Assembly (NCBI GenBank): GCA_035048485.1
Contig: CM068587.1
Span: 28,910,534 to 28,974,533, forward strand
Length of the DNA stretch: 64,000 nt
Origin: Pteria penguin
Lineage: Eukaryota > Mollusca > Bivalvia > Pterioida > Pteriidae
Direction of reading: 5' to 3'
Shown here piece by piece: positions 1 to 64,000 of the stretch. The notes below the pieces were generated by a model. The model ran no database searches. It saw only the letters and a program-made list of their open reading frames with translations, and was not told where the DNA came from. A program made the translations under genes and the position numbers. Within the stretch, counting starts at the first letter, position 1. Each line of letters opens with the position of its first letter.

Positions 1-409
1 TTGTAAAGCATTTTCTTAAATTAAGCAAGAATTGTCACATCTTTTTCACAAAATTTTTGTATAATTTTACTAAAGTGTCTCGCAGGAAACATTTCAACCT
101 TTGTAGTACTGAAATGGAAAGCGGAAACGGGCCCGGCTTTCGTCATGGTTTTATTACATAAAATTCTCACAATCCAAATCATTTTGTTCAGTCCTGTAAA
201 ATTTGAGTTGGTCCTGTAAAACTTGGCCATTTACAATACCGAATGTCTTGTAAAAATTTGATTTTTTTTCGCAAAGTCTGTACATGCTCTTATTTCTATT
301 CTTTATAACAGCATAATTACAGGCAGCACTAATATTCCGAACAAATATACCTTTTCACACCTTCTTAATTTCGATAAACTGGCAGACTAAATGAACTAAA
401 CATAATCTT

Positions 410-750
410 TTAAGTAAATTTCATGGATGACTGTGCCAAATTGCTTTGGCATTGAACATATCGTTTTTCAAAGTCTATTGCAACATTTAAATTATCTTTC
501 CTTCAATAAGGACCAGTGACAGGCACGCGTCTTTTCACAGCTTCTTGAAAACATCTCCATGTAAGTTCATTGTTACCAGATTTGTGCCTTTTTCTTTTAC
601 AGTCATTGGCAACATTATTTTCTGCATCCTCCAAGATTTCATTTTGCGTTTTAAGATTTGCATAACTTGCGTTTTACTGATACCAAATTCAATGGCCACT
701 GCACGCGCACTTTTACAACTTTCCAGTAAATTAATGGCATGAAGATGTCA
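410..750 (-). pseudogene. Decayed Tigger/CENP-B-type transposase, DNA-binding region
   Basis: On the minus strand, 747-643 encodes a helix-turn-helix stretch that reads ..LLESCKSARAVAIEFG.. and ends in an ILKRK motif. The frame then shifts, and 643-506 continues with ..EILEDAENNV.. and ..CFQEAVKRR..VTGP before a stop. A further shift leaves traces of the NVAID and F-N-A-K segment down to about 410. From memory, this order matches the CENP-B/pogo-Tigger amino-terminal DNA-binding domain. At least two frameshifts and several stops make it non-functional. The stretch further left (1-410) should hold the catalytic core, but I cannot recognise any DDE motif there. It may be cut by the window edge. 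Confidence 0.6.
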
Positions 751-954
751 CTTTTGAGACATATTGGTCACTCTTTGGATTTCATATTGTGAACCAAATA
801 ATGTGAGGACATTTCATTCACTTGGTATTTACCAATCATGTATAGGGCAGTGAGAATTGTTTACGTTAACTTTTTGATTAGCGATCTCTGTTTTGCATTA
901 GTCAGATTATATAACCAGATCGTTAAGTATATCTGAATGTATACAGATGAACAG

Positions 955-2340
955 AATTTGATGAAACTTGGTATGCATGAAGTACTCATGGTCCCCTACA
1001 AGTGTTGTTTTTTTTCGTCCATATCCGTCAACAGGTAGTGCCACCACAGGCAAAAGTAGGTCACAGAGGGTACCCTCCTTTAACAAACTTCTTCTTCAGA
1101 CCGGGGCCATGCAGAGACAAACCGAATGCATCTATAGGAATGATCTAGAGGTATGTGTGAAGAAGTGTTGTTATTTTTGGTTCTGTTTCAAAATCAAATT
1201 TATGACATTTTTTCGACATTTTTTTGGACTTAGTAATTTCAATGCAGAAAAGTGTCATGTTTTTCTGTTAATCGATAATGATGATTTCTTATGGACTATT
1301 TTGATCTTAATTATGGTAAGGAATATTATTGTGAGAGAATTTTGTCAATATCTCAAATTTTGGATTTTTTTATGAATTTTTTAAGACTTCCAAAAAAAAA
1401 GGCGGGGGGGGGGGTTTGGCCATTTTTGTTTGGCCATTTTTCTTTTTTTCAACTTTTTCTACAAAACTGTTGGAAGGATTTTAATAAATCTTGGTAGAAA
1501 TAAATCATTTATGATCCCCTTCAAATTCTGTTGTTTTTGTCCAGACCTCTTTACAGTTGGTGCCATCACAGTCAAAAGTAGGTCAAAAAAGAGAACCCTC
1601 CTCTGACAATCTTCTTCTCCATACTAGCTGTATACAGATCTAGACAAACAGAATACATAGAAATGATCTAGAGGGATGAGTGAAGAAGTCTTATCCTTTT
1701 GGCTTCCTTCCAAAATCAAATTTAAGAAATGTTTTCGTCATTTTTTTGAACTTGGTGATTTCAGATTTGCAGAAAAGAGTCATATTTCCTACTTGATTGA
1801 TAATGATGATTTCTTATGGACTCTTTTGATTATAATTATGGTAAGGAATGTTATTTTGAAAAATTTTTTTCAATATCTCAATTTTTGGATTTTCTATGAA
1901 TTTTTCAAGACTTCCAAATCAGCAAATGAGGGTGTATAGGGACAATTTTTCACATTTTAAACTTCTGTTGCTATACCACATGAAAGATTTTAATGAAACA
2001 TGGTATACATGAAGTACTATAGGTCCTCTATCAATTTTGTACATTTCATCCAAATTGATCAACAGATGGTGCCACCATATCTAAAAAAATAGATCTCACA
2101 ATGGTACATACACCACTTGGTAATTAAAATATGGAGAGTAGCAGTTCAAATCCAGCTGTGGTCAATTTTTTTTTTCATTTCTTTACACATTTAAATAAGT
2201 TTTTAGATGTTTCTTAACACTTAACATATGAAATTAGGCCATTTTAAGTTGGATCTGGACAGTATTTGAAACAATTGTTGTTCATGACCCAGGCTTAAAA
2301 TCACTCAACAAAAGACCCCACCTAAAGAAAATGACTAATT
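955..2340. repeat. Three diverged copies of an interspersed repeat of about 500 bp
   Basis: Around 955, 1460 and 1975 the sequence restarts with a shared phrase (fall of an A/T-rich stretch, then 'gaaacttggta' with 'gaagtac' and 'ggtcc' in varying states). Each restart is followed by shared blocks such as 'gataatgatgatttcttatggac' split over short segments at 1275 and 1799. The same family recurs at about 28870-29600, 41740-42420, 48900-49500 and 53180-54780. It contains no coding potential. It is probably a decayed non-coding transposable element. Confidence 0.55.
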
Positions 2341-2918
2341 TGTTGCCCTGAATCACATCTTGCAGAGACAAAGCAAATGCTTAATATCAAAATCACCTAA
2401 ATGGATGTGCAAAAAACTGTTGTTGTTTTTTATTCTAGTCTGAAATAAAATTTGTGTTGACTTAGTCACAGCAATGCAAAAATAAATACCTTCTTCCTTC
2501 CTGCATGACCGATAATCTAGGTACTCAGGTGAGCGATATAGGCCCACTTGTTTGTAAACAATGATCGCAATGTTTGTACTATCGTTAGTTATGGGCGCAA
2601 CAAATGTGTCAATTCCAAGTGACCTGTGCATTTAGATTTGAATGGCTGTATAACAGTGTTTATTCTGTGACTTTTCATTGGTCATATATGAATTTTACCA
2701 GCATTCACTGGCAGACTGGTGACTTTCATGTTGTCTGTTTATTTAGACTTTCTTGCCAACGGGGCATTCAAGTTTCACAAACACATCTTGTTTTGTTGTT
2801 TAAAAAACTCTGTGACAGCTAGTATTTTATAACAAAATAAATTTGATAAGCTACATGTACATTTATGTATAAGAATCTTATTCTATTAAAAAACTGGTAT
2901 CTTTACTTGAGACAAAGT

Positions 2919-2921
<3 letters not shown>

Positions 2922-2988
<67 letters not shown>
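2922..2988. repeat. (TA)n microsatellite
   Basis: About 33 uninterrupted TA dinucleotides are read directly. The stretch between 2340 and 3650 otherwise shows only AT-rich non-coding DNA. Confidence 0.98.
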
Positions 2989-2992
<4 letters not shown>

Positions 2993-3652
2993 ATACATGT
3001 ATTAGAAATATTCAAATAATTTTTTTTTTTTCGAACACATGGATTTTGTGGTCTGAACAGTAGTCAGGTATCAATATTTTAACTGTTACCTTTATGCAAT
3101 CTAGTTTTATTCTGTAACTGAATTATGTATAATTGTATACACAGATCCACATCTGTGATAAGTCATTATCTAAGGAAAAGTAAGATAGGTAGTTACAGGC
3201 AAAATTAAAACAACCGAGTTATTTATCTGTTTAAAAGCATTTTGTTCATTAAATTTTCTTAGTCGTTTCTTTCAGTCCAACATAATCATTATCCAGAGAA
3301 AGACTTTGTACATCATATGATCATATGATCTGAATATAGAAAAATTGATGACAAGAAGATGCAAATATATAAGAGTTCTTACCTTTAATATTACCTTTAA
3401 TATTATTCTTGGGTCCTTAAGTTTCAAGTAGAAGTATTCTTGATGAAAAACCACCTCATCCTACAGCAGCAAAACAAATTGTAAAAGTGTGTAAAGAATT
3501 CATGAAATTTTTCTACTGATACAGTGTGTGGCCTTGTGATTTATTAAACTAATTACCATGCTAAAATGAGTTCTGTTTAAGAAGATCTATGTTTTTAGCT
3601 TTTTGCTTTGGAAAATTTCATATGAAAGAAAAAATACCTGGACTATTTTTAG

Positions 3653-4057
3653 GAAGTGAAGGACACTCTGCACAGACTAAGGAATAGAGTGAAGGATAAA
3701 TCTGTAGAGTTGAAAGATCTTTTGAAATTTGATGAAATAGAACAGCGAATCCTCAGAAAGTTGAGCAAGAGAATCGCATTGCTAGCAAAACAGTCAGATC
3801 GTATTAACAATGACATGGCAGATCTACAGAGATCACAAAGGAAGTTGTCTTCACACATGAAAACCATAGTGAAGGATCATGATTCATTTGGTCTGAAGTT
3901 AGACAAAGTAAAGAAACTAGATTCACATCTGAGAACAGTCGTAGACAAATTTAAAAAATATGATACATCAATCAAACACAGATTCCAAAAGATTCAAACT
4001 GATGCTGATAAGATGAAAGCTAAGCTGAATGCAATGACTGAGATAGGAACAGAGTTG
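3653..4057 (+). CDS. Coiled-coil exon 1 of the window (135 codons, phase 0/0)
   Basis: An acceptor 'ctatttttag' precedes GAA at 3653 and a strong donor 'ttg|gtaagt' follows 4057. The 405 nt between them are open in one frame and exactly 135 codons. The product is Lys/Leu/Asp-rich without proline or glycine runs. Leu, Ile, Val and Met recur at heptad-like spacing (for example LRKLSKRIALLAKQ and KLDKVKKLDSHL), indicating a long coiled coil. It ends in KMKAKLNAMTEIGTEL, and a similar KMKAKL phrase occurs in the exon at 9289. No signal peptide or initiator ATG is convincing here, so the gene must begin upstream, before 3653 or outside the window. I do not recognise the protein. Confidence 0.82.
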
Positions 4058-7000
4058 GTAAGTCTATAAAGTTAAAAATATAATAAAGTCATCTAAATTG
4101 AAAAGCTGCACAAGCACCAGTTACAAAGATCATGTTGTTTTCCTTCATAGAAAATTCATGTTGCATTATTTTGCTTCATGTCATAGGCCAGAACATGGAA
4201 CCATAAGTAAAATTCATGAAGTCATATTAATTCTTATATGACTTGAGAGTATCTCCCTATGTAATCCAAAGAGCTCGCCCGGTAATTATTCTCTAACACA
4301 CCCCTGCTCAGATACTCTACACCTATTATACAACCACAGTTCTTAATGCTCCCCCCAGTTCATTTTCTGAAAACTGAGTTATAGATTTTTACATAACTTA
4401 AGATGCCATCTGCAAAAACATATTAGAACAGAAATAACAGCTACTGTAAGGTGTGATTTATTGTCCAGTAATTCCCATTTTGTGACTCAGTGATAATTTT
4501 GATTAGTTCATGTGACTCAGGGGATCACTGGACTTTTAAACCACGGATAGAGGTAAACTGTTATTTCTTACAGAATACAGTGGATCTGATAGTCTGTGGG
4601 CTTGAAAGAAAGTATCAGGAAAAACAGACTTTTTGGTAATGCATAATTGCAAAATTTGTTCATATTTTGTGTCCGATTTGTAATTTCTTGGAAATATACA
4701 GCTCAAGGGGTTTCTATTATTGATCTAACATATACATGTATATTCTTTACAAGTCCAAGTTTCTGCACATTATCACTGGAACCAATAAAGATATGGAATT
4801 TATATGAATATACTGATATATCTAAAGGATATTAAGATCAAGTTCAAATTTGGTTATGGTTCAATAATTGTTGTGAGAGTTATCCCCCTTGGACTTAAAA
4901 AATTAAAAAACAATTAGCGGATCTTCTCTTCATTATCTCAGGAACAACTATATATATTGAATTAATATTTGGTATACAGATACATCTTAAGGATATGTAT
5001 GTCAAGTTAATAAGTTATGATTTAGATATGGTTCAATTATTTTTGTCAGAGTTCTCCCTTTTGGACTTAGAAAATTTCTTAAAATATGCAGTTTCAGCTA
5101 TTATCTCAGGAATGGATAAAGATATTGAATTGATGTATCATGTTTGGTATGAAGATACATCATGAAGATATCTAGGTCAAGTTTTATTATGCACAGTGAT
5201 GAAATAATTATCGCCAATGATATATATATGCTGATTCTGATTCAGTTCTCAATAATCGAAAAACACTGATATAGAAATATTGAAAGGAGTGTCAGTGCTT
5301 TATGCCCAAGTTACAAAAATAACCGGGGAGCATATGCAACATTGTTGTTGCTCTTTTTACTTCTGTCTTATTGGTTTTGGTGATATTGCCATTGCTTGAA
5401 GCATTTAGACAAAATTTGGCAGCAACATTATCTTTAGATTTGATTACTTTATTACATCATTGATGTTTTAGAGGAGATGAAAAATGTTCAGGAAGGTAAC
5501 AAGTAATGATAAATATGTAGCATTTTGAGATGTTTATTACATGATTCATTTTATCATATGACATTATATGATATTGAATTATTTGATCTTTTGTGTTTGG
5601 TACGAAATTTAGAGAACTTTTGAAATTAATCTGTTGTAGATGACATAATGTTTCATTTAAAATTGCCACATGAGTTTTTACCTAGAATCAATTGCTGTAA
5701 ATAGGAAAAGCTTAACACATGCATAAAGCATTCAATATATGTACCTCTCTGACCTCAAGAAACTATAATTGCTCAATATTTGGGAGAGTCTTTTTGAGTT
5801 GACAATAATTTAGTCATTAATATTAGATGGTTTTGTTGGAGTTTGTGATTAATTCATTGCAGTTGTCCCCAATCTGAGAAAATTTGTTAGATTTAGTGTA
5901 GTCACATTAGTTTTCCTCTAGGAAATGCTGTAAATTATGAACCTTTCTCATGCTTCAGCAGTGAAAACTGCCACAATGTCAGGAATCTGATAAATCACAT
6001 GCAGTATCTTGACCAATGTCACATTCATTTTCGCCAAGCCAGGTCTAAACACTGTTAGGTACACATCTGATTTGTTCTTTGTCATTGACAATGCCAAGGA
6101 TGCAAGATGTATTGCAAGATGGCGTTAGTGCCATCCATCTATCAAAATTTAGAAAAACTTTTTGAAAGTTATTGTATGTTACACAAATCAATTATCCTAC
6201 AGCAGTGGTAGTATGGCTTTCCTGAGGTTTTATAAAACATGCAGGTGTAAATTGCTTTTTGAGAAGATTTCGTGGTTTCAATACAATACATCTGGACTAA
6301 AAGAATGCTCAATTTGGGTTGAAATTATTTAGATGATACATTGCTTGTCAGATAAACAGAATTCAAATAACTGTACTGTTTTGAAACTAACTAGTTCCTG
6401 GATAAGACCAGTTTCTGTCCAATGCGTTATGTAAGCTAACATGATTTTATGAAATTTTTCATGAGATTGTCTGCAGTATATAGGGCACCTACCATAACAT
6501 GAAAATTTTATAAATTCATGTTTTGAATACTCCAAAAAACGTAATACTTAGCCAGTAACTGGTGTTAGCCAGGAATGGGTCTTCAACCAGTAGAAATACT
6601 TAAAAAAAAAGGTTTGATGTTTGTAACATATTGTGTCAGTTAAAATGAAACATCAGATTACACAGTATCAGCTTAAGTGGCATCCATTGTATGGTGATAA
6701 GTAAGATACTATATATATGAAATGTCTTACTATACCTGTAGCTTTTTATGCCCCCGGATCGATAGATCTGAGGCATATTGTTTTTGTCCTGTCTGTCTGT
6801 TTGTTTGTCTGTCTGTTGTCAACTTTAACCTTGGCTATAACTTTTGAACCGTTGGGGATAGAGTCTTCATATTTCATAAATGCGTACTCAGCTAATGAAG
6901 CCCTTTCAAATGACACCAAGGTCATTGACCTTTTGACCTTGACAATGACCTTCATGCTAAAAATAACTTTTTGAACTTTGGTGCTGCCAGGGGCATTAGT

Positions 7001-7791
7001 GTTTGACAAACACGGCTTGTTATCACTATATTTCTAACCCTGTATAGACTCTCACCTCTGCCAGTTTTGGGTTTTAATCCCAAGTTTGAAGATATGACTC
7101 TTTACCAGCTAATAGTATGGCTTTTCTTTGGGAGTAGTAGTTTCCTCCACAATCAGTCTCTGGTTCTGGTCTCTAGCAACAATTCTGGTAAAACCAAGCT
7201 AAGTATGATTCAGTGTCATAACCTTGATCATCAGTCTTTTCCCCAAAGTCATGATCAATCTCTCTAATATCATTTGTGTTAAATAGTTTGTTACTTTTAA
7301 AAGTCAAGTAGGAATTTCAGTATTTTCAGTCTATCAAAGGAAATCTTCAAAGAATAAACTGTGCTTTCCAGTTCATATCTGATTCCACTGTTACAGAAAT
7401 GAACAATCTCATATATTTTGTCTAAATTAGTTTCAACCTAACTTTTTAGTGCACAGATTTGATCAAACTTATACATTCAGTTTTTGGAATTATTTTCATA
7501 AACTACTTATCATCTTGTCTGGAGTCTTTGAGTTTAGATTTATACACTCATTTGTCACTCCAATATCAGTAATAGATTATGAATGAAAAATGGTTGATGT
7601 AAGATCCATAGGGTTCCTATAAGTATTGTAGCTTATTACAATGTATGTGTATTATGTCCAGTGCAAGTTTAAACTCACTGAAGATGGTCTAAACTTGGAA
7701 GTTTTATTCTTTTGTTCAATGTATGAAATTCTTGAAATAATATATGCACTATATTGATAATATAACTGTTTAAACTTACTGATTTTTACAG
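4058..7791 (+). other. Intron with repeat debris
   Basis: This lies between two phase-0 splice sites. It holds a degenerate tandem array at about 4690-5360: three units of about 165 bp with 'ctcaggaa' and 'ttgaatt..tattggtat' phrases, ending in a 'gcaacattgttgttgctctt' type terminus. That layout resembles pearl-like elements. A TGACCTT-type repeat lies at 6745-7022. I see no other gene. Confidence 0.7.
6745..7022. repeat. TGACCTT-type bivalve interspersed repeat
   Basis: The order is 'gcccccggatcgatag', a TCTG-rich stretch, 'actttaaccttggctataac', a 'ttcatatttcat' block, 'aagccctttcaaatgacacc', 'gaccttttgaccttgac' and a 'ggggcattagtgtttgacaa' end. The same order of phrases recurs at 56930-57180 and 57515-57930, and in weaker form at 18530, 26700, 39100 and 43705-44850. 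Confidence 0.8.
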
Positions 7792-8034
7792 AATGTATCT
7801 GAGGCACGGTTTACCAAAAATCAACTGAAGATAGTCCATGCTATTGGCAAGGTTGCTGGTCGATCACGACACTTAGGCTCTCGCTTGAGTACTCTTGGTA
7901 AGAGTCTAGAGAAAATAACACAAGACCTAAAGGGAAGCAAGTTAGCTAGTAGGCAGATTAAGGATAATGTGAAGAAAATTGCACATAGAGTAACAGCTCT
8001 GAGGAAAAAACTGGAAAAACAAACTAAACCAAAT
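7792..8034 (+). CDS. Coiled-coil exon 2 (81 codons, phase 0/0)
   Basis: An acceptor 'gatttttacag' ends at 7791 and a donor 'aat|gtaagt' begins at 8035. The 243 nt are open in the frame that follows the previous exon. The product is a basic amphipathic helix with phrases such as SRLSTLGKSLEKITQDLKG and IAHRVTALRKKLEKQ. Hydrophobic positions are spaced like a coiled coil. It has the same length as the next exon (81 codons), which suggests duplication of a coiled-coil exon unit, although the sequences have drifted too far for me to align by eye. The family is unknown. Confidence 0.82.
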
Positions 8035-8229
8035 GTAAGTTAGGGATTTGTGAATGATCTGCTTTAATGAAGTAAATTATCAATGTAACAATGTGTTCAA
8101 ACTAAGATTTCTTCTGCAGGAAATTTGGTCTAGTAACCTGCCACAATTAAGCAGACAGTATGAATTTTTACCAGACCATTGTATTTCAGCCATAACTGAA
8201 ATCATTATACTTTTGAAGTTTAATTACTT

Positions 8230-9190
8230 GTTCAGCTGGGGTCCAAGGCAAGATCACTGTGGCCTTTGATGAATTTTTTAGTTAGACCTAAATAATCTAT
8301 ATGCCTAATCCCAGAAAGTTTATAAATGTTTCTTACATGGAAAGGCAGTGTCATTGTGTCATGACTTTGACCCATTGTCATACCTCCAAGGTCAAGTTCT
8401 CTTACAACTGTTTAAATTTAGGCACCTCAGATTTAACCTATTCTCTGTTTGTCTGTGAATTGAAATGAAACTTCATGGAAATGTTCTGTGTGGGACGGTG
8501 AAGTGTCTTAATCTTTGCCAAGGTCACATGACCAATATCAAGGTCCCTGTGGACTTTTGGTCTGAACTCCTTGTCTGGCTTATACTTTCTACATGCCTTG
8601 GATTGGATTGACATCATACTTGTTTACAGAATTGATCCTTATAGGAAGTTATTGTATCATGGCTTTGAGCCATGTTCATAAGTCCAAAGTCAAGATCACT
8701 GCATCCTCACTTCTTCAGGCATTGTGAGTAGTGGAATTACAGTGCCTGACGTGGTGAGGATGAGGTCACTGTAGACTTTGGTAAAAATTCTTGTCCAACC
8801 AAAAGTTCTATGTGCCTGATTCCAGAAAGTTTATGCTTGGTATAAATTCTCAGAAAAGGTGATGTGTCATGACCTTGAGACAAGGTTGTAGTTCTAAGGT
8901 CAAGGTCATTATGAACTTAAAAGAAGTTAAGTGAATTGTTTTGTCTGACCCATAAATTCTGTATTCCTGATCCCAGATATTTGTCAGACTAACCATTTCA
9001 GCCATGAAATTTACAGGGAAGGTCACTCATGATTGCATGCAACATCCAGTGAAGGGGAAGGTTATATCCATATCAAGGTCATACATTTAGTGTCAAATAT
9101 ATGGCAGGTGACAGATATTCCATTGCTGTCCTGAATTGAAATCAAGTGACAGGTGTATTTTGCGACATAGGCATTGCTCTCGTTTGTTAG
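8230..9190. repeat. Degenerate tandem repeat with 'aaggtcaaggtca' motifs
   Basis: Phrases such as 'gtgtcatgacttga', 'ccaaggtcaag' and 'cctgatcccagaaagttta' recur about every 150-180 bp. The array ends near 9185 with 'gcgacataggcattgctctc', similar to the ends of the pearl-like elements at 34010 and 38300. I read this as a decayed tandem-core element in an intron. Confidence 0.55.
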
Positions 9191-9288
9191 GCTTTTAGCC
9201 ACAACATCTTTAAATATGACAAATTTATTTGGTAATATGACATGACATACATATAGAGTTCCTTTATTTGATCATCTTTCTTTTGTAG

Positions 9289-9531
9289 ATCAAAAGGAGT
9301 AGACATTGGCAAAGGGAGATAAATAAACTCCAGTCTCTTGTCTCCTTATTGCTGAATACTAACAAAAAAAGGAAGAATGACCTGAAAGGGAATCGGAAAG
9401 ACATGGCTGAAGTCATGAAGGAAGTCACACGAATTCAACTTGCTGGTCAAAAAATGAAGGCTAAACTTCAGAATATCCAACAGACATCAAATCAGTTACA
9501 AAAAATGGTCAAAGTTCTCCAAACTGAAAAG
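9289..9531 (+). CDS. Coiled-coil exon 3 (81 codons, phase 0/0)
   Basis: An acceptor 'tttcttttgtag' ends at 9288 and a donor 'gaaaag|gtaact' begins at 9532. The exon is 243 nt, open and in phase with its neighbours. The product is Lys/Gln/Asn-rich with a continuous helix signature, including INKLQSLVSLLLNT, MAEVMKEVTRIQLAGQ and KMKAKLQNIQQ. The KMKAKL phrase is shared with the end of the exon at 3653, which supports an origin by internal duplication. I recognise no catalytic or binding motif. Confidence 0.82.
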
Positions 9532-9837
9532 GTAACTCGGTACAAGCACATAAAATTTGCTCTCAACTCTTGTTACAACAGCTATAATATTTTATTTTAA
9601 TCATAATCATCTTTAATAATGATAAATACGCGTGTATAAAGCATAGACATCAGATAAGAAGAGCCTCTTCTAGATTTGATGTTGGGACTGCTTTGGATTA
9701 TTTAATTTGTATTCAGCCACTCTACATTTCTCTGAAATATTGAATTGAGTATGTCTCTTTTTCTTAAGTGGTTCTGCCATGTTGCAGCAAATTTTATAAT
9801 CCACAAGTGTGTAAGACTCGATTTGAAATGATAAATA

Positions 9838-10789
9838 CAGTCAAACCTCGTTATGTCGAAGTCGGAGGGACCATGGAAAATACTTCAAGATGTAGTTCGA
9901 GATATCAAAATTTCGAGTTTAGGATCGCAAATCTTGCAGTTGTTAATGTACGCCGGTTCATTTGACATTTGTGATTATTATACATGTAGTAGATGCATGT
10001 ACGACATATACATATATTTATTAATAAATATGCATGAAGATTTGTATATTGTATTGCTCCAAAATAATTAATCTAAATCTCATCATACCTTTTATATTTT
10101 ATGAATATATAGAGAATATACTCCAAAACTGAAAACGTCATGTTTCCTTTTCAGTAACATCGTAATTTAAATCCAATACTGGATATAACTGTCTTATTTT
10201 ACCTAAAACCGAGGACATACTAAACAAGTAAGACAAGATAAAGACACACGTCGTAATTTGATTTAATTACTATTTCTTTGCATAAAAATACATAGACATA
10301 CACACGGATTGGAAATAGTAATAATTAATGAACAGTGAAAAGAATTTTCTTAAAATACAGGTATGAAAAAGCACTAATTACAATTAATGTTAATTATCTA
10401 ATTATGTGTCAAGTTTAATAAGCTATCATCATTTCTTAATATTTAGTATAAATAACAGGGTAGGCACGGATGCGATCGATAATGTAATTACTTCTGCTTT
10501 GTACACGGACACAGTCAATTGATCACACCACTCGAGCGACCTGTCATTTAGGGTAAACGCCGCGGGGAATATTGTCAGCAAGAAGCCAACTTCGAGATAA
10601 ACCGGGTAAATAAGAACTTCGGGACTTGAAAATGTATACAAGATAACCATGGTATTCGATATATCAGTGTTTGACACATCGGGGGTGAAATTAATCATTA
10701 TATGAAGGATTTTTTTCGGGACCAACGTTTGACTTCGAGATATCCCGGGTATTCAAGATATCAGTGTTTGAGATATCGAAGTTTGACTG
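9838..10789. mobile_element. Pogo/Tigger-like non-autonomous element, copy 1
   Basis: The left terminus 'cagtcaaacctcg' and right terminus 'cgaagtttgactg' are inverted repeats. TA dinucleotides flank both (9836-9837 and 10790-10791). The interior carries several 'cgagatatc' and 'tcgaa' type motifs near both ends and no transposase. A second copy of nearly identical length sits at 17439-18397 in opposite orientation. TA target sites and CAGT..ACTG termini are known for pogo/Tc1-mariner elements. Confidence 0.82.
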
Positions 10790-10799
10790 TAAAATAAAA

Positions 10800-11776
10800 T
10801 ATTTCTATTAACAAAAATATGATTTGAATACACCTGTAAGTACAGTCATTACTGAAATACCTTAGGTATAATATGTTTATTTTATACAGAAAGTTGTAAT
10901 AAGTGACCTAAATATATATAAATAGATCATGTGTGTGGTATATGCCTATTTCAATTATTTGATTATTAGTGTAATGTTTTTTTTTAATGTAGACACACTC
11001 CAACTAAACTGCATAATACCAATTCAAATACCTATTTAATCAATTACATTGATGTAACAAAAGTTGACAAAGGTCCGATTAGGGAATTTCCTTTTCAAAA
11101 TTTCATAAATTGCATTTTTTTATAGAAAACCTCAATAAAGTATATATTTTTGAAAATGTCTGTTTGAGACTGTCATTTTTGAGTAAAATCTGACATGAAA
11201 CTAGAAAGTAATTAACAAAAGAACTTTGATTACCAAAAATTTGTAATTTGTTAATAATTATTAATTTAATTTCTTAGCTTTTAATTTGAATATTGTTGTC
11301 ATGTTTGATATCAAATGACTCACAATGAAGTACTGAAAGTAAAGATAGAAAGAAAATGCCAAAAGATTTTGAAATGAAGCTCAGATAAGTTTGTCGGCAC
11401 ATCAAAGGCTTAATGAATGTTGTCGAATACAAGTATATCATTAGCATATCATTATCTGCTGGCAAAAACCGTCATTTTGAGCGGAAGTAGGGAGTTAGAG
11501 TGTGTCTATCTTAAATTAAGTTCTTTATTAAACCAATTGGTACAAGGTACATGTATATCAGCAAAGCAAATAAAAGGCTTAACAGCGTATATGTGCTTAA
11601 TACATATATGTAGGATTCCGGGGATGCCATGAATTTACTTGCCGATGGCTTTTTATCAAAAATTCATGTCTCCCAGGCTGGCTGGATATGCTGTGTTTCT
11701 CTATATTAACATAGACAGCTAAACAAAACATGTCAGCATATTATCAAAGTGTTAATTGAAATTCTCTTTCTTGAAG
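10800..11776 (+). other. AT-rich intron stretch
   Basis: I see no gene or structured repeat in this stretch, only AT-rich intron sequence leading to the acceptor at 11776. Confidence 0.6.
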
Positions 11777-12025
11777 CAATCTTCCCCAGGCATTGTCAAG
11801 TTGGCCAGAATTGAGGGAAAACTCCTGCAGGCTTTGTCATTAGTAAAAGGCAAGGAAAAAATGCTAACGGATCAGGTGACCCAGTTTCATAAAAATATCA
11901 GGAAGATGAAAGATGACATAGCTAATGGTAAAACTAAACATGACAACACTGTTAGAGAAATAAAGAAAGTAGCACAGTTTATGAAGAGTTTGGAATCCCA
12001 GATTGGAAAAATAAAGGGTCAATTG
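11777..12025 (+). CDS. Coiled-coil exon 4 (83 codons, phase 0/0)
   Basis: The donor 'ttg|gtaagt' at 12026 is strong. The acceptor is less certain. 'ctctttcttgaag' ending at 11776 gives a phase-0 exon of 83 codons that keeps the reading frame of the neighbours. The stronger-looking 'cttccccag' ending at 11789 would break phase. 'attgtcaag' ending at 11800 also keeps phase and gives a 75-codon exon. The product includes LARIEGKLLQALSLVKGKEK and IKKVAQFMKSLESQIGKIK, again a Lys-rich coiled coil. The protein is not recognised. Confidence 0.75.
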
Positions 12026-12251
12026 GTAAGTAATTTTAATATAGGTAAATGAAATGGTTTAGGTATTTATTAGAAAGAAGTGATTTACAGAAAGAATTTT
12101 GATACCGTGGAATCCATTTATTGGTATACACACTTTGTCAAGCATTTATCATGCTAATAAGCATTTAGTGTATTTCATGATGTGACTATCTCTTGTGCAT
12201 TTTTATAATGTAAAGTACAATGCACCTCTCAGATGTAAGTGTCCATGTTCA

Positions 12252-14067
12252 GGGCTTTTTTTCACTATTTTGGGAACACGGCCCATGGCGCTGGAATTGG
12301 GAATTTTGTGGCGTTTTTGTTCCAAATTGGGAATTTTTTAAATAGAATATAATAAGATTATATATATATATGTACTGTTGTTAGAATTTAGAGGAAAGAT
12401 ATTAATTAGTAATTTCAAACTTCTTGTTTATTTGTGCTTCTACAGAGAAAACAAAACAAAAAGTTCTCTCAGCCTCCCCCATCCACCCAATTTTCCTTCA
12501 CAAATAAATTCCTGGATCTCCTACGTGTAGGAAGTGTGATTGACGTTTGAATAATTCAAATTCAAAATCTTAGAGGAAATTGCTGGAAGCATTAATGGGA
12601 AATATAAAGTGTATCTGTTCCCTTTGGCTTTGGGTTATTAGTTACTTTAGTATTGTAACTGCTTTATATGATACTCTTTGTAAATAAATTGCTGGCCCAA
12701 ATGATTGTCTTATCGATAGTTCAAAGTACATACCGGTAAATAACAGTAATAAATTATAATGGTTAATATTCATTCACATTTATTAACTTACAGATAGTAA
12801 ATATTCTACTGATTCTAGAAATACTAAAAAAGTAATGTTTTATAATCAGTTATGTTGTTCAGTTCTTTGATGTAAAAAACCGACATCTGATAGTATGAAT
12901 ACACTTTGTGAGTTTTTGCTCCTCTTGTTGCAACTACTTATGATGATATTGTTGTATCAAGTGATAAAAGATATTCTGAAATATCATTTTCGTCTGAATT
13001 ACTAAACAATGTTCAAAATTATCAGAGGAAATGCGGGAGTGTAGATCCCAAATACTTAGTGTCAAATTGAGAAAATTAGTTAAATGATATTAGGTAAAGC
13101 ATTGAAAATGGGTAGTTTTTGTTTGTATGAGTGAAGCTTCTAAGTGATCGTGACCGGCTATGTAAACCAATTCGGTAATATGATATTCAGAGACGACATT
13201 ACAATCCTAGAATAATTGCTTTTAAGGGACAAACATCCTTTAATTTTCTTTAATATCTGAATAAAAACAGATGTGAATTTGACCTGCAATTTACTATTTC
13301 GGCATTCAGACAACCGTGTCAAACTCAGTGTTCGTGTGCAGATGTAATCTAAATCTGAGAAGGTAACATTAATTAAAATGCCCCAGTCAACACCCGAAAA
13401 GTAGCAGGCAGTACATAAGGCTGGTTACCGATGATATTTAAATTGAGCAGGTCAAACAGCTGACTTAGACAATTATGTAATGTGTGGAAAGTGTTACCAA
13501 ATTCTAAAGAGGGCATGTCTGAAGCGATATTTGTAATATACTGGCCCTGTAAATAACGATCTTTTTGAGGGTTTCATATTTCGTGGATGAAGATCAATCT
13601 TCTTTAGTCTCATAAAATGACAAATTAATGACTTAGGAAAAATAAGGACATGACGCTCAGAAAAAGGTCATGGCACCGCATAAAAAGGGCATGGCGCGGC
13701 ACTATGCTAGTTTGCTTTTGATAAAAAGCTAACTGATAGGTATTCACGTCGATTTGCGCCGCCGTCATGGTTAATCATTTACAATTTAGTACATGATTTT
13801 CGCTTCGTCAATTACAAGTTCGTAGTCTTTTGTGCGCTTCTCAAAACGACCCAAGAGATTGTTTATTGTTTCTATCAATTGTGCGCTTGGAAGTTATGAT
13901 TGAACACTTTTCTTGCTTGAAAATACCTCAATTTTACAACAAATTTACAATTTTTTTTCTTTGCTCATGATTGGGAATTTCTTGCCCAAAATTGGGAAAA
14001 AAAGATACGATTTGTGATTGGGAATATAGCCAAATATCGGCCATAAAATGAGCAGAAAAAAAGCCTT
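12252..14067. mobile_element. Putative hAT-like non-autonomous element
   Basis: The left end 'gggctttttttcact' is inverted relative to the right end 'agcagaaaaaaagcct'. Subterminal 'attgggaa' motifs occur twice near the left end (about 12296 and 12326) and three times near the right end (about 13970-14025). The flanking octamers 'catgttca' and 'gatgttta' match at 6 of 8 positions, possibly a decayed 8-bp target duplication. I found no transposase domain inside. Confidence 0.4.
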
Positions 14068-14069
14068 GA

Positions 14070-15119
14070 TGTTTATTATACAAGTACATGTATTAGTGTT
14101 TTGTCTCTTTGAAAGTGAATACTGGTATATAACCATAGCTGCTGATGTGTGTTAGGATTTAAATTCTACAAGGGCAGTGAAGCTGTCAGGATAGCAATAA
14201 TTAAAAAAAAAAAAGATGTATAAATGTATAGATTTAGTGTGCCATTTGCACATTTCGACAACTTGGTCTCTTTAGCGATACTCAAGGCAGAAACTGCGGA
14301 AATCCAAGGTGTAAATATTGGTAGAAAGAACTCATTACCAAACTGAACTGAAAGTAAGACTCAAAGAACCCATCTAATGATAGAGCTGTGCATAACAGCG
14401 ATACTCTTGAATTTTCGAACTTTTGTCACAGTGAATGCAAGTATACGTTTCTAGTCAGTGCAGAAGCACTGAAAACTAAGATGAATTGGTAAAGAGCAGT
14501 GTAGTCAGCAGTGTACAGGGCAAAGTCCAGGGTGAATAAAGTAGAGTCTGGAGTTTATATTGTAAATGATTATTGAATGCAATATATATTATCAAAGAAT
14601 TGTAAACTATAATTTGCTGTTTTAGATCTGGTTTATTCTCGGATTCGGCCTTAATCTCATTTTTACTTTGCAATATCCTTGAGTTTCCTGTGAACTCCCA
14701 AACTCTCTGCAACGCCGTCTGTGATTGAATAATACCTTGGTCCAGAAGTTCAACAACTGTGAATCATTCTGACATTTATGCTTTAATGACATGGCTTAAA
14801 ACTGTTGGAGTAGAGAAGAGGAGATGGAATGAATAGTATGGACAATACTGCATACCCATAATTTATAATTTATATACATGATTCTTAATTTTGAACCTTT
14901 CGTTTTTAGGCCCTCTCATCATTGAACTGTATGGCCCGATTCCGGCATCCTTTACACTTGCATAAATACCATAGAATGTGCTCTGATACTGTTGAAAATC
15001 ACAGCAAATTTTCATATTGACAGTTTAGTAAATGTAATTGTCAACAATAAGTCAATATGCTTTTAGTAGGTATTGTTCAGACATACTGTACTTATTTCTG
15101 TCTTGGTCATGTTTTACAG
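14070..15119 (+). other. Intron without recognisable content
   Basis: AT-rich sequence with an A-run at about 14205. I see no exon, tandem repeat or terminal inverted repeat here. Confidence 0.5.
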
Positions 15120-15311
15120 GTGAAAATTAAAACATATCAGCCTTTATCCAAATCTGATCTACAGAAACTTGAGATAGACCAGAGAGCCCTGAAGAGTAAG
15201 TTACAGAGTCTCAGAAAGGATGCAGATACTTTATCTAAACATTTGACTGCTCAGTCCAAGTTGACAATAGACCACAGAGTGAAATCAGTCGTATGGAATG
15301 CTGTGCACAGG
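15120..15311 (+). CDS. Coiled-coil exon 5 (64 codons, phase 0/0)
   Basis: An acceptor 'ggtcatgttttacag' ends at 15119 and a donor 'cacagg|gtgagt' begins at 15312. The exon is 192 nt and open in phase 0. The product includes LQKLEIDQRALKSKLQSLRK and DADTLSKHLTAQSKL with heptad-spaced Leu. It then shifts to RVKSVVWNAVHR, which holds the only Trp in this part apart from one at 9307-9309. This is the fifth consecutive 0/0 exon, so any of them could be skipped without loss of frame. The family is unknown. Confidence 0.82.
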
Positions 15312-17072
15312 GTGAGTCTCTTTAGGCATTGTAGACAATGTTGATGTCACAGAGATCATGGTTGACAAGGTCTGTCTGCTCGATATTGTAAATCTGCTTC
15401 TGGGTACCTTAATATTTAGTGCTTTAATTATTTTAATATGGAGCTAAGATTGCACTGCTGGGTTAAAACCTTCTAAAATTAATATTAAATGGTAAGAAGT
15501 AAAGCATGGTTTAACACATAATACTTCAATTAACTTTGTTTTACAAACTTGCCCAAGGTTTGTTTCTATGCCTTTTTAAAGCTTTTCCTCAAGGTGAGGT
15601 AGTTCTTATGTTTTAATTTTTTAACTTTACCCACAGATCCAGAAGTGTGAAAATAAGATAGAGAAAAAAAATTCCCATTATTCTGACCAGCGAAATTTTA
15701 TTTTGTTTTATGGAGTTACATGTTTAGTTTTTAGGTTGTAGTAGCTTGAAGCTTATCATTAAAAAATAGGAGATATACGTCCTAAACATGACATTATTAA
15801 TACGATAGTGTATCAACACACTATACAAAAGACATATACTTAACACAAGAAAATCATTTCTTGCAATTTGATATCCTCTATGCATGTTGCCAAACACATG
15901 GGCCATAGAGACAGTGAAAACAAATTTAAAAGTAAGAAATTGAGGTGTTTGACAACAATTGTCAAAGCAATTCGGGTCTATGAATTGGCGAAGACCGTCC
16001 GTCTGTCTGTCCGTCCGTCCGCATGGCGTCAACATTTTGGGTTTAGCTTGGTTTCTTTCATACCCTAAAGGGTACTTATGTCAAAGTTGGTAGGTTTGTA
16101 GATACTGGAATGTTCTATTCAACCAATACAAAAATTTAGTGACCTTGACCTTGACTTTACTCTTCAGTGAACACACACTGTTTTTTGCCTTTTGGGTGAC
16201 CACTTGCATACATGTATTTTTAATGTTAATGCAAAGCAATTCTGGTCTTGGCAATTGGCAAAATCGGTCCGTCTGTCCATCCGTCCGGCGTCAACATTTT
16301 GCGTTTAGCATTTGCAATCCGGTCTTACCGTCCTTGACGGTTTCTTGTTAGTAATTGAGCTAGAATGCAGAAATTTTCAGTAAAGGGTTCGAAATTTGCA
16401 GTCCTCTAATCACCACTGACGCCCTAGGTTCTACTCAGGCAACCTAAAAATTGAGAAAATATTGAAGTTATTAAATTTTTGTTTTTAATGCTTAATTGGC
16501 AACCTGATATTATTACGAATATGTACCACTGTCACTAGTGTGTTTTCTGTTGGAAATGCTTCTTCAGGTTTCACTACCAATTCTCCCTTGCTTATCACAA
16601 AGGAGCTTTGGGAGTTTAAACATGTTAAATTTTTGAAATCGTGTTATCTATAAAGTCTTTTATTTTTGTGATAGAATCACTGAAAAACAGAGAGTTCCAT
16701 TGGGTGTATATTTTCAAAATATTCCTACAACTTTTGAGCTTTTGAGACAACCGCTTTAGGGAACTGCATGTATCGATATTGTTGTTTATATGGGCAATGA
16801 AATACAATGCTCTCACTAACCTTGCATCATACAGTATTAATATACAGTGATGTCCACTCTTGGACATAATTACAAAAAAATATGCACTGGTCTCTATTAT
16901 GCTTTCAATATCCTAGTTTTGTTAGCAATTGATTCTGAAATTTTATCGAGAGATACAATCACTGAACAGATTTCTTTCTTTTGTTCTTTCTTTCTTTTTT
17001 TAAAAGGAATATCCCTGTGTTGCATTAGCTACAGTAACAGATAAGCTCGAATTGTTGTACTTTTCTTTTTAG
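15312..17072 (+). other. Intron with two short TCTGTCCGTCC-type repeats
   Basis: Two related segments at about 15955-16135 and 16236-16350 share 'aagcaattc', a 'tctatgaattgg' or 'cttggcaattgg' block, a 'gtccgtctgtc' tract and 'gcgtcaacattttg'. They are read as two copies of one interspersed repeat. No other feature was seen. Confidence 0.6.
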
Positions 17073-17204
17073 GTTGCATCAGTAATGGAGAAAAAATCCA
17101 ATCACTTAATGAACCTAGTGTTTAAAGTAAAAGAGGAAAATAGGAGCTTATACTACAAGTTAGCAAATGTACAGGCAAAACTGAAGATAGCAGTAAAAAG
17201 ACTA
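17073..17204 (+). CDS. Coiled-coil exon 6 (44 codons, phase 0/0)
   Basis: An acceptor 'cttttctttttag' ends at 17072 and a donor 'cta|gtaagt' begins at 17205. The exon is 132 nt and open in phase 0. The product has the phrases MEKKSNHLMNLVFKVKEEN and VQAKLKIAVKRL. It is helical and Lys-rich and ends the coiled-coil block. Together the six exons give 488 codons. A candidate adapter exon follows 103 bp downstream. Confidence 0.8.
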
Positions 17205-17307
17205 GTAAGTCCAGTGTAAAAAATACATCATGAATATGTGCTGAATAAAAATCAATCAACGATAAGGTGCCATTTTCACATCAGTGTCTATCTCTTATTT
17301 TCTACAG

Positions 17308-17374
17308 CAGTATGGTACATATTATATTGGAAAAATTTGTGTTATGCACAACACTCCAGTACATAACACTCCAA
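17308..17374 (+). CDS. Candidate phase-adapter exon (22 codons plus 1 base, phase 0 in / 1 out)
   Basis: A strong polypyrimidine acceptor 'tctcttattttctacag' ends at 17307, and 'ccaa|gtaaag' at 17375 is an acceptable donor. The 67 nt are open in phase 0 and end one base into a codon. All upstream exons are phase 0 and all downstream exons phase 1, so an exon of exactly this type is required if they form one transcript. The product begins QYGTYYIGK, which resembles the YG-containing phrases of the downstream exons. It contains HNTPVHNTP, a short repeat. The donor is not a perfect consensus and the exon is short. An intron of 103 bp would separate it from the preceding exon. Confidence 0.42.
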
Positions 17375-17438
17375 GTAAAGAAAAGCTGGGCAAGAGAAGT
17401 TTTCTTCATATAATTTTCAAAAGATGTATGGATATATA

Positions 17439-18397
17439 CAGTCAAACTTCAATATCTCGAACACTGATATCTCGAATACCCGGGATATTTTGAAGTCGAA
17501 CTTCGGTCGCAAAAAATTCTGTCATAATATGATTAAATTCATCCCGGATGTGTCGAACACTGATCTGTCTAATACCATGCTTATCTCGAATACATTTTCA
17601 AGTCCCGAAGTTCTTATTTACTTGGTTTATCTCAAAGTTGGCTTCTTTTTTCCCCATGGCGTCTTTCCTAGTTGACAGATCGCGCGCACGGTTTGATCAA
17701 ATGAATCATGTCCGTGTACAATGTATAAAGCTGCAGTAATTACATAATCGATCGAGTCCATTCATACCTTGTTATTAATACCAATTGTTACCACATGATA
17801 ATAGCTTATTAAATTTGATCTTGCATTAAAAAATAACATTAACGCAGTTTTTCATACCTGCATTTATTTAAAGAAATTTCTTTACATTGTTCATTAAGCC
17901 ATTTTTATTTCGTATCTGTGTGTATGTCTGTGTATTTTTATGCAAAGTAATGGTAGCTTTATGTGTTTTGAATAAAATAAAATTATAACAAGTTTCTTCG
18001 CTTTGTCTTATGCATCAGTCTGTCCTTGGTTTAAAGTATATATAGTATAAGACAGTGACCGGGTTATGTCCAGTATTGAATTTAACATACAAAATTACTC
18101 AGAACCAAACATGGTGTTTTCAGTTTTGGAGTATATTCTATTGATATATTTAGAAATTTATAAAAGATATGATGAGATTTAGATTAATCATTTTGTAACT
18201 ATGTACATTAATATGTATTTCTTGATAAATACATCACAAAAAATTACTGTAATAATCACACGTGTCAAATGTACCGACGTATATTAACTGGACTTAAAAA
18301 TTTGTGATCCTAAACTAGAAATTGGATATCTCAAACTACGGATAACTCGAAGTATTTTCCACAGTCCCTCTGACTTCAAGATATCGAGGTTTGACTG
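17439..18397. mobile_element. Pogo/Tigger-like non-autonomous element, copy 2
   Basis: The termini 'cagtcaaacttcaatatctc' and 'atatcgaggtttgactg' are inverted, with TA on both sides (17437-17438 and 18398-18399). Its left end corresponds to the reverse complement of the right end of the copy at 9838-10789, so the two copies lie in opposite orientation in different introns. The interior is homologous throughout by eye, and lengths are 959 and 952 bp. Confidence 0.82.
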
Positions 18398-18529
18398 TAT
18401 ATACAAAAAAGTTTTAAGCGAGAATGTATTCGGTTAAAACTGTGTTAAACATTTAAAGATTACAACACAACATGAAAATATGTTTCTTTAATTGTCCCCT
18501 GCTTTTTCGCGAAATCATGGGAACATTTA

Positions 18530-18750
18530 ATCTCATTCGTCTGTCTGTCTGTCCGTCTGTCACAAAAACTTTAACCTTGGTCACAACTTTTTAATCGTAA
18601 GACGTAAAGCCTTCATATTTGGCATGTGTGTCCCGAATTGCAATACCTTTCCATTGGTACCAAAACTTTTTATCATGTAACCTTGATCGTGACCTTTGAC
18701 CTACTTCAGTGTAACTTTTTAATCAGAAGATGTGGGGCCGATGGAACATT
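18530..18750. repeat. TGACC-type interspersed repeat fragment
   Basis: A TCTG-rich tract is followed by 'aactttaaccttggtcacaa', a 'ttcatatttggcatg' block and 'gtgacctttgacctact'. It is a truncated member of the family at 6745-7022. The stretch 18750-19810 shows nothing further that I recognise. Confidence 0.65.
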
Positions 18751-19809
18751 ATGGGAAATATAGGGGAAAATTCTCAATCATGTTAGAATATCATCAAACG
18801 TTACAAGGTTCCGCTGCAGATACATGTAGACATTCACAACCATGACAATATGTTACAAATGACTGCACCCTTACTGATAGAACTCCGAAAGAGGAGGACC
18901 ACAATTCTCTGAATTTGCTTGCATATAATTTTAATCTTTAAAATGATGTAGCTCATTTTAATAGGTCCTTAGCTTGTGACCAAGATGTTCCACAATCCAC
19001 ATGTGTTCAAGTTCTGTTGGTGATTCATTGGTGTCCTATCTTTTAGATCAGACAGTAGAAACAGGTTCGGTGTCACCATAGACATAGAATATAAAAGATC
19101 CCTCATGGCATTAGATGTGTCTTTTTCAAAGATTTAAAATTTCTGTGCATTGCAGCAGGCATATGCTGTTACTATATCAGTGCAAAGTATGACCTTGTGA
19201 CATGAAGAGAGAATCAAAGAAACAAAGTTTTAGTCGTTCTGTATTTTGCTTAAGTTTGTATTTATTGAATTTATTCATTGATGAATCCAAATCCAGCCTT
19301 CATCTAAGCAAAACCTTTGTTGATGTACAAGTTGTTAGGTCGATTTTTAAATTTATGACTTATTAAATAATTGACCCTTCCATTTAAAATTGTTTAATCA
19401 GATAACGTTACAAAACTTTACCACTCCATCATAACTTGGACAAACAGTAAATGTATTGTGACGTCACGAAATTCAATCAATATTCTGCGAAAGCTAAGGG
19501 TCAGTTATCAAGGATTGCATCTGGAATGAATACTGATAAATTGAAGTACATGTACTACAAAATGCTGCAATCTTGCCAAAATGAATAGATATTTCCAAAT
19601 TTGAATTTTGAAGTTACAAAGATAAAATTTTTTATGGAATTTTGTGGAATCTTCACATTGTATGCATTGGGCACATTCCATTACATGGATCACCCCAGTT
19701 GTTCCAGTAGATTTGGAAGTGGAACACAGCGATTCTGAGCATCTATCAAGATCAGCTGGCTTGTCACATACAAACAAGCCAATTTGATTCATAGAGAAAT
19801 TGTGCTTTT

Positions 19810-20900
19810 TGAGTTAAAAAAACTAAATTTAATAAAATATTATTGCTGGGTTTCATCATGTTTTAAACCAGAACCTTTGGATTACAGTTAAGTTCATATA
19901 TTGATTTTAATTATACAGGGTCCGGTGCTATAAACTGAGAATATACTGTAGTCAAAATTTCATATTCTTCTGTTCATCATTGAATTAATAACTGAGATTT
20001 GGATTTTATTGAGTTTTATTCTATTGATAAATAGAATTAAATCACTCTGCATGAGAATTTTTTTGAAATTATTTGAATGTTTGACAATGAAATAAATTAA
20101 AATGAAATATTTGACTTAACGAGGCCGTTCTGGGTAAAAATATCTCAAAAACTACAATAGGGAAATTGATCATTTTTTCATCAGTGATGAAATGCTAAAT
20201 AGAAATAATTTTCAGACAATTGTAGACAAATTCACTGCTTGTTTCAGTTTTGGGGGAAAATCTAAAAAAAAACACTTTTTAAACGTTTTGAAATGTCGTA
20301 ATCAGAAATTATGGGAATTAATTTCGATATATTAATGTTGGGTAGATACATTTCGGTTAAACTATGCTGATTTTATAATTTGTTGATAATTTTAAAATAT
20401 TATTAATTTTTTAAGACGCCGACTATTTTAACGATTACAATCGATCAGCATGCGCTAAAACTTGCGCAGCGCATTAAAACTCATGCCGAGAACGGACTCG
20501 TTAAGTATATTCTCAGTTTATTGCTTCGTACCCAGGAATGCCAGCTTTATATGAATTTAGCTTAGACTATCAGGAACATATAAGAATAAATGTGTTTCTT
20601 TATTTGATTAAATAGAAAGATTTCACAGAAAAATTTTGACTAACCTTGACAAAAATCAAATTCTCAAGGTTCCCTACAAGTGTTCTTGCATTTTAACATT
20701 GATTTGCTTAGGCTGTAGGTACAGGTTTTGGTGCAAATTAAATCCAGGAGTACATTTTTCTTTATGTTGATAAACTTCATAAGCTGCAGCAGTTAAGAGT
20801 TAGAGTGAGTGTGATCAAATGCAAAAGAAGCTTAACCGTCCTCCTCCTAACTCCCTAAAAATCTTTGAGAATGTCTTCAGATGACCCATTGGATCTATTT
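19810..20900. repeat. Interspersed repeat split by an inserted inverted-repeat element
   Basis: The flanks 19810-19915 and 20536-20900 resemble 38550-39110: 'attgctgggttt', 'catgttttaaa', 'ctacaagtgttcttg', 'aaattaaatcaagg'-like and 'ataaacttca' phrases occur in the same order. In the present copy the element at 19916-20535 interrupts the repeat. Confidence 0.65.
19916..20535. mobile_element. MITE-like element of about 620 bp with terminal inverted repeats
   Basis: The left end holds 'ataaactgagaatatact' (19930 region) and the right end holds its exact reverse complement, 'agtatattctcagtttat' (20504 region). Both are followed outward by similar 'gggt' ends. A second inverted pair, 'cttaacgaggccgttct' at 20117 and 'gagaacggactcgttaag' at 20487, lies inside. 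The related locus near 38815 lacks this insertion. Confidence 0.65.
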
Positions 20901-21626
20901 TGTATATTCCTTTTATTTAGGTCAGCAATACATAAATATATATCTGTTTATCACATGTTTTGCTGTTTATGCAGTGAAATATCACTATTTCATAGATTGA
21001 TTTATTGCATAGGTGACGTCATAGCGTGAAAAAGAATTGTGTCAAGCCGGGGTTTGATGACATAAACACATTCGAATTGAGTGTAAACATGTAATAAAAA
21101 GAATCTGAAATGAATTTTTATTTCATACAGTATTAATAAAACTCGTGTGTTTACAACTTGTTTCATAATTTCATTTCAGATCCTACATTACTCATTTGTA
21201 AATCCTGATCACACATCAGTGACATATATGTTTTTATTTCAAATCATTATCAATACCCCTCTTTGAAATTCTGGTTTTCTTTTTTATTAAGAACAGAATG
21301 CATAGTTTACAGAGAAAGCAGAATAGGAAATTAAGAAAAATTGTTCCACTGAAAAAAAGTAAGTTTCCATTTTTATATTCATTAATACAATGAAATGAGT
21401 TGGAGCCACAAGTTATAACGCTCAATATTGAATTTCATCCGCTTAAAAAAAAAAAAACACATGTAAAGTAATTTTAGATTGATGTGTATTTCAGAAATGA
21501 TGTTACATGTGTTTATGACACTTTCAAGAAAATTTCACTCATTTTGTGATACCAATACCAGTTCCTTGTTAAGTTTTGACCTGATGCTTTGTCTATTAAC
21601 TTTGTGTTTTCTCCCACTGGAGAACA

Positions 21627-21898
21627 TGATTGATTGATTAATTGATTTTGTTTAACATCACACCACGAATATTTCACGTATATGGTGACAGCATCTGCCT
21701 GATGTGGGACATACAAATTTTGACCTTTGCAACGGACCCACCCGAAGCAGTGAGGGATCTTTAACGTGTCATGCATACCACGACACGGGGCCTCGGTTTT
21801 TACTGTCTCATCCGAAAGACAGGACACCGGCATGACCAGAGCGGGATTCGTACCCTGATCAGGAGGGCAAGCTGGATACCACTAGGCCACGCCGGCTT
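21627..21898 (-). mobile_element. tRNA-derived SINE with exact 12-bp target duplication
   Basis: On the minus strand the head carries RNA polymerase III A- and B-box-like motifs ('tggcctagtgg' and 'cgaatcccgct' equivalents), a conserved body and an (AATC)n-like tail. 'cactggagaaca' occurs immediately on both sides (21615-21626 and 21899-21910). It is the same family as 34046-34318. Such tRNA-head SINEs with an AATC tail are known in bivalves, and their mobilisation needs a LINE in trans. Confidence 0.88.
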
Positions 21899-21984
21899 CA
21901 CTGGAGAACAAAAGAATAGTGTGAATAAAAGCACAAGTCAAAACGTTCAATCAGTAATCATGATCTTGCATATTATCTTTGATA

Positions 21985-23060
21985 TTTAAGGTATTTAAGT
22001 GTCATACATTTATCACAGTGTATGACCACAATAGTAGTCTTTCTGGAAGTTCATGTAAATCAAGGCAGAGTAAACAAACGAGAATAGACAACACATCGGT
22101 TACAACGACATATATCACAAGGAAAGTTTTTTGTCTAATTTATTAACATATATCATTTCATTCTGTTGATGCATGTGTATCGTATACAATAATCCATGTG
22201 AGTATTACCCGGTAATCTCTTCAGTAAGTAATAGTTATGTAAATACACAAAGTTCTCACAGACATGTGGGTACATTTTCTTTTATGACACCTCATTTTTG
22301 CATTCATATTGTTAACTAATAGTTTACCTTTTGAATGTAGTTTTAGAATTTTGAACATAAAGCATAGTTTGCAGATAATTCTTTAGAGAAGAAGATTCCT
22401 GTCTCTAGTAGGACCGTATTCTTTGTTTCAAAAATTGAACTGCAATTTGTATTGTTCACTGTATGAAAGAACATAATACAAGGAAAACTGTAACATCAAA
22501 CTGAAAGAGAGAGGGAAAGACATCTGACTTAAATGTAGGGCAGAGTTTACCAAGGAGATGTACAATAAAAGTTGATAATAAGTAATGAAATACATGCAAT
22601 GACATTACAAAAATATTGATTGTACGACAGATGCGATACCGACTTAGGACGGTCATTTGAGTAACAAAAGATGCTCAACTGGTGTGGTTAGCCAGTTTAC
22701 GGGCCCACCTTCCCACTCATCACAAATGCAGTACAATTAAAAGACACACATTTAGAAATATATAAATAATCCTCCATATGGAGAAAAAGGATCAACAAGG
22801 ATGAACTTGCTTATTTGTTAAAGTTAACTTTCTGTTATTCCTTTGCAACAGTGTTGAAAGGGATATAATAATGCAGCCATTCATATGTTGGTGACACTGT
22901 GCCTTGGTGCGTCTGTGTTATTACCATGTTAATTTGCATTTTACATGTGGACTACAATTTTTGAGACTACTTTCACAACTCACACATATTTAGCTATGGT
23001 GGAAGGAAGGATCCTATTTAAAGTTGGAGTCACTTTTTGCCTACATTTGTTATTCATTAT
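21985..23060. repeat. Left arm of a long inverted repeat
   Basis: Read against the reverse complement of 24520-25290, long stretches match. Examples are 'aatcaaggcagagta', 'acaacacatcggt', 'tacaataatcca', 'cttcagtaagtaatagtt', 'gaagattcctgtctc', 'ttcctttgcaacagtgttga' and 'cttacatttgttatt'-like text. About 310 bp (22505-22815) is present in this arm only. Divergence looks like 20-30 percent by eye. Confidence 0.75.
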
Positions 23061-24519
23061 TGTTATTTGTATGTTACAATTCCAAATCTGAATTTTAGAC
23101 TACATTTGTGGATGCAAGAGATAATGTAATGTTGGCTAGATGAGGCTTCAACACCCCAACAACAACATTGACAGAAAAACTTTAAATGATAGTAACGATA
23201 GACAGCAAATTCTTTCAAACATTATGTGTTAAAGAACTATGGACTTAAAATCAGCCAGTGCTCATTTACAAAGACAATTTGTTTTTGGTTTGGAGACCAA
23301 AAGATAGGCAAAAATCTTAATGATTCTGTAAAATATGTTGCAATGTAGAGGGTAAAATTCACACTGGTAACTGAAATCTACCTGTCAGTGTGGGCAACCA
23401 AAAATCATGTACATGATCGCCCACATGGTGAGTTACAAAATCTGGGCAGAGGTTATGGCTCAGGGTTTAGTACCATCTGTATCAAAGGGTTGTATCCCAG
23501 AAACAGGCAAATTTTTTTGTTGTTGTTGGTATTTCTTCTGTGTTTTGATCTTTCTTTGTGATTCCGATCTCTTTTACATCTTTATTTTCTTACTTTCATT
23601 TCTGTGTTCACATTTAATAAAAAACAAGGTAAGTAAACAACAAAGTTATAACTCGTGTAAAAATGTAGTGCTACATAAATGGGATTCCAAATCCATTAAA
23701 AAGAAAGCAACAGGGGGAAACCAGGAATTCAGAGAAAGAGAAAAATAATCAGACTGAAAATGAGTCAGTGAGCAAGAATGATGTGTATTGTGAGGTTGAG
23801 TCAGCGAATGAGTCATTGAATGAGAATGCAAGACAGAGTGAAAATGAGGGTAATATTGTATTGGATGAATCAGAGAGCGAAGTGTTTGGAAGATTGTTGG
23901 AAACAGATATTGAAAGAATTTGAAATTAAATGAAAAGAATAATAAAGAAATGAAGTAAATTCTTAGATTTTTATCATTATTATTAATGTTATTATTTTTA
24001 TTTTTTGTTTTTGCATGTGAGCCTCTGAAATTTCATGTGGGCTGCAGAATTTTCTTAATTAGGGGCCCACAAGGCTCCTTAAGTATTGCAACAAAGACCC
24101 TGGCAGTATGTAGTAAAATGGTAAAAATGTGCAGCACATTTTGCCCATGGCAATGGATGTCAAATACATCGTTCGCCCATTGTAGATTTATAGAATGATA
24201 ATTCCCTCCCCAGTTGGCTGGTTAATTTGACCCCAGAAATCCATTTTGGCCATACTTTAGGTTGAAAGCTTAATCCCCTTTTACTGATTGAAAAGTGGAC
24301 AAAATTACTCATGGAATGCTGAACTCCTCTATCCAAATCCTTCTAGATCTGCCTATGTAGTTCTTCACATTCCAGTATTACTTCTAGATCTAGATAGAGG
24401 AAAGCTGGGCAAGATTGATCTTGAGTTTTGGCCTACTGATCCAGAATACTGGTAAATGGGATTCCTCCTCACATGAACACCAATGTGTAAGTAAAGTTTG
24501 AAAACAATCACACAAATAA
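23061..24519. other. Spacer of the long inverted repeat
   Basis: About 1.45 kb lies between the two arms. The only coding-like content is the acidic open frame at 23669-23923. The remainder is AT-rich, without a recognised repeat or domain. Confidence 0.6.
23669..23923 (+). pseudogene. Acidic open frame fragment in the inverted-repeat spacer
   Basis: Between a TAG at 23666 and a TGA at 23921 runs an 84-codon frame without ATG at its start. It is rich in Asn, Glu and Ser, with phrases such as NGIPNPLKRKQQGE, ENESVSKNDVYCEVE and ESESEVFGRLLETDIERI. Codon content looks protein-like and unlike the surrounding AT-rich DNA, so it may be the carboxy-terminal tail of a lost transposon or host protein. 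I recognise no family. A 'acaag|gtaagt' donor-like site lies just upstream at 23630. Confidence 0.3.
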
Positions 24520-25290
24520 AATATGTCTGTATTGGTATCACAAGGGAAATAACAAATGTAAGCCAAAAGTGACCTTGACTTTTGATCTCCCGACTCTAAT
24601 AGATTTCTTCCTCCCATCATAACTAACTATGTTTGAATTGTGAAAGTGATTCAAAAAATTGTAGCCTACATGTACTGTTCAAATGATGATAAAATAGATG
24701 TATGCAGTATCACCAATACATGAATGGCTACTTTACTATATCCCTATCAACACTGTTGCAAAGGAATAATAACGAAAAATTGAATTTAACCATTTACCGA
24801 GTTCAGTTTGATGTAACATTTATTCTTGTATTGCCTTCGTTCATACTGCTGGAGACAGGAATCTTCTTTTCTTATGAATTATACACAAACTATGTTTTAC
24901 ATTCAAAATTCTAAATTAGCATTCAAAAGGCATGCTATTTAAAATTAAGAATATGAATGCAAAATTTAAATAAAGGCTACCCGGTTTAGCAATAAATGAG
25001 GAGTCAAAACAGAGAATGTACATATAGTTGTGTTGTGAGAACTTGTGCATTTGCACAACTATTACTTACTGAAGTGATTAATCCTCACCTGGATTATTGT
25101 ATATGATACACATACATCAATAGAATGAAGTGATATGTTAATAAATCAGACACATAACCTATCTTGTGATAATCATTGTGTTGACCGATGTGTTGTTCCC
25201 TCTCATTTTGATTACTCTGCCTTGATTTGCATAAACTCCGGTGAAGAGTAGTATTGTGATACACTGTATTTATGTAATATGCAAAACAAA
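24520..25290. repeat. Right arm of a long inverted repeat
   Basis: This is the reverse-complement partner of 21985-23060. Matching begins at about 24520 ('ggaaataacaaatgtaagcc') and continues to about 25290 ('cactgtatttatgtaatatg'). The arm lacks the 310-bp segment present on the left. Confidence 0.75.
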
Positions 25291-25616
25291 AGAAGCTTCA
25301 AGTTTTGTGTAAAAAGACATCTTTTTAGAGTGAATGAATCTTAAACAGGAACTTTTAAAATGCATAACTGAAAAGGCATTACTTGAATGTATCTTACTTC
25401 AATTTCAACTAATGAGTGTGTTCCACAAAATCAGAGTAGCTTTATCTGAATACAGACTTGAGTTTGGTATGATTATGTAACTAGACATTTTTTCTCTGTA
25501 ATAGACCTATACAAATGTATGTCATGTAGCTAGGTTACCACTTTGATCTGTAGCATATGAATATGTATTCTATAAATGCATTTTTGACTTTCCAAAAAAG
25601 TTTGGGAAATGATATA

Positions 25617-26699
25617 CAGTGATACTCCGTTAATCCGGGCTCCACTTTCCGGACAAGAAATGCGGGAACGGATTTCCCAAATGATATTTTGATCTGATAA
25701 TCTGGAAATCTGTGTTCCTGATCCAGACAAGGAAATACGGGTACGGAATTCCAAAAGTACGTGAAATTTGCCCCAATAATCCGGACAAAATTTTGCTTTC
25801 TGGACGTAGCTGTAGCAAATAACTGCGGTTTAATTAATATACAAAACAACATTGCTTATCTCCTCTATGCGCTGATTGACTGTTTGTTTAACAGTTAAAC
25901 GATGCGTTTACCTGGTCACCTACCTATGGTATATCAATAACCTATCCAATTAAAAATTGACCGCTTGTGGTGTAGGCAAACATCATGTTAGCATTGATGA
26001 TTGCTTTTTAATGAGTCTGTACAAGCTCACGCCAGAAATGAAGATTACTGTTACTGTTGAATGATAGTAAATAAAAGTAAATTGCAGACTTCGCAGCTTA
26101 CATTGTTAATTAAATATTAGGGATTTAAATTGTAATAAAACTTTAGGTAGCGTCACTTTTCTATCACATATCGATCATTGATAACGTATCCTTACTTAGT
26201 GCTGATCAGTGCTTATTACATTATTTAGTAGAGAAGTTTTAACTTTTAGTTGTTCTTCTGTTTTTAAGTTATAAAAAAATTGAATATTTAAAACATGAAC
26301 ATTGTATTAATTTATCTGGACATAAATTCTTTTCAAACAAATTTGTATGACACAACAGGACGTTAGATAAACACTTCGATCACGATAGAAGTGAAATTAA
26401 TTAGTCAAGCTCGAGGTATATACAAAGGTGAGTTGAAAAATCATGCAGGTTTCAGAAGTTTGCTTGCAATTAATATACAATTTACTAAAGATGTATATAT
26501 GATTCTTCGTATAAAAATTAAACACATATAAGGATTATTACTTGTGTTTTATCGTGTACTGTATACACCCTTCTTTCATCAAGAAATAAGATTCTTCAAC
26601 ATGTAATGTACTGGTACTATGGTCCAGTAATCCGTAAAATCTGTTTATCCGGATATATCGGCCGGGAACAAATGTGTCCGGATAAACGGAGCATCACTG
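25617..26699. mobile_element. Tigger-type non-autonomous element of about 1.08 kb
   Basis: The left terminus 'cagtgatactccgttaatcc' and right terminus 'ggataaacggagcatcactg' are inverted with a few mismatches, and TA lies outside both (25615-25616 and 26700-26701). Subterminal 'tccgg' motifs recur near both ends. No transposase can be read inside. Termini of the form CAGTG-CTCCGTTTATCCGG with TA duplication are known for Tigger elements. Confidence 0.82.
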
Positions 26700-27170
26700 T
26701 AGCTGCTGTGGTGTGCATCTGATTGTCTATCTGTCTGCCCATCTGCCTGTCTGAGCTGATATCTCCAAAACAGGGTATCAGAATTTGACAATCATCACTC
26801 AGTATATTCTGACAAAAGTTACTTAGGGTAATTTTTAGCTTGCAGGGACGAATGTCTGGAGAGTTATTTTCATACCCTCGCCATTCTAGGTCATAACTTA
26901 TGAACATTAAGAGATAGGGCTTACATATTTCATGTGTGTATTCCTTGTGACAAGACCTTTCATTATGTATCGAAATATTTTTACTTTTTCCTTGACCTTG
27001 AAGATTGACCTACTTACATAAAAGCTTTTGCTATTTAGATTTGGTTTGCCACCAGCGAGCTCTGTTGAAATACATGTACAAAAATTTTGCACTTTCAGAC
27101 ATAGATAAATAGGGTCATTTCTGAAAGGTCAAGGTCACTCAGCAACTAGAACATAAAATACCAAACAAAA
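26700..27170. repeat. TGACC-type interspersed repeat
   Basis: A 'ctgtctgcccatctgcc' tract, a 'ttacatatttcatgtgtgta' block, 'ccttgaccttgaagattgacc' and 'aaggtcaaggtcact' occur in the order seen in the family at 6745. Confidence 0.6.
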
Positions 27171-27299
27171 AGGCTAATACAGTGTACAGTTTTCACCAGC
27201 ATATGTTCATATTCAATATTAAAGACTCTTGCAGACCTAATTTTTATGCTTTCTGATAAATAATAAAAGGATCCTATCTGATAGAGTCATCCTTTTGTT

Positions 27300-28291
27300 A
27301 GTCCCCTACCGGCATGGCCGAAGGGGACTATAGGTTTGCACTACGTCTGTCTATCTGTCAGTCCGTCGGTCCGTCAGTCACACACGTTTTCCGGACTTTT
27401 TTCCTAAACGATGTAGATATTCATCCAATTTTTGGTGTATGAGTCTACCACTATGAGGTACAGATCAAGTTCGAGTTCCGTTTCGGTCCACTGATTTTTG
27501 ACGGAATTACAGCCCTTGGAATTAGAAAATTTCTTTAAAATGGCAGTTTTCCGGACTTTTTTTCTAAACGCCTGTAGATATTCATCTAATTTTTGGTGTG
27601 TGAGTCTACTACCATGAGTTACAGGTCAAGTTTGAGTTTCGTTTCGGTCCATTGATTTTTAACGGAATTACGGCCCTTGGAATTAGAAAATTTCTTTAAA
27701 ATGGCAGTTTTCCGGACTTTTTTTCTAACGCCTGTAGATATTCATCCAATTTTTGGTGTGTGAGTCTACCACCATGAGTTACAGATCAAGTTCGAGTTCC
27801 GTTTCGGTCCACTGATTTTAGACGGAATTACGGTCCTTGGAATTAGAAAATTTCTTAAAAATGGCAGTTTTCCAGACTTTTTCTAAACGCTTGTAGATAT
27901 TCATCCAATTTTTGGTGTGTGAGTCTACCACCATGAGTTACAGATCAAGTTCGAGTTCCGTTTCCGTCCACTGATTTTTGACGGAATTATGGCCCTTGGA
28001 ATTAGAAAATTTCTTTAAAATGGCAGTTTTCTGGACTTTTTTCTAAACACCTGTAGATATTTATCCAATTTTTGGTGTGTGAGTATACCACCATGAGGTG
28101 CAAATCAATTTTGAGTTTCGTTACGGTCCACTGATTTTTGTGGAATTACGGCCCTTGGAATAAGAAAATTTCTTTAAAAGTTGTGATCAAATACTTAACT
28201 TGCTGGCAGCCTGAAAGACAGTATGTTGTGTGTGTATGTGTGTGTGTGTGTGTTTTGGGGGTCTTAGTTTTCCATTTGCCGGTAGGGGACT
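27300..28291. mobile_element. Pearl-like element: terminal inverted repeats and five core units of about 160 bp
   Basis: 'agtcccctaccggca' at 27300 and 'tgccggtaggggact' ending at 28291 are exact inverted repeats. Just inside the left end 'gtcccct..aggggac' also forms a short hairpin, followed by a TCTGTC tract. Five tandem units then start with 'ttttccggacttttt' near 27389, 27549, 27710, 27870 and 28029. Bivalve pearl elements (described from oysters) have this layout of short flanks and tandem cores of about 160 bp. They have been linked to Helitron-like replication, but that is inference here. Confidence 0.8.
28218..28257. repeat. Short (GT)n microsatellite
   Basis: An imperfect GT run lies near the right end of the pearl-like element. 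Confidence 0.85.
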
Positions 28292-28479
28292 TAGTATTGC
28301 CTAAGCAATACTTTCAGAATGCTTGTTATTATAAAGATGCAGTTAGGGGTCATCCATCATTTTACGGATTTCCTTAATATTCCTTAATATTTCTGTGATG
28401 TACATATATTCATGTAGAAACATGTCAGCTTCTTATGAAATATCAGCCATATAGTATTTTTAAAACTTTAATATAATAG

Positions 28480-28857
28480 TTATCAGACAAAGTAGGTGGC
28501 AGAGAAGATATGGTAGTACAAAGCCGAGAAGAAGAATAAGTAAGAAATTAAGTAAGAAGAGAGGTAGGAGACCTAGAGGGAGAAGGGGCAGAAGGCCTAC
28601 CAGGAGAGGCAGGAAACTGAGAAGAAAGAGAGGTAGAAGACTGAGGAGGAAGAGAGGCAGGAGACTGAGGAGGAGAAGAGGCAAAAGATTAAGGAGGAGG
28701 AGAGGCAGAAGACTGAAAAAGAAGAGGAGGAGAGGCAGAAGACTGAAGAGGAGGAGAGGCAGGAGACTTAAGAGGAGGAGAAGTAGAAAACTGAGAGGTA
28801 GAAGATTGAGGAGAAGGAGAGGCAGAAGACTTAAGAGGAGGAAAGTCAGAAAACAAG
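28480..28857 (+). CDS. Arg/Lys-Gly-rich exon R1 (126 codons, phase 1/1)
   Basis: An acceptor 'ttaatataatag' ends at 28479 and a donor 'caag|gtaggt' begins at 28858. Read in phase 1 the exon has no stop and starts (x)TT ATC AGA CAA .. TGG CAG AGA AGA TAT GGT. This parallels the start of the large exon at 44957 (TT CAC AGA CGA .. TGG CAG AGA AGA TAT GGT). The rest is an eight-residue repeat of the type RGRRLRRR, with Arg encoded by AGA/AGG only. The product is extremely basic and disordered and would bind polyanions. I cannot name it. An alternative acceptor ('gttatcag' ending at 28486) changes the phase and is less consistent with the donor phases. Confidence 0.75.
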
Positions 28858-28869
28858 GTAGGTGTAATA

Positions 28870-29600
28870 TTTGCTCACCTGAACTGAAGACTCAATTGAG
28901 CTATTGTCATAGTGCAGGGTCCAGAGTACACTTTTCAGATCTTCTTCTCACTTCTCTAGAACCACTGAATGGATTTTAATCAAACTCAATAGGGATAATG
29001 TACTCCAAGTCCCCTTCAAGTATTGTCAATTTTGGGCCAAATCCATCAAGAGGGAGTATCCAGGGCAGGGAGTCACAGGCCCCAGAGGATACCTTTCTTT
29101 GACCAATTTCTTCTATAAATTGGATTTATAAATCGACAAACAAAATGCATCAGAGTGAGCTAGAAGGGTGTCTTAACAAGTGTTTATTTGAGTTCCATTG
29201 CAAAATCAGATCTTTGACGTCTTTGAACTTTGTCCTTTTTGCTTATTTTCAGATATTTTCTTAGATTTTTGGGGGGTGATTTTATCCTGTGACAGACTTT
29301 TTCTTCAGACTGCTTGCATAAATAGAAAAACTGAATGCAACTGAGTAATCAGGACGGGTGTCTTTTAAAAGATGTATTATTGTTCTCATTTCCAATTTGA
29401 AATCAAATTTTTCACACTCTTTTGGCTTCCTTCCGGACTTCGTCATTTTCACACATTTTAGTATCATTTTCTTGATTCATTTAATTAAGGAGAACAAAAG
29501 ATATGTGTGCCAATTTTTATTAATAGATATCTATTTAAAAACTTCCTTTAAAGTGTCATATCGAATTGAGTTTTCAGGATTTTTGAATGATTTTTAGACA
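28870..29600. repeat. Interspersed repeat of the 955-2340 family
   Basis: A 'gctcacctgaactgaagac' head is followed by 'ttctctagaaccactgaatgg', 'gtactccaagtcc', 'gaatgcatcagagtga' and 'ttttcttgattcattta'-type blocks seen in the copies at 41740 and 53180. Beyond 29600 there is ordinary AT-rich sequence to 29893. Confidence 0.6.
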
Positions 29601-29893
29601 AGTCTATTTTAAGGAAATGGCCTTCTAGTGTCATGCTGTTCAGTTGGAATGGTCACCTGATAATATCAAACTTAAGATCTTTGTAGAAATGTGGTACAGA
29701 AATACCCTTCAAAGTTTTGTTATCCAAAAGCTGTTGTAAACACTTTGTGATTATGGAAATTAGAAATACAAAGAGTAAATATTAATGTACAGACACATAC
29801 ACATATTTTCAATTAAATTTCATGGAAATTTTAACAAAATATTCATGCACATACTTTTCGTACATTTCATAAGGCGTTTATTTATGTGATTTA

Positions 29894-30084
29894 CAATAGA
29901 AAATATTCCGGTTTTGATAAATGACGACTTTTTGTCCGAGCAAATACCTTTTGGCGTTGTTTTTCATAGTGACGTTATAATGAATCTATGTCATGCGTTA
30001 TGACTTCACTATGGAAAACAACGCCAAAATGTATTAGCTCTGACAAAAAGACAGCAATTATCAAAACCGGAATATGGTCTATTG
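29894..30084. mobile_element. MITE-like inverted-repeat element, copy 1 (191 bp)
   Basis: The ends 'attccggttttgat' and 'atcaaaaccggaat' are exact inverse copies. The inversion continues inward through 'ctttttgtc..gagc', 'ttttggcgttgtttt' and 'catagtgacgt', so most of the element forms one hairpin. The same family is found at 38624-38814. Confidence 0.8.
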
Positions 30085-30179
30085 GGAAATCCCAATACAG
30101 TATCTGATTTGAGTTGTGCTATGGAATTTTTTTAAAAGAAAAACATTAAATAAAAGTATCTCATATTGTCTGGTTTTTA

Positions 30180-31480
30180 GCTCACCAGAACCAAAGGTTC
30201 ATGTGAGCTTATGCTATCACTTAGCATTTGTCTTCTGTTGTTGCTGTCAGCATTAACATTTTTTAGAAATCTTCTCCACTGAAACTGCTAATCAGATTTG
30301 AACCAAGTTTGATCAAAATCATCCTTATAGTGTGTACTTTCAAAATTATGTCCACTATTACTGCCGACCAAAAAACGTAGCCTGAATCATGGCTAAAAAT
30401 AAAACATGGGTGCTAGCTGCAGTTTTGGGCTTATATCTCAAATACAGTTAAAGATAGTCAAAAATGAAGACAGCCTTCCTGTTAAGCATCGAAAACTCTA
30501 CAAAAGCGTCCATAGAGCTGAAGTAGCATGAGAACTCCTTATAGGAGTCATTGCCTTTAAATTGTCATATTTGATGTTTTTTGCTCTTTTTAGTTAATAT
30601 TGAAAACTACAGTAGTCAGAGAAAAGCTTTTCATTGATGAAATGATAATCTTATGTAGGTCTACAAAAGTCTTCTTGGGTGGAAATGGTACAGTGACCCC
30701 CTTATATCAGTTATGGCCCCTGAAATGTCAATTTTTGATATTAATGTAAAGATCTTTGAAAACTCTTCTTTTCTAGAACTGTTAATCAAATTTGAACTAA
30801 ACTTGTTCAAAATCCGTCCTATAGTGTGTTCTTTCAAAATTGTGTCCACTATTACCACTGACAGGGCCACCATGGCTAAAAATAGAACATGGGGGTCAGC
30901 TGCAGTTTTTGGCTCATATATTACAGATAAAAGAAAATGAAGGCAACCTACCTCCTTGACATCAAAAACTGTACAAAAGTGTACATAGAGTCAGAGTACT
31001 ATGACAACTCCTTATAGGAGTTGTTGCGCTTTAAAAATCAAATTTGATATTTTTTGCTCTTTTTGGTTAATATATTGAAATTCGTAATAGTTAGAAAAAA
31101 ACTTTCAATTGATGAAATGATAAGTTTATGAAGGTCTACTGAAGTCTTCTTGGATAGAAGTGGTAGGGTGACCTCTTATATCAGTTATAATTGCACTTCA
31201 GTACCATCAAGGCACATAAGTGGACTTAGATTTTATTTTGCCATTTATAAACCTAACCATAAACGCAACTCCAAAACCAATTTAAATGAATTTTTTCACA
31301 AAGTAACTAAGCCGTATGAAAATTTGTATGAAAAAAAAAATGATAATGCTTGCTGATACCATCAAAGAAAGATAATTGATCAAAGACTTTATGTTGATAC
31401 ATGTTTTTATACAATTATAAACGTGATGTCCTTAAGCACATGTCATGTGAGCAGTTCAGGCTCCTGGGGGCCTCTAGTTG
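30180..31480. repeat. Interspersed repeat with a two-fold tandem unit of about 440 bp
   Basis: Two units (about 30261-30715 and 30765-31195) share 'atcaaatttgaac', 'cctatagtgtgt', 'gtccactattac', 'catggctaaaaata', 'gctgcagtttt', 'caactccttataggagt' and 'attgatgaaatgata' phrases. The block is opened by a palindromic 'agctcaccagaacc..ggttcatgtgagct' and closes with 'ggctcctgggggcctctag'. No coding potential. Confidence 0.7.
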
Positions 31481-31930
31481 GACTTTAAATCATCATTTAA
31501 GTTTTGGTTATTTCTTTCTTCCTTCTTTGTATTATTGTAGTATTTATCGTCAAAATGTCATAATAAACTAGTTGTGTTACGATTCATCGCTGATATTGGC
31601 AACATCATTGCTAATGCCCTCTGACGTCAATTAATTAATAACGAGTTTCAAAAGTTGATTCTAATGGGAAATATATGCAGACAAGTTGTGTAGAAGAAAT
31701 TAATCCTCACTGAAATATGTTTCATTTTTAAAATGGCAACACTGTCACTGACATACAAACTTTGAGACTTCCCAGTCACTAACTACAATGTATGCCCCTA
31801 ATTAACTCTTTGTTTTAACGTTTTCTGTTATCAAGTTAGGGCTATAAGACGACCTTGACCATGACCTTAGACCTTTCAAAATTTGCCCTATTTGGACTTT
31901 GTTGCTGCTGGGGGCACTCGTGTTTCACAT
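31481..31930. other. Unstructured DNA with a TGACC-repeat fragment
   Basis: 31481-31800 shows nothing I recognise. 31800-31930 carries 'gaccttgaccatgacctta' and 'gggggcactcgtgtttcaca', the end of a TGACC-type repeat. Confidence 0.5.
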
Positions 31931-34012
31931 GGGTTTCAATATCTTTGTCTTCGTTTTTGAGAAATTTATAATTTTAGGGGGTGGGGTGGGGTGACCATAT
32001 GTCCTAGGTCATGTTTTCCGGACTTTTTTTGCCGTCTTTCAAGATATTGAGTTGAAATTTGGTATATAGCTTTATTTCAAGCTGCGTCAGTACCAGTTTG
32101 AGTTTTGTTACGATTAATCACTTTTGACGGATTTATGGCCCTTGGACTTTTAAATTTCAAGATTTTTTCAGAAATTCATTAAAAATCTATTTTTTGTCAA
32201 AACATTATGTAATTTATCATGAAACAAGTAAAATGTACCAACTATCACATATATTACAAGTTTTAATATCTTTTTACCTCATTTTTGAGAAATTTATAAT
32301 TTTAGGAGGGGGGGGTTGACCATCTGTCCAAGGTCATGTTTTCCGGACTTTTATTGCCATCTTTCAAGATATTGAATTGAAATTTGGTATATTGCTTTAT
32401 ATCAAGCGGCGTCAGTACCAGTTCAAGTTTTGTTACGATTGATCACTTTTGACCAGTGTGTGAAACTGGGATTATTGATGGGATAGCCCCATTAAAGTTG
32501 GGATAGCCCAGATGTCATCTGTTAGGTATGATTGAACAAACAACATTACAAAATTCAAATATATTAAATTTAAATTAAATGTCGCAATGCTTTAGCAGCC
32601 TCAGATTGTGCAACGTTTTTCAAGTTCAATTTTGCCTTAGAGGCATCTGCATGCATAGATGAAGTTTCATGCTTTTTAATGGAATCTAGCCTAAAATTCG
32701 AACATCCAGTAAGCCAAACTTGGTTACCAGGATGTAAATCGCCCGATCGTTTATCCCAAAACTCTATACATATAGAGTTCGCCCATGTGATGTCACCCTA
32801 CTAGCATTAGTGGCCATGTTGGAGTACAACTTTCGGACTTTTTCCATGTAAACTGTATTAAATTTCTGAGAAATTAAACTATTTATCAGGGTAGATTTTG
32901 TGACTTCAGTCTTACTTAATCAGTAAATATAATCAATCAGTTGAAAATTTTCTGTAAAACATTTAGATATATACAGTGTGATAATTTCATAAAATTAAGT
33001 TAAATCCAGCAGTTTTATATGAGCATTGATGGATAAAGTCCAAGAGTTGTACTCCAATGAGGGAGATAACTCTAGCTAATTTGAGGAAAACAGGGTTGTA
33101 TGGGAACACTCTATAGTATAAGACATTTTTCTATTTTCAAATTTTAGCCAGTCACGTCCGATTTTACAATGCGATTTGAATTCACGCACTCTAACCTTTT
33201 TTCATACTTTTTTATTTTTTCTTCTTCCGTAGTCGTTTTACGTTTCGGTTTCATAGAGGGCCTTGCTCCATCAAAATATTTCAAAGGTAAAATTACCGCT
33301 ACTTGATACGATGTAAATTGTGCAATGTTATTCATACGCTTACCTTTATACTTGACACCGCACGCTTTGAAAAAACATTTGAGTGATACAGAACTCTGTC
33401 TCATTCAAGCGTTTTCGCGAAATATGCTGCGTCAAGTACAAAGACAAGCCTATGAAAGACATGGCATTGAAAAACGGGATAGCCCAGTAGGACGCGGTCA
33501 ATTTAATCTGGGATAGCCCGACGAGTTTTGGGGTAGTCACGGGCGCCGGACTACCGCTAATTTCACACACTGCTTTTGACGGATTTATGGCCCTTGGACT
33601 TACAAATTTCAAGATTTTGTTTTGAAAATCTATTAAAAATCTAATTTTTGTAAAAACATTATGAAATTTATCATGAAACAAGTAAAATGTACCAACTTTC
33701 ACATATTTTATTGATTTCTTTTTTACTTCATTATTGAGAAATTTATAATTTTAGGAGAGGGGGGAGTGTAGGGGGGGGGGGGGGGGCTTGTACTAAAAAA
33801 TTCCAAGTTTTTTACAGGTCAAGTTCCAAGATGGGTTGGATAGGACCATTTCTGCCCTTGGACTTATTCCTATGATAAAATGCTATGAAACACAATTAAC
33901 TTTAGTAAACGTCAGATGTTTTTCATGAAAATCATGCCAAATGCGAATTGAACCTGTCCGAATTAAGCGACGGGCAATTTATGCCACCCTAGGCGTTGCT
34001 CTTGTTTAGTTC
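31931..34012. mobile_element. Pearl-like element interrupted by a hAT insertion
   Basis: Units opening with 'ggtcatgttttccggactttt' (about 32010 and 32333) contain 'caagatattgaattgaaat' and 'cagtaccagttcaag' phrases. The tail ends at 34012 with 'agcgacgggcaatttatgcc' and 'ggcgttgctcttgttt'. It matches the element at 37133-38302. The head is truncated against the preceding repeat. A G16 run lies at 33771-33786. The insertion at 32454-33572 splits one unit. Confidence 0.7.
32454..33572. mobile_element. Non-autonomous hAT element, 1119 bp, 8-bp target duplication
   Basis: The termini 'cagtgtgtgaaa' and 'tttcacacactg' are a perfect 12-bp inverted repeat. 'cttttgac' is duplicated exactly on both sides (32446-32453 and 33573-33580). 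Uninterrupted copies of the host repeat (near 32124) read 'cacttttgacggattt' and so show the empty site. Subterminal 'gggatagccc' motifs occur twice near each end. An 86-codon minus-strand frame (33404-33144) with a Lys-rich PKRKTTTEEEKIKKYEKR phrase may be a transposase remnant. The 8-bp duplication is diagnostic of the hAT superfamily. Confidence 0.92.
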
Positions 34013-34045
34013 TATTGTCTTTCTTATCCTTGCTCAAACACATAA

Positions 34046-34318
34046 AGCTGGCATGGCCTAGTGGTATCACGCTCGTCTCCTGATCAGGAGGCCGGGGTTT
34101 GAGTCCTGCTCTGGTCATGCCAGTGTCCTGTCTTTAGAATGAGACAGTAAAAACCGAGGCCCCGTGTTGTGGTATGCATGGCACTTTAAAGATCCCTCAC
34201 TGCTTCAGTTGGGTCCGTTGCAAAGGTAAAAATTTGTGTTCTCTGCATCAGGCAGATGCCGTCACCATTTAAGTGAAGTATTTGTGGTGTGATGTAAAAC
34301 AATAATCAATCAATCAAT
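34046..34318 (+). mobile_element. tRNA-derived SINE with exact 13-bp target duplication
   Basis: The head 'gctggcatggcctagtggta' carries an A-box-like sequence, and 'ggtttgagtcc' is a B-box. The tail is (AATC)n. 'ctcaaacacataa' is duplicated at 34033-34045 and 34319-34331. It is the same family as 21627-21898 and the relic at 55520-55770. The exact duplication and near-complete boxes suggest a fairly recent insertion. Confidence 0.92.
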
Positions 34319-34480
34319 CTCAAACACATAACTTATTAACTTACCCTTAAAAATGGAGCTCAGCAAGTGTTATAACTGTCATAGGGACTTTTACTTTTTA
34401 GAAATATTGTTAAATCAATAAGAATTAAATGTATTAAAAAAATGCATATTCACTTGTAGTACTCTGTGTAGTATTTATCT

Positions 34481-36150
34481 AGCAGTTGAAGCACAACTGT
34501 ATTGCCCATTAAGTGTAAGTTAAACTGGTAGAAGTTGAAACCGAACGGTATTGCCCATTACGTGTAAGTTAGGCTGGTAGCAGTTGAGGCAGAACTGTAT
34601 TGCCCATTAAGTGTAAGTTAGGCTGGTAACAGTTGAGGCAGAACTGTATTGCCCATTAAGTGTAAGTTAGGCTGGTAACAGTTGAGGCAGAACTGTATTG
34701 CCCATTAAGTGTAAGTTAGGCTGGTAGCAGTTGAGGCAGAACGGTATTGCCCATTAAGTGTAAGTTAGGCTGGTAACAGTTGAGGCAGAACTGTATTGCC
34801 CATTAAGTGTAAGTTAGGCTGGTAACAGTTGAAGCAGAACTGTATTGCCCATTACGTGTAAGTTAGGCTGGTAGCAGTTGAGGCAGAACGGTATTGCCCA
34901 TTAAGTTTAAGTTAGGCTGGTAACAGTTGAGGCAGAACTGTATTGCCCATCAAGTGTAAGTTAGGCTGGTAACAGTTGAGGCAGAACTGTATTGCCCATT
35001 AAGTGTAAGTTAGGCTGGTAACAGTTGAGGCAGAACTGTATTGCCCATTAAGTGTAAGTTAGGCTGGTAACAGTTGAGGCAGAACTGTATTGCTCATTTA
35101 GTGTAAGGTAGGCTGGTAACGATTGAAGCAGAACGGTATTGCCCATTACGTGTAAGTTAGGCTGGTAACAGTTGAGGCAGAACGGTATTGCCCATTAAGT
35201 GTAAGTTAGGCTGGTAACTGTTGAGGCAGAACTGTATTGCCCATTAAGTGTAAGTTAGGCTGGTAACAGTTGAGGCAGAACTGTATTGCCCATTAAGTGT
35301 AAGTTAGGCTGGTAACAGTTGAGGCAGAACTGTATTGCTCATTTAGTGTAAGTTAGGCTGGTAACGATTGAAGCAGAACGGTATTGCCCATTACGTGTAA
35401 GTTAGGCTGGTAACAGTTGAGGCAGAACGGTATTGCCCATTAAGTGTAAGTTAGGCTGGTAACTGTTGAGGCAGAACTGTATTGCTCATTAAGTGTAAGT
35501 TAGGCTGGTAACAGTTGAGGCAGAACTGTATTGCCCATTAAGTGTAAGTTAGGCTGGTAACAGTTGAAGCAGAACGGTATTGCCCATTAAGTGTAAGTTA
35601 GGCTGGTAGCAGTTGAGGCAGAACGGTATTGCCCATTAAGTGTAAGTTAGGCTGGTAACAGTTGAGGCAGAACTGTATTGCCCATTAAGTGTAAGTTAGG
35701 CTGGTAACAGTTGAGGCAGAACTGTATTGCCCATTAAGTGTAAGTTAGGCTGGTAACAGTTGAAGCAGAACGGTATTGCCCATTAAGTGTAAGTTAGGCT
35801 GGTAACAGTTGAAGCAGAACGGTATTGCCCATTAAGTGTAAGTTAGGCTGGTAACAGTTGAGGCAGAACTGTATTGCCCATTAAGTGTAAGTTAGGCTGG
35901 TAACAGTTGAGGCAGAACTGTATTGCCCATTAAGTGTAAGTTAGGCTGGTAGCAGTTGAGGCAGAACGGTATTGCCCATTAAGTGTAAGTTAGGCTGGTA
36001 ACAGTTGAGGCAGAACTGTATTGCCCATTAAGTGTAAGTTAGGCTGGTAGCAGTTAAAGCAGAACTGTATTGCCCATCAAGTGTAAGTTAGGCTGGTAAC
36101 AGTTAAAGCAGAACTGTATTGCCCATTAAGTGTAAGTTAGGCTGGTAGCA
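34481..36150. repeat. 49-bp satellite array, about 34 units
   Basis: The unit contains 'gtaagttaggctggtaacag' and 'gaactgtattgcccattaag' and repeats every 49 bp with little variation. Variant units (a 'tgctcattta' unit followed by a 'gattgaagcagaacgg' unit) recur 245 bp apart at 35091 and 35336. This shows a local five-unit higher-order repeat. No open frame spans the array. Confidence 0.97.
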
Positions 36151-36329
36151 ATAGAAAGAGAATTTTACTTCTGTATAGAGACAGAGTTTTGAAGAAGAGC
36201 TGCCAACCAACCTTCTGCCTCATATTAACAGTCCTCAAATAGGATTTGGGTTCAACCGTTTCTGATAACAATTGCAACTACTATTTGAATAAGGTTATCA
36301 TCTACTTTATGTCAGATACATTCCAGAAT

Positions 36330-36442
36330 CAATCTAATTAAAATCAGATCTTTTCATATCGCTACGATACTCTCCGCTAGAAAAGGCTTTTCTAGCGGAG
36401 AGTATCGTAGCGATATGAAAAGATCTGATTTTAATTAGATTG
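36330..36442. mobile_element. Perfect foldback element of 113 bp with 10-bp target duplication
   Basis: Two perfect inverted arms meet at a single base (36386). The arms span 36330-36385 and 36387-36442. 'attccagaat' is duplicated outside (36320-36329 and 36443-36452), its last three bases continuing the symmetry. The pairing has no mismatch that I can see. A duplication of 9-10 bp would fit a Mutator-like miniature element. Confidence 0.88.
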
Positions 36443-36452
36443 ATTCCAGAAT

Positions 36453-37132
36453 AAGCTGTTACATCCAAGAGCAGCTTAACACAGTTGAATATTATTCCTA
36501 TGAATGACACTATGTACTTAACGTCTTTATATTTACAGTATAAATTATGTAAATTTCGCATTTATAACTGGGGTGCACATGGAAGTTACAATTTTCGATA
36601 TTGAAGTCAATATAGCACATTGGGTGGCATACTAATCTCAGGGCTAAGAGGTGCGAGGTACAAATTGTCAATTTCCTGTCTATGGAATGAAACACTTTCA
36701 CAGTACAATGTAGCTTTTATGTCATGGCACCTGTTGGCTCATAAAAATCATGTACTCTGTGAAAAGGTCAATATCTCAGTGCATCCCATCATGCATTCAA
36801 TATATATAAATATATAAATGATGTAAAACAACAAATAAACAAATCAGAATTAAAAGCACTGCAAATCCCTTTGCATGACCAGACTCACATTGTAAAGTAC
36901 ACCAAGGTCAACAGTTTATTCTGTTGTATTAAAATTCTACTGAGCAATTCATCTTCAATGTTAAAAAGGTAAACCAGATGAAGCAAATGAATAGCCAAAC
37001 AAACAAAGGGAACTCAAAGTTACTTTATCCACTCGGCAACAAATAGCTGAAAGAATAAAAAAGGGTAAATATGTTCAAAATGCACAAGGTGACATTAAAG
37101 AAATTTTTTTCCTTTACATTTTCTGTTTTTAT
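36453..37132. other. Non-coding stretch without recognised features
   Basis: AT-rich sequence. I see no exon, tandem repeat or terminal repeat here. Confidence 0.5.
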
Positions 37133-38302
37133 ACACCCGTCATTAGACGGGACGTATTATGTTATGGCGCTGTCTGTCTGGGGTCATGTTTTCCGGACTT
37201 TTTTTGGCCGTCTTTCAAGATATTGAGTTGAAATTTGGTATATAGCTTTATTTCAAGCAGCCTCAGTACCAGTTCGAGTTCTGTTACGATTGATTTACTT
37301 TTGACAGATTTATGGCCCTTGGACTTTTAAATTTCAAGATTTTTTTCAGAAATTCATTAAAAATCAATTTTTTGTCAAAACATTATGAAATTTATCATGA
37401 AACAAGTAAAATGTACCAACTATCACATATATTACGGGTTTAAATATCTTTTTCTTCATTTTTGAGAAATTTAGTGGGGGGAGGTTGACCATCTGTCCAA
37501 GGTCATGTTTTCCAGACTTTTTTTGCCGTCTTTCAAGATATTGAATTGAAATTTGGTATATAGCTTTATATCAAGCGGCGTCAGTACCAGTTTGAGTTTT
37601 GTTATGATTGATTTACTTTTGACAGATTTATGGCCCTTGGACTTTCAAGATTTTTTTTGGAAAATTAATTAAAAATCTAATTTTTGTAAAACATTATGAA
37701 GTTTAGCATGAAACAAGTAAAATGTACCAACTATCACATATTTTACAGGTATTGATATCTTTTTCTTCATTTTTGAGAAATTTATAATTTTAGGAGGGGG
37801 GAAGTGTTCGGGGGTGGGGGGCTTGGACTAAAAATTTCAAGATTTTTTTTCAAAAATATTGCATATCTGTTCACTATCCATTCGCTGTCCATTTTGTCCA
37901 GTCCTTTAATGTTTGTTGTCCGGTATATTTGTTACTTGTCCGGTAGATTTCCGTTCATTAGTTTAAAAAAATTTTCGAGAATTTTTTTGGAATTCTTTCA
38001 ACATATCGGATTGATATCAAGCAGCATCTTTTTTTTACTGCCTATGATCTCTAGAGAGTTTTTTCCACATCAAATATTCAAGAGGGTGAGTAGAGAAACA
38101 GTTTATTTTGGCGTGAATGTTTTATGATTGCATGTTATGTTATGGGAGTTATTGCCCTTGAACTTATTCCTATGATAAAATGCTATAAAACGCAATTAAC
38201 TTTACTAAACGTCAGATGTTTTCATGAAACTCATGCCAAATGCGAATTGATCCCGTCCGAAGCGACGGGCATATTGTGCCACGCTAGGCATTGCTCTTGT
38301 TA
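37133..38302. mobile_element. Pearl-like element with a hairpin head
   Basis: The head 'cccgtcattagacggg' folds on itself and is followed by 'ctgtctgtctgg'. Units opening with 'ggtcatgttttcc[ga]gac' lie about 317 bp apart (37183 and 37500), roughly twice 160. The tail has 'cccgtccgaagcgacggg' and 'ggcattgctcttgttat'. It is the same family as 31931-34012. Confidence 0.7.
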
Positions 38303-39110
38303 TCCCATAATGATTCTGAATACATGTAGTATGCAGAATGAGAAGTACTTTTCTTTTGTCAGACATTCAGCATTACAATACTTGTACTATTACCAGTCTT
38401 GACATTTATTTATCAGCCTAAATAAGTTGAAATAAATCTTAGCTAAATTTTCACATATATATCCATTGCAAAGATTAACATGAGCTTCTATCCATATGGC
38501 TGGCATGTCATATATACATATAATCAAGCTGATTTTGAATTTTGAGTATAATAAATTTAATGAAAATATTGCTGGGTTTTATCATGTTTTAAATCAGAAC
38601 TTGTGCTCAGAGATGATGTATTGGAATAGATCACTTGCTGATCTTGATAATGGCTGTCTTTTTGTCCGAGCTAACAACTCTTAGCGTTGATTTTCATAGT
38701 GACGTCATAATACGTGACATAAATTTATTGTAACGCCATATCGAAAAACAACGCCGAAAGGTATTAGCTCGGACAAAAAGACAACACTTATGAAGATCGG
38801 CAAATGGTATATTGATTTTACAGGAATGGCAGCATTATAAAAATAGATTTGGGAATATCTGAAACAAATTAGAGCAAATGATTATGTGTTTCTTGTTTTG
38901 ATTGTATAGGAGGATCGTATAGAAAGAGCTTATCATAACTTGACAGAAATCATGTTTTCAAGATCCCCTACAAGTGTTCTTGTATTTCAGCTGGATTTGT
39001 TCAGCATTAGGACCAGGTCTGTAACCAATTAAATCAAGGATTATACTTTCCTTTATATTTATAAACTTCAGTTAGGTTGCATAAGTTAAGATAGGGGTGA
39101 TATGCCAAAA
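38303..39110. repeat. Interspersed repeat related to 19810-20900
   Basis: From about 38550 'attgctgggttttatcatg' and, after the inverted-repeat element, 'cctacaagtgttcttgtatt', 'aattaaatcaaggat' and 'ataaacttcagtta' match the copy at 19810-20900. The first 250 bp hold nothing recognised. Confidence 0.6.
38624..38814. mobile_element. MITE-like inverted-repeat element, copy 2 (191 bp)
   Basis: 'gtctttttgtccgagct' and 'agctcggacaaaaagac' are exact inverted segments. The inner 'gcgttgattttcatagtgacg' aligns with copy 1 at 29894-30084. The ends are more diverged than in copy 1. Confidence 0.78.
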
Positions 39111-39374
39111 AGGTGTTTGTTTATTTGTCTGTTTGTCAGTTACATTAACCTTGCCCATAACTTTGAATCATTAAAGGTTAAATGTGTACTCCGTTAATGA
39201 AGCCCTTTCAAATGATACCAAGATCAGTGACCTTGTTGACATTGACTCTGACCTTTGTGACCCTCTTTGAAAATCTTCTCCAGAATCAATGTATGGATAA
39301 TAAAACTAATGGCATCTGAGTGATCTAAAAGGATGTATGTTTCAAGTTTGTTCATTTCATTGAAATCAAATTTA

Positions 39375-41650
39375 AGTAATTATGCCCTGGCCATGAAATG
39401 GCCAAGGGCATACAGTGCTACCCTGTTCTGTCATTCCGTCATTCCATCATTCTGTCATTCCGTCATCATTCAGTTTTCGCTCATTTTCTCAATAAAGGCT
39501 TGATGGATTAAATTGATATTGGGTATACAGATGTATCAAGGGAAGATGCAGGTCAAGTGTGGATATGGGTGTGGTCTGATATCTTTGACAGAGTTATTGC
39601 CCTTGAACATAGAAAATTTCTTAAAAATGACAGTTTCCACTCATTTTCTCTTTGAAGGTTTGGTGGATTAAATTGATACTGTGTATATAGATGTATCAAG
39701 GGAAAATGCGGCTCAAATTTGAATAGGGTATATAGATGTATCAAGGGAAAATGCAAGTCAAGTTTGAATTGGGTATATAGATGTATCAAGGGAAAATGCA
39801 GGTCAAGTTTGATTTGGGTATATAGATGTATCAAGGGAAAATGCAGGTCAAGTTTGAATTGGGTATGTAGATATATCAAGCGAAAATGCAGGTTAAGTTG
39901 GAATATGGGTGTGGTCCAGAAATTTTTGACAGAGTTATTGCCCTTGAACATAGAAAATTTCTGAAAAATGACACTTTCCACTCATTTTCTCAGCGAAGGT
40001 TTGATGGATAAAATTGATATTGGGTATATAGATGTATCAAGGGGAAATGCGGCTCAAATTTGAATAGGGTATATAGATGTATCAAGGGAAAATGCAAGTC
40101 AAGTTTGAATTGGGTATATAGATGTATCAAGGGAAAATGCAGGTCAAGTTTGATTTGGGTATATAGATGTATCAAGGGAAAATGCAGGTCAAGTTTGAAT
40201 TGGGTATGTAGATATATCAAGGGAAAATTCAGGTCAAGTTTGAATATGGGTAAGGCCCAGTAATTTCTGACAGAATTATTGCCTTTGAACACGGAAAATT
40301 TCTGAAAAATGACAGTTTCCACTCATTTTTTCAGTGAAGGTTCGATGGATTAAATTGATATTGGATATATAGATGTATCAAAGGAAAATGCAGGTCAAGT
40401 TTGAATATGGGTAAGGCCCAGTAATTTCTGACAGAATTATTGCCTTTGAACACGGAAAATTTCTGAAAAATGACAGTTTCCACTCATTTTCTCAGTGAAG
40501 GTTCGATGGATTAAATTGATATTGGATATATAGATGTATCAAGGGAAAATGCAGGTCAAATTTGAATATGGGTATGTTCCAGTAATTTCTGACAGAATTA
40601 TTGCCCTTTAACATTGAAAATTTCTGAAAAATGACAGTTTCCAATCATTTTCTCTTTGGTTTGATGGATTAAATTGATACTGTGTATAAAAATTTATCAA
40701 GGAAAAATGGAGGTCAAGTTTGAATATGGGTGTGGTCCAGTAATTTCTGACAGAATTATTGCCCTTGAACATGGAAAATTTCTGAAAAATGACAGTTTCC
40801 ACTCATTTTCTCTTTGAAGGTTTGATGGATTAAATTGATATTGGGTATATAGATGTATGAAGGGAAAATGCAGGTCAAGTTTGAATTGAGTATATAGATG
40901 TATCAAGGGAAAATGCAAGTTAAGTTTGAATATGGGTGTGGTCCGGTAATTTCTGACAGAATTATTTCCCTTGAACATGGAAAATTTCCGAAAAATGAGT
41001 TTCCACTCATTTTCTCAGTGAAGGTTTGATGGATTAAATTGATATTGGGTATATAGATGTATGAAGGGAAAATGTAGGTCAAGTATGATTGTTGGTATGT
41101 TCCGGTAATTTCTGACAGAATTATTGCCCTTGAACATGGAAAATTTTTTGAAAAATGATACTTTCCACTCATAGGTTTGATGGATTAAATTGACATTGGG
41201 TATATAGATGTATCAAGGGAAAATGCAGGTCAAGTTTGAATTGGGTATATAGATGTATCAAGAAAAAATGCAGGTCAGACTTTAAATATGGATGTGGTCT
41301 GGTAATTTCTGACAGAATTATTGCCCTTGAACATGGAAAATTTCTGAAAAATGACAGTTTCCACTCATTTTCTCAGTGAAGTTTTGATGTATTTAATTGA
41401 TACTGGGTATATAGATGTATCAAGGGAAAATGCAGGTCAAGTATGAATATGGGTGTGTTCCGGTAATTTCTGACAGAATTATTGCCCTTGAAATGGAAAA
41501 TTTCTGAAAAATTACACTTTCCACTCATTTTCTCAGTGAAGTTTTGATGATAATGGGTATATAGATGTGTCAAGGGAAAATGCAGGTCAAGTATGAATAT
41601 GAGTTTGTTCTGGTAATTTCTATCAGAGTAATTGCCCTTGAACATTAGAA
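39375..41650. repeat. Nested tandem array: about 165-bp units containing expanded 46-bp subunits
   Basis: A palindromic head 'gccctggccatgaaatggcc' plus 'aagggc' and 'tgtcattccgtcattcc' tracts open the array. The large unit has 'ttgatggattaaattgata', 'atagatgtatcaaggg', 'caggtcaagtttgaat', 'attgcccttgaacatgg' and 'tttccactcattttctc'. In two units the inner 'gggtatatagatgtatcaag' segment is itself repeated four to five times (39726-39890 and 40066-40225). The layout fits a pearl-like element with core expansion. The open frames here are chance results of the repeat. Confidence 0.85.
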
Positions 41651-41699
41651 ATTTTTTTAATTTTTGGATCGTTATGATTTTTTAAGATTGCAGGAAAGG

Positions 41700-42430
41700 T
41701 AGAGTGGGGAAGGGGGTGGGTGTTATTTTTTCAAATTTTTATATTTTACTCTGAAAAGACTCAGTTCATTTTAATTAAACTTTCTAGGAATAAAGCACTA
41801 TAGGTTCCCTAAAATTTTATTATTTTTCTTCTGGATCTGTCTACTGTCTACAGGTGGCGCCATCATAGTCAAAAATAAATCTTAGACGCTGCCCCACGTA
41901 GACAAATATCTTTTTCAGAACCTCTTCATGTAGAGACAGATTGAATGCATCAGAGTGATATAGAAGAATGTAAGAAGAAGTGTTGCTGTTTTGGATTCCA
42001 GTCTGAATAATATTTTATTCATTTCTGACTTTTGGACTATGCCATTTTTAATTTAATGCAAAAAAACTATTTCATAAATACATGTATAGTTTCCCCTGTG
42101 GTTGATTTATGATGCACTTAATTGCTGTATTCTAGCCAGAATAAATTAAAGGAATACTTTTGTCAAAGAATTATTTAAGACTGCAAAAGGAAGGGGAAGG
42201 AGGTGTACAATTTTTCACATTTTTAATTCTTTCTTCACTACTTCTAAATTGATTTTGAATAAACATGGAAAAATGGTCCTGTACAATTTTAAATGTTTTA
42301 AAAAAGAAATTAAATGCTTATGGCCACCTACAAGCATTGTCGTTTAACATCATTATATACAATGTTGTCGATGTCTCAGGTAAGTGATATAGGCCCACCT
42401 GGGTACTCTTGTTAATGAAAGTCCATTCTA
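41700..42430. repeat. Interspersed repeat of the 955-2340 family
   Basis: 'ctttctaggaataaagcac', 'gtctacaggtggcgcc', 'agagacagattgaatgcatc' and 'gaagaagtgttgctgttttg' phrases recur in the order seen near 1100-1750. Confidence 0.6.
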
Positions 42431-43070
42431 TCATTGCAGTGTTATGGTACTTTGTCTGCAATCAATAGCTTTCATTCAGGCCGGGAGTGATTTAAATGAT
42501 ATGACACTTTCAGTATCAGGCCCTAGGAAGACCATCTTTGCAAGCTAAGGCTCCGTTTCGTTCCACTGCACAACGTAGTGCAGTAGAACGAAACAGAGCC
42601 TTGGCTTGCGAAGATGTAGGAAGACCCATTTCGTCTTTTGATAAAAATCGATTCTTTAACATGGTTGCAGAGTTATGGCACTTGTATGTTATATGCTAAA
42701 AATAGATTTCTGTCAGCACTTTCTATATCTTGCAATATCTTAAGTGTGCCTTGAGAGCATTAAATGATGTTATAATATAATCATTGTCAGGATGTAAGGA
42801 AGACACATTTTGGTTCTAATGAATTTCTTTGACATCATTGCAGTGTTTTGGTGTTTTGTATGATAAAATAGCCTTTTTTCAGACATTTATTGTCTTACAA
42901 TGAATCTAAATTGACTGGAGAGATTTAAATGATACTTAAAAAAATTCAATATCAGGACCTAAGGATGATTCCTAAAATGTTTTCATAGAATTCTCAAGTA
43001 TTCCTTATATAATAAATTAAATTACATTATAGAATAATCAATATCCAGACATACTTTTGTTGCCACTAAG
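42431..43070. repeat. Three diverged tandem units of about 200 bp
   Basis: Units near 42480, 42750 and 42910 share 'gattaaatgat', 'tcag[gt]atc', 'aggaagac' and 'gcagtgttttggtg' or 'gcagagttatggc' phrases. The first unit carries the hairpin insertion at 42534-42616. The second shows the empty site. Confidence 0.65.
42534..42616. mobile_element. Foldback hairpin of 83 bp with 10-bp target duplication
   Basis: Arms of 38-39 nt ('ggctccgtttcgttccactg' and 'cagtagaacgaaacagagcc' regions) pair with four differences around a six-base loop 'aacgta' (42572-42577). 'taggaagacc' is duplicated at 42524-42533 and 42617-42626. The adjacent tandem unit near 42800 reads '..taaggaagacacatttt' without the hairpin. 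That adjacent unit marks this as an insertion. Confidence 0.8.
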
Positions 43071-43213
43071 GGCATAGTCTTTCACAAACATTTTGTTACG
43101 ACTTTTTTTTGTTTAATATTAAAACTGGCAAGTGCTGGCATGCTGAAAAGAAGCAAGTCAAAACCCCATCAAAGGCAAACATTTTTCATTCATTTTACAC
43201 CAAAACAGGGTAA

Positions 43214-43436
43214 GTTTCAGTAAAGGTCATAAGCCCAAACGTAGACATAGATGTAAACTTTGCTAAAAAATAATGGTCTCCTCCCTAAAGAGTTCCAAAC
43301 GTAAGGTACACATTTTACAACATTTACCAATGTTATTACGTACAAACATAGATGTCAAGAAAAATTCAATTTATGTACACGTAAATTTAGTTGCAAAGTT
43401 TACGTTTACGTTTGGGCTTACAGCCTTTAGTGAAAC
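43214..43436. mobile_element. MITE-like inverted-repeat element of 223 bp
   Basis: 'gtttcagtaaagg' and 'cctttagtgaaac' form the outer ends, and 'taagcccaaacgta' with 'tacgtttgggctta' forms the next inverted pair. 'gtaaactttgc' pairs with 'gcaaagtttac' further in. Target duplication not identified. Confidence 0.75.
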
Positions 43437-43689
43437 TCCTCCCCCAGGTTTTCAGATACTTTGCAGCACTCAGTACCATATATATTACTTGAAATATTTA
43501 AGAGAAAAAAATTTGAAAATAAATTATTCAGTTTTACATAATTTGTGTCATTGACTTGATTCATTTGATGTAGAGAAGCAAGTTTACATTTATTTGTCAG
43601 TTGTCTATTACACAGAGAATAATACATCTACAAATTCTTTCCAGCAGTCATTTGGTTGTGCTCAGTTGAGTGATGTAGGTTCATTTTTA

Positions 43690-44850
43690 TCTCTTGATTT
43701 ATTTGTGTTACCTCAGATCGATAGATCAGGGGCAAATTGTTTTTGTTATGTCTGTCTGCTTGTGTGTTTTGACAAGATAAAGCATTTGACATAACTTTTC
43801 AAACATACCAGCCATTGCTCTGTAGTTCACATGTGTATTCACATGTTTATTTCTTTATTTTGATCACATAATTTATGACCTTGTGACCTTGACCATCAAA
43901 TATATCATTGGCTGTCACTTTTTAGCTAGCTGTGACAAATGTTCGAATAGGTAATGTCATAGGCTTAGCTCCTAGTGTCGGCGTCAGTGCCAGCAGCGGT
44001 GACATAGACAAACTTTAATCTAGGTCAGCCTTATTTAACATAGGGCTTTCATATGTCACATGTATATTCCTGGCAACAAGACCTTGCCATTGGTACCATA
44101 ATTTTTTACCCCACGATCTTGAATTGGATGTTTGACCTTTTTTTCCAGAAACTTGAAGCTTGCCAATAACTCTTCAACTACTGGGGATAGAGCTTTCATA
44201 TTTCACATCTGTGTTCATTAGTGTATCAAAATTTTTGACCCTATGACCTTGAGCTTGAATTAAGAAGAAATTGAAAATACATGCTGTCCCTCTGACAATG
44301 CCCCACCGGCTAGCTATGTTGTCTTCTAGAACTCTTGTTAAACATTAGAGCTTGGCTTGGAGTTTTATATTTCACATGTGTTTTTCTTGTGGTGAAACCT
44401 TTCCATTGATACCATAATTTATTACTTTGTGACCTTGACTGTCAAAGAATGCCTACCTGTATTTAAAAACTCTTACCTTGGCTTTCACTTTTGAATAGTA
44501 GGAGACCTTCAGATTTATTCTACATCAAAAAATTAATCCTTGGACATAAGTTTTCACCCATAGAAGTTAGGGGTTTTGTATTTCACATACCTATTATTTG
44601 TGGTGAGGCCTTTCCATTGAAAGCATGATTTTATGACATTGTGACCCTGACTGTCAGGTTTGACTTAAATCAAAAATAAAAATTACCTCACCTTTCCTTT
44701 TTACCATAGGAGATGAGGCTTTGATATATTACATGTCTCATCATTGTGGGAAGACCTTCCTGTTGATTTATAATTTGTGGCCTTGACTATTCTATCTATA
44801 TTTAAAAGATGTCCTCATCAAAACCAGAGGATAGTGTTTCACTGGCACAT
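43690..44850. repeat. Tandem TGACC-type repeats
   Basis: At least three consecutive units share 'cttatttcacatgtgt', 'gtgacaagacctttccattg'-like, 'ttatgaccttgtgaccttga' and 'cataacttttgaa' phrases. The block opens with 'cagatcgatagatcaggggc' at 43717. Introns preceding the large exon are built of this material. Confidence 0.65.
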
Positions 44851-44956
44851 CTTGTTGTTTCTCTCATATACATATGCATTCATGGAGCAAACATGACAAC
44901 ATGTTTTTATTAAACATTACATCAATGTTTTTTTTTTTTCAAATTTAATATTATAG

Positions 44957-47900
44957 TTCACAGACGAAAAAAGTGGCAGAGAAGATATGGTATTAGAAGT
45001 AGGAAAAGAAGAAAATCTAAAAAACTTGGTAGAAAGAGGGGCAGAAGACTTCAGAGAAGGAGAGATAGATTAAGGAGAAGAGGTAAAAGATTCAGGAGGA
45101 GGAGACTTAGAAAATTGAGAAGAAGGAAGAGTAGAAAACTGAGGAGAAGGAGAGGCAGAAGAGTAAATAGGAAGAGAGGTAGGAGAAGGAAAAGAGGAAG
45201 AAGACTAATTAAAGGGAGGAAAAGAAGGCCTAGAAGAAGAAGAGGCAGAAGACAGAGGATAAGAGGCAGAAGAGAAAAGAAGAGGAGAGGCAGAAGACTG
45301 AGGAAGAGAGGCAGGATACTTAGGAAGAGGAGAGGTAGAAGACTGAGGAGGAGGCGAGGCAGGAGATTAAGGAAAACAAGAAGAGGAAGACCAAGGGGGA
45401 GGAGAGGCAGAAGACCGAGTAGAAGGAGATTAAGGAAAAGAAGAGGAAGAAAATGGGGGAGGAGAGTCAAAAGACTTAAGGGAAGGAAAGGCAGGAGAGC
45501 TCGAAGAATTAGGAGGAAGAGAGGAAGAAGATTGAGAAGGAGAGGCAGAAGATTAGGGAGGAGGAGAGGTAGAAGACTGAAGAGGAGGAGAGGCAGAAGA
45601 TTAAGAAAAACAAGAGGCAGAAGACCAAAGAGCAGGAGAGGCAGAAGACAAAGAGGTAGAATAAGTAAGTACAAAAAGAGAAGACCCAGGAGAAGGAGAG
45701 GTAGAAGACCAAGTATAAGGACATTTAGGAAAAGAAGAGGCAGAAAATGGAGGAGGAGAGTCAAAAGACTTAAGAAGAGGAGAGGCAGGAAACTGAGAAG
45801 GAGGAGAGGTAGAAGACTGAGAAGGAAAAGAGGAAGAAGATTGAGAAGGAGAGGCAGAAGATTAGGGAGGAGGAGAGTTAGAAGACTGAAGAGGAGGAGA
45901 GGCAGAAGATTAAGAAAAACAAGAGGCAGAAGACCAAAGAGCAGGAGAGGCAGAAGACAAAGAGGAAGAGGTAGAAGAGTAAGTAAGTACAAAAAAAGAA
46001 GACCCAGGAGAAGGAGAGGTAGAAGACCAAGTAGAAGGACATTTAGGAAAAGAAGAGGCAGAAAAAGGAGGAGGAGAATCAGAAGACTTAAGAAGAGGAG
46101 AGGCAGGAGACTGAGAAGGAGGAGAGGTAGAAGACTGAGAAAGAAAAGAGGAAGAAGATTGAGAAGGAGAGGCAGAAGATTAGGGAGGAGGAGAGGTAGA
46201 AGACTGAAGAGGAGGAGAGGCAGAAGATTAAGAAAAACAAGAGGCAGAAGACCAAAGAGCAGGAGAGGCAGAAGACAAAGAGGAAGAGGTAGAAGAGTAA
46301 GTAAGTACAAAAAAAGAAGACCCAGGAGAAGGAGAGGTAGAAGACCAAGTAGAAGGACATTTAGGAAAAGAAGAGGCAGAAAATGGAGGAGGAGAGTCAA
46401 AAGACTTAAGAAGAGGAGAGGCAGGAGACTAAGAAGGACTAGAGGTAGAAGACTGAGAAGGAAGAGAGGAAGAAGATTGAGAAGGAGAGGCAGAAGAGTA
46501 AGTAAGCACAGAAAAAGAAGACCCAGGAGAAGGAGAGGTAAAAGACCAAGTAGAAGAAGATTTAGGAAAAGAAGAGAAAGAAAATTTAGGAAGAGAGTCA
46601 GAAGACTTAAGAGGAGGAGAGGCAGGAGACTGAGAAGGAAGAGAGGAAGAAGATTGAGAAGGAGAGGCAGAAGATTAGGGAGAAGGAGAGGTAGAAGAGT
46701 GAAGAGGAGGAGAGGTAGAAGATTAAAGAAAACAAGAGGCAGAAGACTAAGGAGGAGGAAAGGCAGAAGACAAAGAGGAAAAGGTAGAAGAGTAAGTAAG
46801 TACAAAAAAAGAAGACCCAGGAGAAGGAGAGGTAGAAGACCAAGTAGAAGGAGATTTAGGAAAAGAAGAGGCAGAAAATGGAGGAGGAGAGTCAAAAGAC
46901 TCAAGAAGAGGAGAGGCAGGAGACTGAGAAGGAGGAGAGGTAGAAGACTGAGAAGGAAGAGAGGAAGAAGATTAAGGAAAACAAGAGGCAGAAAACCAAG
47001 GAGGAGAGACAGGAGACTGAGAAGGTGGAGAGGTAGAAGACTGAGGAGGAGGAGAGGCAGAAGATTAAGGAAAACAAGAGGCAGAAGGCCAGGGAGGAGG
47101 AGAGGCATAAGACCAGGAGGAAGAGGTAGAAAAGTTAGTAAGCACAGAAAAAGAAGACCCAGCAGAATACAAAGAAAATTGAGGAGCAGGAGACCAAGGA
47201 GGAGGAGAATCAGAAGACCTAGTAGGAGGAGAGGAAGAACTAGGAGAAGGGGAAGAATACCAAGAAAATGGAGAGGTAGAAGACCTAATAGACGGAGAGG
47301 CAGACCAAGGAGAAAGTGGAGAGGCAGAAGACCATGGAGAGGGAAAGGCAAAAGATTTAAAAGGAGGGAAAGGAGACTGAGGATGATGAGAAGAATCAGA
47401 GGACTAAGGAGAAGAGGAAGAAGACTGAGTAGTAAGAGAAGTAGAAGAACCAATAGAGGGAAAGGCAGACCAAGGAGAAGGAGGAAAGGAAGAAGACTTA
47501 TAAGAAAGAGAGGTAGAAGACCTAGTTGGAAAGGCAAAGGATCCAGAAAATGGAGGGGCAAAAGATCATGGAAAAGGAAAAATAGAAAACCTAGTAGGAG
47601 AGGAAGAAGACCTAGTAGGAGGAGGAGGAGACCAAGGAGAGGTAGAAGACCCAGTAGAAGGAGAGGAAGAAGACCTAAAAGGAGGGGCAGAGTACAAAGA
47701 AAATGGCGAGGTAGAAGACCTAATAGAGGGAGAGGCAGACCAAAGAGAAGGTGGAGAGGCAGAAGACCATGGAGAGGGAAAGGCAAAAGATTTAAAAGGA
47801 GGGAAAGGAGACTGAGGATGATGATAAGAATCAGAGGACTAAGGAGAAGAGGAAGAAGACTGAGTAGTAAGAGAGGTAGAAGAACCAATAGAGGGAAAGG

Positions 47901-48634
47901 CAGACGAAGGAGGAAAGGAAGAAGACTTATAAGAAAGAGAGGTAGAAGACCATGGAGAGGGAAAGGCAAAAGATTTAAAAGGAGGGAAAGGAGACTGAGG
48001 ATGATGAGAAGAATCAGAGGACTAAGGAGAAGAGGAAGAAGACTGAGTAGTAAGAGAGGTAGAAGAACCAATAGAGGGAAAGGCAGACCAAGGAGAAGGA
48101 GGAGAGGAGGAAGACTTATAAGAAAGAGAGGTAGAAGACCTAGTTGGAAAGGCAAAGGATCCAGAAAATGGAGGGGCAAAAGACCATGGAAAAGGAAAAA
48201 TAGAAAACCTAGTAGGAGAGGAAGAAGACCTAGTAGGAGGAGGAGGAGACCAAGGAGAGGTAGAAGACCCAGTAGAAGGAGAGGAAGAAGACCTAAAAGG
48301 AGGGGCAGAGTACCAAAAAAATGGAGAGGTAGAAGACCTAATAGAGGGAGGGGCAGACCAAGGAGAAGGTGGAGAGGCAGAAGACCATGGAGAAGGAAAG
48401 GCAAAAGATTTAAAAGGAGGGAAAGGAGACTGAGGATGATGAGGAGAATCAGAAGATTAAGGAGTAGACTGAGTAGTAGGAGAAGCAGAGGACCAAGAGG
48501 AAGAAGCAGAAGACTTAGTAAAAGGCAAAAAAAAAGATCTAGTAGAAGAGGCAGTAAACCAAGAAATTGGAGGGCCAGAAGACCAAAGAGAAGTAGGAGG
48601 AGATTTAGAAGACAACGAATTAGAAATCAATCAA
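44957..48634 (+). CDS. Giant Arg/Lys-Gly-rich exon R2 (1226 codons, phase 1/1)
   Basis: A T-run and 'taatattatag' acceptor end at 44956, and a donor 'caa|gtaaga' begins at 48635. The phase-1 frame is open for 3678 nt, although TGA, TAG and TAA are dense in the other two plus frames. Composition is dominated by Arg (AGA/AGG almost only), Lys and Gly. The basic unit is eight residues, RGRRLRRR with variants. Longer units of about 105 residues recur, starting with YKKRRPRRRRGRRPS near 45664, 45986, 46306 and 46798. A different family with KGKRFKRRERRLRMM recurs near 47344, 47770, 47956 and 48385. Phase agrees with the exons at 28480 and 55012. The product would be extremely basic and disordered. 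I cannot tell a nucleic-acid-binding role from an extracellular matrix role. A different acceptor, 'ttcacag' ending at 44963, shifts the entry phase. Confidence 0.82.
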
Positions 48635-48659
48635 GTAAGAAGAAAAACCAAGTGTGAAA

Positions 48660-50790
48660 GTGATGATAGCTGATTGAAAAAAATGGAATACAGCAAATAA
48701 TTTAAAAAGTAATTTTAAGATTAAAATAGGGGAACCTTTAGAGTGAGGCAACTTAGGCCAAGGAGGGTATTATTCTTCAACCTACTCATTTACCTGACCA
48801 GTTTCATTTATTGACAAAGAGAGTGATTCTCACTGATCTAGAGGGGTTTCCAGTTTGAAATCAACTATACAAAAACTGTTAGTCTGCAATACATGTAGTA
48901 AGCTTTGATTGCCTCCTTCAGATCTTATTGAAAGATTTTGATGAAACTGATGAAGTATTTATGATCCCTACAAATGATTTTGGAAAAGATCTGTCAAGGG
49001 ATGGATCCAGGGTGGGGCAACATAGATACAAAAGGGTACCCTCCTTTGACAAACTTCTGCAGACTGCCTCATTTTAACAGTTATGTGATTTTATTCATTT
49101 ATTCAGTTGAACAAACAATAAAGCAATTTATTTGTTGTCCATTTTGGAATCTGTATTTCAAGAGTAATTCGAAAGTTTAATGCCAAATCTCAATTTCTTT
49201 TGGAATTTTTATTATTCTTACTCTTGATAATAGCCAGTTTTGGCATGCTGGAAGGTAATGGTTCAGTCTCCTTCACCCTCTCTTTTTCCCAAAAGGCAAG
49301 ACTTTTTTTCATTTCATCTATACTAGAATAGGTCAGTAATGTTTTGCAGCAATAAGTCATATTTCAAAAATGAAAATGGAAAAAAAAACCCTGACTTGGC
49401 TTTTACATATATTTTTGTGATGTTTTACCGATTTATTTAATGAAGAGAAACAATATCATGCTTTTATAGTGTTATCAGATAATATCAGTTTCTAGTGTAT
49501 TGTAAAAGTAATTGAATGTCAAGAGGCTTCTGCATATTCATTTGCTGTCTTTTATCAGCATCTTTGTAAGAAATATTTTAATTTTTATTTCAAAATTTTA
49601 TTTTTATATGCTTGTCTTCGGGCAGGGTGTATAATGTTAGGCATTTCTGTCCGGCGTCCCTGAGCCAAAGATCATATCTTCAAGGTTAAGGTCGCAGTGC
49701 TTATGTCTGTAAAGTTCTTGTCTTAGCCATAACGTTTTGATGCATGCATGGATTTGAATGAATATTTCACAGAATTGTTGTCCAAGACCCAAGAGTTTGT
49801 CATGACCTTAAACCAGGGTTATATCTGCAAGGTCAAGATCACATTGCTTATGTTTCCCACTTCAGTTTAAGTGGCGGGCATATTATGCAATGTTTAGTGT
49901 TGCACTTTTTCTTTTTCTTTGTTTTAATTTTGACTGGCATGCTGAAGGGTAGCTCTATTCTTGCTGAGTGAAGTTTCTTTTCATTTCATTTAACACCAAA
50001 ACAGATTATAGAGTAATCTTGTGCTTTAAATAATAAGAATTTATGAAATTCAAAGGTAATTTGAAAATTTTATCTCCTAATTTTTTTTAAGTTTATGAAA
50101 TATTTTTCTTGTTATATATGATCTGTAATGATATGTTTAAATTGAATATTAAAAATTTATAGTGATTTGTCAGTAGTCAGAAACACAAAATGTGTGAAAG
50201 TATTTTTTTCAATATGTCATTTGTTTGTGAATGAGCAATTAGTTCAGAGGTGAGTAATATAGGTCAAATTGTGCCTCTTGTTTGCCCTCTGCCTCACTTA
50301 GTGAGTCATTTCCACACATTTGTGCCATTTCATTCAATAATGAGAAGTACTAAAGCATTTATTTGCTTTTGTTTACTGGAAAATATCTTTTAATGGATTA
50401 TCTAAAAGTGTCACATCTAAACTTACTTTTCTGGATTCAGTTTTTTTTTCTATTTTTGATATAGGCCAATTTTTGCATGCTGAAAGATAGAGATTCATAT
50501 CCAGCTAGAGGACATTTGTTTATCCATTTTTTTTTACACCATTTCATTTTCACTCATTTTAGTCATTTTCTTGTCTTATTCAATATGTATAGAGAAGCCA
50601 TAAAACATTTATTTTCCAATATTTAAAAAAAATGTCCATTTCATGTGTTATTTGAAAATTTATGTCAAAATTTAATTTTCTAGATTTTTATGACATTTTT
50701 CTTATTCTTGATGTATGCCTGGTTGCCAGTTCTGGCATGCTGAAGGGTACTTGGTTCAATCTTTGCTAAATAGCATACTTTTCCTTTCTG
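48660..50790. repeat. Intron of mixed interspersed repeats
   Basis: 48900-49500 is a member of the 955-2340 family. 49600-49920 is a TGACC/'aaggtcaag' repeat ending in 'gcgggcatattatgcaatg'. 49930-50790 has three 'ggcatgctgaa[ga]ggta' phrases about 250-550 bp apart, followed by 'ttcaatc' blocks. No exon seen. Confidence 0.55.
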
Positions 50791-51500
50791 ATAGGTTGTC
50801 CATCCATCTGTCTTTGTCAGTAATCTGTTCCACTCCTTAAATCACCTCTCCATGGATAAATTTCCATAAACCTTTGCATGTGTTCCCTCAGACCCAAAGG
50901 ACACAAGGTTATATCTCTTATCTAATTTTCACCAGCTAACCATGGCCCATGGCACGCCCATGTGCCATTCCTTTTCCATTAAACTTTGCATAAATGTTCC
51001 TTACTACTCAAAGGTGTTTCCTGATGCTTACCCAATGTCATTATCATTATCTCAAGATCACCAGCTAAACCTGGCCTATGTTCCATTTCACTCCCTAATT
51101 CAACCCTCTGTAGATGGATTTACATCATACTTTGCATACATGTTCCTTATGACCGAAAGGTGTGACATGTCTTTTGCCCAAGGTAATATCTCTTATTTCA
51201 ATTTCTTCAGCTAAACGTGACATATTATCCATTCTGTTTCTATCAAACTTGGTGCAAATGTTCCTTATGACAGAAAGGTGTGTCGTAATTTTGATTCAAC
51301 TCATATATCTTTTTTTAAAGTAAGCACCTAAATCTGGCCCACGTTCAATCCATTTCCATCATACTTTGCATAGATGGTCCTTACGACCCAAAGCGTTGTC
51401 ATGGCTTTGACCAAAGGACATATCTCTTATCAGAGTCACCAACTAAGCACAGCAACATGCCATTCTGCTCCGTAATTCAAACATTTGTGGATGTATTATT
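50790..51500. repeat. Tandem repeat, about 130-150 bp units, five copies
   Basis: 'ctttgcataaatgttcctta'-type, 'gacc[cg]aaaggtgt', 'atatctcttat', 'caccagctaa' and 'tggcccatg' phrases recur in order. It is an independent tandem-core repeat in the intron. Confidence 0.7.
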
Positions 51501-52851
51501 ATGAAACCATGACCCAAGACTGAGATGTCTAGGGTTCACCAAATTACCTTATTCATTGCTTTTAGCCATCTCTGCATTTTGCTTTTCTCAGTAGTGCCCA
51601 AATGTGTATTTTATTTCAAATTAATTTCCTAAATACATGTATAAGCTTTTAACATAATATTGCCTAAGCATTATTCTCAAAACGTTGATTTGCTTCATAT
51701 TACACCAAAACGAATTTTAATGTTTTACAATACTCAACATTTTAGAAAATAAAATTTAGATAAGAACCTCTGGGATGATCTTTTTCACATATTTTTGTGT
51801 CGTCTTGATTTATTCTGTGTAGAGAAACAAGTTTACAGTTATTTGTCAGTTGTAAAAAAAAAAACTATAAGCAAGAATATGTATCTGTCTGTGTATCTAT
51901 TTAGCCATCTTTTGTTTTGTAGGAGGCATTTTTGATCAGATGAACAACATAGGTCCATTTGGATCTGTTGTAATTTATGCTATTGAATTAGGTATTATTG
52001 TACCATGACATTGAAATAAGTTTGCATCTTCAGATTTAAGATAAAATTGACTGATTATGACATTGCTTCTGTCTTGAAGTTGTTCACCTCGATTTTAAAC
52101 TTTGGTCTGGCACCAGGGAAAAGGAAAAATGGATGGGGTAGAAAAAATCTTGTCTGTGCTTTTTCTCTTTATTAGTGAAAGGTTCATACTTTTAGTAGAT
52201 GATCTTGTGGTAGTATCTGAAAGGGTCTAACTTACAGTTGTGCTGATTTTGCTGACTACTGCTTCATTACAGGTGTTACATGATTTTGTCAGGCAGTCCC
52301 TGATGTATGCATGTTTGTAAAGAGATACATCTCTGATATACAAGTTTGATTATTGTATTTATGAAAATCCCACAAACGTTTTCTGGTATTGATATTTTTC
52401 CAAACCATTGTGTCTTTAAAATTTGTAAATCCTGTGATTTGTTGAAATTAGTGTCTTTTTGTCCTGTAGTGTTCATAGCCATATATGCAGCATTTTATCA
52501 CTAATTCTACCTTTTTGTTGTAAAGAGGTTGGTGACCTGCTTTCATGTTGCTTTAAACTCTCTGCTACAATGTAACTATATCACTGAAATATTGTTGAAA
52601 GCAATGTAAAACATCAACCATCTATCATTGTAATACTGTACAACAGAACATTCAATATCATTTAAAAAAAAAAATAAATAAGGAATATCTGAAAATATGA
52701 CCTAACAGTAGAAATGATGAATGAATGAATCCAGGTTTACCAAACATAAAATCCTCAAGGTCCAAAACACAATGATATAGGGTACTGAAACTGTTTTGGC
52801 CACAGGTGAATTCTTCTGAGGAATTATTTGTTTGCCTGAGCCAAAGACTTA
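51501..52851. other. Intron stretch without recognised genes
   Basis: Only fragments of the 'ggcatgctgaa' family and AT-rich DNA are visible. No exon in phase 1 with good splice sites was found. Confidence 0.45.
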
Positions 52852-53178
52852 GTGAGCTATTGTAATAATGTGTTGTACCTATGTGCATCATTTGGCATAA
52901 CCTATTACATTCTAAACTTCTCTTAATCCTCTGACGAATTTTGATCGACTTCGGATGAAGTACTAAAAGTTCTCTACAAGTACAGTTGTTTTTTCAGCCA
53001 GTACCTTCAAGCTTAGTTGCTAAGTTCGACAAATCAAGTGAGCTATTGTAATAATGTGCTATACCTATGAGCATCATTTGGCATAACCTATTACATTCTA
53101 AACTTCTCTTAATCCTCTGACGAAAAGTACTAAAGGTTCTCTACAACTACAGTTGTTTTTTCGGCCAGTACCTTCAAG
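52852..53178. repeat. Direct duplication of about 150 bp
   Basis: 'gtgagctattgtaataatgt' through 'cagtaccttcaag' occurs at 52852-53011 and again at 53038-53178. The second copy lacks about 20 bp ('ttttgatcgacttcggatga'). Otherwise the two are nearly identical, so the duplication is recent. Confidence 0.9.
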
Positions 53179-54900
53179 AGATGAATACAAGGCTGGACAA
53201 CATAGACCCCAGAGAGTACCTTCCTCTGACAAACTTCAGACCAGTTGCTAAGATCGACAAATCAAATGCATCAGAGTGATCTAGATGGAAATCTTAAATG
53301 TTGTTGTTTCAAACTATTTTCATATATTGACAAACTGAATGCATCAGAGTGTTCTTGCAGGAAGTCTGAAGAAGTGTTGTTGTATAGAAATAAAATTTTT
53401 GATGTTGTTTTGTCCTTTTGACTTTTCCATTTTCCTATTTTCAAGTAATTTCTTCATTATTCTCTTGGTAGTTTGCTTATAATGCATTAAAATTTGTTTA
53501 TTTTATCTGATTTTAATATTATGAATTTAAATGGAAAGAGGTGAAATTTAAAAGATTTAAAAGGTGGAGTGGGGGCATATTTTATTTGTATTTCATAATA
53601 AGCTTTGATAAACTTATTCTTGTCCTAATGGAAGGATTTTTATGAAACTTCGTATTGATGAAATGGTCTTGTTCTACTACAATTTCTGCTGTTTTTTCCA
53701 GACTATCAAAGAATTGATCCAGAGTGGGGCAAAAAGGGTAACCTTCCTTTGTCAAACTTTTTCAAACAAGCTGCATAGATTAATAAACTGAATGCATCAA
53801 TTTGCATCAGAAAACTGTCTTAAGAGGCATTGCTGCTTTTGTTCTAATTCAGATTTTCACATTTTTTGGACTTTTTGCACATTTTCAGATGTTTTCTTTC
53901 ATTCTCATTATTTATGAAGTGTTTTAGAGTGATGTGGTGTTGTTTTGAGTTCAATTTTGAGAGCAGATTCTGGAAGAAGGATATTCTGATATTTCTTAGT
54001 TTTTCATGTGCTAATGGTGCTCAGGTGAGCAATATTAATGCCCATTTTAGCCTCTTATGTACTGGTACATTTTTGTTTTTACTTTGTCTCAGTAATTTTT
54101 GGCTATTGTAAGGTAATTTCCTAGATTTTCTCCTTGTAGGTAGGTTTCATATATTGCATTGATTTTGTATATTGTGACTGATTCAGTTGATATAAATGTA
54201 ATGGGAAAGAAATGCAACACAGTAATAATTTTTAAAACTTTTTGCCATTTTTGTAAAACTAAAAAAGAGACAGAGATATACTATTTGACATGTATGTAGT
54301 AATAAGCTTTGATTCTATCCTTCTTCTTGGAAAGATTTTAATGAATCTTGGTAGGGATAAGTATTCTAGGTCCTGTACAAGTGATGTGATCAGAGAACAG
54401 ACCTTTTTCATATTAACTTCAATTGCCCAATGTGTGATGTTTTGCCACCCAAAGTTGTGTCATCTTATTCCAACATAACAATCCAAGCATCAACATCATA
54501 GGGAAAATTCTGCAAAAGCCTAGCTTGTCAAGCATAAGGCCCTGTATATCATGTAAAATATGAAAATTGTATATTTTTGAGACCTAATCAACATTATCTA
54601 GTAAATAAAGCATTTGAATTCCCAGGGTGTTTTTTAAACATTTTGGGGTAATATGTTGGGGCTCATTTTGAAACTGAATTTCAGAAAAAGAGATCCTTTT
54701 GTTAGAAAACATTCTGATGCTCTTGAAGGTACTCGTGTGCTCAAGTTGCTTACAGGTAGGTGAGCAATAGAGGCCAATTTGGGCTTCTCCAAGTTTAATG
54801 TTTTAAGAAGGTGGTATGTCTTGTATTAAAATTAAGTCATAGAAATGGGGTGTTTCACAGATAGCAAGGAAGGAGTCATCAAGGAATTATATCACAATTT
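53179..54900. repeat. Interspersed repeats of the 955-2340 family
   Basis: Several copies with 'gaatgcatcagagtg', 'gaagtgttgttg', 'ggaaagattttaatgaa' and 'gctcaggtgagcaatat' phrases. No coding potential. Confidence 0.55.
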
Positions 54901-55011
54901 ACGACACATGATTGTTGGCCGTTATTAAAGGATGTGTTGACCTTGACCTTCGGTCTTCAAGATCATGATAAACTTCTATACTAAATATAGTTTCATCTTG
55001 AATAATTCTAG

Positions 55012-55269
55012 GTAGTAAAAGAAGAGTAAGAAGATCAGTTAATTTGCAGCCAGATGTGAGGAGAATGCAAAGGTCATTAGGAAGGCAACCAAATGGGTTG
55101 ATGATCAAAAGATCAGTAAGACAGCAGCCAGAGCAAGGAGTTATAAGTTCATTAAAAGGCCAGCCCAGGAAGAAGAGAGTCAAAAGGTCAAACAGAAGCC
55201 AGCCACTGAAGAGGAGTGTAAATAGTCAAGGCAGTCTGCAACCACAAAGGAGAATTAAAAGACAAACAA
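55012..55269 (+). CDS. Basic Gln/Pro/Ser exon with repeated dibasic motifs (86 codons, phase 1/1)
   Basis: An acceptor 'gaataattctag' ends at 55011 and a donor 'acaa|gtaagt' begins at 55270. The exon is 258 nt and open in phase 1, joining to the large exon as A|GT (Ser). It is built of about six loose repeats of 12-14 residues, each with a basic pair and then Ser (RRVRRSVN, IKRSVRQQP, VKRSNRSQP, LKRSVNSQG), with QP following. RVRRS fits the known R-X-K/R-R furin consensus, so proteolytic processing is possible if the protein is secreted; that is inference. No family is recognised. Confidence 0.78.
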
Positions 55270-55519
55270 GTAAGTACATGTATTACTCAAATCCATAGGC
55301 TGAAATAACCTATTTTGATCAATCTTTCATAGTTTCGTTTTTCTGTACCTGAGACAGGGAAATACCCATGAACAGAATATTTGAGATTAATCAATCTCAA
55401 ACTGGAAGTGATTTCTTCAGTTACCATGTGGACACACAGTGTGAGGCAATATAGACCCAAGAGAATACACTCTTTTAAAAAATTACTTCAGACTGGCAGC
55501 ATACATCTATAAAATGAAT

Positions 55520-55770
55520 GATTGATCATTGTGTTATGTCACATATATGGTGAAAGCATCTATTTGATTGCATAGACATTTATACCTTTACAATGAACTC
55601 ACCCAAAGCAGTGAGGTATCTTAACATGCCATGCCTACCGTGAGACAGGACCTCAGTCTTGACTGTCTCATCCAAATAACAGAACACTGGGGTGCCCATG
55701 GCAGGAGTAGAAGCCAAGACCTTTCAGTCACAAGCTGAACACTTCATCCAGTGAGCTATTATGAAATCAA
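55520..55770 (-). mobile_element. Decayed SINE of the 34046 family
   Basis: 'caatgaactcacccaaagca', 'gtgaggtatcttaacatgcc' and 'gactgtctcatccaaa' phrases match the SINE body on the minus strand. The head and tail are eroded and no target duplication is visible. Confidence 0.75.
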
Positions 55771-56544
55771 AATTTTGACCCTCTTTAGGTTCATTTCTCT
55801 TTTAGTGATTTTCACACATTTTGTGTCATTTTCTTGATTCAATAAGAAAATTATTTGCTAAATAACTTTTTCAAAGGCATTTGAATATTTCATGTCAAAA
55901 TCTAGTTTTCTAGATTTTTCATGATTATTTCTCCTATTCTTTTTTTTTACATAGGCCATTTCTGGCCCACTGAAGGGTAGCAGTTCAAACCCCACTGAAG
56001 GCAAATTTGTTTTCTGTTAATTTTACACCAAAACAAGTTTTAGATATTTTTCAACTCTCAGTATGTTAATGTAGACACTTGATTTATTCATGGTAGAGAA
56101 GCAAGTTTACAGCCATTTGTCACTTGTTAAAAACACAATAAGAAAGATTATAAATGTATCTACAGATTATTCCAAACAGTTATTTGTGAATAGCAAATTG
56201 TGTTCGGTTGAACAACATAAAGCCCACTTGGGCGTCTTTTTCTGATTTTGATATATAGGTCAGATCTGTCATGCTAAAGTGTAGTGGTTCAAATCCCGCT
56301 AAAGCAGAATTTTCGTGTTCAATTTTACTACATAACATCTTTTGCAAATATTTTGGTGTCATTGTCTTGATTTATTCAATGTAGAGAATCAAAATTACAG
56401 TCATTTGATTGATATTGAAAGCATAATAAGCAAGAGGATAATTGCAAAGATCTGTGAAATTTTTCAAGTTATCATTTGTGAATGAGGTAACTTTGCTCAG
56501 ATGAGTAATATAGGCTCATTCTGGCATCTTAATTTTTTCTGTAG
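55771..56544 (+). other. Intron with 'ggcatgctgaa' type repeats
   Basis: Two copies of a unit with 'ggcc[ac]actgaagggtag' or 'gtcatgctaaagtgtag', then 'ggttcaaatcccgct' and 'tgatttattcaatgtagaga' phrases. The same unit occurs at 43140-43680 and 49930-50790. No gene seen. Confidence 0.5.
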
Positions 56545-56619
56545 TTAAGAGAAGATTAAGAAATGAGAAAACCAGATTTAAACGTTTTGGAGGAGGATAT
56601 AGAAGGCCATATGCTGAAT
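56545..56619 (+). CDS. Leader exon of the tandem-cassette region (25 codons, phase 1/1)
   Basis: An acceptor 'aattttttctgtag' ends at 56544 and a donor 'gaat|gtaagt' begins at 56620. The phase-1 reading is KRRLRNEKTRFKRFGGGYRR then PYAE. The sequence still carries the Arg/Lys bias of the upstream exons and introduces the Gly-Tyr style of the downstream ones. It joins the next exon as T|CT (Ser). Confidence 0.68.
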
Positions 56620-56929
56620 GTAAGTAACTAGTTGTTATTTCTCTTATCATTTATATACGATTGTAGATTTCCTAAGTTGCAGGTCCCCATCTTGTATTTT
56701 CAGGTACCTTTGTGTGGAGTCCAAACATAAAAATTTGTTAACGGCACATTAACGTGAATTACTATTCTGTTGTGTTTAGGACTACTAAGTGCACATGTTT
56801 GCAGATTTCCACATGAACATGATTTTGAAATAGTGTTATCCTGCTTGACAGCTACATTCCCTTACCTATAACTTTAAAAAAAAATACATATCTACATGTA
56901 CATCTAGTACACTTGAATGCTTGCAGGGA

Positions 56930-57930
56930 GTTTGATGTCTGTTGTCAACTTTAACCTTGGCTATAAATTTTGAACCATGAGGGATATAGACTTCATAATT
57001 GAACCGTAAGGGATAGAGACTTCATATTTGAGATGTGTACTCAACTAATGAAGCCCTTTCAAATGACACAAAGGTCAATGACCTTTTGACCTTGACAGTG
57101 ACCTTCATGCTAAAAATAACTTTATGGAGTGTGGTGCCGCCAGGGGCATTAGTATTTTACAAACACAGCTTATTTCAATTGAACATGATACAAATTATGC
57201 CAGACATGCGGTTTTTTTTTTTTGTTTTTGGCTGGGATTTTCAGTTGTTTTTGGCTGGGATTTTCAGTTGTTTTTGGCTGGGATTTTCAGTATGATGTTA
57301 ATGCATTGTAATGTCAAAGTAACTGACGCAACTTTTTTTTACGGCAAATCATCATATGTCTGGCATGGCATGAAAAAAGGGCTATTAGCTAAAGAATACA
57401 TGTAATAATACATTACTTAGAATTAGAATTAAATAGAATCTGTACATCTTGTTTTTTTTCATAAATTTAATAAATGTTGAATACAATTTTTTGCAATGTA
57501 CCTCGTATTTTCTATGTCCCTGGATGGAAAGATCTAGGGCCTATTGTTTTTTGTCCTGTCAGTCTGTTAGTTTGTCTGTATGTGTGTTTGTCTTTTGTCA
57601 ACTTTAAACCATGGCCATAACTTTTGATTTGTTGGAGATAGAGACTTCATATTTCACATGCGTACTCAGCTAATGAAGCCCTTTTGGCATATGTGTTCAT
57701 TATTCTGTCTGTTTGTCTGTCTGGCTTTGTTTGTCAGTTGTCGACTTTAACCTTGGCCATAACTTTTGAACTGTGAGGGATAGAGACTTTATATTTCACA
57801 TGTGTACTCAACTAATAAAGCCCTTTCAAATGACACCAAGGTCAATGACCTTTTGACCTTGTCAATGACCTTCACGTTAAACATGACTTTGTTGCCACCG
57901 GGGGCATTAGTGTTTCACACAGCTTTTTTT
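56930..57930. repeat. Two TGACCTT-type repeats flanking a 23-bp triplication
   Basis: 56930-57180 and 57515-57930 carry 'caactttaaccttggc', 'gatagagacttcatatt', 'aagccctttcaaatgacacc' and 'gaccttttgacctt' phrases as at 6745. Between them, 57224-57291 holds three exact tandem units of 'gtttttggctgggattttca' plus 'gtt'. The stretch 57930-58764 shows nothing recognised. Confidence 0.78.
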
Positions 57931-58764
57931 TGTTTAATAATAATGATAACATTATTCATAACAATAATACATAGAAATAAGATAATATAAATATGATTGA
58001 TTATAAAATGATGATAGTGATACCCCCTTTTCCCCCCTCTGCCAAGAGTTTATCTGTACTATGGCATAGACAGTGTCTCATCTTTCACTAAAGAGGGGTC
58101 ACAACAAACAGTGATGTTTGTTTTCACATCTCCACTTCAGATAGGACTTGGATTTGATTAAAGTCTTGATCAGTGTATTCAAAAGATCTTCAGAAATTTT
58201 CATTTAGGTTTAACATTGAGGAGTCCAGTGATAAGTACTTGTAAATGTATAATTAGTTGATTGCATCAATCTTCAGTAGCCATTAGTCCATTTCTTGGCA
58301 CATCATATTTTGAAAATAAATCAACTGCAACTGAAAGAAAATTGTTCTTTTAGAAACAAGATTTAAATATTCCAGTCATTATTTTTTACCCCTATGGTTC
58401 AGGAAACAGCAAACCAAAACTCTCTATCCATGGTCCTGATTACAAAATATTGACATGGTTTATGTATTTATTTTTTAAAAGAAGAAGGGGTATCTGAGGC
58501 ATTATCTTGATACTAAATTAGAAAGAAATATTTTTCAAGATGTTTGTAATGTAATCATACCTAATACAAGACAGTGTTGTAAATCAAGTCAGTAAAACAT
58601 ATATATACTTCAGAAATCTACAGAACTTCATCCAGTCACAGATAGATTTCATAGATGTCATGATTAGAATGCAGCACTAGTTTTATAAAGTCATTAATGT
58701 TATTAGCCATAACAGAACAAAGTGTTTTCATCACATACTTGTAATATAATTTACAAATTTTCAG

Positions 58765-58830
58765 CTGAAGAAAAATTCAGAAATAACAATGCTGGAGGGT
58801 ATTATGGTAGCAGAATATACAAAGCTCAAC
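58765..58830 (+). CDS. Cassette exon A1 (22 codons, phase 1/1)
   Basis: An acceptor 'caaattttcag' and a donor 'caac|gtaaga' bound 66 nt. The phase-1 product is EEKFRNNNAGGYYGSRIYKA then Q. It joins the leader exon as T|CT and exon B1 as C|CT. It is the first of four A copies, which share the NAGG-YYGSRIYK core, first intron bases and length. Tyr/Gly-rich basic short motifs suggest a structural repeat protein, but no family is recognised. Confidence 0.8.
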
Positions 58831-59676
58831 GTAAGACTCTTTTCATATGCTAATATGGGATTTATGGTCATTTCACACAGTTCACAAAATTCTGTAAAAC
58901 TTGAGGGTTTTTAGGATTTTGTGACCTTGGAGTGGGGGGGGTGGGTGGGTGGAATGTCTTTATATCCTATCAGATCATACAAAAGTATCTTTCTCAAATA
59001 TTTTTCGTAAAGATGGAACCTAGTTTCTTCCTCTTATCCAAATTTGCAGTTATATTAGTAAATTTTTATCTTATTTATCTCTGAATGAACTGCTAGAATT
59101 TTACTGTTTTTGAAGCCTTTGAATTTAGAAATAGTACAGAAATGCAATGTATAAAAATATATGTTTCTAATTTATTTATCTCTGAATAAACTGCTATAAG
59201 TTTGCTATATTTAAATTCTTCCGACTGTAGAAATTAAGTGCATAAATATAAGTATTGGATGTCAATTTTAAAGTTTCATTTTACAACAAAATACTGATCA
59301 AAGTTGTCAAATAGATTTTTATGCAAAAACTCATAGTAAGGCAATATGTTTGATTGATTAGAATACATTTTCCTAATTTATTCCAGGTCAGATTTTATGT
59401 GATACAGTGTATTAGTAGATCATTCAAAGTTGTGTTTTATAGGTCCATACATTAAATGGCTGGTATATGTATTTGAGAAGAATGTATATCAATGTAAGAA
59501 ATTGTATATGTGTAAAAATTTCAGAGGCAGATTAAAGGAGGGATTTATTATTTCATAGTAACTATTTCACAAATATCTAATCAAGTTTTGTTGTTTGAAA
59601 TGTGAGAAAATAAAAAGATTTTTGTACAAGCTATTGAATGAAATGTGTAAGACATGAATATCAAGATATTTTTCAG

Positions 59677-59718
59677 CTGGACGAAGAATAACTATCAAAA
59701 GTGCCAGAAGAGATTTCA
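59677..59718 (+). CDS. Cassette exon B1, shortened (14 codons, phase 1/1)
   Basis: An acceptor 'gatatttttcag' and a donor 'ttca|gtaagt' bound 42 nt. The product GRRITIKSARRDF aligns with B2-B4 over their first half only. In B2-B4 the exon continues for 11-13 codons to a donor at T|GTAAG or T|GTAGG. Here the aligned position reads 'cagaagtatg' in place of B2's 'tgtaagtatg', so the old donor GT is gone. The new upstream donor keeps phase 1. Confidence 0.76.
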
Positions 59719-59881
59719 GTAAGTATTCCACTTGTCAGAAGTATGTTTGAAACATTTTTGCTTACTTTAAAAATTGTTAATATATATGAGAACAAACAAA
59801 ACACCTGCACTCATTACCTCTGTAACAGACAGTTATGTTGTCTTTGTACTTAATAGTATTCGAAATTTACCTATTTTTCAG

Positions 59882-59947
59882 CTGGACCACAATTAAGAAG
59901 AAACAATGCTGGAAGATATTATGGTAGCAGGATATATAAAGCTCAAC
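59882..59947 (+). CDS. Cassette exon A2 (22 codons, phase 1/1)
   Basis: An acceptor 'acctatttttcag' and a donor 'caac|gtaagt' bound 66 nt. The product is GPQLRRNNAGRYYGSRIYKA then Q. It is the same length as A1 and A4 and differs mainly in the first six residues. The intron that follows is 958 bp and free of recognised repeats. Confidence 0.8.
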
Positions 59948-60905
59948 GTAAGTTTTTATGTGAACTGCCCACGTGAATAGGGGATGTATAGCTTTAAAAT
60001 GTAATATTGTATATTTCTTTTTCAAAGTAGACAAGTGGCGTCACCTGTGAAACAAATGCAGAATCATTTTATCCTCCATCTGTTCGTCTGTCTGTCCATC
60101 TGTCTGGTAGTAATCCTACTTTTGTTATAAGAATAGCAGACATCAGATATTCTTTGGAACATTTTAGTATTGATAATTTTGCTACCACATACTATTTTCC
60201 AACTAAAAATATTTTTTTATGAATATGGTAACTTCCAAGATAGGCCCATGCATCAGTGATTCAATATAAGTGAAATGTTGGGCATTCTGTTTCTAGTATG
60301 ATATAAAACTGTTACAATTGTACCAACAGTTCACGTAAATCCCATACAATGATGTACATATAAATAGTACGTGATTAAAATGTGTTTATAGATATTATTA
60401 CACGAACAAATGCTGTCTTTCGCTTTCTTTTACATAATTTTGTTTTTACAATGTGTCCTGTTTATACCTTATCAGAGATTGGATGCTGAAAGAAAAATAA
60501 GTAAAATTTGCATAGAAAAATAAGTGAAATTTGCATTTCTGCATGTCTTGGAAATTCTATCCAGGATAAGATTTATCCTTATTATAAATGACAGTCTATT
60601 GCCATCCTTTTAACAATCACATAAAAAAATACCGATTTTGTAAGACTATTTCTGCTTACATTGACAAGTTTATATATTTTCATTTCTTTTTTATATATTT
60701 CTGATAGTTGCTATTATTGAGGTTGTTAATGATTTTATAAGGCCTATTAAGTGTTAAAGTTATATTTATTAAAAGTAACAATACTTTTAATGTCAGTCCA
60801 AGGTTTATCTATTAAAAAGTTGAAAATTGACTGAAATGAAATGTTTTTTTAAAAGACTATTGAATAAAATGTTTCATTAAAAAATATGAATATATCATTT
60901 TTCAG

Positions 60906-60983
60906 CTGGGCAAGTAACTACAATAAAAGATGCCAGAAGACAGTTTAGAAAAAAATATGGAACTAGCACTCCTGTTATCCAAT
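60906..60983 (+). CDS. Cassette exon B2 (26 codons, phase 1/1)
   Basis: An acceptor 'atatcatttttcag' and a donor 'caat|gtaagt' bound 78 nt. The phase-1 product begins GQVTTIKDARRQFRKKYGTS and ends TPVIQ. This is the full-length form against which the shortened B1 is judged. The first 30 intron bases also resemble those beyond the lost B1 donor. Confidence 0.8.
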
Positions 60984-61094
60984 GTAAGTATGGAACGTTT
61001 TTGCTTCAGTCATATGTCTCTATAAAAACAATAAAAATCAATCATTGTTTACATTGTAATTATATCATGTGATTAGAATTTACACATTTTTCAG

Positions 61095-61157
61095 CTCAAC
61101 AAAAGTCAACAAACAGCAATGCTGGAGGACGTTATGGTAGCAGGATATATAAACCTC
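61095..61157 (+). CDS. Cassette exon A3 with destroyed donor
   Basis: An acceptor 'tacacatttttcag' is intact. The product QQKSTNSNAGGRYGSRIYKP then Q matches the other A copies. At the exon end the others read C|GTAAG; this one reads T|ATAAG, so the GT donor is absent. Read-through would add YKILYFFI and stop at 61182-61184. Either the exon is skipped (frame preserved because B2 and B3 are both phase 1) or it acts as an alternative terminal exon. No AATAAA lies close downstream. It is 21 codons, one shorter than its relatives. Confidence 0.65.
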
Positions 61158-61327
61158 AATATAAGATTTTATATTTCTTCATCTAAAAAAACTGATAAAG
61201 GAAGATTATTAGATGAATTTATATTATTGTTATCATTGATTGCTTTAGTTTGCTATTTGTTTTGGATTTATGTTTTAATTTTTTTTTTTCTCTTTTAATG
61301 TAAAATACGAAAGAAACTTGTGCATTT

Positions 61328-61516
61328 GGGTTTTTTTGTTATACAGAGTTATTTCCCATATGAGCAGGTATCACATCAAACCATTGTGACATTAACCAAT
61401 TCTATGGAAACTGGTGTAAAATTATGGCATATGATATAGAAATTGTATGATGTCACAATGATTTGACGTCAGATACCTGCTGATATGGGAAATATCTCTG
61501 TATAACTGAAAGACCC
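61328..61516. mobile_element. MITE-like element of 189 bp
   Basis: 'gttatacagag' and 'ctctgtataac' plus 'atttcccatat..gcaggta' and 'tacctgc..atatgggaaat' form inverted ends of about 40 bp with few mismatches. It sits in the intron between A3 and B3. Target duplication not clear. Confidence 0.78.
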
Positions 61517-61865
61517 AATCTTACTGTGGCACTAACACAGTCTCAGGGGACATCCAAGGACTGTTAATCATAGGTAAGTCTCCCAGAGCCAAGGAAGAGT
61601 AAGTGTCTCTGCTGGCTCACCGCTGGGTGTAATGATGCACTGGGATCTATTATAACTGATCAGTCTCACTCTAAATCTGGCACAAAGTGCAGGCAAATGT
61701 GGTCTGATGCCGAAAGAAGAGTTATAATAGTTTTAGTTGTTCATGAGTCACAATGTTGATAAGTAAGGATGCATTTGCGACATAATCTTCCACATCAAAC
61801 CTTCTTCATCTCTTTTAACATGAATATTTTATGAATCTGTAAATTTGTACATAAATATTTTTCAG

Positions 61866-61946
61866 CTGGGCGAAAATCGACAATAAAAAATGTTATACGA
61901 AATATTAAAAGGAAATATGGCAGTAATAGTGCTCCTTTTGTTAAAT
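61866..61946 (+). CDS. Cassette exon B3 (27 codons, phase 1/1)
   Basis: An acceptor 'aaatatttttcag' and a donor 'aaat|gtaagt' bound 81 nt. The product begins GRKSTIKNVIRNIKRKYGSN and ends SAPFVK. It is the most diverged B copy, with the AR..F motif changed to VIRNI, but it keeps TIK, KYG and the phase. Confidence 0.76.
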
Positions 61947-62188
61947 GTAAGTATCTTTTGATTTGATCTTTAAAAGAAATTTTTAAAGACTTGTTAAAGA
62001 AAGAGTAAGAATGCATGATTTTATACTTACCTAATCTGGTGCTGAAACATTAGGCAAATAATTGTCTGCCTGAAAGTGGGACATTTGAAAAATAATTAAT
62101 AGTTATGTGGTAAATTATCTCGGTGAAATAAATGGCTTGTTCTTTCCTTCTAAATCTCTTACTTTTATACCGTAGAATTGTAGTTTTT

Positions 62189-62988
62189 GGTCGGAATTGC
62201 ATAGCAATTCCAGACCCTAGTCGTTACAATATGCTGTGGAGAACGCGTGGAACGCAGAAAATACCTCCTCGTGTATAAATAGTGCGCCGATATTTAGAAA
62301 AAGCATGATTAGATTTACTTTTAGTACTTATAATTCATATAGTACGAGTCAATACAAGATAAGTTTGATCAGATGAGAATTAGATGTGCCGTTATTCCAT
62401 CGATTTAGACGAGTTATATTCATGCACTGGAGGACATGCAGTCTTTCCAAATACTCGACGGAAAGTCCCGAAAAAGTACGATTGACATTATTGTGTAGCT
62501 GTGCCGTAATTTAAGAAGTACACTACTAGTCCGTACTAGTATCTGTTGTATTATAATCAATAAAACTTGAGAATATCGCTTCTTTTTTTAGCAGTGGAAT
62601 TCAAAGTTCTCTACAATCTTCTCGTCACAACGATAAACAAACGTCTTTGTATTTGTTGATGTGTAATGCTACTAAAAATAGCCAGTTATTTATAGATCTC
62701 CATGTGTAAACGTGGTTTTCCCCAAATGTACATGTACAGCGGGAGACTGTCCAGATTGCTAATTTCACACTACTGTCAAGATTAAAAGGGATAAGAGAGA
62801 ATGAGTTAACTATATAGTACGAGATGGAGATGTACAGGGGCGGAGCCGTTGTTTATGAGAAAACGAGCACCTGTGCGCAGACCGTGTTTTTGTCAATATT
62901 GATCCTAAACATTACACGCTTGGTGTGTGATCTCTTGGTGGATCACGACTTTATTACTTTTGATGTACTTGACCATGCAATTCCGACC
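62189..62988. mobile_element. Putative DNA element of 800 bp with 14-bp inverted ends
   Basis: 'ggtcggaattgcat' (62189-62202) and 'atgcaattccgacc' (62975-62988) are exact inverse copies. The interior is less AT-rich than its surroundings and carries no recognised protein. Target duplication not identified, so the class is unknown. Confidence 0.6.
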
Positions 62989-63190
62989 TTGAGGACTTTC
63001 AAGTCCTTTCATTATTGTTCTTGGTAAGAATGCTCACTTGTTGCTCTATGCAGGCTTGTTAAAGACATCTAAATACTATGTTTTACAACATGGAAATGGA
63101 AAGTTTCTGGGAAAATTTCCCGACTTTTACATTTTTTATCTATAAAATAGCAAAGTTTTCATTTTAAAAGATGAATTTACCTTTTTCCAG

Positions 63191-63256
63191 CTGAACAACA
63201 ATCATCAATGAGGAATACTGGAGGATATTACGGTAGTAGAATATATAAAGCTCAAC
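63191..63256 (+). CDS. Cassette exon A4 (22 codons, phase 1/1)
   Basis: An acceptor 'cctttttccag' and a donor 'caac|gtaagt' bound 66 nt. The product is EQQSSMRNTGGYYGSRIYKA then Q. The core is identical to A1 in YYGSRIYKAQ. The acceptor side and length are conserved, and the following intron is only 215 bp. Confidence 0.8.
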
Positions 63257-63471
63257 GTAAGTCTTCATGATTTTACTTTAAAAAGAAGTATGAAGAGTAA
63301 TTATGAGGAAGATCAACTGCTAATTGTATCCTTGTTTAGTAACTTTTTATAAATCTGATGGTGTTTTGTTTATGAAAGTATTAAGAGCTAGTTAATATAT
63401 ATATCAATACAATCTAATATCAAATGAACAATTTCCGTCAATATATATATTTGTAAAACAATACTTTTCAG

Positions 63472-63546
63472 CTGGGAAAGTAACTACAATCAAAAATGCA
63501 AGAAGAAATTTTAGAAAGAATTATGGCACAAGTACACCTGTCAAAT
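63472..63546 (+). CDS. Cassette exon B4 (25 codons, phase 1/1)
   Basis: An acceptor 'caatacttttcag' and a donor 'aaat|gtaggt' bound 75 nt. The product begins GKVTTIKNARRNFRKNYGTS and ends TPVK. It leaves phase 1 open, so further exons are expected beyond the window. No stop or polyA site was seen after it. Confidence 0.78.
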
Positions 63547-64000
63547 GTAGGTCGATTCTTATTTTTTGTTCAGTTATACAAGCATAGTGATTGTTTCAGG
63601 GTTTTTTTTATGTGAAATGAATTCATGGTGTTATACTTGCTAAGTAACAGGTGCTCGTGTAAATATTAGGCAAAATATCAATCTGTTACTGATACAGGTA
63701 AATGTATGTCTCATATTCTTTCTTTCATAATATTATTTTAGTATTTTGTAGTAATTTAAACTTCTACAATCCTTGTTATGAAGATGCACTCGTTTGTTTA
63801 AGAGGTACCTGTACTGTAGTAGGGGTATTGCTCATACTTGTTAAAATTTAGTCTTATTCCAATTATGGTAGATACAGATTTACATATTCAAATACAGCCA
63901 TCCCCCTTTTCCCTCTCAACTTTGTATTATTTTTCTTTTTACGGAAAATTTTATTTATTTGTCTATATGAATTTTAAAAAACTGACATAAAATGAAGGTC
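63547..64000 (+). other. Intron running to the window end
   Basis: AT-rich sequence with no exon, terminal repeat or polyA signal that I can support. Confidence 0.5.

Follow-up and report, generated by a model that had tools for sequence, protein, structure and literature searches.

A giant in-frame polybasic exon in a predicted secreted PAN and coiled-coil gene of the bivalve Pteria penguin

Extracellular proteins of the PAN/apple type (PF00024) are brought into comparison with the gene described here by an exon that scores above the PAN_1 curated cutoff, and we know of no PAN protein carrying a polybasic array of the size of the exon that lies downstream of it. Among secreted mollusc proteins, basic blocks of low complexity are otherwise familiar from the KRMPs, the shematrins and Lys/Arg shell proteins; KRMPs and shematrins are small secreted proteins with Lys-rich and Gly/Tyr-rich parts. 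A study of the Tridacna shell describes basic low-complexity regions in four proteins (PMC8217771). Byssal proteins of the quagga mussel, set beside the present gene by description, likewise have basic or Gly/Tyr-rich low-complexity blocks, e.g. Dbfp13 with its basic N-terminus, and theoretical masses for the new ones in that study range from 4.3 to 21.6 kDa (PMC6474901). The gene considered here differs from the shell-matrix proteins in placing an Arg-dominated block of 1,226 aa downstream of a PAN domain and a coiled coil; its giant exon is 52% Arg vs 11.6% Lys and the predicted protein is 2,379 aa long, features that set it apart from KRMPs and shematrins. Protamines and protamine-like proteins share the Arg-rich, repetitive character, but the gene model here adds the coiled coil and the PAN domain.

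The exon lies in a window of 64,000 nucleotides of Pteria penguin (assembly GCA_035048485.1, contig CM068587.1, forward-strand positions 28,910,534 to 28,974,533); positions below count from its first letter, negative values lying upstream. A sequence-only reading had described a splice-bounded, 3.68-kb open plus-strand frame of 1226 codons with dense stops in the other two plus frames, and a product dominated by Arg/Lys-Gly that repeats at about 8 and about 105 or more residues, all of which proves correct. The exon is 3,678 nt long and runs from phase 1 to phase 1 (1,226 codons with the split codon counted), with 0 stops in its own frame, 73 and 119 in the two remaining plus frames and 58, 22 and 3 in the minus frames. 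The acceptor reads ...ttaatattatag/TTC (junction 44956/44957) and the donor CAA/gtaagaag (junction 48634/48635). The open frame itself is wider than the exon (44914-48657), and if the last donor were unused the exon could extend to a TGA at 48655. The encoded stretch is 52.0% R, 11.7% G, 11.6% K and 5.3% L with a net charge of +772; all 1,197 of its 30-residue windows have a charge of +14 to +24, and self-matching over lags of 1-329 residues is strongest at 106 and 8. RGG occurs once and RGRP four times over the 1,226 aa, which does not place the product among AT-hook or RGG proteins, and a Pfam profile search of the exon gave no family at E<=1, AT-hook included.

At 83% purine, such a stretch might be a noncoding or intronic polypurine minisatellite that owes its openness to composition, perhaps a pseudoexon or an exon that is skipped. 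The antisense strand also has an open frame of 1,191 aa across the exon, as might be expected of a minisatellite; this openness tells little because of the codon make-up, random changes yielding a stop in 0.4% of cases in the antisense frame vs 3.3% in the sense frame. Long polypurine sequence is also present elsewhere in the same genome, in an array (C7) of ~26 kb within 54255001-54325000. However, this array, although 88-95% purine, maintains no single frame: in seven 3,678-bp windows its longest open frame is 173-344 codons, vs 1,225 in the giant exon. The C7 array is apparently noncoding; the C7 matches had been considered as a paralogous gene, a candidate that was dropped, the region being a polypurine array.

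Insertions and deletions within the giant exon also respect the reading frame. In its high-identity internal alignments the copy offsets are divisible by three in 27 of 27 cases and the gaps are multiples of three in 19 of 19. Between near-identical copies every one of 17 gap placements, with single events sometimes counted in several copies, is a multiple of three, vs 7 of the 74 gaps in the controls, three tandem arrays of the window at 27386-28179, 34483-36147 and 39513-41598 with units of ~160, 49 and 45-358 bp, one of them gapless. Tandem-repeat periods of at least 6 bp are multiples of three in 38 of 38 cases in the two polybasic exons of the window vs 6 of 19 elsewhere in it. Looser, low-identity self-alignments give 273 of 416 gaps as multiples of three, the non-triplet gaps there being read as misalignment. 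Because the purine-richer C7 array opens over so much shorter distances and the gaps between near-identical copies are all triplet, the giant exon is not a stray polypurine repeat; the matching of splice phases across the exon chain and a paralogous in-frame exon at 28480 count further against a minisatellite, which we regard as improbable. A real coding exon whose frame has been kept is thus supported by the indel test, the repeat periods (these two being related to each other), the polypurine control, the paralogous exon and the in-phase exon chain, and the sense strand is assigned from the splice sites, the paralogue and the neighbouring exons.

The sequence-only reading had taken maintained openness in a fast-changing repeat as a sign of selection on the protein. 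This stands as far as the keeping of the frame is concerned and is not upheld at the level of residues; the claim is only partly supported because constraint on non-overlapping sites is not significant, the nonsynonymous/synonymous ratio being 0.82 of neutral expectation (p=0.23, 29 of 84 synonymous), a result that is compatible with a minisatellite as well. At the same sites stops number 0 of 84, a borderline avoidance (p=0.085). Over all pairs, which overlap, synonymous changes in the sense frame make up 41.5% vs 29.2% expected (ratio 0.61) and stop-making changes 0.4% vs 3.3% expected, the latter being 1.2-1.3 times expectation in the other two plus frames; in a looser set of overlapping pairs, changes from basic to neutral residues amount to 14.1% vs 21.8% expected and those from non-basic to acidic residues to 1.5% vs 3.4%. 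The ratio is nearly equal on both strands (0.61 sense, 0.62 antisense) and cannot separate them, because the third positions of both frames coincide. These patterns are read as selection that would keep the frame open and basic rather than preserve an exact sequence.

The small and the giant polybasic exons are, to judge from their alignment, paralogues. Their heads align, as do 100 bp of intron 5' of each; these intron flanks have a global score of 29, whereas the flanks of 16 other exons score no better than -14; of 2,978 random window stretches one reached 29, possibly the flank itself. The giant exon arose by in-frame growth from a 24-bp unit, with its longer blocks duplicated later. Derivation of the heads of the polybasic exons from module B of the gene's tail (below) was considered and is unsupported (shuffle p of 0.014-0.126 in six comparisons, with better windows elsewhere in the exon).

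How much of the giant exon would be joined to the message is a separate matter. Phase-1 internal donors occur after 45178, 45664, 45982, 46300 and other positions, the in-frame one at 45178 scoring 5.0 bits vs 3.7 bits for the final donor, and they would suit an exon that is coding but mostly shortened into a ladder of arm lengths, its full 1,226 codons being rarely joined. Yet the frame is kept in internal copies out to ~48464, which would be unexpected were the 3' part intronic, and predominantly shortened forms are accordingly thought unlikely.

Together with flanking genome sequence, examined for further exons over 40 kb on each side of the window, 24 predicted exons, chosen partly by open frame and phase, join in phase into 2,379 aa with 0 stops and a net charge of +1,020 (Table 1). 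Within the 64-kb window 17 exons give 2,117 aa without a stop, and an eighteenth, of 42 nt, fits the chain. The giant exon probably belongs to a large animal gene with 24 or more predicted exons that would occupy ~74 kb of the plus strand, starting at -9003 and reaching 65310 or beyond; the scan of the flanking sequence yielded no terminal exon. When the polybasic exons were masked, the exon scorer, whose codon model was trained on 13 of the exons, returned 13 non-overlapping plus-strand candidates of at least 12 bits vs one minus-strand candidate, and six random sequences gave 0-2 each.

Table 1. Predicted exons of the gene, all on the plus strand, in window coordinates (negative positions are upstream of the window).
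Feature	Position	Strand	Phase, length, charge	Basis or score
Predicted first exon, weakly signal-like	-9003 to -8958	+		in-phase chain
PAN exon	-8871 to -8636	+		PAN_1 match, in-phase chain
His-rich exon	-5149 to -4909	+		in-phase chain
Upstream exon	-2769 to -2696	+		in-phase chain
Coiled-coil exon 1 in window	3653-4057	+	0/0, 135 aa	leave-one-out codon score 30.9
Coiled-coil exon	7792-8034	+	0/0, 81 aa	splice, heptad, codon score
Coiled-coil exon	9289-9531	+	0/0, 81 aa	splice, heptad, codon score
Coiled-coil exon	11777-12025	+	0/0, 83 aa	splice, heptad, codon score
Coiled-coil exon	15120-15311	+	0/0, 64 aa	heptad p=0.069
Coiled-coil exon	17073-17204	+	0/0, 44 aa	codon score 8.8, outside training set
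Transition exon, basic	21292-21358	+	phase 0 to 1, 22 aa	codon score 11.1, outside training set
Small polybasic exon	28480-28857	+	1/1, 126 aa, net +83	paralogue of giant exon
Giant polybasic exon	44957-48634	+	1/1, 1226 aa, net +772	open frame, splice consensus, repeats
Basic repeat exon, RSV..QP units	55012-55269	+	1/1, 86 aa	
Short basic Gly/Tyr exon	56545-56619	+	1/1, 25 aa	
Module A exon ...GGYYGSRIYKAQ	58765-58830	+	1/1, 22 aa	
Shortened module B exon	59677-59718	+	1/1, 14 aa	
Module A exon	59882-59947	+		
Module B exon ...TTIKDARRQFRKKYGTST	60906-60983	+	1/1	
Module B exon	61866-61946	+		leave-one-out codon score 0.1
Module A exon	63191-63256	+		
Module B exon	63472-63546	+		
Downstream chain exons	64832-64897 and 65230-65310	+		in-phase chain

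The predicted protein comprises, in order, a signal-like start, the PAN domain, a His-rich linker, a basic coiled coil, the two polybasic exons and Arg/Tyr/Gly modules. The first exon (MLALNSLLCFRHSHT), which came from a relaxed scan and was missed by a stricter one, begins with the weakly hydrophobic MLALNSLLCF. The PAN exon, located beyond the window and linked to it by prediction, matches PAN_1 (PF00024) at 34.8 bits vs a cutoff of 21.4; it contains four of the five Cys residues in the 2,379 aa, the fifth being in the first exon. Heptad periodicity peaks at 102-104 degrees in five of the six coil exons, and the sixth is the one with p=0.069; over the coil exons as a whole the a/d contrast has z = 11.6, and for the first of them in the window the heptad band was matched by 0 of 1000 shuffles. 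AF2 run on the single sequence of this 135-aa exon gave helices at 2-76 and 83-134 in the best of five models (mean pLDDT 88, vs 71-79 for the other four; pTM 0.36). The modelled region is most likely a basic, alpha-helical coiled coil of ~510-535 residues that would oligomerise the protein. The tail is built of two modules, A (..GGYYGSRIYKAQ) and B (..TTIKNARRNFRKNYGTST), each in its own phase-1 exon; over 58765-65310 the two kinds occur in alternation, with five B exons, four A exons and one decayed A copy, and the exon pair appears to have been duplicated in tandem. The remaining module A copy, at 61095-61160, has ATAAG after it where GTAAG would stand and so has no GT donor, and is probably a decayed exon.

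The PAN domain, the long coiled coil and the class 1-1 exons suggest an extracellular location; proteins assembled from class 1-1 modules are described as extracellular for the most part, titin being one of the intracellular exceptions (PMC8001218). The reading that we prefer, with a probability of roughly 0.6, is a large animal gene for a secreted oligomer with PAN and coiled-coil parts whose polybasic arms would bind polyanions. The coiled coil would bundle the arms; these, presumably disordered and working through charge, would in the bundled state attach to polyanions and cross-link them, and acidic matrix proteins, sulphated glycans, mineral surfaces and nucleic acids are possible partners. 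The sequence itself shows the open frame, the splice phases, the history of the repeats, the frame-preserving indels, the heptad periodicity and the PAN match; full-length transcription from a single gene, secretion, oligomerisation and the polyanion-binding role are what we infer from the predicted parts. More tentatively, the protein might stand for a new class of extracellular structural proteins, PAN coiled-coil oligomers with a giant polycation that cross-links acidic matrix, mucus or mineral electrostatically and whose arms would be adjusted in length through in-frame growth of the repeats and perhaps through the internal splice donors.

The same Arg content of 52% and the in-frame repeat expansion resemble protamines, so that a sperm nuclear basic protein, very long, protamine-like and DNA-condensing, has to be weighed. 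Flounder sperm contains long repeated basic nuclear proteins comparable to such a product, and nothing on these was among the literature matches listed. Bivalve sperm chromatin is described as consisting largely of basic protamine-like proteins (PMC5550673). Against a sperm protein, the gene model adds the PAN domain, the long coiled coil and the phase-1 modules, the giant exon contains no SP[RK] motif, and no linker-histone (H1) domain is among the Pfam matches listed for ten pieces of the window (for one piece, the best 25 of 39), an absence with which protamine types lacking that domain remain compatible. Because of the PAN domain and the phase-1 modules the secreted polyanion-binding oligomer is favoured, and a sperm protein is held to be quite unlikely; given the upstream PAN domain, matrix proteomics looks the better lead and sperm proteomics the poorer.

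The surroundings of the gene contain several other features. On the plus strand at about -30249 to -28837 (L009/L010) there is a protein rich in Gly and Tyr (MLRFVCTLLFVAACQAGGDYYDKKSGGG...), with the look of a secreted one and with EPRRKK close to its end, which we take to resemble the shematrins; its gene lies ~20 kb 5' of the first exon of the model, and NCBIfam gave 0 matches for most of the protein. Also on the plus strand and upstream of the modelled gene, exons at L011:2425-3200 seem to form the last part of a different gene, possibly ZNHIT3. Two minus-strand matches within the window are possibly remnants of mobile elements: a zf-C17orf113 match at 32570-32797 (29.6 bits vs a cutoff of 29.5), which may be a transposon-derived fragment, and a weak CENP-B_N helix-turn-helix match at 535-747 (19.7 bits, below the cutoff of 21.2), which may be a transposase remnant.

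Protein searches at E<=0.001 with the giant exon and with the coil, the latter both by itself and as part of the joined protein, each against the 7,932-7,996 candidates sharing most words, gave no match in collections that possibly contain no animal proteins. One coil exon had no relative among viral and prokaryote contigs, a PDB sequence search returned weak matches (E of 0.014 or worse), three proteins had no NCBIfam match, the window had no Rfam match at gathering scores, and nine peptide strings from the gene were unmatched in the literature. Since the collections searched may lack animal proteins, missing homologues mean little, and for the same reason no new category is claimed; our call is to place the protein among secreted coiled-coil proteins with basic low-complexity blocks.

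Polybasic codon runs are sometimes reported to stall ribosomes. If translated, the giant exon would, as far as we know, encode one of the longest and most highly charged polybasic stretches of any natural protein. A yeast study describes a charge of +12 per 30 residues as a great rarity across most proteomes, puts the two longest yeast stretches dense in Lys/Arg at 42 and 44 residues, and concludes that in yeast ribosome quality control does not generally target polybasic sequences of this kind (PMC8102910). The present gene would thus be a strong test of ribosome quality control on polybasic sequence, whichever the outcome. Translation of the exon would also show that a long exon can grow by in-frame repeat expansion, and would point to a possible route by which animals build polyelectrolyte matrices.
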